Assembly (NCBI RefSeq): GCF_001424195.1
Contig: NZ_LMOO01000006.1
Location: 160,871-224,870 of the forward strand
Direction of reading: 5' to 3'
Length of the DNA stretch: 64,000 nucleotides
From: Cellulomonas sp. Leaf334
GTDB lineage: Bacteria; Actinomycetota; Actinomycetes; Actinomycetales; Cellulomonadaceae
Positions 1-64,000 of the stretch are shown here, piece after piece (the first letter of the stretch is position 1; each line of letters starts with the position of its first letter). The translations under genes were made by a program, and so were the position numbers. Below the pieces are notes generated by a model. The model was not told where the DNA came from. It made no database searches and was given only the letters and a program-made list of their open reading frames with translations.

Positions 1-375
1 GCCGGGGTCTTCGCCGGCGCGCCCGCAGGGTCCGGTGGCGAGGCCTCCAGCCTGACGCCGGCCGCGGTGCAGGCCCTGCCCGAGCCGCTGAAGACCGGAG
101 TGATCGACGCGTTCACCAACGCCCTCGCACCCTCGTTCTGGTACCTCGTGCCGGTGGTCGCCGTCGGCTTCGTCCTCGCCCTGTTCCTGCGTGAGGTCAA
201 GCTCTCCGACGTCGCCGGCATGGTGGCCCGTGGCGAGGCACTCGCGGCCGACGGCTCCGGAGTCGCCTCCGAGCGGGTCGACGGCGCGGTCGTCGTCGAC
301 GACCTGTCCGCGGGGGACGTCCCGACGCAGCGCGACGCGGCACCCGACGACATCGAGGCCGGCGTCCGCCGGTAA
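1..375 (+). CDS. MFS drug exporter, C-terminal fragment (5' end outside window)
   Basis: The reading frame is open from base 1 and ends at 375, giving the last 124 residues of a membrane transporter. A hydrophobic stretch at about residues 44-62 of the fragment (FWYLVPVVAVGF) is followed by a basic cytoplasmic edge (LREVKL) and a tail of about 55 residues rich in Asp, Ala and Val. The long periplasmic-type loop followed by one last transmembrane helix fits the end of a 14-helix DHA2 (EmrB/QacA) drug:proton antiporter. The family call rests only on this C-terminal end, so the substrate is unknown. The stop lies 10 bases before the start of the DUF4233 gene. Confidence 0.6.
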   Translation, partial: AGVFAGAPAGSGGEASSLTPAAVQALPEPLKTGVIDAFTNALAPSFWYLVPVVAVGFVLALFLREVKLSDVAGMVARGEALAADGSGVASERVDGAVVVDDLSAGDVPTQRDAAPDDIEAGVRR

Positions 376-385
376 CCTTCCCCTC

Positions 386-790
386 ATGAGCTCCACCGTC
401 CCGGACGGCGGCCAGGCCGTACGCCGCAAGCGCCCCGCGAAGCCCCAGTTCACCCAGACCATCCTCGTCCTCGAGGCCGTCCTGGTGTTCTTCGCGACGC
501 TCGTGGCGTACGGCCTGCGGCTCGCCGAGCCCGCCGCGATCTGGTGGGTCGGCGGGGCGCTGTCGGTGACCTTGATCGTGCTCTCGGGTCTCATGACCCG
601 CCCCGGCGGCTACGTGGCCGGGTCGGTCGTGCAGGGGGTCGTGCTGGCGGTCGGGTTCGTGATCCCGATGATGTTCGTCGTGGGCGGCATCTTCGTGATC
701 CTGTGGATCGTCGCGCTGCGGCTCGGGGGCCGGATCGACCGGGAGCGGGCCGAGTACGACGCCGCGAACCCGGGGGCGGTCGGGCCGTAG
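386..790 (+). CDS. DUF4233 small membrane protein
   Basis: This 134-residue protein has a basic N-terminus ([10 protein letters not shown]) and three to four hydrophobic segments at about residues 25-45, 52-68 and 80-112, then a short charged tail ([10 protein letters not shown]). The pattern matches the DUF4233 family of actinobacteria, which is commonly encoded next to folC and just before ndk; the ndk neighbour is present here. The function of the family is not known. The start at 386 is the first ATG after the upstream stop and gives the full hydrophobic profile. Confidence 0.75.
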
Positions 791-810
791 CCGAGGTTAG
801 GGTTCAGCCC

Positions 811-1245
811 ATGACTGACGCACCCACCACGCAGCGCACCCTCGTCCTGGTCAAGCCGGACGGTGTCCGCCGCGGACTGTCGGGCGAGATCGTCCGCCGC
901 ATCGAGGCCAAGGGCTACACGCTCGTCGCGGTCGAGCTCCGCCAGGCCGACGAGGCCCTGCTCGCCGAGCACTACGCCGAGCACGCCGGGAAGCCGTTCC
1001 TCACGCCGCTGATCGAGTTCATGCGGTCCGGCCCGGTGCTCGCGGTGGTCGCCGAGGGCCACAAGGCGATCGAGGGCTTCCGCTCCCTGGCCGGCGCCAC
1101 CGACCCCACCGTCGCCGCGCCGGGCACCATCCGCGGTGACCTGGGCCGCGACTGGGGCCTGAAGGTCATCCAGAACCTGGTGCACGGCTCGGACTCCGAG
1201 GAGTCCGCGGCCCGCGAGATCGCCCTGTGGTTCCCCGCCCTCTGA
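811..1245 (+). CDS. ndk: Nucleoside diphosphate kinase
   Basis: Transfers the terminal phosphate between nucleoside triphosphates and diphosphates through a phosphohistidine and so balances the cytosolic NTP and dNTP pools. The 144-residue length is typical of the family. The active-site motif NLVHGSDS places the catalytic histidine at about residue 125, and the N-terminal [11 protein letters not shown] and the RGDLG/GATDP nucleotide-binding segments are intact. The gene follows the DUF4233 gene by 20 bases, the usual actinobacterial order. The ATG start at 811 gives the normal N-terminus. Confidence 0.97.
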
Positions 1246-1249
1246 GCCG

Positions 1250-1451
1250 ATGACCGGCCGCCCCGCGGACTGGGTCGCCGACGCCTGCGCCGAGCTCGGC
1301 ACGGACGTGGTCGTCGCCTGGTTCGTGGGGCTGCCGCGGCGCTGACCCGGGTGCACGAGCTGGGCGAGGCCGCGGGCGCGACCGGGACGTCGCACGACGG
1401 CGCCTCGCGGAGCGTCTCGACGTGCCCGATCCGGCGTCCCCGCGCGGCTGA
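1250..1451 (+). pseudogene. Possible decayed short gene between ndk and smc
   Basis: The ATG at 1250 opens a 31-codon frame beginning MTGRPADWVADACAELG that stops at 1345. Near the stop, protein-like text continues in a second frame (AALTRVHELGEAAG, from about 1336) and then in a third (VARRRLAERLDVPDPASP, to the stop at 1449-1451). Read across two frame changes this would be a small protein of roughly 65 residues. It could be a decayed gene, two base-calling errors in GC-rich sequence, or chance open frames. I do not recognise a family. The rest of the 268-base gap up to smc shows nothing else. Confidence 0.25.
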
Positions 1452-1513
1452 GCCGCACCGCCGAGCGGGTGGACGTCCCCGGGGCTGCGTCGCGCGCGCC
1501 TTAGGCTTCGTGG

Positions 1514-4500
1514 GTGCACCTCAAGACCCTCACCCTGCGGGGGTTCAAGTCGTTCGCCTCGGCGACGACCCTGAACTTCGAGCCGGGCGTCACCTGCGTG
1601 GTCGGGCCCAACGGCTCGGGCAAGTCCAACGTCGTCGACGCCCTGGCCTGGGTGATGGGGGAGCAGGGCGCCAAGTCGCTGCGCGGCGGCAAGATGGAGG
1701 ACGTCATCTTCGCGGGCACCGCCGGGCGCCCTCCGCTGGGCCGCGCCGAGGTGGCGCTCACCATCGACAACGCCGACGGCGCCCTGCCGATCGAGTACTC
1801 CGAGGTCACCATCTCGCGGACGCTGTTCCGCAACGGCGGGTCCGAGTACGCGATCAACGGGCAGGGCTGCCGGCTCCTCGACATCCAGGACCTGCTGTCC
1901 GACTCCGGCCTGGGCCGCGAGATGCACGTCATCGTCGGCCAGGGTCAGCTCGACGCGGTGCTGCGCGCGACGCCCGAGGAGCGCCGCGGGTTCATCGAGG
2001 AGGCGGCGGGCGTCCTCAAGCACCGCAAGCGCAAGGAGAAGGCGCTCCGCAAGCTCGAGGCGATGCAGGCCAACCTGACGAGGCTGGGCGACCTCACGGG
2101 GGAGATCCGGCGTCAGCTCGGCCCGCTCGGCCGGCAGGCGGAGGTCGCCCGCAAGGCGGCGGTCGTCCAGGCCGACCTGCGCGACTCCCGCGCTCGCCTG
2201 CTGGCCGACGACCTCGCGCAGCTGACGTCCACGCTCGAGCAGGAGATCGCCGACGAGAGCGCCCTGCGCGTCCGTCGCGAGGAGGTGGAGGGCGCGCTGG
2301 CCGCCACGCGCGCCCGCCTGGCGACGCTCGAGCGCGAGGCCGCCGAGGCCGCACCCGCCCTGAGCGAGGCCAGCGAGGTCTGGTACCGGCTCTCGTCGCT
2401 GCGCGAGCGCCTGCGCGGCACGGCGTCCCTGGCCGCCGACCGGGTCCGTCTCCTCGGCAGCGCCGGGCCGGAGCGCACCGGCGGGTCGGACCCCGACGAC
2501 CTGGCCGCCCAGGCCGAGCGCGTCCGCTCCGCGGAGGCCGAGCTGGCCAGCGAGGTCGAGCTGTCGCGGGCCGCCCTCGACGCGGCCGTCACCGCGCGGC
2601 AGGAGGCCGAGGCCGAGGCGACGGCCGCCGAGAAGGAGGTCGCCACCGCGCTGCGCGGCGCCGCCGACCGTCGCGAGGGCGTCGCCCGGCTCGCCGGTCA
2701 GGTCGCTGCGCGCCGCAGTCGCGTCGAGGCGACGCAGGCCGAGCTCGGACGACTCCGGGAGTCGCTGACCGCCGCCGAGCAGCGCGGCCAGGAGGCGACG
2801 ACGCAGTTCGCCGTGCTGGAGTCGCAGGTCGCGGGTGTCGAGGAGGGCGAGGAGGGGCTCGACGCCGAGCACGAGGCCGCCGTCGAGGCCCTCGAACGCG
2901 CGACCGAGCGGCTCACCGCCCTGCAGGAGCAGCTGAGCGCCGCCGAGCGCGAGCGCACCGCCCTGGAGTCCCGTGCCGAGACCCTCGAGCTCAGCCTGAC
3001 GCGCAAGGACGGGGTCGGTGCGCTCCTCGCCGCGGACGGCCAGCCCGGTCTCGTCGGGTCGGTCGCGGCCCTGCTCGCGGTCGACCCGGAGAACGAGGAG
3101 GCGATCGTCGCCGCGCTGGGTGCCGTCGCCGACGCCGTGGCGGTGGACTCCGTCGACGCGGCCGTCGACGCCATCCGCTACCTGCGCACCGAGGACGCGG
3201 GCCGGGCGACGCTGCTGGTCAGCGGCACGTCGGCCCCTTCCACCCCGATCGTGGACGTCCCGGCCGGAGCGGCCCGCGCGGTCGACCTCGTCCGCGCCCC
3301 CGAGCACGTCCGCGCGGCCGTCGAGACCCTGCTCGCCGACGTCGTCGTGGTGGACGACCTCGCCGCCGCCCGCGCGATCGTCGCCACCCGCCCGGACCTC
3401 GTCGTCGCCACGCGCACCGGCGACGTGCTGTCCCGGCACCGCGCGTCGGGCGGCTCCGCGACGGCACCCAGCGCCCTGCACCTGCAGTCGGCTCTCGACC
3501 AGGCACGTTCGGGCGCGGCGAGGGCGACGGCGGACGCCGAGCGCGTCCGGTTCGAGCTCACCGGCGCCACGGAAGCGCTGACCGCGGCACGCGACGCGCA
3601 CGAGCGCACCCTCGACCGGCTCAACGAGTCCGACGCCGCGCTCGCCGCCGTGGCGGAGCAGCTGGGCCACCTCGGCTCGGCGGCCCGGGCGGCGAACGCC
3701 GAGGCCGCGCGGCTGCAGCAGTCGCTGGAGGCCGCGTCGCGGACGCTGGAGGCCGACACCGCTGAGCTCACCGAGCTCGCCGAGCGGCTGGCCGCCGCCG
3801 AGGTGGAGCCCGCCGAGAGCGAGGCGGCCATCGTCGAGGGCAGCGCCCGTCGGGACCGGCTGGCGGAGCTGGCCACCGCCGCGCGCGCCCGGGAGACCGA
3901 GGCCCGGCTGACGTTGCGCACCGGTGAGGAGCGCGCACGCGCCCTGTCCGGTCGCGCCGAGTCCCTCGAGCGGGCCGCCCAGACCGAGCGGGTCGCCCGC
4001 GAGCGCGCCGCCGAGCGCGAGCGTGCCCGGTCGCGGCAGGCGAGCGTCGCCGAGGCCGTGCGCGACGGGGCCACCCGCGCGCTGGTCGTGCTCGACGAGT
4101 CGCTGCGCCGTGCGTCGGCCGAGCGCGACGCCGCCGAGATGGCACGCGGCGAACGGGACCGGGAGGTCAGCGCCGCCCGCGCCGAGGTCGACGTCCGCGC
4201 CACCGAGCTCGCCCAGCTCACCGACGTCGCCCACCGGGACGAGGTCGCGCGCACCCAGCAGCGCCTGCGGATCGAGGCGCTCCAGGCCCGCGCCGTCGAC
4301 GACCTGGGGCTCGATCCGGCCGTCCTGCTCGAGGAGTACGGCCCGCACCAGGACGTGCCGGTCATCCCGCTGCCGGGAGCCGAGGTCGACCCGGAGGCCC
4401 CCACCACGGTCCCGTACGTGCGCGAGCAGCAGGAGAAGCGCCTCCGGGCCGCCGAGCGCGCGCTGTCCCTGCTCGGGCGTGTGAACCCGCTCGCGCTGGA

Positions 4501-5080
4501 GGAGTTCGCCGCCCTGGAGGAGCGCCACCAGTTCCTCGTGGAGCAGCTCGCCGACCTGAAGAAGTCCCGCGCGGACCTCCTCGAGATCGTCAAGGAGATC
4601 GACGAGCGCGTGGAGCAGGTGTTCGCGGAGGCGTACCGCGACACCGCCGCGGCGTTCGACGTCGTGTTCCCGCGGCTGTTCCCCGGCGGGGAGGGTCGGC
4701 TCGTCCTGACGGACCCCGACAACATGCTCACCACCGGCATCGACGTCGAGGCGCGACCGGCCGGCAAGAAGGTCAAGCGGCTCTCGCTGCTGTCGGGCGG
4801 GGAGCGCTCGCTCACGGCCGTCGCGCTGCTGGTGGCGATCTTCAAGGCGCGCCCCAGCCCGTTCTACGTCATGGACGAGGTCGAGGCGGCCCTGGACGAC
4901 GCCAACCTCGGCCGGCTGCTCGAGATCTTCCGCGAGCTCCAGGAGGACTCGCAGCTCATCGTCGTCACGCACCAGAAGCGGACCATGGAGATCGCCGACG
5001 CCCTGTACGGCGTGACGATGCGTGGCGACGGCGTCACCACGGTCATCAGCCAGCGCATGCGGGAGGATGTCGCGGTCTGA
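1514..5080 (+). CDS. smc: Chromosome segregation protein SMC
   Basis: ATP-driven condensin subunit that organises and segregates the chromosome, normally with ScpA and ScpB. At 1188 residues it has the full SMC architecture: an N-terminal ATPase lobe with Walker A GPNGSGKS at residues 31-38, a first coiled coil rich in Glu, Ala and Arg from about 165, a hinge at about 495-655 (DGVGALLAADG onward), a second coiled coil, and a C-terminal lobe with the ABC signature LLSGGER near 1092 and Walker B FYVMDEVEAALDD near 1116. The GTG start at 1514 gives the canonical N-terminus MHLKTLTLRGFKSF. It is followed by a small membrane protein gene and ftsY, a common actinobacterial neighbourhood. Confidence 0.97.
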   Translation: MHLKTLTLRGFKSFASATTLNFEPGVTCVVGPNGSGKSNVVDALAWVMGEQGAKSLRGGKMEDVIFAGTAGRPPLGRAEVALTIDNADGALPIEYSEVTISRTLFRNGGSEYAINGQGCRLLDIQDLLSDSGLGREMHVIVGQGQLDAVLRATPEERRGFIEEAAGVLKHRKRKEKALRKLEAMQANLTRLGDLTGEIRRQLGPLGRQAEVARKAAVVQADLRDSRARLLADDLAQLTSTLEQEIADESALRVRREEVEGALAATRARLATLEREAAEAAPALSEASEVWYRLSSLRERLRGTASLAADRVRLLGSAGPERTGGSDPDDLAAQAERVRSAEAELASEVELSRAALDAAVTARQEAEAEATAAEKEVATALRGAADRREGVARLAGQVAARRSRVEATQAELGRLRESLTAAEQRGQEATTQFAVLESQVAGVEEGEEGLDAEHEAAVEALERATERLTALQEQLSAAERERTALESRAETLELSLTRKDGVGALLAADGQPGLVGSVAALLAVDPENEEAIVAALGAVADAVAVDSVDAAVDAIRYLRTEDAGRATLLVSGTSAPSTPIVDVPAGAARAVDLVRAPEHVRAAVETLLADVVVVDDLAAARAIVATRPDLVVATRTGDVLSRHRASGGSATAPSALHLQSALDQARSGAARATADAERVRFELTGATEALTAARDAHERTLDRLNESDAALAAVAEQLGHLGSAARAANAEAARLQQSLEAASRTLEADTAELTELAERLAAAEVEPAESEAAIVEGSARRDRLAELATAARARETEARLTLRTGEERARALSGRAESLERAAQTERVARERAAERERARSRQASVAEAVRDGATRALVVLDESLRRASAERDAAEMARGERDREVSAARAEVDVRATELAQLTDVAHRDEVARTQQRLRIEALQARAVDDLGLDPAVLLEEYGPHQDVPVIPLPGAEVDPEAPTTVPYVREQQEKRLRAAERALSLLGRVNPLALEEFAALEERHQFLVEQLADLKKSRADLLEIVKEIDERVEQVFAEAYRDTAAAFDVVFPRLFPGGEGRLVLTDPDNMLTTGIDVEARPAGKKVKRLSLLSGGERSLTAVALLVAIFKARPSPFYVMDEVEAALDDANLGRLLEIFRELQEDSQLIVVTHQKRTMEIADALYGVTMRGDGVTTVISQRMREDVAV

Positions 5081-5179
5081 CCTGGTCCCTCCCGGTCGGC
5101 CTGTGGAGATTGTGTGCCGTTTGGCTCCCGCTGTGCGTCGTGCGGTGACGGACCGCCGCGCGGCGCGGACACTGGTGCC

Positions 5180-5509
5180 ATGGCTGTCCTCGTCGCGATC
5201 CTTCTTGCCGTCCTCGTCGCCGCAGCCGTCCTGGTCGCTGCGAGCATCTTCTCGTCGGCGAAGGACAAGCGGGAGTCACCCCTGGCCACGTTCCGCAGCG
5301 GCCTGGCGGGCCGCAAGAACCCCGACGCCGAGCAGCGGGCCGCGGCCGCCGCAGCCGCGGTCGAGCCCGTCGACCTCTCGCTCGCGCAGTTCCTGCGCGA
5401 GACGGTCGACGAGGGCGAGGCGTACCTCCAGGTCGACGACCTGGCGGCCACCCTCCAGCGTGCCAAGGAGAAGGCCACCGGCGTCCTGCCGGGCCACCGT
5501 GACCGCTGA
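5180..5509 (+). CDS. Small single-pass membrane protein of unknown function
   Basis: A 109-residue protein with one N-terminal transmembrane helix (about residues 2-23, MAVLVAILLAVLVAAAVL) followed by a cytoplasmic part containing an alanine run and an acidic-amphipathic C-terminal segment (LSLAQFLRETVDEGEAYLQ). I do not recognise a named family. It lies between smc and ftsY in the same orientation, 100 bases after smc and 59 bases before ftsY, and may be cotranscribed with them. The ATG at 5180 is chosen because it begins exactly at the transmembrane helix; the open frame upstream lacks a hydrophobic or protein-like character. Confidence 0.7.
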   Translation: MAVLVAILLAVLVAAAVLVAASIFSSAKDKRESPLATFRSGLAGRKNPDAEQRAAAAAAAVEPVDLSLAQFLRETVDEGEAYLQVDDLAATLQRAKEKATGVLPGHRDR

Positions 5510-5568
5510 ACCCGCGCGCGTGACGCGTCGGTTCGCGTCCTGAGCCCGCCGCCAGACACACTGTCCCG

Positions 5569-6732
5569 GTGACCAACGAGACGCTCGAGATCCTCCTGGC
5601 GGCCGGCATCCCGACGGCCATCGTCGTCGCGCTGACGACTCTGCTCGTCCGCCGGCGCCGCGGTTCTGCCGTGGACGAGGCCCCGCCCCCGGTCGACCTG
5701 CCGACTCCCGCCCCCGAGGTCGAGTCGACGGCGCCCCCGGTCGAGGCGCCCCCGGAGGAGGTCGAGGCACCGCCGGTCCTCGAGGTGCCCGCACCCGTCG
5801 CCGGACGCCTCTCGCGGCTGCGCGACCGGCTCTCGCGGTCAGGGTCCCCGCTCGGCGCCCGGCTGCTCGCGGTCCTGTCCAAGGACCACCTCACGGAGGA
5901 CGACTGGGACGAGCTCGAGGAGACGCTCCTGCTCGCCGACGTGGGCGCGGGCCCGACGGGGGAGCTCATCGACGCGCTGCGCACCCGCGTCCGGGTCGAG
6001 GGTCTCAAGGACCCGGCACAGGTCCGCGCGCTCCTGCGTGAGCAGCTGATCGCGCTCGTCGACCCGACCCTGGACCGCAGCCTCCACACCGCACCCGGCG
6101 AGGCAGCCGACGGCTCGCGCGTCCCTGCGGTCGTGCTCGTCGTCGGCGTCAACGGGACCGGCAAGACGACCACCGTCGGCAAGCTCGCCCGCGTGCTCGT
6201 GGCCGACGGCCGGACCGTCGTCCTCGGTGCCGCGGACACGTTCCGCGCCGCCGCCGCCGACCAGCTGCAGACCTGGGGCTCCCGCGTCGGCGTGCACACG
6301 GTCCGGTCCGACCGCGACGGCGCCGACCCGGCCGCAGTGGCCTTCGACGCCGTCCGCACGGGCAAGGCCGACGGGATCGACGTGGTGCTCGTCGACACGG
6401 CGGGCCGCCTGCAGAACAAAGCCGGGCTGATGGACGAGCTGGGCAAGATCACCCGTGTCATCACGCGGGAGGCGCCGCTGTCCGAGGTCCTCCTGGTCCT
6501 CGACGCGACCACGGGCCAGAACGGTCTGAACCAGGCGCGGGTGTTCAGCGAGGTGGCCGGTGTGACGGGCATCGTGCTCACCAAGCTCGACGGCACCGCC
6601 AAGGGCGGGATCGTGGTCGCCGTGCAGCGTGAGCTGGGTGTCCCGGTCAAGCTGGTCGGCCTCGGCGAGGGTCCGGACGACCTGGCCCCGTTCGACCCGC
6701 AGGCGTTCGTGGACGCGCTGCTCGGGGGCTGA
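5569..6732 (+). CDS. ftsY: Signal recognition particle receptor FtsY
   Basis: GTPase receptor that docks SRP-bound ribosomes at the membrane for co-translational insertion. The 387-residue protein starts with a transmembrane helix (about residues 8-26) followed by a Pro/Glu-rich linker to about 80, an arrangement typical of actinobacterial FtsY. The NG domain follows, with the P-loop GVNGTGKTT from about residue 193, DTAGRLQ at about 280 and the guanine-specificity segment TKLDGTAKGG near 345. Its partner Ffh is encoded at 11996. The GTG start at 5569 keeps the membrane anchor at the N-terminus. Confidence 0.96.
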   Translation: MTNETLEILLAAGIPTAIVVALTTLLVRRRRGSAVDEAPPPVDLPTPAPEVESTAPPVEAPPEEVEAPPVLEVPAPVAGRLSRLRDRLSRSGSPLGARLLAVLSKDHLTEDDWDELEETLLLADVGAGPTGELIDALRTRVRVEGLKDPAQVRALLREQLIALVDPTLDRSLHTAPGEAADGSRVPAVVLVVGVNGTGKTTTVGKLARVLVADGRTVVLGAADTFRAAAADQLQTWGSRVGVHTVRSDRDGADPAAVAFDAVRTGKADGIDVVLVDTAGRLQNKAGLMDELGKITRVITREAPLSEVLLVLDATTGQNGLNQARVFSEVAGVTGIVLTKLDGTAKGGIVVAVQRELGVPVKLVGLGEGPDDLAPFDPQAFVDALLGG

Positions 6733-6748
6733 GCCGGAGCGAGCCCGG

Positions 6749-8275
6749 TCAGGTGGCCGGGGGTTCGACCGGTGACGCGTCGTCGACCCTCGCGATCGCG
6801 ACGACGCCGGCCGCCACGAGCGCAGCGGACACGAGACCGGCCAGGACGAGCGGCGCCACGAGCGACATCGCGACGGCGACGCCCGTCGACGTGGCGACGA
6901 CCAGCCAGGCGACGCGCCTGCCCCGCGCGGTGGCCGCCGCGACCATGAGCGTCGCGGACACGACGGTGAGACTGCCGACGACAGCGGTCGGGATCAGGGA
7001 CCCGAAGATCAGGTTCGCGCCGACGTCCACGCCGTCGACGGTTGCCCACGACTGGTTCGCGAGCACCGCGAGCGCGGAGACGACCGCGGCGACGACGCCG
7101 ACACCGGACCGGGTGTGGGTCCGCCTCGAGCGGGGGAGGCGACGCCGGCTCAGCGCGAGCGTGAGCAGTCCGGCCGGGGCGAGGAGCACGATGCCCACGG
7201 GTACCGGGTGGTGCAGGGTGGTCGGCTCGCCCGGGAGCGGCACGACCACCTCGTCGCCGGACCGGTAGGTGAACCCGATACGGGTCCAGGTGCCGTCCTC
7301 GTCGCGGACGGCGACGCCGTCGGCCGCGTTGGCGGCGTACACGCGGTAGCCGTCCGGCGTCGTCTGGACCGCCACGCCGACGGTCTGCAGGGTGGGGTGC
7401 TCCGTCCCGTAGCGCTGCTCCAGCCCGGCGAGCGTGTCGCCCGTGACGGCCCAGTCCTCCTGCCACGTCTCGCCGGCGTCGTCGCTGCGGTCGACGCCGA
7501 GGCCCTGGTCCGCGGCCCGGAAGCACGGGGTGTCGTCCGGCGGTACGCACACGGACTGCTGGGTGCCGCCGGCGCGCTCGACCTGGCTGGTGATCAGGCC
7601 GGCCTCGTCCGAGCTTCCGGCGATCCTCTGCCAGTGCGCCCCGCCGTCGTCCGTCAGGTGCCAGGTCGCGCCCTCGGGGTCGTACGACGAGGAGTCGCCG
7701 ACGGCGACGACGTCACCGAGGACGACGACGTGCATGGCCTCGTCCGGAGGCGTCTGGCTGGTGGCGGCGGTCGCGAGCACGGTCGCCGGGATCAGGACGA
7801 GGACCAGGGCGGCCCGGGGTGCGCGACCCCGGCTGGTCCGGGTTCCGCGCGCGACCGCCCAGGCGACCGCCAGCGCCGGCAGGACGAGCAGGTCGGTCGC
7901 GTCGGCGAGGACGACGCTCGGGCCGGCCAGGGCGCTGAGCACCGACGACGCCGCCTCCGCACCCGCCACCGACGACTTCACGACCACGAAGGCAGCGCCG
8001 GCCAGGACGAGGCCGGCGAGCGCGCACGCACGCGCGGTCGCTCGGCGGACGCCGGCGACGTGCGCGGCACCGCCCAGCGCGGTGGCCAGCAGCGGCGGCG
8101 CGACCAGCAGCCACGCGACGTCGGAGACCTTGCCGGTCCACCAGGTGCCGTACGCGGCCTTGAGCACGTGGTCGTTGACCACCAGGAGGACGAGGGCGGC
8201 GCACGTGCTCCAGTGGGTCAGCCACGCGAGCACGGCGACGGACGGAGAGGCGACGCGCGCGTCGGGGAGGGCCAC
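6749..8275 (-). CDS. Polytopic membrane protein with an Asp-box (BNR-like) extracytoplasmic region
   Basis: 508 residues with no family I can name with confidence. The N-terminal third has about five hydrophobic helices, including the segment LLVVNDHVLKAAYGTWWTGK. Residues of about 165-330 form a soluble region with Asp-box-like motifs, LTDDGGAHW and SDDAGETW, as found in BNR/sialidase-type beta-propellers, and four cysteines. The last third has further transmembrane helices and a basic loop (RRRLPRSRRTH). It is the only minus-strand gene between smc and ffh and is convergent with ftsY (16-base gap), so it is probably an independent unit. The start at 8275 is a GTG with a weak ribosome binding site and is uncertain. 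Confidence 0.65.
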   Translation of the reverse strand: MALPDARVASPSVAVLAWLTHWSTCAALVLLVVNDHVLKAAYGTWWTGKVSDVAWLLVAPPLLATALGGAAHVAGVRRATARACALAGLVLAGAAFVVVKSSVAGAEAASSVLSALAGPSVVLADATDLLVLPALAVAWAVARGTRTSRGRAPRAALVLVLIPATVLATAATSQTPPDEAMHVVVLGDVVAVGDSSSYDPEGATWHLTDDGGAHWQRIAGSSDEAGLITSQVERAGGTQQSVCVPPDDTPCFRAADQGLGVDRSDDAGETWQEDWAVTGDTLAGLEQRYGTEHPTLQTVGVAVQTTPDGYRVYAANAADGVAVRDEDGTWTRIGFTYRSGDEVVVPLPGEPTTLHHPVPVGIVLLAPAGLLTLALSRRRLPRSRRTHTRSGVGVVAAVVSALAVLANQSWATVDGVDVGANLIFGSLIPTAVVGSLTVVSATLMVAAATARGRRVAWLVVATSTGVAVAMSLVAPLVLAGLVSAALVAAGVVAIARVDDASPVEPPAT

Positions 8276-8398
8276 CCCGAGGTCATCGACAGACCCGGCG
8301 CGGACCTTGATCGGGACGCTCCGCGGGTCGTCCGGAGCGCCCCGGTTGCTGGACGTCTGCTCACCACGAAACGAGACGTTTACCTACGGGTGAGGCTT

Positions 8399-8436
8399 GT
8401 CACACCGACGTAACGTCCTTCGCCTCTGACGGAAAC
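8399..8436 (+). promoter_or_regulatory. GlnR-like operator upstream of amtB
   Basis: Half-sites repeat every 11 bases: GTCAC at 8399, GTAAC at 8410, CGCCT (weak) at 8421 and GAAAC at 8432. The first pair matches the actinobacterial GlnR consensus GTNAC-N6-GNAAC exactly, and the a-b-a-b arrangement with 22-base periodicity is typical of dual GlnR sites in front of amtB operons. It lies 64-101 bases before the amtB start, a position suited to activation under nitrogen limitation. The rest of the 224-base divergent gap from 8276 would also hold the promoter of the minus-strand membrane protein. Confidence 0.65.
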
Positions 8437-8499
8437 CCCGTTCGTCAACTGTGATCCCCGACCAGCCACCCCCGGCTGGCGAGTGGAGAGGCGATCTCG

Positions 8500-10151
<1,652 letters not shown>

Positions 10152-10173
10152 TCAGGACGGTCACCAGACACAC

Positions 10174-11970
10174 ATGACACAGGAACGGCCGCCCGCGGGG
10201 GGCGCGGCCGCGAACGGGTCGCCCGAGGTCCCGCACCCCGCGATCGGGGTGCGGGACCTCCGCTCTGAGCGGCTCGAGCTCGCCGCCGGCCTGACCGGTC
10301 CGGGATCCGACGGCATCGCCCGACGTGCCGCGATCGTCGAGCTCGTCGTGGGCCGGCTCCGGGAGCAGTGGGAGCTCGCGACCGACGGTGAGGACGTGTC
10401 GGGCATCGCGCTCGGGGCGGTCGGCAGCGTCGGGCGCGGCGACGCGAGCCCGGTCAGCGACCTCGACCTGCTGCTCGTGCACGAGGGTCGCGGCCACTCG
10501 ACCGAGGCACTGTCGGCCCTCGCGCAGAAGCTCTGGTACCCCATCTGGGACGCGGGCCTCGACCTGGACCACTCCGTCCGGTCGCTCGCGCAGTGCCGCC
10601 AGGTCGCGTCGAAGGACCTCCCGGCGGCCGTCGGGCTCCTGGACCTGCAGCCCGTCTCGGGTGACGCCCTCGTCATCGCCCGGGCCAAGTCCGCGCTGCT
10701 GGAGGACTGGCGGTCGGCCGCGCGCCGGCGCCTGCCGGAGCTGCTGGCCTCCACCCGGCAGCGTGCCGAGCGCCACGGTGAGCTGGCCTACCTCATCGAG
10801 CCGGAGCTCAAGGAGTCGCGCGGCGGCATCCGCGACGCCGTCGTGCTGAGCGCGCTCGCCGCGACCTGGCTCACCGACCGGCCCCACGGCGCGGTCGACA
10901 TGGCGTACGCCCACCTGCTCGACGTGCGCGACACGGTCCAGGTGGTGACGCGGCGGCACACCAACCGGCTGCTGCTCGCGGACCAGGACGAGGTCGCCGC
11001 CCTGGTCGGCTTCGACGACCGCGACGACCTGCTGGCGAGCATCGCCGAGGCTGCACGCGTCATCTCCTACGCGCTCGACACCACCGTCCGGAACGCTCGC
11101 CAGGCGCTGCAGCGACCGGCGATGAAGTCGATGCTCGTGCGCGGGCGACGCACGGCCCCCCGTCTGCGGACCATCGCCGAGGACCTGGTCGAGCACGACG
11201 GCGAGATCGTGCTCGCCGTCGAGGCGCGCCCGGCGGAGGACCCCTTGCTCTCCCTGCGCGCCGCGGCCACCGCCGCCCGGACCGGGTTGACGCTCTCGCC
11301 CGTCACGGTCGCGAGCCTGACGGCCACCCCGTCCCTCCCGACGCCGTGGCCGAAGGCGGCCCGCGGCTACCTGCTGCAGCTGCTGGGCTCCGGCCCTGCG
11401 CAGGTGCCGATCTGGGAGGCGCTCGACCTCGCCGGTGTGGTGACCACGTGGATCCCGGAGTGGGCGGGCGTCCGCAACCGGCCGCAGCGCTCGGCGATCC
11501 ATCGGCACACCGTCGACCGCCACCTCGTCGAGACCGTCGCACGCGCCGGACGGGACAAGCGCGTCGTCGAGCACGGGGAGACGCTCCTGCTCGCCGCGCT
11601 CCTGCACGACATCGGCAAGCGGGCCGGTGCCGGTGACCACTCGACCGAGGGTGCACGGCTGGCCGGTCCGATCGTGCTGCGCATGGGTTTCGACGAGCAG
11701 GTGGCGGCGGACGTCACCCGCCTCGTCCGGGAGCACCTGACGCTCGCGGACCTGGCCACGACGGCCGACCACGAGGACCCGGAGACGATGGTCCGGCTGC
11801 TCGACGCCGTCGACCACCGTCCGGACCTGCTCGGGCTGCTCCGGGCGCTGACCGAGGCCGACGCCGGCGCGGCGGGTCCGCAGGCCTGGAGCACGTGGCG
11901 CGCCACCCTCGTCGACGACCTGACGGCACGGGCCACCCGGGAGCTGGCAGGTACCCTAGGACGTCCGTGA
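10174..11970 (+). CDS. glnD: PII nucleotidyltransferase GlnD, short form without ACT domains
   Basis: Modifies and demodifies PII in response to glutamine. The nucleotidyltransferase core is present: [18 protein letters not shown], with Gly-Ser at about residues 84-85 and Asp at 96 and 98. The HD hydrolase domain carries [12 protein letters not shown] with His-Asp at about 478-479. The protein ends at residue 598, just after the segment that follows the HD domain ([13 protein letters not shown]). The family is usually about 800-900 residues with two C-terminal ACT domains that bind glutamine; here ffh starts 25 bases downstream, so there is no room for them. The ATG at 10174 is the likely start. 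A GTG at 10249, inside a hairpin, is an in-frame alternative. Confidence 0.88.
10225..10260 (+). repeat. Perfect 16-bp inverted repeat inside the glnD 5' region
   Basis: The arms gaggtcccgcaccccg (10225-10240) and its exact reverse complement (10245-10260) flank the 4-base loop cgat. The RNA would form a very stable hairpin 51 bases into the coding region, covering codons 18-29. No T-run follows, so it is not a classical intrinsic terminator. It could limit glnD expression relative to amtB-glnB or affect start selection, since an in-frame GTG lies in its right arm. Confidence 0.7.
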
Positions 11971-11995
11971 AACCCCGAAGTGTGAGGACCGCCAG

Positions 11996-13588
11996 GTGTT
12001 CGCCACCCTGTCCGACCGTCTGACGTCGACCTTCAAGAACCTGCGCACCAAGGGCCGACTGTCCGAGGCGGACATCGACGCCACGGTGCGCGAGATCCGC
12101 CGGGCGCTGCTGGACGCCGACGTCGCCGTCCCGGTCGTCCGTTCGTTCACCGGTGCGGTGCGCGAGCGCGCGCTGTCCGTCGAGGTGTCCGGCGCGCTGA
12201 ACCCGGCGCAACAGGTCGTCAAGATCGTCAACGAGGAGCTCGTCGCCATCCTCGGTGGCCAGACGCGCACGCTCAACCTCGCGAAGAACCCGCCGACCGT
12301 CATCCTGCTCGCGGGCCTGCAGGGTGCGGGCAAGACGACGCTCGCCGGCAAGCTCGCGCTGCACCTCAAGGGTCAGGGCCACACGCCGCTGCTCGTCGCG
12401 GCGGACCTCCAGCGCCCGAACGCCGTCACGCAGCTGCAGGTGGTGGGGGAGCGTGCGGGCGTGCCGGTGTTCGCCCCGCACCCCGGCAACCAGGGCAGCG
12501 AGGACCTCCTGCCGTTCGGTGCGGACCCGGTCGCCGTCGCGCGCGAGGGCCTGGCCACGGCGAAGTCGAAGCTGCACGACGTCCTCATCGTCGACACGGC
12601 CGGCCGCCTCGGTGTCGACGCCGAGCTGATGCAGCAGGCGTCCGACATCCGCGACGCGCTCGACCCCGACGAGATCCTCTTCGTCATCGACGCGATGATC
12701 GGCCAGGACGCGGTCACGACCGCGCAGGCGTTCGCGGACGGCGTCGGGTTCACCGGCGTGGTGCTGTCCAAGCTCGACGGCGACGCCCGCGGTGGTGCCG
12801 CCCTGTCGGTCGCCAGCGTGACCGGCAAGCCGATCATGTACGCGTCCACCGGCGAGAAGCTCACCGAGTTCGAGGTGTTCCACCCCGACCGCATGGCGTC
12901 GCGGATCCTCGACATGGGGGACATCCTCACGCTCATCGAGCAGGCCGAGAAGGCGTTCGACGCCGGCCAGGCCGAGGAGATGGTCGACAAGCTGCAGTCC
13001 GGCAAGGACCTCACGCTCGAGGACTTCCTGACGCAGATGCAGCAGCTGCGCAACGCGGGACCGCTGAAGAAGATGATGGGCATGCTGCCCGGCATGGGGC
13101 AGATGCGGGAGGCGCTCGACAACTTCGACGAACGCGAGGTGGACCGCATCGAGGCGATCATCCGCTCGATGACCCCCGCGGAGCGCCGCACGCCGAAGAT
13201 CATCAACGGGTCGCGCCGCTCGCGCATCGCTGCGGGCTCCGGCACCAAGCCGAGCGACGTCAACCAGCTGCTGGAGCGGTTCGACGGTGCGCAGAAGATG
13301 ATGCGCCAGATGGCCAAGGGTGGCGGCGTGCCCGGCATGCCTCCGGGCATGGGCAACCTGCCCGGCATGGGTGGCAAGAAGTCGCGCGGACGCACGGCGG
13401 CGCCGGTGCGCAAGGTCAAGGGCAAGTCCGGCAACCCGGCGAGGCGTGCGGAGCAGGAGCGCGGCATCACGAGCAAGCCGGCCGCGCCGCAGGGCTCGGC
13501 GTTCGGCATCGCCCCCCAGGCTGAGCCCACGTCGCCGACCGAGATCGAGCTCCCCGCCGGTCTGGACCGCTTCCTCGGCGGACGCTGA
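11996..13588 (+). CDS. ffh: Signal recognition particle protein Ffh
   Basis: GTPase that binds signal sequences emerging from the ribosome together with 4.5S/scRNA and hands the complex to FtsY. The 530 residues comprise an N domain, a G domain with LLAGLQGAGKTTLAGKLA (P-loop near residue 107), DTAGRLG near 200 and SKLDGDARGG near 260, and an M domain from about 300 that is rich in methionine (KKMMGMLPGMGQM; MMRQMAKGGG). The last 80 residues are a Gly/Met- then basic-rich tail (GMPPGMGNLPGMGGKK). The GTG start at 11996 follows GAGGA and gives MFATLSDRLTSTFKNLR, the normal N-terminus. Confidence 0.97.
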   Translation: MFATLSDRLTSTFKNLRTKGRLSEADIDATVREIRRALLDADVAVPVVRSFTGAVRERALSVEVSGALNPAQQVVKIVNEELVAILGGQTRTLNLAKNPPTVILLAGLQGAGKTTLAGKLALHLKGQGHTPLLVAADLQRPNAVTQLQVVGERAGVPVFAPHPGNQGSEDLLPFGADPVAVAREGLATAKSKLHDVLIVDTAGRLGVDAELMQQASDIRDALDPDEILFVIDAMIGQDAVTTAQAFADGVGFTGVVLSKLDGDARGGAALSVASVTGKPIMYASTGEKLTEFEVFHPDRMASRILDMGDILTLIEQAEKAFDAGQAEEMVDKLQSGKDLTLEDFLTQMQQLRNAGPLKKMMGMLPGMGQMREALDNFDEREVDRIEAIIRSMTPAERRTPKIINGSRRSRIAAGSGTKPSDVNQLLERFDGAQKMMRQMAKGGGVPGMPPGMGNLPGMGGKKSRGRTAAPVRKVKGKSGNPARRAEQERGITSKPAAPQGSAFGIAPQAEPTSPTEIELPAGLDRFLGGR

Positions 13589-13594
13589 CCGCTC

Positions 13595-14692
13595 GTGGCC
13601 CTGCACCTGCGTGGCACCGTCGTCCTCGACGACGAGCGGGAGGTCGGCGAGGTGTGGGTCGTCGGCGGCCGGATCACGTTCGAGCGTCCCTCGTCCGCGA
13701 GGGACGCGCAGGACACAGTGCTGGAGGGCTGGGTCCTGCCCGGGCTCGTCGACGTGCACTGCCACATCGGCCTGGCGTCGGACGGCCCGGTCGACGACGG
13801 CACCGCCGAGAAGCAGGCGCTCGCCGACCGCGACTCCGGGGTGCTGCTCGTCCGGGACGCGGGGTCGCCGGCGGACACCGGGTGGGTGCACGACCGTGAC
13901 GACCTGCCCCGCCTGATCCGCGCGGGCCGGCACCTCGCCCGCCCCAAGCGGTACCTGCGGCACTACGGGCGCGAGCTCACGTCCGTCGACCAGCTTCCCG
14001 ACGCCGTGCGCGAGGAGGCGGCCCGCGGAGACGGCTGGGTCAAGCTCGTCGCGGACTGGATCGACCGCGACCTCGGCGCCGAGGGCGACCTGCGCCCGCT
14101 GTGGCCCGCGGACGTCCTGGCCGAGGCGGTCGCCGCGGCCCATGCGGCAGGCGCCCGGGTCACCGCGCACACCTTCGCGACGGAGTCGCTCGACGCGCTC
14201 CTCGACGCCGGCATCGACTGCCTGGAGCACGCCACCGGTGCGTCGGCGGACCACATCGACCGGATCGCCGCAGCCGGGATCCCGGTCACGGCGACGCTGC
14301 TCCAGATCGCGCAGTTCGAGGCGATCGCCGCGCAGGCCTCGCGCTACCCGGTGTTCGCAGCCCGGATGCGCGCGCTGCACGCGCACCGGTACACGCTCGT
14401 CCGTGACCTGCACGACGCGGGGGTGCCCGTGCTCGTCGGCACCGACGCCGGCGGGACCATCGGGCACGGCAAGATCGCCGACGAGGCCGCGGAGCTGGTC
14501 CGCGCCGGGATCCCCACCCGCGACGTCGTGGCCGCCGCCAGCTGGCGCACGCGCACGTGGCTCGGCGCCCCGGGCATCGCCGAGGGAGAGAGTGCTGACG
14601 TCGTCGTCTACGGTGCCGACCCGCGCGATGACGTGGCCGTGCTCGGACGACCCCGCGCGGTGGTGCTGCGGGGTCGCCCGGTCACGACGTGA
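13595..14692 (+). CDS. Metal-dependent amidohydrolase
   Basis: 365-residue cytosolic hydrolase of the amidohydrolase superfamily with most of the metal ligands in place: VDVHCHIG with His 55 and 57, a candidate carbamylated lysine in GWVKLVADW (residue 150), His 192 in TAHTF, His 212 in CLEHA and Asp 284 in VGTDAGG. The C-terminal strand region (GESADVVVYGADPRDD) completes the small beta-sandwich. Imidazolonepropionase- or prolidase-like relatives are found after ffh in other actinobacteria, but the substrate is not predictable. The GTG start is six bases after the ffh stop, so it is probably cotranscribed. Its last 11 bases overlap the end of the convergent M16 peptidase gene. Confidence 0.85.
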   Translation: MALHLRGTVVLDDEREVGEVWVVGGRITFERPSSARDAQDTVLEGWVLPGLVDVHCHIGLASDGPVDDGTAEKQALADRDSGVLLVRDAGSPADTGWVHDRDDLPRLIRAGRHLARPKRYLRHYGRELTSVDQLPDAVREEAARGDGWVKLVADWIDRDLGAEGDLRPLWPADVLAEAVAAAHAAGARVTAHTFATESLDALLDAGIDCLEHATGASADHIDRIAAAGIPVTATLLQIAQFEAIAAQASRYPVFAARMRALHAHRYTLVRDLHDAGVPVLVGTDAGGTIGHGKIADEAAELVRAGIPTRDVVAAASWRTRTWLGAPGIAEGESADVVVYGADPRDDVAVLGRPRAVVLRGRPVTT

Positions 14693-16229
14693 TGGCGGTG
14701 GTCACCGGCTCGTCGGCGCTGACCATCACGCGCTGCTTGTCGTAGCGCGTAGCGGTCGACGGGATACGTCCGAGGATCGCCTCGAAGGGCTTGCGGAACC
14801 CGCGGAACAACGACGGCGCGACGACGAGGTGGGCGCCGCGACCGGTCACCAGCTCCACGTCCCCGTCCCTGTCCGTCCCGACCAGCACGACATCGGCGAG
14901 CGGCACGGTCAGGGTGTCGACCGGGGACGAGAGCACGATGCGGTCGTCGTGCAGCGTGAACACGAGCCCGCGGGCGCGGGAGAAGAACCGGCCCCGGAAG
15001 GATCGGCCGCGGCCGTCGGTGGGCGGCGTCGACGGAGCGAAGATGTCGATCTCCCGCGCGCCCGCGTTCCCGAGGCTCGTGAGCGCGGTCTCGTGCGGGT
15101 CGTGGTCGGCGGGGAACATGACCAGCAGCGAGTCACGGAGATCGCCGACGGGGCCGCGCAGGTCCGCAGGAGTCGCCGACGCCAGGAGCTCGAGCTCCTC
15201 CGCCAAGGACGGCGCCGTGATCCCTCGGACGCTCCGGGACGCGTAGGAGTCGAACCAGCCCGCCCGTCCCGCGCCCAGCTCGATCTCTTCGAGCAGCCCG
15301 GCGCGGGTGCGCTCGAGCTCCTCGCCCGTGGGGCCGGTGGTGGCGAGGCGCTCGAGCACGCCGCACGCCGCGGCGACGACGTCGCACACCGACTCGGGCG
15401 GGGGATCGAGCACCACGGTCCAGAGGTCGTGCTCGGGGTCGAGGCTGAACGCCATCACCTCGACGGAGTAGACGTGGCCGAGCGTCGTGCGGAGCTCGCC
15501 GCGGAGCACGTCGTGAAGCACGGAGATCGCGAGGCTCCGGAAGCCCTCGGGCGCCGAGTCCGACATGGTCCCGGAGAGCACGACGTGCTCACCCGGGGCC
15601 CGGGTCCACGACGGCCCCGGCAGCAGCGTCTCCGGGTGCCGGGCCCGCACGGGCGCGGGCCCGGCGGGCAGCGTCAGCGTGAGCGCGACGGGCGGCGGCG
15701 TGGTGCTGACCACCATCGCGTTGCCCGCGTGGAACCACTCCTGAGCCACGGCACGGACCTCCGCCGCGGTCCAGTCGAGGAGCCTCGTGTGCGAGACGGC
15801 GCCGAGGCCCATGCCACGCAGCCCATAGCGGAGCGAGAACGCGTCTGCCCCGGCGTACAGGGATGCGAGCCCGACCTCTGCCAGGATCGTTCGGCGTTCG
15901 AGCACGAGGTCCTCGTCCGTCACGGTGCGGACCCAGGTGACGGCCTCGCAGACGCGCTCGACGAAGTCGACGAGACGGGTGGGCGTCCCGGTCGCGTAGA
16001 ACTGCGTCGAGACCATGCCCGACTCGGCGTTGTGCGGGATGGCGACGTGGCCCAGCCGGCGCATCACGAGGTGCTCGACGAGGTGGGTGATGCCCGCGGT
16101 GGCCGGCGACATGTCCTGGTGCCCGACGCCGAACCAGACCGTCATGGTCGGGTCGATGGGCAGGTCGGCCCACAGCACGCGGACACCGCTGGTCTCGGCG
16201 GTGTGCGTCTCGAGAGACGTGATGCTCAC
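14682..16229 (-). CDS. M16-family (insulinase-like) zinc peptidase with an extra C-terminal domain
   Basis: 515 residues. Near the N-terminus the inverted zinc motif HLVEH (His 49, Glu 52, His 53) is followed about 65 residues later by [12 protein letters not shown], whose Glu (about 118) is the expected third ligand. Residues of about 200-370 resemble the second, non-catalytic M16 subdomain. The last 105 residues or so (from [15 protein letters not shown]) look like a compact beta-rich domain reminiscent of bacterial PH-like folds, which is not part of the standard M16 unit. No signal peptide is seen, so it is probably cytosolic. The GTG at 16229 is preferred because GGGAG precedes it by six bases; longer upstream reading is low-complexity. 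Substrate unknown. Confidence 0.75.
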
Positions 16230-16387
16230 AACGGTCTCCCGAGGAGTTGATGGGATGTGCAGGAGCGGGACTCTAGCCGGTGGGACGCGGTCCTCAGCAC
16301 CGTCTTTTCGCGAGCCTGCGGGCATGTCGGACGAGCGCGGGCGAACCGGTCGCCGCGCCGAGGTCCGCGGGAGGGTGATGTCGGGGG

Positions 16388-16419
16388 GAGTCGTGGTTGG
16401 GAGTCGTGGTTGGGAGTGG
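16388..16419. repeat. Tandem 13-base repeat overlapping the rpsP promoter
   Basis: The unit gagtcgtggttgg occurs at 16388-16400 and 16401-16413, followed by a partial third copy (gagtgg). Each junction creates TTGGGA, so the likely -35 element of the rpsP promoter is present twice, at 16397 and 16410. Confidence 0.85.
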
Positions 16420-16439
16420 CAGCCCCTGTCTGGCACAAT
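16410..16439 (+). promoter_or_regulatory. Likely promoter of the rpsP operon
   Basis: TTGGGA (16410-16415) and CACAAT (16434-16439) are 18 bases apart and each matches four of six consensus positions. The -10 follows TGG, as in extended -10 promoters. Transcription would start near 16446 and leave an untranslated leader of about 120 bases before rpsP. The 340-base gap 16230-16569 otherwise shows only the tandem repeat and must also contain the promoter of the divergent M16 gene. Confidence 0.5.
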
Positions 16440-16569
16440 GGTCGGCTGTACCCGGCGTCTGCAGCCCCTCTACCTGCGTTCGTCGTGTCCCCGACCTCCC
16501 CGGCGCGCCCACCCCACGGGCAATGCGCGGAGAGGTCACCCACAGCAGACATCAGGAGAAGACCACACC

Positions 16570-16995
16570 GTGGCCACCAAGATCCGCCTCAAGCGTCTCG
16601 GCAAGATCCGCGCTCCGTACTACCGCATCGTCGTCGCCGACTCGCGCACCAAGCGCGACGGCCGCGTGATCGAGGAGATCGGCAAGTACCACCCCACCGA
16701 GGAGCCGTCGTTCATCGAGGTCGACTCCGAGCGTGCGCAGTACTGGCTCGGCGTCGGCGCGCAGCCGACCGAGCAGGTCGCCGTGCTCCTCAAGATCACG
16801 GGTGACTGGCAGAAGTTCAAGAACCTCCCCGGCCAGGAGGGCACGCTGCGCACCAAGGCCGACAAGGTCGACCCGAAGGCAGCCATCGACGCCGTCGCGC
16901 TCGACGCCGAGAAGGCCAAGGCCACGGCGTCCGAGAAGGCTGCCGCGAAGAAGGCCGCCGCTGCCGAGGCTCCCGCCGAGGACGAGCAGGCCTGA
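16570..16995 (+). CDS. rpsP: 30S ribosomal protein S16
   Basis: Small-subunit assembly protein. The core ([53 protein letters not shown]) is fully conserved. At 141 residues it is longer than the 80-90-residue core because of an Ala/Lys-rich tail from about residue 115, common in actinobacterial S16. The GTG at 16570 is the only start that gives the conserved N-terminus. The stop TGA overlaps the ATG of khpA by one base. Confidence 0.97.
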
Positions 16996-17234
16996 TGCTC
17001 GCCGACGCTCTCGAGCACCTGGTGCGTGGCATCGTCGACCACCCGGACGACGTCCGCGTGAACGCGTCGACGCTGCGCCGTGGCGACCTGCTCGAGGTGC
17101 GCGTGCACCCCGACGACCTCGGCCGAGTCATCGGTCGTGGCGGTCGCACGGCTCGTGCGCTGCGCACCGTCGTCGGTGCGCTCTCGACGGACGGCGCCGT
17201 CCGCGTCGACGTCGTGGACGTCGACCGGCGCTGA
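16995..17234 (+). CDS. khpA: KH-domain RNA-binding protein KhpA
   Basis: 79-residue single KH domain with the GxxG loop in VIGRGGRTARAL (about residues 45-56) that contacts RNA. Proteins of this family (YlqC/KhpA) pair with KhpB/Jag in other Gram-positive bacteria and affect division and RNA metabolism; here only the RNA-binding fold can be asserted. It is encoded between rpsP and rimM, the standard position, and its start overlaps the rpsP stop (ATG within cTGATG), so translation is coupled. Confidence 0.92.
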   Translation: MLADALEHLVRGIVDHPDDVRVNASTLRRGDLLEVRVHPDDLGRVIGRGGRTARALRTVVGALSTDGAVRVDVVDVDRR

Positions 17235-17245
17235 ACCATCGCGCG

Positions 17246-17277
17246 AGGCCCGGTCCCCTAGCCTGGGGACCGGGCCT
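17246..17277 (+). terminator. Hairpin between khpA and rimM
   Basis: Arms aggcccggtcccc (17246-17258) and ggggaccgggcct (17265-17277) are perfect 13-base complements around a six-base loop. No T-run follows. It may act as a partial terminator or processing site that lowers rimM-trmD relative to rpsP. Confidence 0.65.
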
Positions 17278-17313
17278 TCGCCATGACTGCCCACTTCGAT
17301 CGTGAGGACCACC

Positions 17314-17862
17314 ATGCAGCTGACCGTCGCGCGGATCGGCCGTGCCCACGGCCTGCGCGGAGAGGTGGCGCTCGACCTGCGCACCGACAACCCGGCGGAG
17401 CGGTTCGGTGTCGGCGCGGTGCTGGCGACCGAGCCGGCAGCCCGTGGACCGCTCACCGTGGTGAGCACGCGGACCCAGCAGGACCGCTGGTACGTGACGT
17501 TCGCGCAGATCACCGACCGGACGACCGCCGAGGCGATGCGCGGTACCGAGCTCGTGGTCGAGGAGGACAGCTCCGAGGAGGACGACGCCTGGTACCCGCA
17601 CGAGCTCGCCGGGCTGCGCGCGGAGCACGTGGACGGGCGGGTGCTCGGCGAGATCGTCGGCCTGGAGCACCTGCCGGCGCACGACATGCTCGTCCTGCGG
17701 GAGCCTGACGGCGCGCGCACCCTGGTCCCGTTCGTGAAGGTCATCGTCCCGGTGGTCGACGTCGCGGGTGGCCGCGTGGTGCTGGACCCGCCCGGTGGGC
17801 TGCTGGCGTCCGACGCCGCCAACCTGGTCGTGTCCGAGGAGACCGTCGGAGACGACGACTGA
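17314..17862 (+). CDS. rimM: Ribosome maturation factor RimM
   Basis: Binds S19 and helps mature the 30S head. The 182-residue protein has the N-terminal RimM barrel starting [14 protein letters not shown] and a C-terminal PRC-barrel ([16 protein letters not shown] ... [14 protein letters not shown]), linked by an acidic stretch (EEDSSEEDD). The ATG at 17314 is chosen over the GTG at 17302 because GAGGA lies directly before it. It ends one base before the trmD GTG. Confidence 0.95.
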
Positions 17863-17863
17863 C

Positions 17864-18634
17864 GTGCGCATCGACGTCGTCTCGATCTTCCCCGAGTACC
17901 TGGCCCCGCTCGAGCTCTCGCTCGTCGGCAAGGCCCGCACGAGCGGTCTGCTCGACCTGCGGGTCCACGACCTGCGCGACTGGACGACGGACCGGCACCG
18001 CACGGTCGACGACACCCCGTTCGGCGGGGGCGCGGGCATGGTCATGCGGCCCGACGTGTGGGGGACCGCCCTGGACGAGCTGCTCGACGACGACGCCCAT
18101 CTCCTGGTGCCGACGCCGTCGGGGGAGCCGTTCACGCAGCGCACCGCGGAGGCCCTGGCCGGCGAGAGCCACCTGGTGCTGGCGTGCGGGCGGTACGAGG
18201 GCATCGACGCCCGCGTCGCCGAGCACTACCGCGCCCGGGGACGCGTCACCGAGCTCTCCCTCGGCGACTACGTGCTCAACGGCGGTGAGGTGGCCGCGCT
18301 CGTCGTCGTCGAGGCCGTCGCGCGCCTGCTGCCCGGTGTCGTCGGCAACCCCGAGTCGCTGGTCGAGGAGTCCCACGGGGCGGCCGGGCTGCTGGAGTAC
18401 CCCGTGTACACCAAGCCGCCCGCCTGGGCAGGGCTGGAGGTCCCCGGCGTGCTCCTGTCCGGGCACCACGCGCGGATCGCCCGGTGGCGCCGGGACACCG
18501 CGCTCGAGCGGACGGCCGCGCGTCGGCCGGACCTCGTCGAGGCGCTGCCCGTGGACGAGCTCGACAAGCACGACCTCGCGCTCCTGGCGACGCTCGGCTG
18601 GCATCCCGTGGACGGACGTCTCGCGCGAGCGTGA
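17864..18634 (+). CDS. trmD: tRNA (guanine-N1-)-methyltransferase TrmD
   Basis: Makes m1G37 in tRNAs using S-adenosylmethionine and so prevents +1 frameshifts. The 256-residue protein has the trefoil-knot SAM site motifs [13 protein letters not shown] and [16 protein letters not shown] and the N-terminal [31 protein letters not shown] is also conserved. The GTG start at 17864 lies one base after the rimM stop. The C-terminal domain ([15 protein letters not shown]) is complete. Confidence 0.96.
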
Positions 18635-18648
18635 GATCCAGCACGCGA

Positions 18649-18679
18649 TTTACCGTGGGTGCGGCCGGTGTGGCAGACT
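18649..18679 (+). promoter_or_regulatory. Possible rplS promoter
   Basis: A TTTACC/TTACCG element near 18649 and CAGACT at 18674-18679, 18-19 bases apart and preceded by TGTGG, resemble an actinobacterial housekeeping promoter. Transcription from here would leave a leader of about 175 bases before rplS. The remaining leader up to 18859 shows no gene; a ribosomal-protein leader structure is possible but I cannot assign one. Confidence 0.4.
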
Positions 18680-18859
18680 TGCCCGTTGGTGCGCGCAGGC
18701 CGCGTCTCTGCCACAGGGGAGACGGATCACGACCACCCGGGGACTAGCCCGGACGCACCGGACCATCAGACCAAGGACGCCGGTCCTGCCCTGCACGGGG
18801 CGGCCGAGACGCCCTCGACGACGTTCCTGACCTGTGGCAGGGCGGGGAAGTGACATCAC

Positions 18860-19228
18860 ATGCACACGCTCGATCAGGTGGACGCAGCATCGCTGCGCTC
18901 CGACATCCCGGAGTTCCGCGCCGGCGACACGCTCAAGGTCAACGTCAAGGTCGTCGAGGGCAACCGCTCCCGCATCCAGGCGTTCCAGGGTGTCGTCATC
19001 GCCCGCCAGGGTGACGGCGTCCGTGAGACGTTCACCGTTCGCAAGGTCAGCTTCCAGGTCGGCGTCGAGCGCACGTTCCCCGTGCACTCCCCGAGCCTGG
19101 AGTCGATCGAGGTCGTGACGCGCGGCGACGTGCGCCGCGCGAAGCTGTACTACCTGCGCAAGCTCCGTGGCAAGAAGGCCAAGATCAAGGAGAAGCGCGA
19201 GTTCACCCCCGCCGCGAAGAAGGCCTGA
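18860..19228 (+). CDS. rplS: 50S ribosomal protein L19
   Basis: Large-subunit protein at the 30S-50S interface. The 122 residues are typical in length and carry [40 protein letters not shown] and the basic C-terminal [18 protein letters not shown]. The ATG at 18860 follows GGGGAAG. It closes the rpsP-trmD-rplS block and is followed by a hairpin. Confidence 0.97.
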
Positions 19229-19250
19229 GCCTTCTCGCCCGCGCGTCCTG

Positions 19251-19282
19251 ACGGGCGGTCACCGATGTCGGTGGCCGCCCGT
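19251..19282 (+). terminator. Hairpin terminator after rplS
   Basis: Arms acgggcggtcacc (19251-19263) and ggtggccgcccgt (19270-19282) pair over 13 positions with one mismatch around a six-base loop, 22 bases after the rplS stop. No clear T-run, as is common in actinobacteria. Confidence 0.6.
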
Positions 19283-19424
19283 CGGCGTGCCCGGGTGTCC
19301 ACCCCCTGGTCAGGGCGCAGCGAGGGCCGACGACGCGTCACGACCACGATGACCCGGTCACGACGCGCGATCTCGGAGGCTGGTCGTGTGCGCGTCCGGG
19401 CCCGGCGCGTGCGAGAGTGTGCGG

Positions 19425-20267
19425 GTGATCGACCGACCTCCCCGCGACCTCGACGAAGGCTCGTCACCGACGTCGTGGCCGAGCCGGGAGTCACCCGAAG
19501 CAGCCGCGACCGGACCCCGGATGCCGGACGTGACGGTGCCTGACGACGGGCAGTCCCCGCACTCGTCGACGCGTCGCCACGCCGCGGCCCGTCGGCCGAG
19601 CGGCGCGGGATCCCTGCTGCGCGAGACGGCGATCATCCTCGTCAGCGCGATCGTCCTGTCGCTGCTGGTCAAGACGTTCCTGGTGCAGGCGTTCTTCATC
19701 CCCAGCCAGTCGATGCACGACACGCTCATCGAGCACGACCGGATCCTCGTGAGCAAGCTCACGCCGGGCCCGTTCGACCTGCGTCGCGGTGACATCGTCG
19801 TCTTCAAGGACCCCGGTGGCTGGCTGCCGTCCGACACGGCCCCCGACCCGGGCCCGGTCCGGGGTGCGATCAACTCCGCGCTGACGTTCATCGGGCTCTA
19901 CCCGGCCGACGCCAACGAGCACCTGGTCAAGCGTCTCATCGGGCTGCCCGGCGACCACGTCTCCGCCGAGGTCGGTGGGCCCGTGGTGGTCAACGGCGAG
20001 CCGCTCGACGAGCCCTACCTGGCGGCGGGCGTGCAGCCCAGCGACATCGCGTTCGACGTCACCGTGCCGCCGAACAGCATCTGGGTCATGGGCGACAACC
20101 GGTCGCACTCGTCGGACTCCCGCTACAACCAGGGCAACGCCGGCGGAGGATCGGTCCCCGTCGACAACGTCGTCGGCATGGCCTTCGTGACGGTGTGGCC
20201 CATCGAGCGCATGGGGCTCCTGCGCAACCCGACCAGCACGTTCGCGGACGTGCCCGACCAGCCGTGA
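19425..20267 (+). CDS. lepB: Signal peptidase I
   Basis: Membrane-bound serine protease that removes signal peptides from secreted proteins. A transmembrane helix (about residues 66-90, [17 protein letters not shown]) precedes the catalytic region with the nucleophile serine in PSQSMHDTL (about residue 96) and the general-base lysine in [10 protein letters not shown] (about 169). The [12 protein letters not shown] box is present near 225. The first 65 residues are a polar cytoplasmic extension. The start is uncertain: GTG at 19425 is assumed, with ATG at 19521 as an alternative that shortens the extension. The stop overlaps the rnhB GTG. Confidence 0.93.
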
Positions 20268-21055
20268 CCCTGCTCGACGCACCGAGGGCGACCACCCCGA
20301 GGGTCGCGCCGCACCTGCGCCACGAACGCGTGCTCCTGCGCGACGGCGCGCGGCTCCTCGCGGGCATGGACGAGGTCGGTCGCGGCTCGCTCGCCGGCCC
20401 GGTGAGCGTGGGCGTCGTCGTCGTCGACGTGACGACCAGGTCGGCTCCGAAGGGCGTCGCGGACTCCAAGCTCCTCGCGCCCGCCGCTCGGACCCGGTTG
20501 CTGCCCGCACTCGGTCGCTGGGGGCTCGCCCGGGCGGTCGGTCATGCGAGCGCCGCAGAGATCGACGAGATCGGCATCATCGCAGCCCTGCGGCTCGCGG
20601 GGACGCGTGCGCTGGCGACCGTCACGGCGACCGTCGGGACCGTCGACGTCGTGCTCCTGGACGGCTCGCACGACTGGCTCAGCCGCCCCGCCCAGGCCGA
20701 CCTCTTCACGCTCGACGAGGAGCCGGCGCTCCCCGCACCACGCGTGCACATGCGCGTGAAGGCCGACCGGACGTGCGCGTCCGTCGCGGCGGCGAGCGTG
20801 CTCGCCAAGTGCGAGCGGGACGCGATGATGGTCGCCCTGGCCGCCGAGCACCCCGCGTACCGCTGGGACGAGAACAAGGGCTACGCGTCCGCCGAGCACA
20901 TGGCGGCGCTGCGCGAGCTCGGGCCGAGCGTGCTGCACCGGCGCTCGTGGCGGCTTCCGGGGACGACGGGCGACTCGGAGCTGACGATCGACGAGCGGCT
21001 GCTCGTGGACGAGGCGTTCCTCGGGCAGGCTGCCGGGAGTGACGAACTGGTCTGA
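20264..21055 (+). CDS. rnhB: Ribonuclease HII
   Basis: Cuts RNA in RNA-DNA hybrids and single ribonucleotides in DNA. The 263-residue protein has the four acidic catalytic residues: Asp 36 and Glu 37 in [13 protein letters not shown], Asp 133 in LLDGSHDW and Asp 168 in [18 protein letters not shown]. The GTG at 20264 overlaps the lepB stop by four bases, so translation is coupled. Family length is normal, with a short N-terminal extension. Confidence 0.95.
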
Positions 21056-21113
21056 CGGTCCGCTCCCGTGGCGTCGCGCGGCCCTGGCTGCACGCATGGG
21101 GGATGATGTCCCG

Positions 21114-21437
21114 GTGAGCGCGGAGGACCTGGAGAACTACGAGACCGACATGGAGCTCGCGCTGTACCGCGAGTACCGCGACGTCGTGGGGCTCTTCTCC
21201 TACGTCGTGGAGACCGAGCGGCGCTTCTATCTCGCCAACCAGGTGGACCTGCAAGTTCGTTCAGCGGCCGGCGAGGTCTACTTCGAGCTGACGCTCGCCG
21301 ACGCCTGGGTGTGGGACGTCTACCGCTCGGCCCGGTTCGTGAAGTCGGTGCGCGTCGTCACGTTCAAGGACGTGAACGTCGAGGAGCTGGCGAAGGCCGA
21401 GCTCGACCTGGGCGGCAGCGCGGGCTTCGCCCGCTGA
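21114..21437 (+). CDS. DUF2469 conserved actinobacterial protein
   Basis: 107-residue cytosolic protein that begins SAEDLENYETDMELALYR and contains the very conserved block VVGLFSYVVETERRFYLANQ. This matches the DUF2469 family found between rnhB and yraN in actinobacteria; its function is unknown. The GTG at 21114 gives the conserved family start and follows GGGGGA at a good distance; an ATG at 21096 would add six residues. About 200 bases without a gene follow. Confidence 0.88.
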   Translation: MSAEDLENYETDMELALYREYRDVVGLFSYVVETERRFYLANQVDLQVRSAAGEVYFELTLADAWVWDVYRSARFVKSVRVVTFKDVNVEELAKAELDLGGSAGFAR

Positions 21438-21637
21438 CGTCGGCCTGGGGTCGGGTTCGGCGGTTCGCCGCCGCGCCGGACCCACGTCAGCGTGGCCACG
21501 CAGCCCGTCGGAGTTCCACCACGCGGCTCGCGCCGAGCCGCCCACAGACCGCCGCGACGTGCCCGCGTCCACGGGATCGGGCACCGCGCCGCTTCTGACC
21601 TGCCCGCGCTGGCAGCGTCCTGCGCGGAGGTGGTCCG

Positions 21638-21994
21638 GTGCGCGCGAAGGACGCAGTGGGGCGGTACGGGGAGGACGTGGCGGAAGCCCATGTCCGGGCC
21701 CGTGGATGGGACGTGCTGGACCGGAACTGGCGGACCCGGGACGGTGAGCTCGACCTCGTGGCGCTCGACGGCCACGAGCTGGTCGTCGTCGAGGTCAAGA
21801 CACGGCGGTCGACCGCGTACGGGCACCCCGCCGAGGCTGTGACCGCCCGCAAGCTCGCCCGCGTGCGACGGCTCGCGGCGCAGTGGCTCGCCGCGCACGA
21901 CGTGCACCCGGTGTCGGTGCGGATCGACGTGATCGCCGTGCTGCTGCCCCCGCGGGGTGCGGCCCAGGTCGACCACCTCGTCGGGGTGGTCTAG
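21638..21994 (+). CDS. YraN/UPF0102 family endonuclease-like protein
   Basis: 118-residue protein with the restriction-endonuclease-like core: GRYGEDVAEAHVRARGW, then GELDLVALDG (Glu 37, Asp 39) and VVVEVKTRR (Glu 52, Lys 54), matching the PD-(D/E)xK pattern of the UPF0102 family. Members sit next to comM and dprA and may act on branched or recombining DNA, but a defined role is not established. The GTG at 21638 follows GGAGG. The stop TAG directly precedes the comM GTG. Confidence 0.9.
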   Translation: MRAKDAVGRYGEDVAEAHVRARGWDVLDRNWRTRDGELDLVALDGHELVVVEVKTRRSTAYGHPAEAVTARKLARVRRLAAQWLAAHDVHPVSVRIDVIAVLLPPRGAAQVDHLVGVV

Positions 21995-23518
21995 GTGGTC
22001 CTCGGTCGGACGCTGGGCGTCGCCCTCGTCGGGCTGACCGGGCACGTGGTCGAGGTGGAGGCGCACCTCGCACCGTCGTTGCCCGCGTTCACCCTCGTCG
22101 GGCTGCCCGACGCTTCGTTGGCAGAGTCCCGCGACAGGGTCCGAGCGGCCGTCACGTCGTCGGGTCTCGCGTGGCCGAACCGGCGCATCACCGTGAACCT
22201 CTCGCCCGCCACACTCCCGAAGTCGGGCTCGGGCTTCGACCTCGCGATCGCCGTGGCCACGCTGGCGGGTGCGGAGGCCATCGACCCGACCGCGCCGCGG
22301 GGAGTGGTCCACCTCGGCGAGCTCGGGCTCGACGGTCGGCTGCGTCCCGTGCGCGGTGTGCTGCCCGCGGTCGCGGCCGCCGTCGCCGCGGGCTGGTGCC
22401 GGGTGGTCGTCGCGGAGGCGAACGCGGCAGAGGCGCGTCTGGTGCCCGGCGCGCGGGTCGTCGGCGCGACGAGCCTGGCGGAGGTCGCGGCAACCTACGG
22501 TGCGACCGTCGAGGTGCCGGAGGTGGCGCCGGTGTCCCCGGAGGCGGTGCCGCGGCACGCCGGCCGGTCCGCGCTGGACCTCGCGGACGTCGTCGGGCAG
22601 GACGACGCTCGGGCGTGCCTCGAGGTCGCCGCGGCGGGCGGGCACCACCTGCTGATGGTCGGCCCACCGGGGACCGGCAAGACGATGCTCGCGGCCCGCC
22701 TGCCCGGGTTGCTGCCGGACCTGTCGGAGGCCGACGCCGTCGAGGTCACGGCGGTGCACTCGGTGGCGGGTGCCTTCGACCCGGGCGACGGTCTGCTGCG
22801 TCGACCGCCCTTCGAGGACCCGCACCACACCGCGACGCCGGCGAGCGTCGTCGGCGGGGGATCGGGAGTCCCACGCCCCGGGGCGGCCTCACGCGCGCAC
22901 CGCGGTGTCCTGTTCCTCGACGAGGCGCCGGAGTTCTCGACCGCGGTGCTGCAGACCCTGCGGCAGCCGCTGGAGCACGGCGAGCTCGTGCTCCACCGCG
23001 CTGCCGGCACCGCGCGCTACCCGGCGCGCTTCCAGCTCGTCCTCGCGGCCAACCCGTGCCCGTGCGGACTGGCGGTCGGCAAAGGGCTCGCGTGCACGTG
23101 TCGCAGCGAGCAGCGTCGCCGGTACTTCGGGAAGCTGTCGGGCCCGTTGCTCGACCGGGTGGACCTGCAGGTCGAGCTCCACCCCGCCCGGGCGGGAGCA
23201 GGTGCGGGGGAGTCCTCGGCCGTCGTCGCCGGGCGGGTGCTCGACGCGCGTGCAGCGCAGGCGCTCCGGCTCGCCGGGACACCGTGGCGCACGAACGGCG
23301 ACGTCCCGGGCAGCTGGCTGCGGGAGCGGCTCGGCCCCGACCGCGCCCTGGTCACGGACCTGGACCGCGCGGTCGATCGCGGCACCCTGAGCCTGCGCGG
23401 GGTCGACCGGGTGCTGCGCGTCGCGTGGACCGTGGCGGACCTGGCCGGACGGGTCGCACCCAGTCGCGCCGACGTGGGTCACGCCCTCCTGCTGCGTACC
23501 CGCGGGCACGGCGCATGA
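21995..23518 (+). CDS. comM: ComM/YifB Mg-chelatase-like AAA+ ATPase
   Basis: 507-residue AAA+ helicase-type protein linked to natural transformation and branch migration. It has the N-terminal ChlI-like domain (FTLVGLPDASLAESRDRVR, LGELGLDGRLRPVRG), then Walker A VGPPGTGKTMLAARL at about residue 225, Walker B GVLFLDEAPEF at about 307, and the ANPCPCG cysteine cluster near 352 with a further Cys pair downstream (ACTC). The C-terminal Mg_chelatase_C region is present. The gene starts on the base after yraN and its stop overlaps the dprA ATG. Confidence 0.95.
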   Translation: MVLGRTLGVALVGLTGHVVEVEAHLAPSLPAFTLVGLPDASLAESRDRVRAAVTSSGLAWPNRRITVNLSPATLPKSGSGFDLAIAVATLAGAEAIDPTAPRGVVHLGELGLDGRLRPVRGVLPAVAAAVAAGWCRVVVAEANAAEARLVPGARVVGATSLAEVAATYGATVEVPEVAPVSPEAVPRHAGRSALDLADVVGQDDARACLEVAAAGGHHLLMVGPPGTGKTMLAARLPGLLPDLSEADAVEVTAVHSVAGAFDPGDGLLRRPPFEDPHHTATPASVVGGGSGVPRPGAASRAHRGVLFLDEAPEFSTAVLQTLRQPLEHGELVLHRAAGTARYPARFQLVLAANPCPCGLAVGKGLACTCRSEQRRRYFGKLSGPLLDRVDLQVELHPARAGAGAGESSAVVAGRVLDARAAQALRLAGTPWRTNGDVPGSWLRERLGPDRALVTDLDRAVDRGTLSLRGVDRVLRVAWTVADLAGRVAPSRADVGHALLLRTRGHGA

Positions 23519-24720
23519 GCGGCGACCAGGCGGACGTGTCTGCGCGCGCGACGTGGAGCGCGTTGGTCGAGCCCGGGGACGTCGTCGCCGGGACCCTCGT
23601 GGGTCTGCTCGGTGCCGTGGACGCTCTCGACTGGGTTCGCGCAGCGCATCGGCACGGTCCCGACCTCGCCCGGGTCGAGGACCGGTTCGGCGCTCTCGCC
23701 GACGCCGACCGGAGGCGGGTGGCCAAGGCGCTCGCACGATGGGCCGTTCGGTTGCCGGAGTGCGACCCGGGCCGGGATCTCGAGCGCCTGGACCGGCTCA
23801 GGGGGACGCTGCTGGTGCCGGGTGACCCGCGCTGGCCGTCAGCCCTCGACGATCTCGGGACCGCGGCGCCGTTCTGCGTGTGGGTCCGTGGTGAGCCGGA
23901 CCTCGGGGCGGCGCTCACGCTGTCGGCAGCGGTCGTCGGGTCGCGCGCTGCGACCTCGTACGGGGAGCGTGTCGCGTTCGACCTCGCCGACGGACTCACG
24001 GCGGACGGGTTGTGCGTGGTCTCCGGCGGTGCGTACGGCATCGACGCGGCGGCGCACCGTGGCGCCGTCGCGCGGGGCGGACGCACCCTCGTGGTCCTCG
24101 CGGGTGGTGTCGACCGGGCCTATCCGGCGGGCAACGCACGGCTGCTCGACGCGGTCGTGGGGGCGGGCGGAGCGCTCCTGTCCGAGGTGCCGCCGGGCAG
24201 TCTGCCGACCAGGAGCCGGTTCCTGCAGCGGAACAGGCTCATCGCGGCAGCCGGTCGGGCCACGGTCGTGGTCGAGGCGGCGTGGCGGTCGGGGGCCATG
24301 AGCACCGCGCACCATGCCGCTCGTCTCCTCCGACCCGTCGGCGCCGTGCCGGGACCAGTGACGTCGATGGCGTCCGCAGGGTGTCACCGGCTGCTGCGCG
24401 AGGGGGTCGCGGTGTGCGTCACGGACGCGGCTGAGGTGCGTGAGCTCGCCGGGGTCATCGGCTCCGGCGTCGTCGCGGTGGCCGACGCGGCCAGCTCGGC
24501 GGACGAGCGTGCCGCACGGCGTCGCGACGTTCTCGATCCGGTGTCGCAGCGGGTCCTCGACGCTCTCGCCCGTCGCGTGCCCACCGACCTCGACCGGGTG
24601 GCGAGCCTCGCGGGCGTCACCGTCGCCGAGGCACGAGGCGCAGTGGGTCTCCTGGAGCTCGACGGGTGGGCGGCCCGCCGGGGGGACGGCTGGGTCGTCC
24701 TGAGGACCGACGAACCATGA
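23515..24720 (+). CDS. dprA: DNA-processing protein DprA
   Basis: Loads RecA on incoming single-stranded DNA during transformation. The 401-residue protein contains the Rossmann-type core with VVGSRAATSYGERVAF, VVSGGAYGIDAAAHRGA, VLAGGVDRAYPAGN and FLQRNRLIAAAGRATVVVEA, and a C-terminal winged-helix-like segment from about residue 335 (QRVLDALARRVPTDLDRVAS). The ATG at 23515 lies in ATGA with the comM stop. Together with yraN and comM it forms a small DNA-uptake and recombination cluster. Confidence 0.95.
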   Translation: MSGDQADVSARATWSALVEPGDVVAGTLVGLLGAVDALDWVRAAHRHGPDLARVEDRFGALADADRRRVAKALARWAVRLPECDPGRDLERLDRLRGTLLVPGDPRWPSALDDLGTAAPFCVWVRGEPDLGAALTLSAAVVGSRAATSYGERVAFDLADGLTADGLCVVSGGAYGIDAAAHRGAVARGGRTLVVLAGGVDRAYPAGNARLLDAVVGAGGALLSEVPPGSLPTRSRFLQRNRLIAAAGRATVVVEAAWRSGAMSTAHHAARLLRPVGAVPGPVTSMASAGCHRLLREGVAVCVTDAAEVRELAGVIGSGVVAVADAASSADERAARRRDVLDPVSQRVLDALARRVPTDLDRVASLAGVTVAEARGAVGLLELDGWAARRGDGWVVLRTDEP

Positions 24721-25091
24721 CGTCGGGTCGCTGTCCAGAAGGCGCGCCGGAAGCGATCGTGGATGAGAGGGGGTGAGGAGTTCCCCGGGTGAAAAACTCG
24801 CGCAATCGGGCCATTGTTCGTCGAAGAATCGGACATTGTGCCGGGATTCGCCCACGGTTAGGCCGGGCAGGTGAAAGTGCTCCTTGTTACCTGCTGTGTT
24901 TCAGGTCACCGTACTCACATGAACACCAACGAGATCGCGACGGGGACGCCTGATCGGGCGCTCCTGCGGCCCGCTTTCTCGGTTCGCCCGAGCGGCACGC
25001 GCGGATTGTCGAAGAACACCAATCGCGCATATCACCCCCTTTCTTCCGCCGAGCAGCTCTGCCCGGCGTTCCAGCAGGCGCAGCCCCGAGC
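24721..25091. other. 371-base non-coding gap before the sigma factor gene
   Basis: No convincing gene. The sequence is less GC-rich than its surroundings (for example gtgaaaaactcgcgcaatcg), which suggests a regulatory region. An imperfect repeat of tcgaagaa occurs at about 24821 and 25009, and gcaggt and acctgc form a weak inverted pair at about 24867-24895. I cannot assign a promoter with confidence. Confidence 0.5.
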
Positions 25092-26054
25092 ATGACGAAG
25101 ACAATGGAGTCGACGATGACGACGCAGCTGGACACCGCCTTCCCGGTGCACACGCGACTGACCAGCACGGCGCCCGAGGGCGTCATCCCGCAGCCGCGGT
25201 CGGCCGACGTGGACCTGCTCGCGCCCGCCTCCGTCCCGATCACGCGCGGTGTGCCTGCCCCCCGGACCCCGGTGGCGCCGACGCGTTCCGTCGAGGAGGT
25301 CGACGCCCTGTGGGAGGACTACAAGGCTGCGCCGTCGGCCCGTGCCCGCGAGGGCCTGATCCTGCACTACGCACCGCTCGTGTCGGCGGTCGCCGGCCGC
25401 GTCGGGATGCGCCTGCCCAGCACCGTCGAGCAGGCCGACCTGGTCTCCTACGGCATGTTCGGTCTCATCGACGCCATCGAGAAGTACCAGACGGACCGCT
25501 CGGTCAAGTTCGAGTCCTACGCCTCGTCCCGCATCCGCGGAGCCATCATCGACGAGCTGCGCGCGATGGACTGGGTCCCGCGCTCGGTCCGTACGAAGGC
25601 CCGCTCCGTCGACCGCGCGTACGCCGAGCTCGAGGCCAAGCTGCACCGCACGCCGACCGAGGACGAGGTCGCCCAGCACCTCGCGATGCCGGTCGAGGAC
25701 CTGCGCGCCATCTACTCCCAGCTCTCGACGGTGAACGTCGCGGCACTCGACGAGCTCCTCGGCGGCGGCGACGACCGCCCCGGCGGCGTGTCGCTCGGTG
25801 ACACCCTCGGCGACGAGCGGACCCTCGACCCCGCCAGCTCCATCGAGGCGGCCGAGACGAAGTTCCTCCTGGCCCGCGCGATCGAGTGTCTCGGTGAGCG
25901 TGAGCGCATCGTCGTGGTCCTCTACTACTACGAGGGCATGACGCTCGCCGAGATCGGTCGCGTCCTCGGCGTCACCGAGTCGCGCATCTCCCAGATGCAC
26001 ACGGCCGCGATGGTCCGGCTCCGCACCCGCCTCGTCGAGGCCGAGCGCGCCTGA
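25092..26054 (+). CDS. Sigma-70 family factor of the WhiG/FliA type
   Basis: 320-residue alternative sigma factor. After a variable N-terminus of about 70 residues come region 2 ([57 protein letters not shown]), region 3 ([19 protein letters not shown]) and region 4 ([19 protein letters not shown], then [19 protein letters not shown]). The [12 protein letters not shown] and DW(V)PRSVR segments are characteristic of the FliA/WhiG group. In Streptomyces WhiG drives sporulation, while motile actinobacteria use such factors for flagellar genes; a non-sporulating Cellulomonas-type host would favour motility. Position after dprA fits the whiG locus. The ATG at 25092 is the first of three close ATGs. 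Confidence 0.88.
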
Positions 26055-26109
26055 CCGACGCCCGCGTCGGCGCCGTCCGGGCCGCGGGTCGACGTCTCAC
26101 GCGACCTGC

Positions 26110-26658
26110 CTACCTGCCGGGGTCGAGCGGGAGCAGGACGACCGGTCCCGCTCCGGGGAGCAGGCCGAGCGGGTCGACGTAGTCGTCACCCACGCGCACA
26201 CCCCAGTGCAGGCACGTGCCCGGCGCGCAGTGCGAACCCTCGGCGACGATCGTGCCGAGTCGCGTCCCCGCAGGGATGAGCCGGCCCACGTCGACGGCAG
26301 GCACCAGCGGTTCGACGCTCGAGCGGCGCCCCTCGGCGTCGGTCACCGTCACCACCGGTCGACCGCCCACGGTCCCCGCGAAGGTGACGACCCCGGAGAC
26401 GGGGGAGACGACTGCGGCGCCGAGGCTCGCTCTCAGGTCGACTCCGCGGTGGCCCGCGGCCCAGCGCACGGGCGGTGGCTCGAAGGCGCGGACCACGTCG
26501 GCGGCCCCGTCGAGCGGGAGGCGGTAGGTGCCGGCCTGCGGCGGGGAGCCCGGTGGGCCCGCGGTGCCCGCCGAGGCGGCGGCGACCATGAGGCCGAGCA
26601 GCAGCGTCCCGCTCCCGAGCGCGGCAGTGAGGCGGGCGGTGGGGAGTCGTCGGTTCAT
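26110..26658 (-). CDS. Secreted M23 (LytM-type) peptidase-like protein
   Basis: 182 residues with a signal peptide (about 1-30, ending AAASA) and one M23 domain. The zinc ligands His 70 and Asp 74 are in GHRGVDLRA and the last motif is CLHWGVRVG with His 151. The canonical HxH motif has Cys in place of the first His, and His 143 in SHCAPGTC lies nearby. It would act on cell-wall peptides outside the membrane, or regulate a hydrolase if inactive. The gene faces the sigma factor gene and lies upstream of rpsB, a usual place for an M23 gene in actinobacteria. Confidence 0.85.
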   Translation of the reverse strand: MNRRLPTARLTAALGSGTLLLGLMVAAASAGTAGPPGSPPQAGTYRLPLDGAADVVRAFEPPPVRWAAGHRGVDLRASLGAAVVSPVSGVVTFAGTVGGRPVVTVTDAEGRRSSVEPLVPAVDVGRLIPAGTRLGTIVAEGSHCAPGTCLHWGVRVGDDYVDPLGLLPGAGPVVLLPLDPGR

Positions 26659-26785
26659 GGCGCGATGGTTCGCGGTGACGGTGGTGCGCGGGGACGGGCG
26701 GGCCAGGTCTGTGGATGGCGTCGCCGGCCAGGCGGGCTGTGGTCGGCTCGCGGTGCGGGAGCGCGGGCTGCGGTCAGGAGCCCGG

Positions 26786-26815
26786 TCGGGAGCAGCCTCC
26801 GTGATCGGCTAGACT
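26786..26815 (+). promoter_or_regulatory. Possible rpsB promoter
   Basis: TAGACT at 26810-26815 fits the actinobacterial -10 pattern TANNNT. A weak -35, TCGGGA at 26786-26791, lies 18 bases upstream. Transcription from about 26822 would give a leader of about 260 bases before rpsB. Confidence 0.45.
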
Positions 26816-27079
26816 TCGGGTGCGACCGGTCCGTACCGGTCGACTTCGCGTGTCATCCACCCGATCCCCGGACCTTCGGCCTCACCGCCGACCAGGGCCA
26901 GGACGGGGTCGATCTCCGCAGCGGTCCGAGTGTCTGCCCACGTGGCAGGTGCCGGAGCGGACGACGACATGGCACCAGGGGCGCTGGCCTGAAGGTCGGA
27001 GCCGACAACCGAGATGCGGGCCCCCAGACGGGTCCGCCTTGACGCGTGCACCGTACGGTGCGCGCCGGAAGGACGTGCC
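26816..27079 (+). other. Long untranslated leader of rpsB with two short palindromes
   Basis: No gene is seen. gaccggt/accggtc (26824-26830 and 26835-26841) form a hairpin at the expected RNA 5' end, and the perfect palindrome gcaccgtacggtgc (27048-27061) lies just before the rpsB ribosome binding site (GGAAGGA, 27068). Such a leader could carry S2 autoregulation, but no known leader class was recognised. Confidence 0.4.
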
Positions 27080-28135
27080 ATGGCCGTCGTGACCATGCGC
27101 CAGCTGCTCGAGAGCGGTGTCCACTTCGGGCACCAGACCCGCCGCTGGAACCCCAAGATGAAGCGCTTCATCTTCACCGAGCGCAACGGCATCTACATCG
27201 TCGACCTGCAGCAGTCGCTGTCGTACATCGACAACGCCTACGACTTCGTCAGCCAGACCGTCGCGCACGGCGGCACCATCCTCTTCGTCGGCACCAAGAA
27301 GCAGGCGCAGGAGCCGGTCGCGGACCAGGCCGCCCGCGTCGGCATGCCGTACGTCAACCAGCGCTGGCTCGGTGGCATGCTCACCAACTTCAGCACGGTG
27401 CACAAGCGTCTCCAGCGCCTCAAGGAGCTCGAGCAGATCGACTTCGACGACGTGGCGGGCTCGAACCTCACGAAGAAGGAGCTGCTCGTCCTGCGCCGCG
27501 AGAAGGACAAGCTGGCCAAGACGCTCGGTGGCATCCGTGACATGGCCAAGGTCCCCTCGGCCGTGTGGATCGTCGACACGAACAAGGAGCACCTCGCCGT
27601 CAACGAGGCGCGCAAGCTCGGCATCCCCGTCGTCGCGATCCTGGACACCAACTGCGACCCGGACGTCGTCGACTACCCGATCCCGGGCAACGACGACGCG
27701 ATCCGCGCCGTCCAGCTGCTGACCCGCGTCATCGCGGACGCCGCTGCCGACGGTCTGCTGAAGCGCCACTCGGGTCGCACCGCGGCCGCCGAGGGCGCCC
27801 CGGCCGACGCCGAGCCGCTGGCCGAGTGGGAGCGCGAGCTGCTCGCCGGCGCCGAGGCCGACCTGGCGAGCACCGCGGTCGCCGCTGACGCGACCGAGGC
27901 CGTCGCCGAGGCCACGACCGAGATCGCCGAGGAGACTGCTGCTGCCGAGGTCGTCGCCGACCCCGTGGCCGACGAGGTCGTCGCCGAGGCGCTGACCGAC
28001 GAGGTCGTCGCCGAGGCTGTGACCGAGGACGTCGCCGAGGTCCAGGCCGAGGCTGTCGAGGCCGAGGTTGCGACCGAGGCTGCCGAGCCGGCCGCCGACG
28101 AGGCTGCCGCCGAGGGCGACGCCGACTCCAAGTGA
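27080..28135 (+). CDS. rpsB: 30S ribosomal protein S2 with a long acidic tail
   Basis: Small-subunit protein needed for late 30S assembly. Residues 1-235 are a normal S2 ([54 protein letters not shown]). From about 236 to 351 follows an Ala/Glu/Val-rich extension with an internal repeat related to ADEVVAEA, so the protein is about 90 residues longer than most S2 proteins. The ATG at 27080 follows GGAAGGA. tsf follows after 109 bases containing a hairpin. Confidence 0.97.
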
Positions 28136-28141
28136 TCCTGC

Positions 28142-28179
28142 CGGTGCCGGCGGCCCGCTCGACGGGGCTGCCGGCACCG
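28142..28179 (+). terminator. Hairpin between rpsB and tsf
   Basis: Arms cggtgccggc (28142-28151) and gccggcaccg (28170-28179) are perfect complements; the 18-base loop contains further pairing (cccg/cggg). It begins six bases after the rpsB stop and may act as an attenuator or RNA-stabilising stem between the two genes. Confidence 0.55.
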
Positions 28180-28244
28180 CGGCACGTCACCGGACCGTTG
28201 AGGTCCGCACCACCGTCACGACACACGAGGAACGGACACGACTG

Positions 28245-29090
28245 ATGGCGAACTACTCGCTCGCAGACATCAAGGCGCTGCGCGAGAAGACCGGTGCCGG
28301 AATGATGGACGTCAAGAAGGCGCTCGAGGAGGCCGAGGGCGACACCGACAAGGCGCTCGAGCTCATCCGCGTCAAGGGCCTCAAGGGCGTCGGCAAGCGC
28401 GAGGGCCGCTCGGCCTCGGACGGCCTCGTCGCCGCGCACGTCGGCCCGACGGCCGACGGCGAGGGCCAGACGGGCGTGCTCGTCGAGGTCAACTCGGAGA
28501 CGGACTTCGTCGCGAAGAGCCCGAACTTCGTCGCGCTGGCGGCCCGCGTCCTCGCGGCCGCGGTCGACTCCCCGGCCCGTGACGCGGACGCGCTGCTGGC
28601 CACCGAGGTCGACGGCACCAGCGTCCAGACGATCGTCGACGAGACCGCCGCCACCCTGGGTGAGCGCGTCGTCGTGCGCCGCCTGGCCCGCGTGGCCGGC
28701 GAGCACGTCGAGGTCTACCTGCACAAGGTGAGCAAGGACCTGCCCCCGCAGGTCGGCGTGCTCGTCGCGACCGACGCGGCCGGTGCCGGCGTGGCCCGGG
28801 ACATCGCGACGCACATCGCGGCGTTCTCGCCCACGTACCTCACGCGCGAGGAGGTCTCGGCCGACGTCGTCGCGAACGAGCGCCACATCGCCGAGGAGAC
28901 GGCCCGCAACGAGGGCAAGCCCGAGGCTGCGCTGCCGAAGATCATCGAGGGCCGCCTCAACGGCTTCTTCAAGGAGAACGTCCTGCTCGAGCAGGCATTC
29001 GCCAAGGACAACAAGAAGACGGTCGCGCAGGTTCTCTCCGAGGCCGGCGGCACGCTGACGGGCTTCGTCCGTTACCGCGTGGGAGCCTGA
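28245..29090 (+). CDS. tsf: Translation elongation factor Ts
   Basis: Nucleotide exchange factor for EF-Tu. The 281-residue protein has the N-terminal UBA-like domain ([20 protein letters not shown]), the signature [14 protein letters not shown] and the C-terminal block [19 protein letters not shown]. The ATG at 28245 gives the standard N-terminus [10 protein letters not shown]. It follows rpsB in the conserved rpsB-tsf-pyrH-frr order. Confidence 0.97.
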
Positions 29091-29101
29091 CCTCAGGTGA
29101 T

Positions 29102-29141
29102 CGACGGTGGCCCCGGCCCTGCGGGGTCGGGGCCACCGTCG
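29102..29141 (+). terminator. Strong hairpin between tsf and pyrH
   Basis: The 18-base stem runs from 29102 to 29119 and 29124 to 29141 with one G-T pair and a four-base loop; the outer 13 pairs (cgacggtggcccc with ggggccaccgtcg) are perfect. It starts 11 bases after the tsf stop and probably reduces read-through into pyrH. No T-run follows. Confidence 0.75.
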
Positions 29142-29173
29142 CACCATCCCGTTCCAACTCTCGTGGAGGCACC

Positions 29174-29917
29174 GTGACCCTGGACCCCGAGTCGACCCGC
29201 GGAGCGGTGCCGGACCGACGCGTCCTGCTCAAGCTGTCCGGCGAGACGTTCGGTGGCGGTGACGTGGGCCTCGCGGCGGACGTCGTGCAGCGCGTCGCTG
29301 CCGAGATCGCCGTGGCGGTCCGCGCGGGTGTGCAGGTGGCGATCGTCGTCGGCGGTGGCAACTTCTTCCGGGGTGCCGAGCTCTCGCAGCGTGGTCTGGA
29401 CCGTGCGCGCGCCGACTACATGGGCATGCTCGGCACGGTCATGAACTGCCTGGCGCTCCAGGACTTCCTCGAGCAGGCCGGGGTGAGCACGCGCGTGCAG
29501 ACGGCGATCGCGATGGGCCAGGTGGCCGAGCCGTACATCCCGCTGCGGGCCATCCGGCACCTGGAGAAGGGCCGCGTCGTCATCTTCGGTGCGGGTGCGG
29601 GCATGCCGTACTTCTCGACGGACACCGTGAGCGTGCAGCGCGCCCTCGAGACGCACTGCCACGAGGTCCTCATGGGCAAGAACGGCGTCGACGGCGTGTA
29701 CTCCGCGGACCCGCGGACGAACCCGGACGCGGTGAAGCTGGACCACCTGACGTACACCGACGCGTTGGTGAACGACCTGGGTGTCATGGACGGCTCGGCG
29801 CTCAGCCTGTGCCGCGACAACGACGTGCGGATGCGTGTCTTCGGGCTCGAGGAGGCCGGCAACGTCACGCGGGCACTCCGGGGTGAGAAGATCGGCACGC
29901 TGATCACGGCCAGCTGA
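29174..29917 (+). CDS. pyrH: UMP kinase
   Basis: Phosphorylates UMP to UDP in pyrimidine nucleotide synthesis; the bacterial enzyme is a hexamer of the amino-acid-kinase fold. The 247-residue protein has [22 protein letters not shown], the uridine-binding [14 protein letters not shown] and the region [16 protein letters not shown]. The GTG at 29174 follows GGAGG and begins shortly before the conserved core. frr follows after 58 bases. Confidence 0.96.
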
Positions 29918-29975
29918 CAGTGCTGACACGCTGCACGAACGCACGGCATCGAATTGACGACACGAAGGAGCTCCG

Positions 29976-30533
29976 GTGATCGACGAGACCCTCTTCGAGG
30001 CTGAAGAGAAGATGGACAAGGCCGTCGAGGTCGCCAAGGAGGACTTCTCGACGATCCGTACCGGTCGGGCGAACGCGGCGATGTTCTCCAAGGTGTTCGT
30101 CGACTACTACGGCAGCCCCACGCCGCTGCAGCAGCTGGCGTCGTTCAACGTCACCGAGGCGCGCACGATCCTCGTCTCGCCGTTCGACAAGTCGTCGACC
30201 GCCGCGATCGAGAAGGCGCTGCGCGACTCCGACCTGGGCGTGAACCCGACCAACGACGGCAACGTGATCCGGATCGTGCTGCCCGCGCTCACGCAGGAGC
30301 GCCGCAAGGACTTCGTCAAGCTCGCCAAGTCGAAGGCGGAGGACGCCCGGGTCTCGGTGCGCAACGTCCGGCGGCGCGCCAAGGAGGAGCTGGACCGCAT
30401 CGTCAAGGACGGTGAGGCCGGCGAGGACGAGGTCGGTCGTGCGGAGAAGGAGCTCGAGTCCTTGACGAAGAAGCACGTGGACCTCATCGACCACCTGCTC
30501 GCGTCCAAGGAGAACGAGCTCCTCGAGGTCTGA
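29976..30533 (+). CDS. frr: Ribosome recycling factor
   Basis: With EF-G it splits the ribosome after termination. The 185-residue protein is the usual length and shows the family motifs [40 protein letters not shown] and the C-terminal helical [19 protein letters not shown]. The GTG at 29976 is preceded by AAGGAG. Its stop overlaps the cdsA ATG by one base. Confidence 0.97.
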
Positions 30534-31375
30534 TGAGCCAGACAGCCATCGCCGCCACCCGGACCCCCCGCCCCGGTCGTGACCTCCCGGTCGCGATCGT
30601 GGTCGGCGTCGCCATGCTCGTCTTGGTGGTCGCGTCGCTGTTCATCCGCAAGGAGGCGTTCGCGGTCGTCGCCGTCCTGGCGGTGAGCGCGGGGCTCTGG
30701 GAGCTGGCGCAGGCGTTCACACGCCGCAACATCCACCTGCCCCTGCTCCCGCTGCTGGTCGGCGCGATCGGCATCCTGGTGTCCGCGTACACGGCGGGTC
30801 CGGAGGCGCTGTTCGTCGCGTTCATGCTGACCGTCGGCGGTGTCGTCGTCTGGCGCGTGCTCGACGGGAGCGGCCAGCCGGCCCTGCGGGACGCGACCGC
30901 GGGTGCGTTCGCGGCGGCGTACCTGCCGTTCCTCGGCGGGTTCGTGATGCTCATGCTCGCGGAGCCCGACGGAGCTTCTCGCGTGATGCTCTTCATCCTC
31001 CTGTGCGTCGCCAGCGACGTCGGCGGGTACACGGTGGGCGTCCTGCTCGGCCGGCACCCGCTCGCCCCGTCGGTGAGCCCGAAGAAGACCTGGGAGGGTC
31101 TGGCGGGCTCGATGATCCTGGCGTGCGTCGTGGGCGTCGTCGGGGTGCAGCTCGCGTTCGACGGGGAGCCGCTGGTCGGCGTGATCCTCGGCCTGGCCAC
31201 GGTCGTGACCGCGACGCTCGGGGACCTTGCCGAGTCGATGCTCAAGCGCGACCTCGAGCTCAAGGACATGGGCCGGCTGGTGCCGGGCCACGGCGGCCTC
31301 CTGGACCGTCTCGACTCGCTCGTCCTGACCGCCCCCGCCGTGTACGTGGTCCTCACCGTGTTCCAGCCCGCCTGA
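30533..31375 (+). CDS. cdsA: Phosphatidate cytidylyltransferase
   Basis: Makes CDP-diacylglycerol from phosphatidic acid and CTP at the membrane, the branch point for phospholipids. The 280-residue protein has about seven to eight hydrophobic helices and the family signature SPKKTWEG (about residue 182) with the C-terminal LKDMGRLVPGHGGLLDRLDS. The ATG at 30533 overlaps the frr stop. rlmN follows after 31 bases. Confidence 0.94.
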   Translation: MSQTAIAATRTPRPGRDLPVAIVVGVAMLVLVVASLFIRKEAFAVVAVLAVSAGLWELAQAFTRRNIHLPLLPLLVGAIGILVSAYTAGPEALFVAFMLTVGGVVVWRVLDGSGQPALRDATAGAFAAAYLPFLGGFVMLMLAEPDGASRVMLFILLCVASDVGGYTVGVLLGRHPLAPSVSPKKTWEGLAGSMILACVVGVVGVQLAFDGEPLVGVILGLATVVTATLGDLAESMLKRDLELKDMGRLVPGHGGLLDRLDSLVLTAPAVYVVLTVFQPA

Positions 31376-31406
31376 CCCTTCCTAGTCCGAGAGGGGGTAC
31401 CTGGCC

Positions 31407-32534
31407 ATGACCGGTACACCCGTGCGCCTCGACCTGTCCTCGCCCAGCCGGGGACCGCGAGGCAAGCCGCCCAAGCACTTCGTCGACCTCACGCCCGAGC
31501 AGCGGATCGACGCCGTCACCGAGCTCGGCGAGAAGCCGTTCCGCGCCAAGCAGCTGGCGACGCACTACTTCACGCACCTGACCAACGACCCGGCGCTGAT
31601 GACGGACCTGCCGAAAGCGACCCGCGACAAGCTGGTCGAAGGCCTGTTCCCGCAGCTGCTGACGGCGCACCGCACGCAGACGGCGGACAAGGGCACGACG
31701 GTCAAGACGCTGTGGCACCTGTTCGACGGCGCCAAGGTCGAGTCCGTCCTCATGCGGTACGCCAACCGCACGACGCTCTGTGTCTCCAGCCAGGCGGGGT
31801 GCGGGCTCGCGTGCTCGTTCTGCGCGACGGGCCAGCTCGGCCTGACGCGGAACCTGTCCACCGCGGAGATCGTCGAGCAGGTCCGTGCGGCGGCGCGCTC
31901 GCTGGCCGACGGCGAGGTGCCCGGCGGGCCGACCCGGCTGAGCAACGTGGTGTTCATGGGCATGGGTGAGCCGCTCGCCAACTACAAGTCCGTGATGGAG
32001 ACGGTCCGGCGCCTGGTGGCACCGGCGCCCGACGGTCTCGGCATGTCGGCGCGGAACGTCACGGTCTCGACCGTCGGGATGGTGCCGGCGATGGACCGCC
32101 TCGCGAAGGAGGGCATCCCGGTGACGCTCGCCCTGTCGCTGCACGCGCCGGACGACGAGCTGCGCAGCGAGCTGGTGCCGGTGAACACCCGGTGGAGCGT
32201 CGACGAGGCGCTCGACTCCGCGCACCGCTACTTCGAGGTCACCGGCCGGCGCGTCTCCATCGAGTACGCGCTCATCCGGGACATCAACGACCACGCCTGG
32301 CGGGCGGACCTCCTGGGCGAGAAGCTCAACGCCCGCGGTCGCGGCTGGGTGCACTGCAACCCGATCCCGCTGAACCCGACGCCCGGCTCGAAGTGGACCG
32401 CGAGCGATCCCCGGGTCGAGCAGGAGTTCGTGGCACGCTTGCGTGCGCACGGGATCCCGACGACGATCCGGGACACCCGGGGCAGCGAGATCGACGGCGC
32501 CTGTGGACAGCTGGCAGCGGAGGAGGACGAGTGA
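31407..32534 (+). CDS. rlmN: Dual-specificity 23S rRNA/tRNA adenine C2-methyltransferase RlmN
   Basis: Radical SAM enzyme that methylates C2 of A2503 in 23S rRNA and A37 of some tRNAs. The 375-residue protein has the cluster motif CGLACSFC (Cys 132, 136, 139), GMGEPLANY near 190, and a late cysteine in IDGACGQLA (about residue 367) that matches the mechanistic Cys of this family. The ATG at 31407 follows the gagagggggtacctggcc region. The stop overlaps the next GTG by four bases (GTGA). Confidence 0.95.
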
Positions 32535-33085
32535 GCGACGGGATGTTCCGGACCGTCTCGGGCTTCAAGCAGGGCTACGACCCGGACGAGGTCGACGACT
32601 TCTTCGCCCACGCACGGGCCGTCTACGAGCAGGGTCCGGCCTCGGGGCTGGCCAGCAAGGACGTCCGTGGCGTCGCGTTCGACATGGTGCGGGGCGGGTA
32701 CGTGACGGCGGCGGTCGACGCCGCGCTGGACCGGTTGGAGGCCGCGTTCGTGGCCCGCGCCCGTTCGGAGTACATCGCGACGCGCGGCCAGCAGGGCTGG
32801 ATGGATCACCTGAGCGAGCAGGCCCGGACGCTGTACGGCCGTCTGGGCCGTCCCGACGGGGACCGGTTCGCTCCGCCCGACGGGCGTCAGCAGGGCTACG
32901 AGCCGGCCGACGTCGACGACCTGTGCCAGCGCCTGGTCGCGTACTTCGACAAGGGCACGCCGCTGTCGGCTGCGGAGGTCCGGTCCGCGACGTTCCGCCG
33001 TCGCACGGGTCACAACGCGTACGCCGAGGGCCCGGTCGACGCGTTCCTGGCCCGCGCGGTCGAGGTGCTCCTCGGCGTCGAGTGA
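32531..33085 (+). CDS. DivIVA-domain repeat protein
   Basis: 184 residues built of two related segments of about 65 residues: the first contains [15 protein letters not shown] and ends [12 protein letters not shown], the second contains [14 protein letters not shown] and ends [13 protein letters not shown]. These resemble the short DivIVA-type repeats (GY...VDxFL) seen in actinobacterial proteins rather than a full DivIVA/Wag31 with a long coiled coil. The role is not known; association with the cell pole or division is only inferred from the family name. It is coupled to rlmN through GTGA and lies upstream of dxr. Confidence 0.75.
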
Positions 33086-33134
33086 GCCGGGCTGCGCGAG
33101 CCGGGCAGCCCGCCGGATGTACGAGGATGGCACC

Positions 33135-34292
33135 GTGACACAGCGCAGCGTCGTCCTCCTCGGGTCCACCGGCTCCATCGGTACGCAGGCCGTCGACGTC
33201 ATCACCCGCAACCCCGACCGGTTCACCGTGACGGGCCTGTCCGCGGGTGGCGGGGACGTCGACCTGCTTGCACGGCAGGCCCGGACGCTGGGTGTGACGA
33301 CCGTCGCGGTTGCCGACCCTCGCGCCGGGAGCGCGGTGCGCGATGCCCTGCCCGGGGTCGAGGTGCTCGTCGGCCCGGAGGCGTCGACGGACCTGGCTGG
33401 TCGCGGCGCCGACGTCGTGCTCAACGGCGTCACGGGCTCGGTCGGGCTGGGTCCGACGCTCGCCGCGCTGCGGGCCGGTTCCACGCTCGCGCTGGCCAAC
33501 AAGGAGTCGCTCGTCGTCGGGGGGCGGCTGGTCCACGCGGCGCGGCAGCGCCCCGACCAGATCGTGCCGGTCGACTCCGAGCACTCGGCGATCGCGCAGG
33601 CGCTGCGCGGTGGCACCCACGCGGAGGTCCGGCGGCTGATCCTCACCGCGTCCGGGGGGCCGTTCCGCGGCTGGTCCCACGACGACGTCACGACGGTCAC
33701 CCCGCAGCAGGCGCTCGCGCACCCGACGTGGTCGATGGGCCCGGTGGTGACCATCAACTCCGCGACGCTGATGAACAAGGGCCTGGAGCTCATCGAGGCG
33801 CACCTGCTGTTCGACGTGCCCGTCGCGGACATCACCGTGGTGGTCCACCCGCAGTCGGTGGTGCACTCGATGGTGGAGTTCGTCGACGGCTCCACCTTGG
33901 CGCAGGCGTCACCGCCGGACATGCGGCTCCCGATCGCGCTGGGGCTGTCCTGGCCGGACCGGGTCCCGCAGGTCGCGCCGCCGTGCGACTGGGCGCAGGC
34001 CACGGCCTGGACGTTCGAGCCCCTCGACGAGGGCGTGTTCGCCGCTGTGCGGCTTGCCCGGTCGGCGGTCGCGACGTCCGCGACCCACCCGGCGGTCTAC
34101 AACGCGGCGAACGAGGAGTGTGTCGACGCGTTCCTGGCGGGCCGGATCGGGTTCCTGGACATCGTCACGACCGTGGAGCGGGTGCTCGGGGAGCACGACG
34201 GCACCGCGCCGGACGCCCTCACGCTCGACGCCGTCCTGGCCGCCGAGGTCTGGGCCCGCGCTCGCGCCCAGGAGATCCTGGCGCGCGCCTGA
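33135..34292 (+). CDS. dxr: 1-deoxy-D-xylulose-5-phosphate reductoisomerase
   Basis: Second step of the MEP isoprenoid pathway, NADPH-dependent. The 385-residue protein has the nucleotide site [11 protein letters not shown] at the N-terminus, the substrate and metal site [14 protein letters not shown] near 145, [11 protein letters not shown] near 175 and the [23 protein letters not shown] region near 200. The GTG at 33135 is chosen because GAGGA precedes it; an ATG at 33117 would add six residues. In related genomes dxr is followed directly by rseP and ispG, which here lie 12 kb downstream. Confidence 0.96.
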
Positions 34293-34334
34293 CGGCGCTC
34301 CCTGACGGCGCTCCCTGACGGCGCGCCTGACGCC
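34288..34334. repeat. Tandem 13-base repeat at the dxr stop codon
   Basis: cctgacggcgctc at 34288-34300 is repeated exactly at 34301-34313 and with one change (cctgacggcgcgc) at 34314-34326, followed by a partial copy. The dxr TGA stop lies in the first copy and each copy carries TGA. The repeat fills the gap between dxr and the convergent oxidoreductase, at the left edge of the polyamine island. Confidence 0.85.
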
Positions 34335-35690
34335 TCAGTGCCCGAGGACCTGGCTCAGCAGGCCGCCCATGCGGCTGGGATGACCGGTGCGGGCCTCCGT
34401 GCGGTCGGCCCACGCGGTCGCTCGCCGGGTCGCCGTGATCCCGGCCCAGCGGATCGGCTCCGGCTCCCAGGCGGGGGAGCGGTGGTCGACCCATGGCAGC
34501 CGGACCAGGGCGCTGTCGGCGCCGGTGATCACGTCCGCGAGCGTCCGGCCCGCGAGGTTGGTCAGCGCGACGCCGTCGCCGACGTAGCCGCCCGCCCACG
34601 CGATCCCGGTCGCGGGGTCCAGCCCGACGGACGGGTGCCAGTCGCGCGGCACCCCGAGCGGGCCGCCCCAGTGGTGCGTGATCTCTGCCCGTTCGAGCAC
34701 GGGGAACAGGTCGACGAGCTCGTGCACGAGGTGCGCAGCGGTCGCGTCGACCTGGTCGTACGCAGGTCGGATGGCGGATCCCAGGTGGTACGGCGCGCCC
34801 CGACCGCCGAAGGCGAGGCGGTCGTCCGTGGTGCGCTGGCCGTAGACGACGAGGTGCCGCGCGTCGGTGAAGGTCTGCCCGCGGGACAGGCCGATCTGCG
34901 CCCAGACCTCGGGCGGCAGCGGTTCGGTGGCGATCATGTGCGAGTACACGGGCGCGACGTCGCGGCCCGATCCGGGCAGGTGCGCACTCCAGGCCTCCGT
35001 CGCACGGACCACCCAGCGGGCGCGGACGATGCCGTGGTCGGTGACGACCGCGCGCGGTGAGAGGCGCAGCGCGCGCGTCCCCTCGGCCAGCCGGGTGCCG
35101 CGCGACAGGACGACGTCCAGCAGCCCGCGGACCAGCCGGGCGGGGTGGACCCGGGCGCAGTCGGGGGTGAACGAGCCGCCGACGGCACCGGCCACGCGGA
35201 CGTGCTCGGCGACCCCGTCGGCGTCGAGCAGGTGCGACTCGTCGCCCCACCGGGCGTCGGCGGCGACGGCGTCGGCCACGCGTTCGAGCTGCGGGCGGTT
35301 GCGGGCGACCGTGACGGAGCCTCCGAAGGTGAACCCGCAGTCGATCAGCTCCGCCGCGGCCACCCCGCCGACCTCGACGACCGTGTCCCGCATCGCGGCG
35401 CGCATCGCGGTCGCGGCGTCGCCACCGTGCCGGCGGGCCAGCTCGTCGGCGGAGACCGGCAGGAGGGCGGAGCACCAGCCACCGTTGCGTCCGCTCGCAC
35501 CGAAGCCGGCGACGTGCGCCTCGACCAGGAGCACGTCGAGCGACGGGTCCGCCTCGAGCAGGTAGTACGCGGTCCACAGCCCGGTGAGGCCGGCGCCGAC
35601 GATGACGACGTCCGCCTGCGCGTCCCCGTCGAGCGGATCGTGCGGGGTGCGCTCCTCGACCTGGTCGGACCAGAGCGGCCGTCCCGTCAC
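34335..35690 (-). CDS. FAD-dependent amine/amino acid oxidoreductase (DAO family)
   Basis: 451-residue flavoprotein with the dinucleotide fold ADVVIVGAGLTGLWTAYYLL at about residues 26-45, the FGASGRNGGWCSALLP motif typical of the gamma-glutamylputrescine oxidase and glycine oxidase group, and the C-terminal FAD contact WAGGYVGDGVALTNLAGRT. It overlaps the end of the aminotransferase gene (GTGA), so the two are coupled and probably act on linked amines. PuuB-like oxidation of a polyamine derivative is the favoured role; no gamma-glutamylputrescine synthetase gene is seen here, so free amines or amino acids remain possible substrates. Confidence 0.8.
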   Translation of the reverse strand: MTGRPLWSDQVEERTPHDPLDGDAQADVVIVGAGLTGLWTAYYLLEADPSLDVLLVEAHVAGFGASGRNGGWCSALLPVSADELARRHGGDAATAMRAAMRDTVVEVGGVAAAELIDCGFTFGGSVTVARNRPQLERVADAVAADARWGDESHLLDADGVAEHVRVAGAVGGSFTPDCARVHPARLVRGLLDVVLSRGTRLAEGTRALRLSPRAVVTDHGIVRARWVVRATEAWSAHLPGSGRDVAPVYSHMIATEPLPPEVWAQIGLSRGQTFTDARHLVVYGQRTTDDRLAFGGRGAPYHLGSAIRPAYDQVDATAAHLVHELVDLFPVLERAEITHHWGGPLGVPRDWHPSVGLDPATGIAWAGGYVGDGVALTNLAGRTLADVITGADSALVRLPWVDHRSPAWEPEPIRWAGITATRRATAWADRTEARTGHPSRMGGLLSQVLGH

Positions 35691-37072
35691 AGACGCGCCC
35701 AGGCGTCGGTGAGCACGCTGCGCAGGATGCCCGTGATCTCGTCGAACTCTGCCTGCCCGCAGGTCAGCGGCGGGGCGAGCTGGATGACCGGGTCGCCCCG
35801 GTCGTCGGCGCGGCAGTACAGGCCGGCGTCGAACAGGGCACCGGACAGGAACCCGCGCAGCAGCCGTTCGCTCTCGTCGTCGTCGAACGTCTCCCGGGTG
35901 ACCTTGTCCTTGACCAGCTCGATCCCGTAGAAGAAGCCCTCGCCGCGCACGTCACCGACGATCGGCAGGTCGAGCAGGCTCTCGAGGGTGCGGCGGAACG
36001 CAGGCGCCGACTCCTTGACGTGCGTCGTGATGCCCTCGCGCTCGAACACGTCGAGGTTCGCGTTGGCGACGGCCGCGGAGACGGGGTGACCGCCGAACGT
36101 GTAGCCGTGCGAGAACGACGCGTTGCCCTTCGAGAACGGCTCGTACAGCCGGTCGGAGGCGATCAGGGCGCCGATGGGGGAGTACCCCGAGGTCATGCCC
36201 TTCGCGCACGTGATCATGTCCGGGACGTACCCGAAGTCGTCGCACGCGAAGATCGAGCCGATCCGGCCGAACGCGCAGATGACCTCGTCGGAGACCAGCA
36301 GCACGTCGTACTGGTCGCAGATCTCCCGGACCCGCTCGAAGTACCCCGGGGGCGGCGGGAAGCAGCCGCCGGCGTTCTGCACAGGCTCCAGGAACACGGC
36401 CGCGACGGTGTCCGGGCCCTCCATCTCGATGGCGTCGCCGATGCGGTCCGCAGCCCACCGGCCGAACGCCTTCGGGTCGTCCCGCAGGTGGTCGGGCGCC
36501 CGGTACTCGTTGGTGTTCGGGACCTTGTGCGCGCCGGGTACCAAGGGCTCGAACTGCGCCTTGAGCGTCGGCAGGCCCGTGATCGACAGCGCCCCGTGCG
36601 TGGTGCCGTGGTACGCGATCGACCGTGAGATCACCTTGTACTTGTTCGGCTTGCCGGTGAGCTTGAAGTAGTTCTTCGCCAGCTTCCAGGCGGTCTCGAC
36701 GGCCTCGCCGCCACCGGTGGTGAAGAAGACGTGGTTGAGGTCTCCCGGCGCGTAGGTCGCCAGGCGCTCCGCGAGGTCGATCGCCTGCGGGTGCGCATAG
36801 GACCACAGCGGGAAGAACGCGAGCTTCTCGGCCTGGGCGCGTCCCGCCTCCGCCAGCTCGGTGCGGCCGTGCCCGGCCTGCACCACGAACAGCCCGGAGA
36901 GTCCGTCGATGTACTGCCGACCCTGGTCGTCCCAGATGTGGTGACCCTGACCGCGCACGATCGTCGGGACGCCGTCGTCCCACGCGCTCTGCCTCGTGAA
37001 GTGCCCCCAGAGGTGCGCCCTCGCCGCGTCGGAACGACTCGTCCCCGCCCTTGTCGTGGCTGCCTCACTCAT
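35687..37072 (-). CDS. Class III aminotransferase, probably putrescine/diamine aminotransferase
   Basis: 461-residue PLP enzyme of the class III group. It has HHIWDDQGRQYIDGLSGLF near 44-62, the GGGEAVETAWKLAKNYF segment near 120, Asp 262 in LLVSDEVICAFGR and the PLP lysine 291 in CAKGMTSGYSPIGA. The placement beside gamma-aminobutyraldehyde dehydrogenase and polyamine transport genes indicates conversion of putrescine to 4-aminobutanal with pyruvate or a 2-oxoacid as acceptor (inference). The ATG at 37072 lies in ATGA with the stop of the Lrp gene, so the Lrp gene, this gene and the oxidoreductase form one operon. Confidence 0.88.
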   Translation of the reverse strand: MSEAATTRAGTSRSDAARAHLWGHFTRQSAWDDGVPTIVRGQGHHIWDDQGRQYIDGLSGLFVVQAGHGRTELAEAGRAQAEKLAFFPLWSYAHPQAIDLAERLATYAPGDLNHVFFTTGGGEAVETAWKLAKNYFKLTGKPNKYKVISRSIAYHGTTHGALSITGLPTLKAQFEPLVPGAHKVPNTNEYRAPDHLRDDPKAFGRWAADRIGDAIEMEGPDTVAAVFLEPVQNAGGCFPPPPGYFERVREICDQYDVLLVSDEVICAFGRIGSIFACDDFGYVPDMITCAKGMTSGYSPIGALIASDRLYEPFSKGNASFSHGYTFGGHPVSAAVANANLDVFEREGITTHVKESAPAFRRTLESLLDLPIVGDVRGEGFFYGIELVKDKVTRETFDDDESERLLRGFLSGALFDAGLYCRADDRGDPVIQLAPPLTCGQAEFDEITGILRSVLTDAWARL

Positions 37073-37545
37073 CTGGTCCCCCAGTTGTAGAGCTGCTTGC
37101 GCAGCTTCAGGTAGACGAACGTCTCGGTGGTCCGCACCCCGGGGAGCGTGCGGATCTTCTGGTTGAGCACCTCGAGCAGGTGGTCGTCGTCCTCGCAGAC
37201 GACCTCGCACAGCAGGTCGAAGCCGCCCGCGGTGATCACGACGTAGTCGACCTCGGTCATCCCCGCGAGCGCGTCCGCGACGAGGGACAGGTCGCCCTCG
37301 CACTTCAGGCCGATCATCGCCTGGCGGGAGAAGCCGACCTGCAGCGGGTCGGTCACCGCGACGATCTGCATGACGCCGGAGTCGGTGAGGCGCTGGACGC
37401 GCTGGCGCACCGCGGCCTCGGACAGCCCGATCGCCTTGCCGATGGTGGCGTACGGCCGCCGGCCGTCCTCCTGGAGCTGTTCGACGATGGCCTTGGAGAC
37501 GTCGTCGAGTGCCGGGTGCCCCGGTGCTGGTCTGCGTGTGCCCAC
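37069..37545 (-). CDS. Lrp/AsnC family transcriptional regulator
   Basis: 158-residue regulator. An N-terminal helix-turn-helix (about residues 15-55; DDVSKAIVEQLQEDGRRPYA, then IGKAIGLSEAAVRQRVQRL) is followed by the RAM/AsnC effector domain (QIVAVTDPLQVGF, VVITAGGFDLLCEVVCEDDD, VRTTETFVYLKLRKQ). It is first in the minus-strand operon and divergent from the dehydrogenase gene, so it probably controls both directions in response to a polyamine or amino acid. The GTG at 37545 gives the normal family length; an ATG at 37620 would add 25 basic residues. Confidence 0.88.
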   Translation of the reverse strand: MGTRRPAPGHPALDDVSKAIVEQLQEDGRRPYATIGKAIGLSEAAVRQRVQRLTDSGVMQIVAVTDPLQVGFSRQAMIGLKCEGDLSLVADALAGMTEVDYVVITAGGFDLLCEVVCEDDDHLLEVLNQKIRTLPGVRTTETFVYLKLRKQLYNWGTR

Positions 37546-37598
37546 CAGCCGATGGTGGTGCGCGGCGAGCCTCAATGCAAGAGACGCGCGCGCCGCGA

Positions 37599-37614
37599 GC
37601 GAAGGATTTCGTCG
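37599..37614. promoter_or_regulatory. Candidate regulator site in the divergent Lrp/dehydrogenase region
   Basis: gcgaaggatttcgtcg contains the small palindrome CGAA-GGAT-TTCG and resembles sequences at 39221 and 39252 in front of potD. It could be an Lrp-type box in the 197-base divergent gap 37546-37742. If the alternative ATG at 37620 were used, it would lie inside the coding region. Confidence 0.3.
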
Positions 37615-37742
37615 TGACATGCCGTGGGAACTTCTGATTCCGGCGTCCACGGTGGTCCGCTCGGCCGAATGGGCCATCGGGGGCTCCCGTGCGGACGCGT
37701 TGCGGCGTAGCGTGCGGCGCACCGACTGTGAGGAGAGCACCC

Positions 37743-39188
37743 GTGAGCCAGACCACCGACCTGATCGAGCTGCGCAACGTGATCGGGGGCGCCCAGCGAC
37801 CTGCCGCGGACGGTCGCACCACGTCGGTGGTCGACCCGTCCACGGGTCAGGAGTACGCGCGTGCGCCCCTGTCCGGCACGCAGGACGTCGACGACGCGTA
37901 CAGCGCCGCGTCCGACGCGTTCACCACGTGGGGCCGGACGACGCCGGCGGAACGCCAGCTCGCGCTGCTGCGCCTCGCCGACGCGATCGAGCAGCGTGCC
38001 GACGAGTTCGTCGCCGTCGAGTCCCGCAACACCGGCAAGCCCCTGCACCTGACGGCGACCGACGAGGTGCCGCCCTGCGTCGACCAGCTGCGCTTCTTCG
38101 CCGGCGCCGCCCGCGTGCTCGACGGGTTGAGCGCGGGGGAGTACATGGCGGGTCACACGTCCTGGGTGCGGCGTGAGCCCGTCGGGGTCGTCGGTCAGGT
38201 GACGCCCTGGAACTACCCGCTGATGATGGCGATCTGGAAGGTCGCCCCGGCGCTCGCGGCCGGCAACACGATCGTCCTCAAGCCGTCGGACACGACACCG
38301 GCCTCGACGCTGCTGCTCGGTCAGGTCGCCAACGAGGTCCTGCCGCCGGGGGTGCTGAACATCGTCTGCGGCGACCGCGACACGGGCCGCGCCCTCGTCT
38401 CCCACCAGCGCCCCGACATGGTGGCCATCACCGGCTCGGTGCGAGCCGGGTCGCAGGTGGCCGCAGCGGCCGCGGCGAACGTCAAGCGTGTCCACCTCGA
38501 GCTCGGCGGCAAGGCACCGGTCATCGTGTTCGCCGACGCCGACCTCGCCGCCGCCGCCGAGGGCATCGCGGGTGCCGGTTACTACAACGCGGGGCAGGAC
38601 TGCACGGCGGCGACCCGCGTGCTCGTGCACGCGTCGGTGCACGACGACTTCGTCGCGGCTCTCGCGGAGGCCGCCCGGGGGCAGCGCACGGGCGTGCCCA
38701 GCGACCCGGACGTCGCGTTCGGTCCCGTGAACAACGCGCTGCAGCTCGACCGGGTCACCGGCTTCCTCGACCGGCTCCCGGACCACGCGTCGATCGTGGC
38801 GGGCGGGCACCGCGTGGGCGACGTCGGGTACTTCGTCGAGGCGACCGTCGTGTCGGGGTTGAAGCAGGACGACGAGGCGGTGCAGGACGAGATCTTCGGG
38901 CCGGTCATCACGGTGCAGACGTTCACCGACGAGGACGAGGCCATCACCCTGGCGAACGGTGTGCGCTACGGCTTGTCGAGCTCGGTGTGGACGCAGAACC
39001 ACGGCCGGGCGCTGCGGGTGTCTCGCGCACTGGACTTCGGGGTGGTGTGGATCAACACCCACATCCCGTTCGTGGCGGAGATGCCGCACGGCGGTTTCAA
39101 GCACTCCGGCTACGGCAAGGACCTGTCGATGTACGGGTTCGAGGACTACACCCGCGTCAAGCACGTGATGTCTGCCTTTGACGCGTGA
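37743..39188 (+). CDS. Aldehyde dehydrogenase, probably gamma-aminobutyraldehyde dehydrogenase
   Basis: 481-residue NAD(P)-dependent enzyme oxidising 4-aminobutanal to GABA. Features: GVVGQVTPWNYPLMMAIWK near 150, catalytic Glu 253 in LELGGKAPVIVF, catalytic Cys 287 in AGQDCTAATR, and the C-terminal MPHGGFKHSGYGKDLSMYG, which is typical of the YdcW/PatD and PuuC group. The GTG at 37743 is preceded by GAGGAG; longer upstream reading is not conserved. It heads the rightward part of the island; the transporter genes follow after 154 bases. Confidence 0.88.
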   Translation: MSQTTDLIELRNVIGGAQRPAADGRTTSVVDPSTGQEYARAPLSGTQDVDDAYSAASDAFTTWGRTTPAERQLALLRLADAIEQRADEFVAVESRNTGKPLHLTATDEVPPCVDQLRFFAGAARVLDGLSAGEYMAGHTSWVRREPVGVVGQVTPWNYPLMMAIWKVAPALAAGNTIVLKPSDTTPASTLLLGQVANEVLPPGVLNIVCGDRDTGRALVSHQRPDMVAITGSVRAGSQVAAAAAANVKRVHLELGGKAPVIVFADADLAAAAEGIAGAGYYNAGQDCTAATRVLVHASVHDDFVAALAEAARGQRTGVPSDPDVAFGPVNNALQLDRVTGFLDRLPDHASIVAGGHRVGDVGYFVEATVVSGLKQDDEAVQDEIFGPVITVQTFTDEDEAITLANGVRYGLSSSVWTQNHGRALRVSRALDFGVVWINTHIPFVAEMPHGGFKHSGYGKDLSMYGFEDYTRVKHVMSAFDA

Positions 39189-39220
39189 GGCGACGGATCC
39201 GGGAGTCGGGCGCCCGCCGG

Positions 39221-39267
39221 TGCAGTATTTTCGTTGCGGACGGGTGCTGATGCGACGGATTCCTTGC
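39221..39267. promoter_or_regulatory. Two AT-richer motifs upstream of potD
   Basis: tgcagtattttcgttgcg (39221-39238) and gcgacggattccttgc (39252-39267) share an ATTtCgTtG-like core with the site at 37599. They stand out from the GC-rich background and lie in the only gap (39189-39342) before the transporter operon. A shared regulator site is possible but the match is loose. Confidence 0.3.
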
Positions 39268-39297
39268 TGGAGCGCCGCCCGTTTGCGAAGATCCACG

Positions 39298-39321
39298 GGC
39301 GCCGCCGTGCATGGCGGCGCC
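39298..39321 (+). other. Hairpin just upstream of potD
   Basis: ggcgccgcc (39298-39306) and ggcggcgcc (39313-39321) are perfect nine-base complements around the six-base loop gtgcat. The stem ends 21 bases before the potD ATG, close to its ribosome binding site (taggag). It could separate dehydrogenase from transporter expression or stabilise the transporter mRNA. Confidence 0.5.
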
Positions 39322-39342
39322 TAACGGCACCCTAGGAGCCCC

Positions 39343-40569
39343 ATGAGCCCCCATCGTCGCCCCCTTCCCGCGGACCCTCGGGTCCGCGCGCTCGTCGCCC
39401 AGGCATCGCACCGAGGAGCCCTGTCGCGACGCTCGTTCCTGGCCGGTGCCCTGGGCACCGCCGGCGTCGGAGCCCTGCTCGCCGCGTGCGGGACGGGTGC
39501 ACCGTCGGCCGTCCCTGCGCCTGCGGAAGACCTGTCCAGCAGCAAGAAGCTCGTGCGCTGGGCCAACTGGACGCAGTATCTCGACCAGGACGAGGAGGGG
39601 ACGAGCTACCCGTCGCTCGAGGCGTTCGAGGCGCAGTCGGGCCTCTCGGCCACCTACGCCGAGGACATCGACGACAACGACACGTTCTACGGCAAGATCT
39701 CCGGGCAGCTGAAGAACGGCCAGGACATCGGCTACGACGTGGTCACGCTCACCGACTGGATGGCCGCGCGGCTGATCCGCCTCGGGTACGCCCAGAAGCT
39801 GCACAAGTCGCGCATGCCGAACGCCGAGAACATCCTCCCGGGCCTGGAGCACGTGGACTTCGACTACGGCCGCACGCACTCGCTGACCTGGCAGTCCGGG
39901 TTCGCGGGGCTGGCGTGGGACAAGGAGAAGGTCCCCCGTGGCCTGCACTCGCTCGAGGACCTGTGGGACCCGGACCTGGCCGGTCGGGTCGAGGTGCTCT
40001 CCGAGATGCGCGACACCATCGGGCTGATCATGCTCTCGCAGGGTGTCGACCCGTCGAGCAACTGGAGCGACGACGACTTCTACGACGCGCTGGAGCTCCT
40101 GAAGCGGAAGATCGAGTCGGGCCACATCCGCCAGGTCCGCGGCAACGCGTACACGCAGGACCTCGCCTCGGGTGACGCGATCGCGGTCATCGGCTGGTCG
40201 GGGGACATCACGTCCCTCAACTACGAGGCGGACGGCCGGTTCGAGTTCGCCATCCCGGAAGCCGGCGGGACCCTCTGGAGCGACAACATGCTGGTGCCGG
40301 TCGGTTCGCCGTACCTGCGGAACGCCGAAGAGCTCATGAACTACTACTACGACCCCGAGGTCGCCGCGCAGGTGGCTGCGTGGGTCAACTACATCACCCC
40401 GGTGGAGGGCGCCCAGGAGGCCATGGTCGCCATCGACCCGGAGCTCGCCGAGGACCCGATGATCTTCCCGACGCCGGAGATCCTGTCGAACGTGAGCGTG
40501 TTCCGGACGCTGACCCCCGACCAGGAGGCGCGCTACAACGGCGAGTTCCTCACCGTCATCGGCGCATGA
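39343..40569 (+). CDS. potD: Polyamine ABC transporter substrate-binding lipoprotein
   Basis: 408-residue extracellular binding protein. Its N-terminus has a twin-arginine motif (LSRRSFLAG, about residues 28-35), a hydrophobic stretch and a lipobox LLAACG with Cys 49, so it is probably a Tat-exported lipoprotein. The mature part matches the PotD/PotF type of periplasmic-binding fold (LVRWANWTQYLD; YDVVTLTDWMAARLIRLGY; DAIAVIGWSGDI; MLVPVGSPYLRNAEELMNYY). Putrescine or spermidine is the probable ligand from the context. The stop overlaps the potA ATG (ATGA). Confidence 0.88.
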   Translation: MSPHRRPLPADPRVRALVAQASHRGALSRRSFLAGALGTAGVGALLAACGTGAPSAVPAPAEDLSSSKKLVRWANWTQYLDQDEEGTSYPSLEAFEAQSGLSATYAEDIDDNDTFYGKISGQLKNGQDIGYDVVTLTDWMAARLIRLGYAQKLHKSRMPNAENILPGLEHVDFDYGRTHSLTWQSGFAGLAWDKEKVPRGLHSLEDLWDPDLAGRVEVLSEMRDTIGLIMLSQGVDPSSNWSDDDFYDALELLKRKIESGHIRQVRGNAYTQDLASGDAIAVIGWSGDITSLNYEADGRFEFAIPEAGGTLWSDNMLVPVGSPYLRNAEELMNYYYDPEVAAQVAAWVNYITPVEGAQEAMVAIDPELAEDPMIFPTPEILSNVSVFRTLTPDQEARYNGEFLTVIGA

Positions 40570-41744
40570 CGAGCGCCGCCGCGACGAGCCCGTCGCCGAC
40601 CGCCGCCCGACCGGGCGGTGCCGCGCTCGAGCTCGAGGGCGTGACCAAGGCGTTCGGGCAGTTCGTGGCGGTGGACGACCTCGCGCTGACGATCCCCTCG
40701 GGGTCGTTCTTCGCGCTCCTCGGTCCGTCCGGGTGCGGCAAGACGACGACCCTGCGGATGGTCGCCGGCCTGGAGCAACCGACCGCGGGGACCATCCGGC
40801 TGGGCGGGCAGGACGTCACGGGCACCCGTGCGCACCAGCGCCCGGTGAACACCGTGTTCCAGAGCTACGCGCTGTTCCCGCACCTGACGGTCGGCCAGAA
40901 CGTGGCGTTCGGTCTGAAGCGGTCGGGCGCTCGCGACGTCGCCCGGCGGGTGGCTGACGGCCTCGACCTGGTCGAGCTCGGTCACCTGGCCGACCGCAAG
41001 CCTGCCCAGCTCTCGGGCGGTCAGCAGCAGCGCGTCGCGCTCGCCCGGGCCCTGGTCAACCGGCCGGCGCTCCTGCTCCTGGACGAGCCGCTGGGCGCAC
41101 TGGACCTCAAGCTCCGTCGCCAGATGCAGCTCGAGCTCAAGCGCATCCAGACCGAGGTGGGCCTGACGTTCGTGCACGTGACGCACGACCAGGAGGAGGC
41201 CATGACGATGGCCGACACGGTCGCGGTGATGAACCACGGCCGGATCGAGCAGCTGGGCTCCCCGGCGGAGCTGTACGAGCTGCCGCAGACCGCGTTCGTC
41301 GCGAACTTCCTCGGGCAGTCCAACCTCGTCCCCGGCACGGTCACCGACCGGCTGCTGAAGCGCGGCCTGCTCGGCGTCGACGTCCGCGGGACCCGGGTGC
41401 TCGTCCCGGCGGCGCGCGCGGTGCGCCAGACCGGCGCGGTGCTCGTCGGGGCGCGGCCGGAGAAGATGCGGCTGCTCGTGGGGGACCAGGCGCCGGGCCA
41501 CGACGAGAACGTGCTCGGGCCGGGGATCGTCACCGACGTCTCGTTCCTGGGTGTGAGCACGCAGTACCAGGTGGAGGTTCCCGGCCTCGGCACGTTCGGC
41601 GTCTTCGCGCAGAACCTGCTGGGCGGGGCCACCGTCCCGGTCGGGACGTCGGTGGGGCTGGCGTGGGCGGTCGACTTCACCTTCGGCCTCGACGGTGCGC
41701 AGGCCCGCGACGACGGCACGGTCGACCTGGACGACGAGCTGTGA
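40566..41744 (+). CDS. potA: Polyamine ABC transporter ATP-binding protein
   Basis: 392-residue ATPase that drives import. It has Walker A GPSGCGKTTTLRM from about residue 53, Q-loop VFQSYALFPHLTV, signature LSGGQQQRVALARAL near 147, Walker B LLLLDEPLGALDLK and the H-loop FVHVTHDQEEAMTMAD, then a C-terminal TOBE/OB domain (FLGQSNLVPGTV; GARPEKMRLL; DVSFLGVSTQYQVEV), as in PotA and other CUT1/polyamine ATPases. The ATG lies in ATGA with the potD stop. The potB GTG follows seven bases after its stop. Confidence 0.92.
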   Translation: MTSAAATSPSPTAARPGGAALELEGVTKAFGQFVAVDDLALTIPSGSFFALLGPSGCGKTTTLRMVAGLEQPTAGTIRLGGQDVTGTRAHQRPVNTVFQSYALFPHLTVGQNVAFGLKRSGARDVARRVADGLDLVELGHLADRKPAQLSGGQQQRVALARALVNRPALLLLDEPLGALDLKLRRQMQLELKRIQTEVGLTFVHVTHDQEEAMTMADTVAVMNHGRIEQLGSPAELYELPQTAFVANFLGQSNLVPGTVTDRLLKRGLLGVDVRGTRVLVPAARAVRQTGAVLVGARPEKMRLLVGDQAPGHDENVLGPGIVTDVSFLGVSTQYQVEVPGLGTFGVFAQNLLGGATVPVGTSVGLAWAVDFTFGLDGAQARDDGTVDLDDEL

Positions 41745-41751
41745 GGACCCC

Positions 41752-42672
41752 GTGAGCATCACCGCTGCGCTCGGGGACAGCACCGCGTCCGCGGTCGCCG
41801 CACCGCCGTTGCGCCGGGCGCGGCGAGCGCACCTCGTGCTCCTCGGGCCGGGTCTGGTCTACCTGGTGCTGTTCTTCGTGGTTCCCGTCGGTGCGCTACT
41901 GGCGACGTCCCTCTACGTCCCTGTCCCGGGCGGCGACGTGGGGCAGTTCCAGCCCGCGTTCCACTGGCAGAACTACGTCGACGCGCTCACCCAGTTCTGG
42001 CCGGCCGTCCTACGCTCGTTCTGGTTCGCGCTCCTGGCCACCGTCGCCGCCCTGGTGATCGGCTACCCGATCGCGTACGTGATCGCGGTGCGTGCCCGGG
42101 GGCGCCCCCTGCTCCAGGGTCTGCTGCTCGTGCTCGTCGTCGCGCCGTTCTTCACCAGCTTCATCCTGCGCACCATCGCGTGGAAGCAGATCCTCGCGGA
42201 CGACGCCTTCGTCGTGACCGCCCTGCACTTCCTGCACCTGCTGCCTCCGGACGCCCGCCTCACGGCCACCCCGTTCGCCGTGGTCAGCGGCCTGACCTAC
42301 AACTTCCTGCCGTTCATGGTGCTTCCCATCTTCGCGGCCCTCGGGCGGCTGGACTCCCGGCTCCTGGAGGCGGGTGCGGACCTGTACGCATCGCCGACGA
42401 CGACGTTCCGTACGATCACCTGGCCGCTGTCCATGCCGGGGGTCGTCGCCGGCACGCTGCTCGTGTTCATCCCGGCCGCCGGTGACTACGTGAACGCGTC
42501 GCTGCTGGGCAACAACACGAACACGACCATGGTCGGGCAGGTCATCGACGCCCGGTTCTTCAAGGTGCTCGACTACCCGACGGCCGCCGCGCTGTCGGTC
42601 GTCCTCATGGTCGCGATCCTGCTCCTGGTCGGTGCGTACGTCCGCCGGTCCGGGACGGAGGACCTGCTGTGA
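41752..42672 (+). CDS. potB: Polyamine ABC transporter permease, PotB type
   Basis: 306 residues with six predicted transmembrane helices. The EAA loop that contacts the ATPase is EAGADLYASPTTTFRTITWP, near residue 205. The motif SFILRTIAWKQIL and the block FIPAAGDYVNASLLG are typical of PotB/PotH permeases. The GTG at 41752 is preceded by GAGGA. It would pair with the PotC-type permease that follows. Confidence 0.92.
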   Translation: MSITAALGDSTASAVAAPPLRRARRAHLVLLGPGLVYLVLFFVVPVGALLATSLYVPVPGGDVGQFQPAFHWQNYVDALTQFWPAVLRSFWFALLATVAALVIGYPIAYVIAVRARGRPLLQGLLLVLVVAPFFTSFILRTIAWKQILADDAFVVTALHFLHLLPPDARLTATPFAVVSGLTYNFLPFMVLPIFAALGRLDSRLLEAGADLYASPTTTFRTITWPLSMPGVVAGTLLVFIPAAGDYVNASLLGNNTNTTMVGQVIDARFFKVLDYPTAAALSVVLMVAILLLVGAYVRRSGTEDLL

Positions 42673-42721
42673 GCGCGCCGGGGGGCGGGGTCGCCCGCAG
42701 TCGTGCGAACGGGTGGGCACC

Positions 42722-43588
42722 GTGACGGCCGTGCTCGACCGGACCGGGGAGTCCACCACCGCCACGGCACGGGCGCGCACCCCGCGTCGGCGACGCCGGC
42801 GGCTCGGGGACCTGATCGTCCCGGTCTTCGCCGCGCTCGCGTTCGTCTACCTGCTCGTGCCCGTCGCGTACACCGTGGTGTTCTCGTTCAACGACGCCGG
42901 CAAGACCAACCTCGTCTGGCGCGGCTTCACGCTGGAGAACTGGCAGAACCCCTGCGGTGTGCCCCAGGTGTGCGAGGCGTTCGGCAACTCCCTGCAGGTC
43001 GGGATCGTCTCGACCCTCGTCGCGACCGCGCTCGGCACGCTGGTGGCGATCGCGCTGGTCCGGTTCCGGTTCCGCGGCCGTGCACTGACGAACCTGCTGA
43101 TCTTCCTGCCGATGTCGACGCCCGAGGTGGTGCTCGGCGCCGCCCTGCTCGCGCAGTTCCTCACGCTGCACGTCCCGCTCGGCTTCGGGACGGTCGTCGC
43201 CGCCCACGTGCTGTTCTGCATCAGCTTCGTCGTCGTGACCGTCAAGGCGCGTGTCGCCAGCCTGGACCCGGCGATCGAGGAGGCGGCGGCCGACCTGTAC
43301 GCCTCGCCGTGGCAGGCGTTCTGGCGGGTGACGTTCCCGCTGCTCGTCCCGGGGATCGCGGCCGCGGCGCTGCTGGCGTTCAGCCTGAGCTTCGACGACT
43401 TCATCGTCACCAACTTCACGTCCGGCTCGTACTCGACGTTCCCCAAGTTCGTCTACGTCTCGGCGACCCGCGGCATCCCGCCGCAGGCCAACGTGATCAG
43501 CTCGTTCATGTTCGTCCTGGCCCTCGCGATCGTGGTCCTGGTCCAGGTGCTCGGCTACGCCCGGAGCAAGCGGCAACGGGCACGGTGA
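42722..43588 (+). CDS. potC: Polyamine ABC transporter permease, PotC type
   Basis: 288 residues with six predicted transmembrane helices after a basic N-terminus ([13 protein letters not shown]). The EAA loop EAAADLYASPWQAFWRVTFP lies near residue 185, and FSFNDAGKTNLVWRGFTLEN and SFDDFIVTNFTSG are characteristic of PotC/PotI. The start is uncertain between GTG at 42722 and GTG at 42713. The stop overlaps the first possible GTG of the next gene. Confidence 0.9.
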   Translation: MTAVLDRTGESTTATARARTPRRRRRRLGDLIVPVFAALAFVYLLVPVAYTVVFSFNDAGKTNLVWRGFTLENWQNPCGVPQVCEAFGNSLQVGIVSTLVATALGTLVAIALVRFRFRGRALTNLLIFLPMSTPEVVLGAALLAQFLTLHVPLGFGTVVAAHVLFCISFVVVTVKARVASLDPAIEEAAADLYASPWQAFWRVTFPLLVPGIAAAALLAFSLSFDDFIVTNFTSGSYSTFPKFVYVSATRGIPPQANVISSFMFVLALAIVVLVQVLGYARSKRQRAR

Positions 43589-43605
43589 GTTCGGAGGCTG
43601 GTCTC

Positions 43606-44889
43606 GTGCGGATCCTGGTGGTCGGAAGTGGCGGGGTGGGCGACGCGGTGGCCCGGATCGCGGCCCGGCGGCGGTTCTTCGAGCGGCTCGTCGTGGCCGA
43701 CGTGGACCAGAGCCGCTCGCAGCGGACCGTCGAGGCGGCGAGTGCGCACGACGTGGTGGGCGGCCGGTTCGCGGCGGCAGTGGTCGACGCCTCGAGCGCG
43801 GCAGCGGTCGAGGCGCTGGTGCGCGAGCACGGCGCGACCCATGTGCTCAACGCCGTCGACCCGCGGTTCGTGCTGCCGATCTTCGAGGGGGTGCGGGCCG
43901 CCGGGGCGCACTACCTCGACATGGCGATGTCGCTGTCCCACGCGCACCCGGAGCGACCGTACGAGCTCCCGGGCGTGAAGCTGGGCGACGAGCAGTTCGC
44001 GCAGGCTGCCGGGTGGCAGGCGGACGGGCAGCTGGCCCTGGTCGGCATCGGCGTGGAACCCGGCCTGTCGGACGTGTTCGCGCGCTACGCCGCCGACCAC
44101 CTGTTCTCCGCGATCGACGAGCTGGGGGTGCGTGACGGTGCCAACCTCGAGGTGGTCGGCGACGACGGTGAGCCGATCTTCGCGCCGTCGTTCTCCATCT
44201 GGACGACGATCGAGGAGTGCCTCAACCCGCCGGTGATCTGGTCGGCGGACCGTGCGGAGGCCGGTGCCGGGCTCGAGGACGGCTGGTTCACGGTCGCGCC
44301 GTTCCACGAGCCGGAGGTCTTCCGCTTCCCCGACCCGATCGGGGACGTCGAGTGCGTGCACGTGGAGCACGAGGAGGTCCTCCTCATGCCCCGCTGGGTC
44401 GACGCCCGGAAGGTGACGTTCAAGTACGGGCTCGGCGAGGAGTTCATCGGGGTGCTCCGGACGCTGCACCGCCTGGGGCTCGACCGGACGGAGCCGGTGA
44501 CGGTCCGTGGCGTCCAGGTGAGCCCGCGCGACGTGGTCGCCGCGTCGCTGCCCGACCCGGCGACCATCGGCCCGCGCATGACCGGGTCCACGTGTGCCGG
44601 GCTGCTGGTGACGGGCACGGGCGTCGACGGCTCTCCGCGCGAGGTGTACCTGTACCACCTGGTCGACAACGCGTGGTCGATGGCGGAGTACGGCGCGCAG
44701 TGCGTCGTGTGGCAGACCGCCGTCAACCCGGTGGTGGCCCTCGAGCTCCTCGCCGCGGGCACGTGGTCCGGCGCAGGGGTGCTCGGCCCGGAGGCGTTCG
44801 ACGCCGTGCCGTTCCTCGAGCTTCTCGCGGCACCGACCCCGGAGGGCTACGGCTCGCCGTGGGGCCTGGAGGAGCGCGCCCCGGCCTAG
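43606..44889 (+). CDS. Saccharopine dehydrogenase-family oxidoreductase
   Basis: 427-residue NAD(P)-binding protein of the saccharopine dehydrogenase-like group. The Rossmann motif VRILVVGSGGVGDAVARIA is at the N-terminus; ATHVLNAVDPRFVLPIFEG and LVGIGVEPGLSDVFARYA are family blocks. Relatives include carboxyspermidine dehydrogenase, homospermidine synthase and lysine-pathway enzymes; the location inside a polyamine island favours a polyamine-related reaction, but the substrate is unknown. The GTG at 43606 has GGAGG nine bases upstream and begins at the Rossmann strand; a GTG at 43585 overlapping potC would add seven residues. Its stop overlaps that of the convergent gabT. Confidence 0.78.
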   Translation: MRILVVGSGGVGDAVARIAARRRFFERLVVADVDQSRSQRTVEAASAHDVVGGRFAAAVVDASSAAAVEALVREHGATHVLNAVDPRFVLPIFEGVRAAGAHYLDMAMSLSHAHPERPYELPGVKLGDEQFAQAAGWQADGQLALVGIGVEPGLSDVFARYAADHLFSAIDELGVRDGANLEVVGDDGEPIFAPSFSIWTTIEECLNPPVIWSADRAEAGAGLEDGWFTVAPFHEPEVFRFPDPIGDVECVHVEHEEVLLMPRWVDARKVTFKYGLGEEFIGVLRTLHRLGLDRTEPVTVRGVQVSPRDVVAASLPDPATIGPRMTGSTCAGLLVTGTGVDGSPREVYLYHLVDNAWSMAEYGAQCVVWQTAVNPVVALELLAAGTWSGAGVLGPEAFDAVPFLELLAAPTPEGYGSPWGLEERAPA

Positions 44890-46232
44890 AGAGCGCGGAG
44901 CGCGTCCTCGAGCACCGTCAGGGCCTCGTCGAGGAGGTCGTGCCCGATCACCAGCGGGGGGAGCAGCCGCAGGACGTTGCCCCAGGTGCCGCACGTGAGC
45001 ACCAGGACTCCCTGCGCCGCGCACGCCGCCGCGACCTGCTGGGCGGCGGCCTTGTCGGGCTCGAGCGTCCCGGGCCGGACCAGCTCGACGGCGAGCATCG
45101 CGCCGCGGCCGCGCACGTCGGCCAGCGCCGGGACCTCGTCGCGGAGCGCCGTCAGCCGGGGGACGACGGCCGCCTCGATCGCACGCGCGGCTGCCGCCAG
45201 GTCGTCGCGCTCGTAGATCTCGAGCGCCGCCAGGGCCGCTGCGCACGCCAGCGGGTTGCCGCCGAACGTGCCGCCCAACCCGCCCGCGTGCACGGCGTCG
45301 AGCAGCTCGGCCCGCCCGGTGACGGCACCGAGGGGCAGTCCGCCCGCGATGCCCTTCGCCATGGCGACGAGGTCGGGGACGACGTCCTCGTGCTCCATCG
45401 CGAACATCGCGCCCGTCCGCGCGAACCCGGTCTGCACCTCGTCGGCGACGAGCACGATGCCGTGGTCGGCCGCCCACGCGGCGAGGGTGGACAGGAACCC
45501 GGGCGCCGGGACGACGAAGCCCCCTTCGCCGAGGACCGGTTCGACGACGAGTGCGGCCACCTGGTCGGCGCCGACCTGGCGCTCGGCCACGCCGATGGCC
45601 CGGAGCGCCGCCTGCCTGCCGGTCATCCCCGCGGGGTCGCGCAGCGGGTAGGACGCGGGCACGCGGTAGACCTCGCCGGCGAACGGCCCGAAGCCCGTCT
45701 TGTAGGGCATGGCGCGCGCCGTCATCGCCATCGTGAGGTTGGTACGCCCGTGGTACGCGTGGTCGAGCACGAGGACCGCCGGCCGGCCGGTGGCGCGGCG
45801 CGCGATCTTCACGGCGTTCTCGACGGCCTCCGCGCCGGAGTTCACCAGGACGGAGCGCTTGTCGTGGGTGCCGGGGGTGATCCGCGCGAGCGCCTCGCAC
45901 ACCGCGACGTACTCCTCGTAGGGGCTGATCATGAAGCAGGTGTGCGTGAAGTCCGCTGCCTGGGCGGCGACCGCCGCGGTCACCTCCGGGGCGCTCGCCC
46001 CGACGGACGTGACCGCGATGCCGGAGCCCAGGTCGATCAGCACGTTCCCGTCGACGTCCTCGATCACCGCGCCCGCCGCCCGGCTCACGTAGACCGGCAG
46101 CGTCGACGAGACGCCGGCCGCGACCGTCGCCGCACGCCGCTCGGCGAGGGCGACCGACCGCGGTCCGGGGATCGACGTGTGCAGGACGCGGCGCTGCTCC
46201 AGCGGAGGCACGGGGGTGGAAACGGTGGTCAT
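44886..46232 (-). CDS. gabT: 4-aminobutyrate aminotransferase
   Basis: 448-residue class III PLP aminotransferase. GSGIAVTSVGASAPEVTAAV, NSGAEAVENAVKIARRATGR, the VLVLDHAYHGRTNLTMAMT segment, Asp 264 in VADEVQTGFARTG and the PLP lysine 293 in AMAKGIAGGLPLGA match GABA transaminase. It would turn GABA from the putrescine route into succinic semialdehyde. No succinate-semialdehyde dehydrogenase gene lies in the window. The ATG at 46232 gives the family N-terminus. The gene is convergent with the saccharopine dehydrogenase-like gene, overlapping it by four bases, and divergent from rseP. Confidence 0.93.
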   Translation of the reverse strand: MTTVSTPVPPLEQRRVLHTSIPGPRSVALAERRAATVAAGVSSTLPVYVSRAAGAVIEDVDGNVLIDLGSGIAVTSVGASAPEVTAAVAAQAADFTHTCFMISPYEEYVAVCEALARITPGTHDKRSVLVNSGAEAVENAVKIARRATGRPAVLVLDHAYHGRTNLTMAMTARAMPYKTGFGPFAGEVYRVPASYPLRDPAGMTGRQAALRAIGVAERQVGADQVAALVVEPVLGEGGFVVPAPGFLSTLAAWAADHGIVLVADEVQTGFARTGAMFAMEHEDVVPDLVAMAKGIAGGLPLGAVTGRAELLDAVHAGGLGGTFGGNPLACAAALAALEIYERDDLAAAARAIEAAVVPRLTALRDEVPALADVRGRGAMLAVELVRPGTLEPDKAAAQQVAAACAAQGVLVLTCGTWGNVLRLLPPLVIGHDLLDEALTVLEDALRAL

Positions 46233-46438
46233 AGGGGGACCGTAGTGCCGATCTCGTGCTCGGGAAAGGATCCCACGACGAAATCCGCCGACGGGTGGCG
46301 CCGCCCTCGGATGCGACCGTCCGGGTGACCCGGGCGCGCGTCCAGGGGGTTCCCAGCGAGAGGGGAGAGGATGTCCCCGCGAGGGTCGACCGCGGCCCCG
46401 CACTCGCGCGTGCGCGCGGGCTGCTGACGGAGGGGTCG

Positions 46439-47749
46439 ATGGAGTACCTGGTCGGTTTACTGATCGTGGTCGTGGTGCTGCTGCTGTCCATCGGGCTGCA
46501 CGAGATCGGTCACATGGTGCCCGCCAAGCGCTTCGGTGTCCGGGTGAGCCACTACATGGTGGGCTTCGGTCCGACGCTCTGGTCGCGCACCAAGGGCGAG
46601 ACGGAGTACGGCCTGAAGGCGATCCCGCTCGGCGGCTACGTGCGGCTCGTCGGCATGTACCCGCCCGACGCCGCTGTCGGCAACCCGCCGGCGCGCACCT
46701 GGCTCGGCCGGCTCGCGCGCGACGCCCGTGAGGCCAGCGCCGAGGAGATCCGGCCGGGCGAGGACGCCCGCGCCTTCTACCACCTGTCGACGCCCAAGAA
46801 GCTGGTCGTGATGCTCGGTGGGCCGGTGATGAACCTCCTCATCGCGGTCTTCCTCATGGCGATCGTGCTGGTCGGGATCGGTCTGCCGACGTACACGACG
46901 AACCTCACGAGCGTGTCCACCTGCGTGATCCCGGTCGGCGCCGACCAGTCGCGCGAGTGCACCCCGGCCGACGACGCCGCACCGGCCGCAGCGGCCGGCA
47001 TCGAGCCCGGTGACACGGTCGTGTCCTACGACGGCACCGAGATCACGTCCTGGGACCAGCTCTCCGGCCTGATCCGCGGTTCCGACGCCCAGGCGGTCCC
47101 CATCGTCGTGGAGCGCGACGGGGAGCTGGTGGACCTCACGATCACCCCCATCGTCGCGGACCGTCCCGTGTACGACGAGGCGAACAACCCGGTCCTCGAC
47201 AGCAGCGGCGACCCCGTGACCGAGCCCGTCGGCTTCCTCGGCATCACGCCGTCGCGAGAGCTGGTCCGACAGTCCCTGGTGAGTGTGCCCCGCGAGGTGG
47301 CCAACACGACGTGGCAGACGATCAAGGTCGTCGCCACGCTACCCGCCCGCGTCGGTGACCTGGTCGAGTCGCAGGTGAACGGCACGGTGCGAGACGCGAA
47401 CAGCATCATCGGGGTCGTCGGCGTCGGCCGGTTCGCGGGGGAGATCGCCTCGGTCGACGGCATCGAGTGGCAGCTCAAGGCAGCCGCCCTCCTGCAGATG
47501 CTCGCCGCGCTGAACATCGCCCTGTTCGTCTTCAACCTGATCCCGCTCCCACCGCTCGACGGCGGGCACGTGGCCGCCGCCCTGTGGGAGGGCGGCAAGC
47601 GGCAGGTCGCGCGCGTGCGGGGGCTGCCTCGGCCCGGTCCGTTCGACTCGGCCAAGCTGGTCCCGCTCGCCTACTCCGTCTTCGTCCTGCTCGGCGCGGT
47701 CGGGCTGCTGCTCATCTACGCCGACATCGTGAACCCGGTGCAGATCTGA
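46439..47749 (+). CDS. rseP: Site-2 (RIP) zinc metalloprotease of the RseP/Rip1 type
   Basis: Intramembrane protease that cleaves membrane-bound regulators such as anti-sigma factors. The 436-residue protein has the zinc motif HEIGH (residues 21-25) in its first helix, the FGVRVSHYMVGFGPTLWS segment, a PDZ domain at about 175-300 (GIEPGDTVVSYDGTEI) and the second active-site motif NLIPLPPLDGGHV near 375. The ATG at 46439 follows GGAGGGG. With ispG downstream this is the conserved dxr-rseP-ispG locus, but dxr is 12 kb upstream. The 206-base gap before it shows no gene. Confidence 0.94.
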   Translation: MEYLVGLLIVVVVLLLSIGLHEIGHMVPAKRFGVRVSHYMVGFGPTLWSRTKGETEYGLKAIPLGGYVRLVGMYPPDAAVGNPPARTWLGRLARDAREASAEEIRPGEDARAFYHLSTPKKLVVMLGGPVMNLLIAVFLMAIVLVGIGLPTYTTNLTSVSTCVIPVGADQSRECTPADDAAPAAAAGIEPGDTVVSYDGTEITSWDQLSGLIRGSDAQAVPIVVERDGELVDLTITPIVADRPVYDEANNPVLDSSGDPVTEPVGFLGITPSRELVRQSLVSVPREVANTTWQTIKVVATLPARVGDLVESQVNGTVRDANSIIGVVGVGRFAGEIASVDGIEWQLKAAALLQMLAALNIALFVFNLIPLPPLDGGHVAAALWEGGKRQVARVRGLPRPGPFDSAKLVPLAYSVFVLLGAVGLLLIYADIVNPVQI

Positions 47750-47840
47750 GCCGTCCTGACGCGTGGGGGCCCTGGGGTGATCTCGTGCACACCGGCCCTC
47801 GCGGGCGGGCGCGCCACCTCCCGGGTGCGATGATGAACGG

Positions 47841-49001
47841 GTGAGCATCCCGATCAGCCTCGGCATGCCGGAGGCGCCCCCCTTGGTCCTGGCACCCCGG
47901 CGCAAGACCCGCAAGATCAAGGTCGGCAAGATCGACGTCGGCGGAGACGCCCCCGTGAGCGTCCAGTCGATGTGCACCACGCAGACCACTGACATCAACT
48001 CGACGCTGCAGCAGATCGCCGAGCTGACCGCGGCCGGTTGCGACATCGTCCGGGTGGCCGTCCCGACGCAGGACGACGCCGAGGCGCTCCCCGCCATCGC
48101 GCACAAGTCGCAGATCCCCGTGATCGCGGACATCCACTTCCAGCCGAAGTACGTCTTCGCCGCGATCGACGCCGGCTGCGCCGCGGTCCGCGTGAACCCG
48201 GGCAACATCCGCAAGTTCGACGACCAGGTCAAGGAGATCGCCCGCGCGGCCACCGACGCGGGCACGTCGATCCGGATCGGCGTCAACGCCGGCTCGCTCG
48301 ACCCGCGCCTGCTCGCCAAGTACGGCAAGGCCACCCCGGAGGCGCTCGTCGAGTCCGCCGTGTGGGAGGCGTCGCTGTTCGAGGAGCACGGCTTCCGCGA
48401 CTTCAAGATCTCGGTCAAGCACAACGACCCCGTCATCATGGTCCGCGCCTACGAGCTGCTCTCCGAGCGCGGCGACTGGCCCCTGCACCTCGGCGTGACC
48501 GAGGCCGGGCCCGCGTTCCAGGGCACGATCAAGTCCGCGACCGCGTTCGGCGCCCTGCTGAGCAAGGGCATCGGCGACACCATCCGCGTGTCCCTGTCCG
48601 CGCCGCCGGTCGAGGAGGTCAAGGTCGGGATCCAGATCCTGCAGTCCCTCAACCTGCGCCCCCGCAAGCTCGAGATCGTGTCCTGCCCGTCGTGCGGTCG
48701 CGCCCAGGTCGACGTCTACTCGCTCGCCGAGCGCGTCACGGCCGGGCTCGAGGGCATGGAGGTGCCGCTGCGCGTCGCCGTCATGGGCTGCGTCGTGAAC
48801 GGTCCCGGTGAGGCCCGCGAGGCCGACCTGGGCGTCGCGTCCGGCAACGGCAAGGGCCAGATCTTCGTGCGGGGCGAGGTCATCAAGACCGTCCCCGAGG
48901 CCCTCATCGTGGAGACCCTCATCGAGGAGGCCATGCGTCTCGCCGAGAGCATGGACCCCGTCGAGTCCGGCGACGGCTCGCCGGTCGTCACCGTCGGCTG
49001 A
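47841..49001 (+). CDS. ispG: 4-hydroxy-3-methylbut-2-en-1-yl diphosphate synthase
   Basis: Iron-sulfur enzyme of the MEP pathway that makes HMBPP. The 386-residue protein has a TIM-barrel N-terminal part ([35 protein letters not shown]) and the 4Fe-4S binding residues Cys 282, Cys 285 and Cys 317 with Glu 324 ([19 protein letters not shown]). It completes the isoprenoid pair with dxr at 33135. The GTG at 47841 begins a short variable N-terminus before the conserved RKTRKIKVG. Confidence 0.96.
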
Positions 49002-49081
49002 CAGGTGCTGCCGCCCAGCGTTCACTCGATCAGCGTGTCGGACATGGGGTGAACCGGACGCCCGTGGTGCAGGATCTACCC

Positions 49082-49993
49082 ATGGTGCAACGCCGCGCTG
49101 CTCTGCTCGACGGTCGGGCGGGAGGTCGTGTCCTCGGGGACGTCGACCTCACCGCAGCCCTCGCCGTCTGCGCACGGGACGCCGTCGGCTCCGTCCTCGC
49201 GACCGCCCGGCTCGAACAGGCCGTCGGCCGGACCCTGCGCGCCGCGGGCGGAACCCTGTGGGGCTACGAGGAGGGCGGCGAGCTCCTCGCCGTCTGCTAC
49301 GCCGGGGCGAACATGGTCCCGGTCGCCCCCGTGGACGACCCCCACGTGGTGGGCCGCGCGCTCGACGCCTTCGCGGGGCTCGCCCGCGGGCAGGGTCGGC
49401 GCTGCTCGTCCATCGTCGGACCCGCCGAGGCGGTGCTCGGACTGTGGGGGAGGCTCCGCTACTTCTGGCCGGCCGCCCGGGAGGTACGCGAGGACCAGCC
49501 GTCGATGGTGATCGAGCACGCACCGCTGATCACGGCCGACGCCCGCGTCCGCCGGTCCCGGCCGGAGGAGTTCGACATCGTGCTCCCGGCCTGCGTCCGG
49601 ATGTTCACCGAGGAGGTCGGCTACTCACCCGTCAGTGGCCCGGGGGGACCGTACGAGACGAGGGTGCACGGTCTGATCTCGCAGGGGCGCTCGTTCGTGC
49701 GCATCGACCGCCCGGACGACGTCGACCCCCGGCTCCCCGGGGACGTCGTGTTCAAGGCCGAGCTCGGTGCGGTCGCCGGGGGAGTGGCGCAGGTCCAGGG
49801 CGTCTGGGTGGCGCCGGACCGGCGCGGCGAGCGCCTGTCGGAGGCCGGGATGGCCGCCGTGGTGCAGATCGCCCGCGGTGAGGTCGCGCCGCTGGTGTCG
49901 CTCTACGTGAACAGCTACAACGAGCGGGCGCTCGCGGCGTACCGCGCGGTGGGGTTCCGCCAGGTCGGCACGTACGCCACCGTGCTGTTCTGA
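49082..49993 (+). CDS. DUF4081-GNAT family N-acetyltransferase
   Basis: 303 residues. The N-terminal half (about 1-145) resembles the DUF4081 domain; the C-terminal half is a GNAT fold with the acetyl-CoA segment VQGVWVAPDRRGERLSEAG and the late motif SLYVNSYNERALAAYRAVGF. Proteins of this layout follow ispG in many actinobacteria; the acceptor substrate is unknown. The ATG at 49082 is preceded by AGGA; a GTG at 49049 would add 11 residues. Confidence 0.85.
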   Translation: MVQRRAALLDGRAGGRVLGDVDLTAALAVCARDAVGSVLATARLEQAVGRTLRAAGGTLWGYEEGGELLAVCYAGANMVPVAPVDDPHVVGRALDAFAGLARGQGRRCSSIVGPAEAVLGLWGRLRYFWPAAREVREDQPSMVIEHAPLITADARVRRSRPEEFDIVLPACVRMFTEEVGYSPVSGPGGPYETRVHGLISQGRSFVRIDRPDDVDPRLPGDVVFKAELGAVAGGVAQVQGVWVAPDRRGERLSEAGMAAVVQIARGEVAPLVSLYVNSYNERALAAYRAVGFRQVGTYATVLF

Positions 49994-49997
49994 CGGG

Positions 49998-50888
49998 TCA
50001 GCGCAGCAGCCGGGACATCCGCCGGTCCGCGAGCGGCTTGCCGCCGGTCTGACAGGTCGGGCAGTACTGCAGCGACGAGTCCGCGAACGACACCTCGTGC
50101 ACCGTGTCTCCGCACGGCACGTCGTCCCACCCCGGGCACGGCTGACCGGTCCGGCCGTGGACCTTCATGCCGCGACGCTTGGCGTCCTTGAGCTCGGCGG
50201 CCGGCTTGCCCGACGCGGACCCCACAGCCCCGGTCAGGACCTCGCGGATCGCCTCCCACAGCACGCGGGTGCGGTCGCGGTCGAAGGACTTCGTCATCGC
50301 GAACGGGCTCATCCGGGCGGCGAGCAGGATCTCGTCCGAGTACGCGTTGCCGATCCCGGCGATCGTCCCCTGGTCACGCAGCAGGCCCTTGACCTGCTGG
50401 TTCCGCGACGCGAGCAGCTCCGCCAGGCGGTCCTCGGTGAACTCGTCGGACAGCGGCTCCACCCCCAGCGACGCGATCTGGGGGACGTCGGACGGTTCCT
50501 CGACGACGTGCACCGCGAGCCGCTTGCGCGTCCCCGCCTCGGTGAGGTCGAACCCGGACCCGTCGTCGAAGCGCACCCGCAGCGCGAGCGGTGACTTGCC
50601 GGGCCGCACGGGGTTGGTCGAGAGCTGCTCGGACCAGCGCACCCACCCGGCGCGCGACAGGTGCCAGATCAGGTGCAGCGGCTCACCCGTCGGCGTCGCC
50701 ACCATGAGGTCCAGCCACTTGCCGTGCCGCTGCGCGTCGACGACGGTGCCGCCGACGAGCGCGTCGGGCGGCGGCCGGAACGTCTTCAGTGCGCTGATGG
50801 CACCGATCGACACCTCGGTCACGGCGTGGTCGACCGTCCGCCCGCGCAGGAACTGCGCGAGCGCCTCGACCTCGGGCAGCTCCGGCAC
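49998..50888 (-). CDS. Fpg/Nei-family DNA glycosylase
   Basis: Excises oxidised bases and nicks the abasic site. Fpg/Nei enzymes need proline directly after the start; the GTG at 50888 gives V-P2-E3-LPEVEAL, with the conserved Lys 57 in QRHGKWLDL. The H2TH segment GIGNAYSDEILLAARMSP lies near 190, and a C-terminal zinc finger has Cys pairs (PCPGWDDVPC and YCPTCQ) with unusual spacing in the first pair. Because it lies beside ispG-proS and not polA or smc, it is probably a second Fpg-like paralogue. It faces the GNAT gene across four bases and diverges from proS. Confidence 0.87.
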   Translation of the reverse strand: MPELPEVEALAQFLRGRTVDHAVTEVSIGAISALKTFRPPPDALVGGTVVDAQRHGKWLDLMVATPTGEPLHLIWHLSRAGWVRWSEQLSTNPVRPGKSPLALRVRFDDGSGFDLTEAGTRKRLAVHVVEEPSDVPQIASLGVEPLSDEFTEDRLAELLASRNQQVKGLLRDQGTIAGIGNAYSDEILLAARMSPFAMTKSFDRDRTRVLWEAIREVLTGAVGSASGKPAAELKDAKRRGMKVHGRTGQPCPGWDDVPCGDTVHEVSFADSSLQYCPTCQTGGKPLADRRMSRLLR

Positions 50889-50952
50889 GAGCACCATCCA
50901 ACCGCACGGAATCGCGTACGGCTGAAGGAGCACGGGCAACTAGGCTCCGTCC

Positions 50953-52749
50953 ATGCTCATCCGCCTGTCCCAGCTCTTCTTCCGCACGCTGCGGGAGGAC
51001 CCGGTCGACGCCGAGGTCGCCAGCCACCGTCTGCTCGTGCGCGCGGGCTACATCCGCCGCGCCGCCCCCGGCATCTACACCTGGCTGCCGCTCGGCCTGC
51101 GGGTGCTCGCCAAGGTCGAGCAGGTCGTCCGCGAGGAGATGGCCGCGGCCGGTGCGCAGGAGGTCCACTTCCCGGCGCTGCTGCCCAAGGAGCCGTACGA
51201 GGCGACGGGTCGCTGGACCGAGTACGGGCCGAACATCTTCCGGCTCAAGGACCGCAAGGGCGGTGACTACCTGCTCGCGCCGACGCACGAGGAGATGTTC
51301 ACGCTGTTGGTCAAGGACCTGTACTCGTCGTACAAGGACCTGCCGCTCGCGCTCTACCAGATCCAGACGAAGTACCGCGACGAGGCGCGTCCGCGCGCGG
51401 GCCTCATCCGCGGACGCGAGTTCATCATGAAGGACGCCTACTCGTTCGACGTCGACGACGCCGGGCTCGAAGCCTCCTACCAGGCGCAGCGCGACGCGTA
51501 CCAGCGCATCTTCGACCGTCTCGGGCTGGAGTACGTCGTCGTGGCCGCGACGTCGGGCGCCATGGGCGGCTCGCGCTCCGAGGAGTTCCTCACGCCGACG
51601 GCGATCGGCGAGGACACGTTCGTGCGCTCGCCGGGCGGCTACGCGGCGAACGTCGAGGCGGTCACCACCGTCGTGCCCGACGCGATCCCGTTCGACGACG
51701 CCCCCGCGGCCCACGTGGAGGACACCCCGGACACGCCGACCATCGACACCCTGGTCGCCGTCGCCAACGAGCGGTTCGCGCGCCCGGACCGCCCGTGGAC
51801 CGCCGCCGACACGCTCAAGAACGTCGTCCTCGCCCTCGTGCACCCCAGCGGCGAGCGCGAGCTGCTCGTCGTCGGCCTGCCCGGGGACCGCGAGGTGGAC
51901 CTCAAGCGCCTCGAGGCCTCCGTCGCACCGGCGGAGGTCGAGGCCGCCGGCGACGCCGACTTCGCCCCGCACCCGGAGCTCGTGCGCGGCTACCTCGGAC
52001 CCGACGTCCTCGGCCCGAACGTGCCGGTCGCGGACGGGGAGGAGCGCACCGCCATCCGGTACCTGCTCGACCCGCGGGTCGTGTCGGGCACCCGGTGGAT
52101 CACCGGCGCCAACGAGCACGGCAAGCACGTGTTCGACCTCGTCGCCGGCCGCGACTTCACCGCCGACGGCACCGTCGAGGCCGCCGAGGTGCGCGCGGGC
52201 GACCCGGCTCCGGACGGTTCCGGCCCGCTCGAGCTCGCCCGCGGCATCGAGATCGGCCACATCTTCGCGCTCGGGCGCAAGTACGCCCAGGCGCTCGGCC
52301 TGACGGTGCTGGACCAGAACGGCAAGGCACAGGTGGTGACGATGGGCTCGTACGGCATCGGTGTCACCCGCGTGCTCGCCGCGCTCGCCGAGGCCAACAA
52401 CGACGAGCGCGGGCTCGCCTGGCCGGCGCACGTGGCACCGGCGCACGTCCACGTCGTCGCCACCGGCAAGGACCCGGCGGTCTTCGAGGCCGCCGAGGCG
52501 ATCGCCACCGAGCTCTCGTCGCGCGGTGTCGAGGTCCTCTACGACGACCGTCCGGGCAAGGTGTCGCCCGGCGTGAAGTTCGCCGACGCCGAGCTGCTGG
52601 GCGTCCCGCTGGTGGTCGTCGTCGGCCGCGGGCTGGCCGAGGGCGTCGTCGAGGTCCGTCCGCGGGTCGGCGGCACCACCGAGCAGGTCCCGGTCGCGGA
52701 GGCGGTTGATCGAGTCTCCGCCCTGGTCGCGGCCCTGCTCACGTCCTGA
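50953..52749 (+). CDS. proS: Prolyl-tRNA synthetase (bacterial type)
   Basis: Class II aminoacyl-tRNA synthetase. The 598-residue length and the editing (INS/YbaK-like) insertion at about residues 230-410 mark the bacterial long form. Motif 2 is [20 protein letters not shown] near 140, motif 3 is [14 protein letters not shown] near 465 and the C-terminal anticodon-binding domain follows ([20 protein letters not shown]). The ATG at 50953 begins [17 protein letters not shown], the usual start. Confidence 0.97.
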
Positions 52750-52760
52750 CCCTCGCCACG

Positions 52761-52804
52761 ACGTCCGAGCATCCGGTCGCCCCGACGACCGGATGCTCGG
52801 ACGT
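52761..52804. terminator. Bidirectional terminator between proS and the DUF4439 gene
   Basis: A perfect 19-base inverted repeat (acgtccgagcatccggtcg at 52761-52779 and its complement at 52786-52804) with the six-base loop ccccga. It lies 12 bases after the proS stop and 16 bases before the convergent stop, so it can serve both genes. Confidence 0.88.
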
Positions 52805-52819
52805 TCGCCGAGGAGCGGG

Positions 52820-53872
52820 TCAGCCCGTCGGTTGCTGTGCCCGCTCCGGCAGGCCCGGGAAGGGGACCGGGGTGGCACCCCAGACGGCGGCGTCGAGGGT
52901 GGCCCGGCGCAGGCCCTCGATCAGCGTCGCCCGGCTACCGGCGCCCGCCTGCGCGACGGCGTTCGCGTAGGCGTCGGCGACGGCCGTCTCGAGCGTGCGC
53001 CCGAGGGCGGTCGCGACGGTCGGGTCATCGAGTCCTGCAGGCAGCGTGTAGGCCGCGCGGCGAGGATCCTGCGCGGACCCGTCGATCCCGGCGGCAGCCG
53101 CCCAGTCCTCGCTGCGGACACGGTGCGAGGCTGCGGTGGACGCGGCCGTCGCGCGCCGCTCGGCGGAGCTCTTGGCGGCGATGACCTCGAACCCGTAGCC
53201 GGCCTCGTCGTGCACGAGCGCGAGCACCCCGACCTCAGCGGTGGACAACGCGTCGCCAGGGGGTGCGGTGCTGTCGGGGCTGGGTGTCGGGTCGGTCGGT
53301 GCGGCGGGCTCGTCCTGGACGAGCGACGGCACCTCGGCGCCGGTGGCCTGCGCGAGCCGGGTCGCCAGCTCGCCACGGGAGGTCGCGACGGAGGCGAGCA
53401 AGCGCGCGAGCGGCCCGTCAGTCACGGCGTCGGCATCGGTCAGTGCCGTGCGCGTCGCCTCCGCGAGCTCCTCCAGGACCTCGGCCACCGACGACGTCGG
53501 CGGCGTGCTGGTGGCGGTGGGGGAGCCGGTCGGTGCCGGCAGCCCGGAGACGTACACCCCGCCGAGCTGATCCGCGTGCTGGTCGGAGAACCCGGTGACG
53601 TCGGCGAGCACGGGGGCGACCGGCTCGACGGCACCGTCGGGGAGGAGCGTGGCAGCGCTCGCCGCGGCAGAGAGGGCGAGCGAGTCGGCGACCGTCCGCG
53701 CCCGGACCTGCTCGACGGCGTCGGGGCTGGGCTCGACCGGAGGCGGCGTCTCCACCCGGAGCCCGCAGGCGGCGAGCGTGAGAACCGTCACTGCGGCGGC
53801 GAGCGCGCGCACGAGGACCCGCCCCGGGCGCGCGTGATCCCGGTGGTCTGCAGGGTTCTCGTCCACGCTCAT
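52820..53872 (-). CDS. DUF4439 lipoprotein
   Basis: 350 residues with a lipoprotein signal (TVLTLAACG, Cys 36). The C-terminal part (from about 220, LVHDEAGYGFEVIAAKSSAE) matches the ferritin-like DUF4439 domain encoded beside proS-rimP in many actinobacteria. The middle contains a Pro/Ser/Thr-rich linker (PAAPTDPTPSPDSTAPP). It is expected on the outer face of the membrane; the function is unknown. It is divergent from rimP, sharing a 129-base upstream region. Confidence 0.82.
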   Translation of the reverse strand: MSVDENPADHRDHARPGRVLVRALAAAVTVLTLAACGLRVETPPPVEPSPDAVEQVRARTVADSLALSAAASAATLLPDGAVEPVAPVLADVTGFSDQHADQLGGVYVSGLPAPTGSPTATSTPPTSSVAEVLEELAEATRTALTDADAVTDGPLARLLASVATSRGELATRLAQATGAEVPSLVQDEPAAPTDPTPSPDSTAPPGDALSTAEVGVLALVHDEAGYGFEVIAAKSSAERRATAASTAASHRVRSEDWAAAAGIDGSAQDPRRAAYTLPAGLDDPTVATALGRTLETAVADAYANAVAQAGAGSRATLIEGLRRATLDAAVWGATPVPFPGLPERAQQPTG

Positions 53873-54001
53873 CGCCGGTGATCCTGCCATGCCGCGGGGC
53901 CGCGGCCGTCGGGCACGCGCGGACTCGTTACTGTGGTCCCACAACATCACAGGGTCGCAACGTCGCTCGCCGACGACCCGCTGGACCGACAGGAGGCTGA
54001 C

Positions 54002-54586
54002 ATGGTCGCGCCAGCACACCCAGCACATGCTGACGGGGTCCGGCGCGTCGTGGAGCCCGCCGTCGAAGCCACCGGGCTCCTGCTCGAGGACGTCACGGTG
54101 CGCAAGGCGGGCTCGCGGTCCGTCGTCGAGGTGGTCCTCGACGTCACGGAGGACGACGAGGACGGTCTGGATCTCGACCGTGTCGCCGAGGCCACCCGAG
54201 CGGTCTCCGACGCCCTCGACGCCGCCGACATCATCGTCGGCGAGTACACCCTGGACGTGATGAGCCCCGGTGTCGACCGCGCCCTGACGGAGCGTCGCCA
54301 CTTCACGCACGCGGTCGGGCACCTGGTCACGGTGACCCTGTCGGACGGTGGCACGCTCGCCGGCCGCCTGACGGAGGTGGACCGCTCCGACGACTCGATC
54401 GTCGTCGTGCCCGTGACGCCCGGGCTCAAGGGCCGCAAGCCGGTGGTGGGCGCGCCCGTGCGCGTGCCCCTGTCGGACGTGCGCCACGCGCACGTCGAGG
54501 TGGACCTGTCGGGCATCGGCCCTGTGGACGACGTGGACCCAGACGAGATGGCCGGCCCCGACGCCGCTGCCGGCAAGGAGAGCTGA
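54002..54586 (+). CDS. rimP: Ribosome maturation factor RimP
   Basis: Needed for 30S maturation. The 194-residue protein has [20 protein letters not shown], the [17 protein letters not shown] helix and [20 protein letters not shown], the family signature, followed by the C-terminal Sm-like barrel and an acidic tail. The ATG at 54002 has AGGAGG upstream. Its stop precedes the nusA ATG by one base, giving the conserved rimP-nusA-ylxR-infB order. Confidence 0.95.
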
Positions 54587-54587
54587 G

Positions 54588-55661
54588 ATGGACATCGACA
54601 TGCAGACGCTGCGGCTGCTCGAGCGCGAACGGGAGATCAGCCTCGACGTGCTGGTCTCCGCGATCGAGCAGGCGCTGTTGTCCGCCTACCACCGCACGCC
54701 GGGCGCGCAGACGCGGGCCCGGGTCGAGGTGGACCGCAAGACCGGGCACGTGACCGTGTGGGCGCGCGAGGCCGCACCGGTGGTGGAGCCCGACGACGAG
54801 GGCATCGCGCCGCCGCCCGGTCCCGACGGGCCCGAGTTCGACGACACCCCGGACGGGTTCGGCCGCATCGCGACCGCGACCGCCCGCCAGGTCATCGTGC
54901 AGCGCCTGCGGGACGCCGAGGACGACCAGGTGCTCGGCGCGTTCCGCGGCAAGGAGGGTGAGGTCCTCGGCGGAGTCATCCAGCAGGGGCGTGACCCGCG
55001 GACGGTGCTCATCGACGTCGGCGGCACCGAGGCGGTCCTGCCCGCGCACGAGCAGGTCCCGGGCGAGGAGTACGTGCACGGCGACCGGATCCGCGGCTAC
55101 GTCCTGGAGGTCGCCCGGGGTCAGCGCGGCCCGCAGGTCACCCTGTCGCGGACCCACCCGAACCTCGTGCGCAAGCTGTTCGAGCTCGAGGTCCCCGAGG
55201 TCGCCGACGGGACCGTGGAGATCACCGCGATGGCGCGTGAGGCCGGTCACCGCACCAAGATGTCCGTCCGCGCGACCGTGGCCGGCGTCAACGCCAAGGG
55301 CGCCTGCATCGGCCCGATGGGTGGCCGGGTGCGCGCCGTCATGGCCGAGCTGCACGGCGAGAAGATCGACATCGTCGACCACGCCGACGACCCGGCGGAG
55401 ATGATCGCCCACGCCCTCTCGCCCGCCCGGGTGCTCTCCGTGACGGTCGTCGACCCCGTGGCGCGTGCGGCCCGCGTGATCGTGCCGGACTACCAGCTGT
55501 CGCTCGCCATCGGCAAGGAGGGGCAGAACGCCCGCCTGGCCGCGAAGCTGACGGGGTGGCGCATCGACATCCGGTCCGACGCCGAGGTGCCGGGAGAGAG
55601 CCTGCCGCACGGCGCCGACGGCGCCGACGGTGCCCATGGTGCAGCGGACGGCAGTGAGTGA
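54588..55661 (+). CDS. nusA: Transcription termination/antitermination factor NusA
   Basis: Binds RNA polymerase and nascent RNA. The 357-residue protein has the N-terminal domain ([17 protein letters not shown]), an S1 domain at about 130-205 ([19 protein letters not shown]) and two KH domains ([20 protein letters not shown] near 240; [20 protein letters not shown] near 305), with a short tail. It lacks the additional acidic repeats of enterobacterial NusA, as is normal in actinobacteria. The ATG at 54588 lies one base after rimP. Confidence 0.96.
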
Positions 55662-55695
55662 CCTCACGTGTGACGCCGCCGGAGCCGCGGCGCGG

Positions 55696-55701
55696 TAGAC
55701 T
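55696..55701 (+). promoter_or_regulatory. Possible -10 element before ylxR-infB
   Basis: TAGACT at 55696-55701 in gcggtagacttgc fits the actinobacterial -10 pattern; a GTGACG-like -35 lies 20 bases upstream, which is long. It could be an internal promoter in the 125-base gap after nusA. Confidence 0.3.
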
Positions 55702-55786
55702 TGCTGCGGCTGGGCCGGATGTCCGGCTCCTCCCGTCGAGCCGGCGGATCCCACAGACAGCTCAACAGCAGCAACACGTCTCTGGC

Positions 55787-56062
55787 ATGGGTCCGCTCCG
55801 CACGTGCGTGGGGTGCCGAGCCACCGGCCCGAGGTCAGCCCTGCTGAGGGTGGTCGCTGTCACCGAGGGTTCAGTCGAACTCGTCGTGGACGTCGCTCGC
55901 CGGATGCCGGGCAGGGGGGCATGGCTGCACCCCGATCCTGGATGTCTCGAGAAGGCCGAACGCCGGCGTGCGTTCGGGCGCGCCCTGCGAGTTGCAGGGC
56001 AGCCCGGCACGGACGCGGTCCACCGCCACCTCGAGCAGCAGGAGCAGGACGTCGTCGGGTAG
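55787..56062 (+). CDS. ylxR: YlxR/RnpM-family RNA-binding protein
   Basis: 91-residue protein starting MGPLRTCVGCRATGPRSAL and containing GRGAWLHPDPGCLEKAERR, the signature of the YlxR family encoded between nusA and infB. Family members bind RNA and have been linked to regulation of RNase P and gene expression. The ATG at 55787 gives the conserved N-terminus; the upstream open frame is not conserved-looking. The gene ends 49 bases before the chain of mini-frames in the infB leader. Confidence 0.9.
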   Translation: MGPLRTCVGCRATGPRSALLRVVAVTEGSVELVVDVARRMPGRGAWLHPDPGCLEKAERRRAFGRALRVAGQPGTDAVHRHLEQQEQDVVG

Positions 56063-56111
56063 TTCCCGGCGGCGAGGCCGATCGTCGATACGGAAAGCGG
56101 GTTGGAAGCCG

Positions 56112-56168
56112 ATGGCTGCCCGATGAGCACGCACCGATGAGTACCCAGCGATGAGTACCCAGCACTAA
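56112..56168 (+). promoter_or_regulatory. Chain of four overlapping minimal ORFs in the infB leader
   Basis: Four tiny frames follow one another: 56112-56126 encodes MAAR, 56123-56140 MSTHR, 56137-56154 MSTQR and 56151-56168 MSTQH, each with its own stop. Each stop overlaps the next ATG as ATGA, so a ribosome could terminate and restart three times within 57 bases. The DNA basis is a 14-base tandem repeat (cgatgagtacccag at 56135 and 56149, with a diverged copy at 56121). The last frame ends 42 bases before the infB GTG. A role in sensing initiation or IF2 levels is inference. Confidence 0.6.
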
Positions 56169-56171
56169 CGA

Positions 56172-56197
56172 CGGTCCGACCCTGTCCGGGCGGACCG
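56172..56197 (+). other. Hairpin between the mini-ORF chain and the infB start
   Basis: cggtccg (56172-56178) and cggaccg (56191-56197) pair around a 12-base loop that can add ccc/ggg pairs. The stem ends four bases before the infB ribosome binding site (AGGAGAG, 56202-56208), so its folding could affect IF2 initiation. Confidence 0.5.
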
Positions 56198-56210
56198 AGA
56201 CAGGAGAGAT

Positions 56211-59078
56211 GTGGCCAAGGTCCGCGTCTACGAGCTCGCCAAAGAGCTCGGGGTCGACAGCAAGACCATCATGACCAAGCTGAACGAGTTCGGTGAGTTC
56301 GTTCGCTCGGCATCCTCGACCATCGAACCGCCGGTCGTCCGCAAGCTGCGGGACACCTACCCGGTCGGTGGCGGAGGTTCCGCCCCCGCAGCAGCACCCG
56401 CCCCGAAGGCACCGGCCCGCCCGGCGCCCGCCCCGGCCGCTGCCGCCCCCACAGCACCCGCCCCCGCGGCACCGGTCGAGGCTCCCCGCCCCGCGCCTGC
56501 CGCTGCGGCTCCCGCCCCGGCTGCCCCCGCAGCCCCGGCTGCCCCTGCTCCGGCACGTCCGGCTCCCGCGCGTCCGGCTCCGGCCCCCGCGCAGGCTCCC
56601 GCTGCCGCGGCCCCGGCCAGCCCGGGCGTGCGTCCCGGCCCGCGCCAGGCCCCGCCTGCCGCCCGTCCGGGCAACAACCCCTTTGCTCCGTCCCAGGGCA
56701 TGCCCCGCCAGGGCGAGCGTCCCGGTGGCGGCGGTCCCCGCCCGCCGCGTCCGGGCAACAACCCGTTCGCGCCCTCGCAGGGCATGCCGCGTCCGGGTGA
56801 CCGTGACCGTCGTCCTGCCGCTGCCGAGGGTGCTCCGGCGGCCTCGGCCGGCGAGCGTCCGGGCGGTCCCCGTCCCGGCGGTCCTCGTCCGGGCGGTCCC
56901 CGCCCCAACCCCGGCATGATGCCGGGCAAGACCTCCAGCGGCGTCGGTCGTCCGGGCGAGCGCCCGGCCGGTCCCGGTGGCCGTGGCGGTCCCGGTGGTG
57001 CCGGTGGCGGTGCGCGCGGCGGTTACGCCGGGCGTCCCGGCGGCGGTGGCGGTGCGCCCGGTGGCGCTCCCGGTGGCGGTGGCGGTTTCGCCGGTCGTCC
57101 CGGTGGTGGCGGCGGTCGTCCCGGTGGTGCCGGTCGCGGCAGCACGCAGGGTGCGTTCGGTCGCGCGGGCGGTCGTCCCGTCCGTGGCCGCAAGTCGAAG
57201 CGTGCGAAGCGTCAAGAGTTCGAGCAGATGCAGGCCCCCTCGCTGGGTGGCGTGCAGGTCCCTCGCGGCAACGGCAAGACCGTCGTCCGCCTGCGCCACG
57301 GCTCGTCGCTGAACGACTTCGCCGACAAGATCGACGCCAACCCGGCCGCGCTGGTCACCGTGCTGTTCCACCTCGGTGAGATGGCCACGGCGACCCAGTC
57401 GCTGGACGAGGACACGTTCGGCACGCTCGCCGAGGAGCTCGGCTACCAGATCGAGATGGTCTCGGCCGAGGAGGAGGACCGCGAGCTGCTCGGGGCCTTC
57501 GACATCGACCTGGACGCCGAGCTCGAGGCCGAGGGCGACGACGACCTGACGGCGCGGCCCCCGGTCGTCACCGTCATGGGTCACGTCGACCACGGAAAGA
57601 CCAAGCTCCTCGACGCCATCCGTCAGACGGACGTCGTCGCGGGCGAGGCCGGCGGGATCACGCAGCACATCGGTGCCTACCAGGTGCACACCACGCACGA
57701 GGGCACCGACCGTGCCGTCACGTTCATCGACACCCCGGGCCACGAGGCGTTCACCGCCATGCGTGCCCGTGGTGCGCAGGTGACCGACATCGCGATCCTC
57801 GTGGTCGCGGCGGACGACGGCGTGATGCCCCAGACCATCGAGGCGCTCAACCACGCCCAGGCGGCCGGTGTGCCGATCGTGGTCGCGGTCAACAAGGTGG
57901 ACAAGGAGGGGGCCAACCCCGCCAAGGTCCGCCAGCAGCTCACCGAGTACAACCTGGTGGCCGAGGAGTACGGCGGCGACACGATGTTCGTCGACGTCTC
58001 CGCGAAGTCGCTCACGGGCATCGACCAGCTGCTCGAGGCGGTCCTCCTCACGGCGGACGCAGCCCTCGACCTGCGGGCGAACGCCGACAAGGACGCGCGA
58101 GGCGTCGCCATCGAGGCGAACCTCGACAAGGGGCGCGGTGCCGTGGCAACCGTCCTGGTCCAGTCGGGCACGCTCGAGGTCGGCGACTCGATCGTCGCCG
58201 GCACGGCCTACGGCCGCGTCCGTGCGATGTTCGACGAGCATGGCGAGCCGGTCACGGTGGCCGGTCCGTCGCGTCCGGTCCAGGTCCTCGGTCTGACCTC
58301 GGTGCCCCGCGCCGGCGACACGTTCATCGTGGCTCCGGACGACCGCACCGCGCGTCAGATCGGCGAGAAGCGCGAGGCGGCCGAGCGTGCCGCACTCCTG
58401 GCGAAGCGTCGCAAGCGCATCAGCCTCGAGGACTTCACGCAGGCGCTCCAGCAGGGCAAGGTCGAGACCCTCAACCTGGTCCTCAAGGGCGACGTGTCGG
58501 GTGCCGTCGAGGCGCTCGAGGACGCGCTGCTCAAGATCGACGTGGGCGAGGAGGTCGAGCTGCGGGTCATCCACCGTGGGGTGGGTGCCATCACGCAGAA
58601 CGACGTCAACCTGGCGACGGTCGACTCGGCGATCATCATCGGCTTCAACGTCAAGTACGCGGAGCGCGTCGAGGAGCTGGCTGACCGCGAGGGCGTCGAC
58701 GTGCGCTTCTACTCGGTCATCTACCAGGCGATCGACGACGTCGAGGCGGCCCTCAAGGGCATGCTCAAGCCGGAGTACGAGGAGGTGCAGCTCGGTTCCG
58801 CCGAGGTGCGCGAGGTCTTCCGCTCGTCGAAGTTCGGCAACATCGCCGGGTCGATCGTGCGGTCGGGTCTCATCCGACGGAACACGAAGGCGCGCGTCTC
58901 GCGTGGCGGCAAGATCATCGGCGACAACCTGACGATCGAGTCGCTCAAGCGGTTCAAGGACGACGCCACCGAGGTCCGCGAGGGCTTCGAGTGCGGCATC
59001 GGCCTCGGCTCGTTCAACGACGTCGAGACCGGCGACACCATCGAGACCTGGGAGATGCGCGAGAAGCCTCGCGCCTGA
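56211..59078 (+). CDS. infB: Translation initiation factor IF-2
   Basis: GTPase that places initiator tRNA on the 30S subunit. The 955-residue protein has an N-terminal IF2_N domain ([18 protein letters not shown]), then about 300 residues of Ala/Pro- and later Gly/Arg-rich sequence with [12 protein letters not shown] present twice, a second IF2_N-like segment near 365 and the G domain with GHVDHGKT at 457-464, DTPGHEAF near 510 and NKVDKEGA near 562. Domains II-IV follow. The long disordered region is typical of actinobacterial IF2. The GTG at 56211 follows AGGAGAG. Confidence 0.97.
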
Positions 59079-59094
59079 CCCCGGTGATCAACGC

Positions 59095-59134
59095 CCGCGG
59101 GGCGGGCGAGGAGCACTCCTCGCCCGCCCCGCGG
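59095..59134 (+). terminator. Strong hairpin between infB and rbfA
   Basis: A perfect 19-base inverted repeat, ccgcggggcgggcgaggag (59095-59113) and its complement (59116-59134), with only two bases between the arms. It begins 17 bases after the infB stop and ends 28 bases before rbfA, so it probably limits read-through or sets mRNA ends within the operon. Confidence 0.8.
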
Positions 59135-59162
59135 TCTCTCACGAGAAGAAGGGATCGTCCCG

Positions 59163-59600
59163 ATGGCGGACACCGCCCGCGCCCGCAAGCTGTCCGAGCG
59201 CATCCAGCAGGTCGTCGCGCAGATGCTCGACACCCGCATCAAGGACCCGCGTCTCGGGTTCGTGACGGTCACCGACGTCCGCGTCACGGGTGACCTCCAG
59301 CACGCCGACGTCTTCTACACGGTCCTCGGCGACGACGCCGCGCGCACCGACACCGCCGCCGCGCTGGAGAGCGCGAAGGGCATCATCCGGTCCGAGGTCG
59401 GCAAGCAGACCGGGATCCGGCTGACCCCGTCGCTCGACTTCCACCTCGACGCGCTGCCGGACACGTCCGCGCAGCTGGACGCCGCGCTGCTCGAGGCCGC
59501 CCGGCGGGACCGCGAGGTCGCCGCGCTGGCCGCCCAGGCGAGCTTCGCGGGGGACGCGGACCCGTACAAGAAGGCCGACGAGGACGAGACGGACGACTGA
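59163..59600 (+). CDS. rbfA: Ribosome-binding factor A
   Basis: 30S maturation and cold-adaptation factor. The 145-residue protein has the KH-like fold with [39 protein letters not shown] and [20 protein letters not shown], and an acidic tail. The ATG at 59163 follows AGAAGGGA. truB normally follows; here an MFS/TetR pair intervenes. Confidence 0.95.
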
Positions 59601-59609
59601 CGCATGCAG

Positions 59610-59643
59610 ACGGCGGCGCCCCCGGGAACGGGGGCGCCGCCGT
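59610..59643. terminator. Bidirectional terminator with a GGAA tetraloop after rbfA
   Basis: Perfect 15-base arms acggcggcgcccccg (59610-59624) and the complement (59629-59643) flank the GNRA-type loop ggaa. It lies nine bases after the rbfA stop and 17 bases before the convergent MFS stop, and can serve both. Confidence 0.87.
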
Positions 59644-59660
59644 GTTGTCGGTGCTGGTCG

Positions 59661-61097
59661 TCAGACCCGTAGGCGTCCGGTCTCGCGCGGCATCCACACC
59701 AGCACCATCACGGCCCCGAGTGCCACGACGACCGAGGCCACCAGGGCGGCCGGCTGCAGGCCCGCGACGTAGCCGTCGGGTGTCAGGGTGCCGTCCGACG
59801 CGGTGAACACCGCGACCAGGGCCGCGACGCCCAGTGCGCCGCCGACCTCACGGATCGTCGAGTTCACGGAGCTGGCGGTGCCGTGGTCGTCGGGCGCCAT
59901 GTCGAAGAGCACCGCGGTCGCGCTCGGCGCGAAGGTCAGGCCCATGCCGATGCCCGCCAGGGCGAGCCCGGGCACGAGGTCGGCGTAGACCAGGGTGTCG
60001 CTGGCGACGACGAGACCCATCCACGCCAGGCCGGCGGCCTGCAGGGCCAGGCCCGCCGCGAGCAGCGGACGGACACCCACGCGGGGGGCGAGCATCCCGG
60101 CGATCGGCGCGAAGATCATCGGTGCGGCGGTCCACGGCAGCGTGCGGAGCCCGGCCTCCAGAGGCGTGTAGCCCATCCCGATCTGCAGGTACTGGGCGAG
60201 CAGGAAGACGAGGCCGAAGACGCCGAACGAGAACACCAGCGCGCTGCCGTTGGCCACCGCGAACGAGCGCACGCGGAACAGGCGCAGCGGGATCAGGGGG
60301 TGGTCGGTGCGTGACTCGCGGAGCAGGAACGCGCCGAGCAGGAGGGCGCCGAGCACCATCCCGCCGACGACGGTGACCGAGCCCCAGCCGTCGTCGTTGC
60401 CCCGGATGATCGCCCAGGTCAGCGAGAGGATGCCCGCACCGGCCAGGACCAGTCCGGCGAGGTCGAGCGGCTGGCGCCGACCGTGCGACTCGGGCAGCGC
60501 CCAGAACACCAAGGGGATGGCGACGACGGCGACGGGGACGTTGATCCAGAAGATCGCCTCCCAGGAGATGCCGTCGACCACCGCACCACCGATGACGGGC
60601 CCGAGCGCGACGCCGAGCCCGGAGACACCGCCCCAGATCCCGATCGCCATCGCCCGACGAGCGGCGGGCACCGCCCCGGCGAGGAGGGTGAGGGACAGCG
60701 GCATGATCGCCGCGGCGCCGACGCCCTGGACGGCTCGGGCGGCGATGAGCAGCTCCGCGCTCGTGGCCAGGGCGGACGCGATCGACGCGAGCGCGAACAC
60801 GACGATGCCGGCGACGAACACCCGGCGGCGTCCCCACCGGTCGCCGAGGGTCGCGGCGGCGATCATCAGGGTCGCGAAGCTCAGCGTGTAGGCGTTCACC
60901 ATCCACTGGAGCTGCTCGAGCGTGGCGGAGAGCTCGGTGCGCAGGACGGGCAGCGCGGTCGTCATGACGAGGTTGTCGAGCGTGGCCATGAACATGGGGA
61001 CGGACGCGGCGATGAGCGCGACGGCGGTGCCCCGGCGCCGACGGACCGCAGGTGGCGCGACGGGTAGCTCGGCGGGTGCCGGCATCGTGACGGTCAC
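59661..61097 (-). CDS. MFS drug exporter of the DHA2 (EmrB/QacA) type
   Basis: 478-residue membrane protein with about 14 hydrophobic segments. Motif A LGDRWGRRRVFVAG lies at about 84-97, the first helix contains VPMFMATLDNLVMTTALPVL (typical D1 motif of DHA2) and motif C-like sequence LGPVIGGAVVDGISW lies near 165. It would export an unknown toxic compound with proton antiport. It diverges from a TetR gene across 65 bases, which is the usual arrangement of repressor and efflux pump. The GTG at 61097 follows AGGAG on its strand. Confidence 0.9.
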   Translation of the reverse strand: MTVTMPAPAELPVAPPAVRRRRGTAVALIAASVPMFMATLDNLVMTTALPVLRTELSATLEQLQWMVNAYTLSFATLMIAAATLGDRWGRRRVFVAGIVVFALASIASALATSAELLIAARAVQGVGAAAIMPLSLTLLAGAVPAARRAMAIGIWGGVSGLGVALGPVIGGAVVDGISWEAIFWINVPVAVVAIPLVFWALPESHGRRQPLDLAGLVLAGAGILSLTWAIIRGNDDGWGSVTVVGGMVLGALLLGAFLLRESRTDHPLIPLRLFRVRSFAVANGSALVFSFGVFGLVFLLAQYLQIGMGYTPLEAGLRTLPWTAAPMIFAPIAGMLAPRVGVRPLLAAGLALQAAGLAWMGLVVASDTLVYADLVPGLALAGIGMGLTFAPSATAVLFDMAPDDHGTASSVNSTIREVGGALGVAALVAVFTASDGTLTPDGYVAGLQPAALVASVVVALGAVMVLVWMPRETGRLRV

Positions 61098-61162
61098 GGG
61101 AGTCTCCTAGTTGGCATTGATTGATTACTAACAAGAGCAGACCGTAGGCATCGGCTGATAAC
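61098..61162. promoter_or_regulatory. Divergent promoter/operator region of the MFS and TetR genes
   Basis: This 65-base gap is markedly AT-rich. The stretch ttggcattgattgattacta followed by acaag (61113-61137) contains a direct ATTGATTGATTA element with weak dyad symmetry and is the obvious place for TetR binding. TGATAACATG at 61156-61165 could be the -10 of a short-leader or leaderless tetR transcript. Confidence 0.4.
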
Positions 61163-61765
61163 ATGTCAACCATGTCTCAGGAGCAGCCCGTCGACTGGAC
61201 GGCGCGGAAGCCGGCCCAGCGCATGTCCGGCACCCAGCGGCGTGCCGAGATCCTCGTCGCCGCCCGCACGGTGTTCGCGGAACGCGGGTACGCGGCCAGC
61301 ACCGACGAGGTCGCCCGTGCGGCCGGGGTGTCGCAGCCCTACGTCGTCCGACTCTTCGGGACGAAGCGCGAGCTCTTCCTCGAGACGTACTCCGAGGCCA
61401 GCGCGCAGATCCTCGCGACGCTCGAGGCGGTTCCGGCAGGCCCCGACGCGGGGCACGCGATGGGCGACGCGTACGTCAGCCTCCTGGCGGACCGCGACCT
61501 GCTGCGCCTGGTCATGCACGGGTTCATCGCGGGCGCCGACGACGAGGTCGGTCGGGTCGCCCGGCACACGCTGGGGGAGGCGTTCCGTCTGTTCCGGGAG
61601 CGGTCCGGCGCCGACGACGAGACCGCCCGCAGGTTCGTCGCGCAGGGGATGCTCATCAACGTGCTCCTCGCGGTCGACGCACCGGCGCACCGCGGCGAGG
61701 ACAGCGGTCTCGACGCGCTCGTGCAGTGCGTGGAGGACGGCATCGCCGAGCGGCGCACCGCGTGA
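61163..61765 (+). CDS. TetR-family transcriptional regulator
   Basis: 200-residue regulator with an N-terminal helix-turn-helix at about residues 27-72 (RAEILVAARTVFAERGYAAS, then DEVARAAGVSQPYVVRLFG) and a C-terminal ligand domain without recognisable specificity. It probably represses the divergent MFS exporter and itself. The ATG at 61163 is followed in frame by another at 61172; either could be used. The stop overlaps the truB GTG by four bases (GTGA), so truB translation may be coupled to this regulator. Confidence 0.88.
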   Translation: MSTMSQEQPVDWTARKPAQRMSGTQRRAEILVAARTVFAERGYAASTDEVARAAGVSQPYVVRLFGTKRELFLETYSEASAQILATLEAVPAGPDAGHAMGDAYVSLLADRDLLRLVMHGFIAGADDEVGRVARHTLGEAFRLFRERSGADDETARRFVAQGMLINVLLAVDAPAHRGEDSGLDALVQCVEDGIAERRTA

Positions 61766-62718
61766 CGCGCGCCGCGGGGTCGTCGAACGAGCACGGCCCC
61801 AGGCGCCCGACGGCCGCGGACGGGGTCGTCGTCGTCGACAAGCCCGCCGGCTGGACCAGCCATGACGTCGTGGCGCGCATGCGGCGCCTGGCGAGCACGC
61901 GCAAGGTCGGGCACGCGGGCACGCTCGACCCGATGGCCACCGGCGTCCTCGTCGTCGGCATCGGTCGGGCGACGAGGCTGCTGACCTACATCGTCGGCGC
62001 CGACAAGGAGTACACCGCCACCATCCGGCTCGGTGTCGCAACGACCACGGACGACGCCGAGGGGGAGACCCTCGCCACCGTCGACGCCTCCGGCGTGACG
62101 TCCGCGGACGTCGTCGCGGGCGCAGCCGCCCTGACGGGCGCGATCCAGCAGGTGCCGAGCGCCGTCTCGGCCATCAAGGTCGACGGCCAGCGTGCGTACG
62201 CGCGCGTCCGGGCGGGCGAGGACGTCGAGCTGGCGGCGCGCCCCGTCACGGTCGGTCGGTTCGACGTGCACGAGGTGCGTCCGGCGCGGACCGAGGAGGG
62301 GTCGCCGGTGCTCGACGTCGACGTGACGGTGGTCGTCTCGTCGGGGACCTACGTGCGCGCCCTCGCCCGCGACCTGGGGGCGGGGCTCGGCGTCGGCGGC
62401 CACCTGACGGCGTTGCGGCGCACGCGGGTCGGGGGCTACGGGCTCGACGTCGCCAGGTCGCTGGACGACCTCGGTGCCCTGCCGGCGGACGAGCCGATCG
62501 GCGTGGTGTCGCTGGCCGACTCCGCCCGCGCCACGTTCCCGGTGCGGGAGCTCTCGGCCGACGAGGCCAGGGCCCTGTCCTACGGGCAGTCGATCGGCGT
62601 CGTCGAGGGCGCGCCGGCGGCGACCGTGGCGGGAATCGACAGGGAGGGTCGGCTCGTCGCGCTGCTCGAGGAGCGCGGCGGCAAGGTCCGGCCCGCTCTG
62701 GTGTTCTCGCCCGCCTGA
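61762..62718 (+). CDS. truB: tRNA pseudouridine-55 synthase
   Basis: Makes pseudouridine 55 in tRNA T-loops. The 318-residue protein has GVVVVDKPAGWTSHDVV, the catalytic aspartate 56 in GHAGTLDPMATGVLVVG, YTATIRLGVATTTDDAEGE and VPSAVSAIKVDGQRAYARVR, plus a C-terminal PUA-like domain. The GTG at 61762 overlaps the tetR stop. The conserved rbfA-truB adjacency is interrupted here. Confidence 0.95.
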   Translation: MTRAAGSSNEHGPRRPTAADGVVVVDKPAGWTSHDVVARMRRLASTRKVGHAGTLDPMATGVLVVGIGRATRLLTYIVGADKEYTATIRLGVATTTDDAEGETLATVDASGVTSADVVAGAAALTGAIQQVPSAVSAIKVDGQRAYARVRAGEDVELAARPVTVGRFDVHEVRPARTEEGSPVLDVDVTVVVSSGTYVRALARDLGAGLGVGGHLTALRRTRVGGYGLDVARSLDDLGALPADEPIGVVSLADSARATFPVRELSADEARALSYGQSIGVVEGAPAATVAGIDREGRLVALLEERGGKVRPALVFSPA

Positions 62719-62764
62719 GCGCGTGGGCATCCGTCCCCCGTCCGGACGAATCGTTTCGAGACTC

Positions 62765-62794
62765 TTCCGATATGTCCGGTTCCACGGGTACTCT
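62765..62794 (+). promoter_or_regulatory. Possible cenC promoter
   Basis: TTCCGA (62765-62770) and TACTCT (62789-62794) are 18 bases apart and are a weak match to a housekeeping promoter in the 133-base gap after truB. A start near 62801 would place the operator at 62824 just inside the transcript. Confidence 0.35.
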
Positions 62795-62823
62795 GCGCGG
62801 AGCGTCACAGCGCCCCAGGGTCG

Positions 62824-62837
62824 TGGGAGCGCTCCTA
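62824..62837. promoter_or_regulatory. CelR/CebR-like operator before cenC
   Basis: TGGGAGCGCTCCTA matches the 14-base palindrome TGGGAGCGCTCCCA, the cellobiose-responsive LacI-type (CelR/CebR) operator of cellulolytic actinobacteria, at 13 of 14 positions. It lies 15 bases before the cenC start, a position suited to repression that is relieved by cellobiose. Confidence 0.75.
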
Positions 62838-62851
62838 TCTAGGGAGACACC

Positions 62852-64000
62852 GTGGTTTCTCGTCGCACCTGGCGCGCAGGCGCCGCCTTGACCGCTACAG
62901 CCGCACTCCTGCTCGTGGGCGTCGCACCGGCCGTCGCCGACGTCCCGGAGGAGTCGTTCACCGACGGCCCCGGAGCGTGGGTCGCGTACGGCCACGAGGG
63001 GGCGATCGACACCAGCGGCGGCGCCTTCTGCGTCGACGTGCCCGCCGGCTCGGCGCAGTACGGGGTCGGCGTGCTGCTCAACGGTGTCGAGGTCGAGCAG
63101 GGGTCGACGTACACGCTCGCGTTCTCGGCATCGGCGACGACGGACGTCACCGTCCGCGCGCTCGTCGGCCAGAACGGTGCGCCGTACGGCACCGTGGTCG
63201 ACCAGAGCCCGGCGCTGACGTCGGAGCTCACGGAGTTCTCCTACGAGTTCACCGCGGCCGACAGCTACCCCGCGACCGCCACGCCCGACGAGCCCGAGGG
63301 CCAGATCGCGTTCCAGCTCGGCGGCTTCAGCCCTGACGCGTGGACCTTCTGCCTCGACGACGTGTCGCTGTCCTCCGACGTCGAGCTCCTGCCGCACACC
63401 TCGTTCGCCGAGTCGCTGGGGCCGTGGGGCCTGTACGGCGGGTCGGACCCGGTGTTCACCGACGGGGGCGTCTGCACCGCCCTGCCCGGGGGGCAGAGCA
63501 ACCCCTGGGACGCAGGCCTGGCGTTCACGGGGATCCCGGTCGAGGAGGGGCAGAACTACGTCCTGACGTTCACGGCCAGCGCGACACCGGAGACCCCGGT
63601 GCGCGTCATCGTCGGCGAAGGCGGTGGGGCGTACCGGACCACGTTCGAGCAGGCGTCCGTGCCGCTGACCAGTGAGCTGACGACCTACACGTACCCGTTC
63701 ACGGCGAACCTCACGTTCCCGGCCGACGGCACGGCGCCAGGCCAGCTGGCCTTCCACCTGGGCAAGTCGGTCGCGTACGAGTTCTGCATCACGGACGTGT
63801 CGCTGCGGACCACCGCGAGCCCGCCGCCGCCGTACGAGCCCGAGACCGGGCCGCGCGTGCGCGTCAACCAGGTGGGGTACGTGCCCGAGGGCCCGAAGCG
63901 CGCCACGCTCGTGACGGACGCGACCGAGGCGCTGCCGTGGGAGCTGCACGACGCGGCCGACGCCGTCGTGGCGACCGGGACCACCGCTCCCGAGGGTGCC
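62852..64000 (+). CDS. cenC: Secreted family 9 endoglucanase with tandem CBM4 modules, CenC-like (3' end outside window)
   Basis: The 383 codons present encode a signal peptide (about 1-29, ending PAVA), two related carbohydrate-binding modules of family 4 (about 30-175 and 176-325; paired segments such as WVAYGHEGAIDTSGGAFC and WGLYGGSDPVFTDGGVC, TYTLAFSASATTDVTVRALV and NYVLTFTASATPETPVRVIV), a Pro-rich linker and the start of the Ig-like domain (PRVRVNQVGYVPEGPKRATL) that precedes GH9 catalytic domains. The order and wording closely match C. fimi CenC from memory. The catalytic domain lies beyond the window. The GTG at 62852 follows AGGGAG; a CelR-like operator lies just upstream. Confidence 0.92.
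   Translation, partial: MVSRRTWRAGAALTATAALLLVGVAPAVADVPEESFTDGPGAWVAYGHEGAIDTSGGAFCVDVPAGSAQYGVGVLLNGVEVEQGSTYTLAFSASATTDVTVRALVGQNGAPYGTVVDQSPALTSELTEFSYEFTAADSYPATATPDEPEGQIAFQLGGFSPDAWTFCLDDVSLSSDVELLPHTSFAESLGPWGLYGGSDPVFTDGGVCTALPGGQSNPWDAGLAFTGIPVEEGQNYVLTFTASATPETPVRVIVGEGGGAYRTTFEQASVPLTSELTTYTYPFTANLTFPADGTAPGQLAFHLGKSVAYEFCITDVSLRTTASPPPPYEPETGPRVRVNQVGYVPEGPKRATLVTDATEALPWELHDAADAVVATGTTAPEGA

Follow-up and report, generated by a model that had tools for sequence, protein, structure and literature searches.

Coupling of translation across overlapping stop and start codons has been described in systems close to the one reported here. Of 14 overlapping gene pairs studied in Haloferax and E. 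coli, 13 proved to be strictly coupled (PMC6728339), and reporter evidence for termination-reinitiation at an AUGA overlap has been presented for an upstream open reading frame (uORF) of Mycobacterium tuberculosis (PMC11260477). In E. coli, depletion of RRF reportedly did not affect coupling significantly, and the authors of that work dispute reinitiation as a major coupling mechanism (PMC7538156). As for infB, its control in E. coli in the cold is reported to involve several promoters, mRNA half-life and a translational bias (PMC6511841), and a terminator motif before rimP has been described for the rimP-nusA-infB operon of many bacteria (PMC2965389). The regulation of IF2 outside E. coli is hardly treated in the literature found. 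Within the open-licence literature searched, no description of mini-ORFs before infB in actinobacteria was encountered, and the main text of a ribosome profiling study of M. tuberculosis (PMC9094748) contains no mention of Rv2839, a uORF or ATGA.

The infB leader examined in this study lies in a 64,000-nucleotide stretch of the genome of Cellulomonas sp. Leaf334, referred to below as the window (Table 1). The surrounding genes are rimP (PF02576), nusA (PF08529, PF13184), ylxR (PF04296), infB (IF-2, IF2_N) and rbfA (PF02033), and the nearest named infB among the best 80 of 512 relatives is that of Cellulomonas sp. Root485 (98% over 50 residues). Positions 56112-56168 read ATGGCTGCCCGATGAGCACGCACCGATGAGTACCCAGCGATGAGTACCCAGCACTAA and contain four mini-ORFs joined by three ATGA stop/start overlaps, so that direct reading confirmed exactly the chain described by an earlier, sequence-only reading of this DNA. 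The TAA of the last mini-ORF is 42 nt from the GTG of infB. A scan with ATG or GTG starts and ORFs of 2-9 codons returned this as the sole chain of at least three such mini-ORFs on either strand of the window. The whole genome holds 15 ATGA triples (gaps 7-13), among which the triple of the infB leader alone has both spacings in coding phase. In Tandem Repeats Finder this stretch appears as a 14-mer present in 3.1 copies and, within a single genome, a repeat and a relay can therefore be told apart only by comparison.

Table 1. Features of the ylxR-infB region, in positions of the window.
Feature	Position	Strand	Detail
ylxR, upstream gene	55787..56062	+	Pfam PF04296 YlxR E=1.4e-22; stop codon 56060-56062
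infB leader, 148 nt, from ylxR stop to infB start	56063..56210	+	
Purine-rich element GAAAGCGGGTTGGAAG 5' of ORF1, putative weak ribosome-binding site	56093..56108	+	Motif ARRYRGG in relatives
Mini-ORF 1, MAAR	56112..56126	+	ATG GCT GCC CGA TGA
Mini-ORF 2, MSTHR	56123..56140	+	ATG AGC ACG CAC CGA TGA; ATGA overlap with ORF1 stop
Mini-ORF 3, MSTQR	56137..56154	+	ATG AGT ACC CAG CGA TGA; ATGA overlap with ORF2 stop
Mini-ORF 4, MSTQH	56151..56168	+	ATG AGT ACC CAG CAC TAA; ATGA overlap with ORF3 stop
Hairpin P1, 5' arm GGTCCG	56173..56178	+	Covarying helix in 47 aligned leaders; the window's minimum-energy fold differs
Hairpin P1, 3' arm CGGACC	56191..56196	+	Covarying helix in 47 aligned leaders; the window's minimum-energy fold differs
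infB Shine-Dalgarno AGGAG	56202..56206	+	Read from sequence
infB, IF2, GTG start	56211..59078	+	Pfam IF-2 E=6.9e-38, IF2_N E=3.9e-25

The leaders used for comparison were collected through the IF2 N-terminus and not through the repeat, with ten exceptions. Matches to infB were obtained for 229 of 234 loci, and 208 leaders were left once those shorter than 140 nt, containing N or identical had been dropped. Removal of the ten leaders fetched with the repeat pattern itself gave the 198 on which the chain frequency and the ATGA spacing counts rest; the ten are still included in the shuffle, junction, ribosome-masking and ORF2 substitution counts. Cluster representatives were taken from clusters at 0.70 identity, which are not a phylogeny. 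Three or more overlapping mini-ORFs (2-9 codons) were chained in 190 of the 198 distinct 140-nt class leaders. Eight leaders lacked a chain of three at the 9-codon limit and six at 15 codons, which indicates that the chain can be lost. Dinucleotide shuffles of the 208 leaders gave an expectation of 1.26 chains of at least three, a chain of three was still found in 173 of the 208 when ATG starts alone were allowed, and the same strand of 427 kb of flanking DNA contained no chain of at least three. The leaders L069, L377 and L210, without a chain of three, comprise two that are alike (one from a MAG) and one from a 0.9-Mb genome, and they represent useful natural knock-outs.

Judged from counts of leaders, the chain appears to be shared across most of the families sampled. 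Named loci, namely the best 80 of 512 relatives and thus a set rich in Streptomyces, carried it in 77 cases, including the genera Cellulomonas, Sanguibacter, Flavimobilis, Promicromonospora, Streptomyces, Kitasatospora, Nocardiopsis, Actinoallomurus, Kribbella, Actinopolymorpha and Ornithinimicrobium. The three exceptions are one MAG and two Arthrobacter loci, and in Arthrobacter the chain is placed further upstream. In 30 genomes of families unlisted in the class draw, it was found in 26 of the 29 usable leaders (L450 was excluded, its match ending short of the infB start), and by eye the remaining three (L440, L459 and L460) contain apparent chains with longer ORFs. Repeats of the ATGAGTAC type, which the sequence-only reading had remembered from upstream of infB in other actinobacteria, are real and occur in the leaders of relatives. 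Outside the class, 50 infB loci from other classes of the phylum, chosen from the matches listed and with starts set by protein match (approximate for some), yielded chains of two in two cases and none of three. In this sample, the chain is an element of one bacterial class, which includes Cellulomonas, Streptomyces and Arthrobacter. An infB leader and an IF2 of actinobacterial appearance were also found in a MAG labelled Spirochaetaceae bacterium (L339), whose IF2 shows 83% identity and whose mini-ORFs encode MSAR, MSLHR and MSASMK; this contig is probably misbinned.

A search of 118 class genomes with the ATGA spacing pattern 11+14 identified 72 places in 67 genomes, 55 of them beside infB and eight elsewhere, with infB positions compared by eye; the remaining nine came without an infB position for comparison, and their sequences look alike. 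The reversed pattern occurred at two places in the same genomes. This pattern misses leaders with another unit length or junction, such as the window's own, where the first ORF is not followed by A and the spacing is then 14+14. Out-of-phase ATGA triples were common in every genome scanned, phase having been examined in the window's genome only. The eight in-phase 11+14 triples away from infB (for example, G518:C1:1403955, G459:C34:20771 and G277:C1:6941776) may be chance occurrences or relays at other genes.

Comparison of the leaders revealed what is kept and what varies. Among 79 cluster representatives, the spacing between successive ATGA motifs, counted blind to frame, was 2 mod 3 in 111 of 114 intervals (binomial p about 8e-49 at 1/3, for clusters that are not fully independent), as a stop/start overlap requires. 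The same held for 287 of 292 intervals over all leaders, the exceptions being 12, 15 and 22, and the in-phase spacings were mostly 11 or 14 nt, more rarely 8, 17 or 20. At the 152 junctions between the last three ORFs of 76 representatives, ATGA was found 128 times, GTGA ten times, TAATG eight times and TGATG six times; the start or stop codon may thus switch while the overlap persists. Family f7 has GTGA at its first junction (for example, MSTP, followed by GTG AAG CAC CAG CGA TGA and ATG), and family f5 often has TAATG there (MDN, MSGSK and then a third ORF). Many genomes of family f7 also possess a second open frame, which is longer and includes a stretch resembling IF2_N (e.g., G836:C1:1279217); it may encode a protein of RNase E/G type. 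The first ORF of relatives encodes MGTR, MSTR, MSAR, METR and others, and the commonest triple of ORF lengths is 4, 5 and 6 codons (30 of 76 representatives). In the later ORFs the second codon was AGC or AGT in 99 of 152 cases. The codon before the junction was CGA in 82 of 152 among the representatives, whereas infB, nusA and a further gene of the window that we take to be proS together have CGA at 3 of their 32 NNA sense codons. In 190 leaders the last stop lay 31-84 nt from infB (median 43 nt; quartiles 41 and 48).

The encoded peptides behave differently from this arrangement. ORF2 exists in 64 distinct sequences among 155, and 53 pairs that differ by a single base comprise 10 synonymous and 43 non-synonymous differences, close to the ratio of 390 to 1423 for the changes that are possible. 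Start, stop, overlap and length class are kept, whereas conservation of the amino acids is not apparent in ORF2. The close similarity of the last three peptides to one another, pointed out in the sequence-only reading, is valid in the window's lineage and does not extend to the class. That reading had also named, as the case against itself, relatives that keep the repeat DNA and break the frames and overlaps; the opposite was found, as relatives differ in DNA sequence, in the length of the unit and in some cases in the start or stop codon itself, yet retain the overlaps. The same reading proposed that the leader may sense initiation-factor activity and autoregulate IF2, possibly with a part for YlxR, whose gene was confirmed as the neighbour (PF04296). 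The frames are almost certainly under selection, and by comparison the overlaps and frames, together with the earlier proposal that ribosomes read this leader, are well supported. The purine-rich element before ORF1 is a possible weak ribosome-binding site: an ARRYRGG motif precedes the third-last ORF by no more than 45 nt in 32 of 77 representatives, at 16-18 nt in 26 of these, against 0.08 per sequence in mononucleotide shuffles; it was not found in the remaining 45.

A different form of the leader was observed in family f2, represented by 30 leaders fetched of 40 matches plus two Arthrobacter loci (L410-L439, L397 and L403). The Arthrobacter loci were added as their usual place lacked a chain, and the shared leader suggests that Arthrobacter belongs to this family. 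Except for L416, all leaders of the family (31 of 32) end with a last ORF of 16-36 codons, as in METR, MSTQR, MSAQR and then the long ORF, which in nine of the 31 follows after a two-base gap and not an overlap. Its stop lies 34-51 nt 5' of infB, similar to the other families. The inserts are diverse in sequence, yet one open frame and a constant end point are retained, which is hard to explain without translation. The arrangement lies about 35-130 nt 5' of infB, and several of the long ORFs have LLCSA or LLRSA in common close to their beginning and finish in SKK, SKN or SRK. The long last ORF perhaps constitutes a second layer of control, and it does not agree with a pure model of short-peptide drop-off.

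Between the last stop and the Shine-Dalgarno sequence lies the hairpin P1, which in 47 aligned leaders has 96.8% of its cells paired and both-sided changes at four of its six pairs (20 cells). Its paired cells, both-sided cells, pair types and covariation score were reached by none of 500 shuffles and by no slid version; its count of pairs with both-sided change was reached by 37 of the 500 shuffles and one slid version. Seven of 76 segments were omitted for length and 47 of the other 69 were aligned, the 22 remaining (eight of f5, six of f7, five of f97 and three others) having been left out by eye before alignment, so that the covariation is valid for the aligned part. In the window, P1 begins 4 nt past the last stop and could be reached by a ribosome located there. 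The minimum-energy fold of the window contains another hairpin, CCTGTCCGG with CCG-GACAGG, which touches the infB Shine-Dalgarno; in the window's folds its pairing of CCTGTC (56181-56186) with GACAGG (56199-56204) replaces P1. The fold of 56063-56240 is ordinary in energy (z=-0.77), and Rfam gave no match at gathering level for 55600-56400 of the window or for five relatives. An Rfam match to P10 in the window was discarded (14.8 bits, below its gathering score of 37, and on the opposite strand). Placing a ribosome at the last stop of 76 leaders changed the mean openness of the Shine-Dalgarno from 0.63 to 0.675, with a decrease of more than 0.3 in five leaders and an increase of more than 0.3 in ten. 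A Shine-Dalgarno switch formed by two exclusive hairpins was rejected as a conserved mechanism on this lack of a general effect, and it may be relevant in the window's lineage or in other single lineages. No structure hiding the Shine-Dalgarno is conserved among the 76 leaders, which, like the different hairpin of the window, weighs against the relay reading; its link to infB is putative.

Taken as a comparison of sequences, these results indicate that the chain is real, conserved in the sampled class and very probably translated. Translation by termination-reinitiation is highly likely, and control of infB by the relay is probable; that the signal is IF2 or the status of initiation is conceivable and somewhat doubtful. 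The whole reading, in which the leader acts as a translated stop-start relay that sets infB translation and most likely responds to initiation-factor activity, stands evenly balanced. A ribosome would start at the first mini-ORF, translate about four codons, terminate, restart on the overlapping start and repeat this once or more, and the relay would end at a stop shortly 5' of infB, before the conserved hairpin in most aligned cases. Selection, on this view, acts on the short first ORFs, the stop/start overlap and the end point, and not on the peptides. Since each hand-over would be probabilistic, the number of ribosomes that pass or fall out would be a steep function of reinitiation efficiency: with a restart probability r, throughput would follow r squared or cubed, and a small change of capacity could have a large effect at the end. 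A bacterial reinitiation counter of this kind, where the product of the probabilities in two to four serial restart tests sets IF2 synthesis, is offered tentatively as a minority possibility.

The most likely purpose of such a relay would be to make infB translation depend on the state of translation initiation and thereby to hold IF2 steady. IF2 is the factor that delivers the initiator tRNA, and IF1 and IF2 are said, by the title of Karimi et al. 1998, to remove short peptidyl-tRNAs jointly from the P site of E. coli ribosomes. An excess of IF2 (with IF1) could expel short peptidyl-tRNAs or keep ribosomes within the relay, and a shortage would have the reverse effect. If the ribosomes of the relay go on to infB, removal of peptidyl-tRNA by IF2 and IF1 would give negative feedback; if infB loses these ribosomes, bypass when IF2 is low would also give negative feedback, by the logic of GCN4. 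The effect of the relay on infB could go in either direction, and the analysis cannot decide between them. The third base of a CGA codon in the P site would be the A of the next AUG, and such a codon may release easily; the pairing of this A with the inosine of the arginine tRNA is weak, and the CGA bias would fit the relay for that reason. AG following AUG could offer extra pairing with the loop of the initiator tRNA. Against the relay model counts the view of reinitiation in E. coli expressed by PMC7538156.

Several other explanations have to be weighed against a relay that senses initiation factors. The relay could merely load ribosomes on infB or cover the gap between ylxR and infB, with no sensing of factors. 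This is unlikely, although the position of its last stop, with 43 nt as the median distance to infB, and the covarying hairpin in between, which could join the last stop and the infB start, agree with it, as does the dependence of ppe2 expression in M. tuberculosis on a uORF with an AUGA overlap (PMC11260477). However, one longer upstream ORF would suffice for this task, leaving three or four tiny ones, mostly at infB, unexplained, and infB owns a Shine-Dalgarno. Rather unlikely is a bypass of the GCN4 type, in which promptly reinitiating ribosomes would be trapped and lost in the mini-ORFs, and scarcity of IF2 or initiator tRNA would let post-termination subunits pass over the overlapping starts as far as infB. 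The position of serial uORFs before the gene of the factor for initiator-tRNA delivery recalls the logic described for GCN4 (PMC11550727); nevertheless, the 30S or 70S would have to scan across about 43 nt and a hairpin, and the gene's own ribosome-binding site argues against this route as well.

An attenuator in which peptides or codons of the leader stall the ribosome and switch RNA structures is improbable. Short leader ORFs with a hairpin 5' of the gene, the strong CGA bias before the junction (82/152) and the window's second hairpin at the Shine-Dalgarno would suit it, but ORF2 showed no conserved peptide or regulatory codon run, only the last codon being biased, and masking at the last stop did not generally hide the Shine-Dalgarno in the 76 leaders. 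Peptide sensing was likewise rejected, as the amino acids of ORF2, the one ORF examined for this, lack conservation. A neutral 14-base tandem repeat, or a direct-repeat site for binding of DNA or protein with incidental frames, has next to no probability despite the repeat score in the window, since family f5 retains overlaps without a DNA repeat, lengths change by threes, start and stop codons are swapped with the overlap intact, and the long-ORF frame of family f2 and the 2 mod 3 spacing contradict it; by this comparison the chain is judged not to be a chance repeat.

If the initiation-sensing relay is correct, it would represent an initiation-factor sensor built from start and stop codons alone, a class-wide bacterial counterpart of GCN4, and, should the counting model hold, a new kind of sensor. 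A leader of chained mini-ORFs would serve as a natural assay of termination, recycling and reinitiation, and the disputed extent of post-termination reinitiation in bacteria could be tested in a natural context that is under selection. The usual length limits of gene finders lie far above ORFs of 3-7 codons.

The infB relay is classed here as a so far undescribed variant of control by uORFs and termination-reinitiation. The drop-off minigenes of E. coli, for which Dincbas et al. 1999 is reportedly a source together with Karimi et al. 1998, are similar in consisting of very short ORFs. They are artificial or derived from phage, and no natural chained ones appeared in the open-licence literature searched. 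The three ORFs of the infB relay most commonly have 4, 5 and 6 codons, but the last ORF has 16-36 in 31 of 32 leaders of family f2. The attenuator of the rimP leader (PMC2965389) is also a regulatory leader of the same operon, but relies on a terminator motif at the other operon end. With the overlapping gene pairs joined by ATGA or TGATG (PMC6728339), the leader shares the stop/start overlap, present at 152 junctions in 76 representatives, and the presumed behaviour of the ribosome; the known cases found comprise two genes or a uORF and a gene, whereas the chain before infB has three or four members, mostly 3-7 codons long, and a hairpin and about 43 nt separate the last of them from the gene. 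In the uPPE2-PPE2 pair of M. tuberculosis (PMC11260477), the stop of the uORF overlaps the next start as AUGA in the same manner; however, this is a single uORF under a B12 riboswitch that overlaps the gene directly. The uORFs of GCN4 (PMC11550727) are several, very short and serial, with reinitiation as a possible signal and a link to initiator tRNA, and at least two of them before the main ORF compare with at least three in 190 of 198 infB leaders. In contrast to the separate uORFs of GCN4, read by a scanning eukaryotic ribosome, the starts of the infB relay overlap and its downstream gene is itself an initiation factor.
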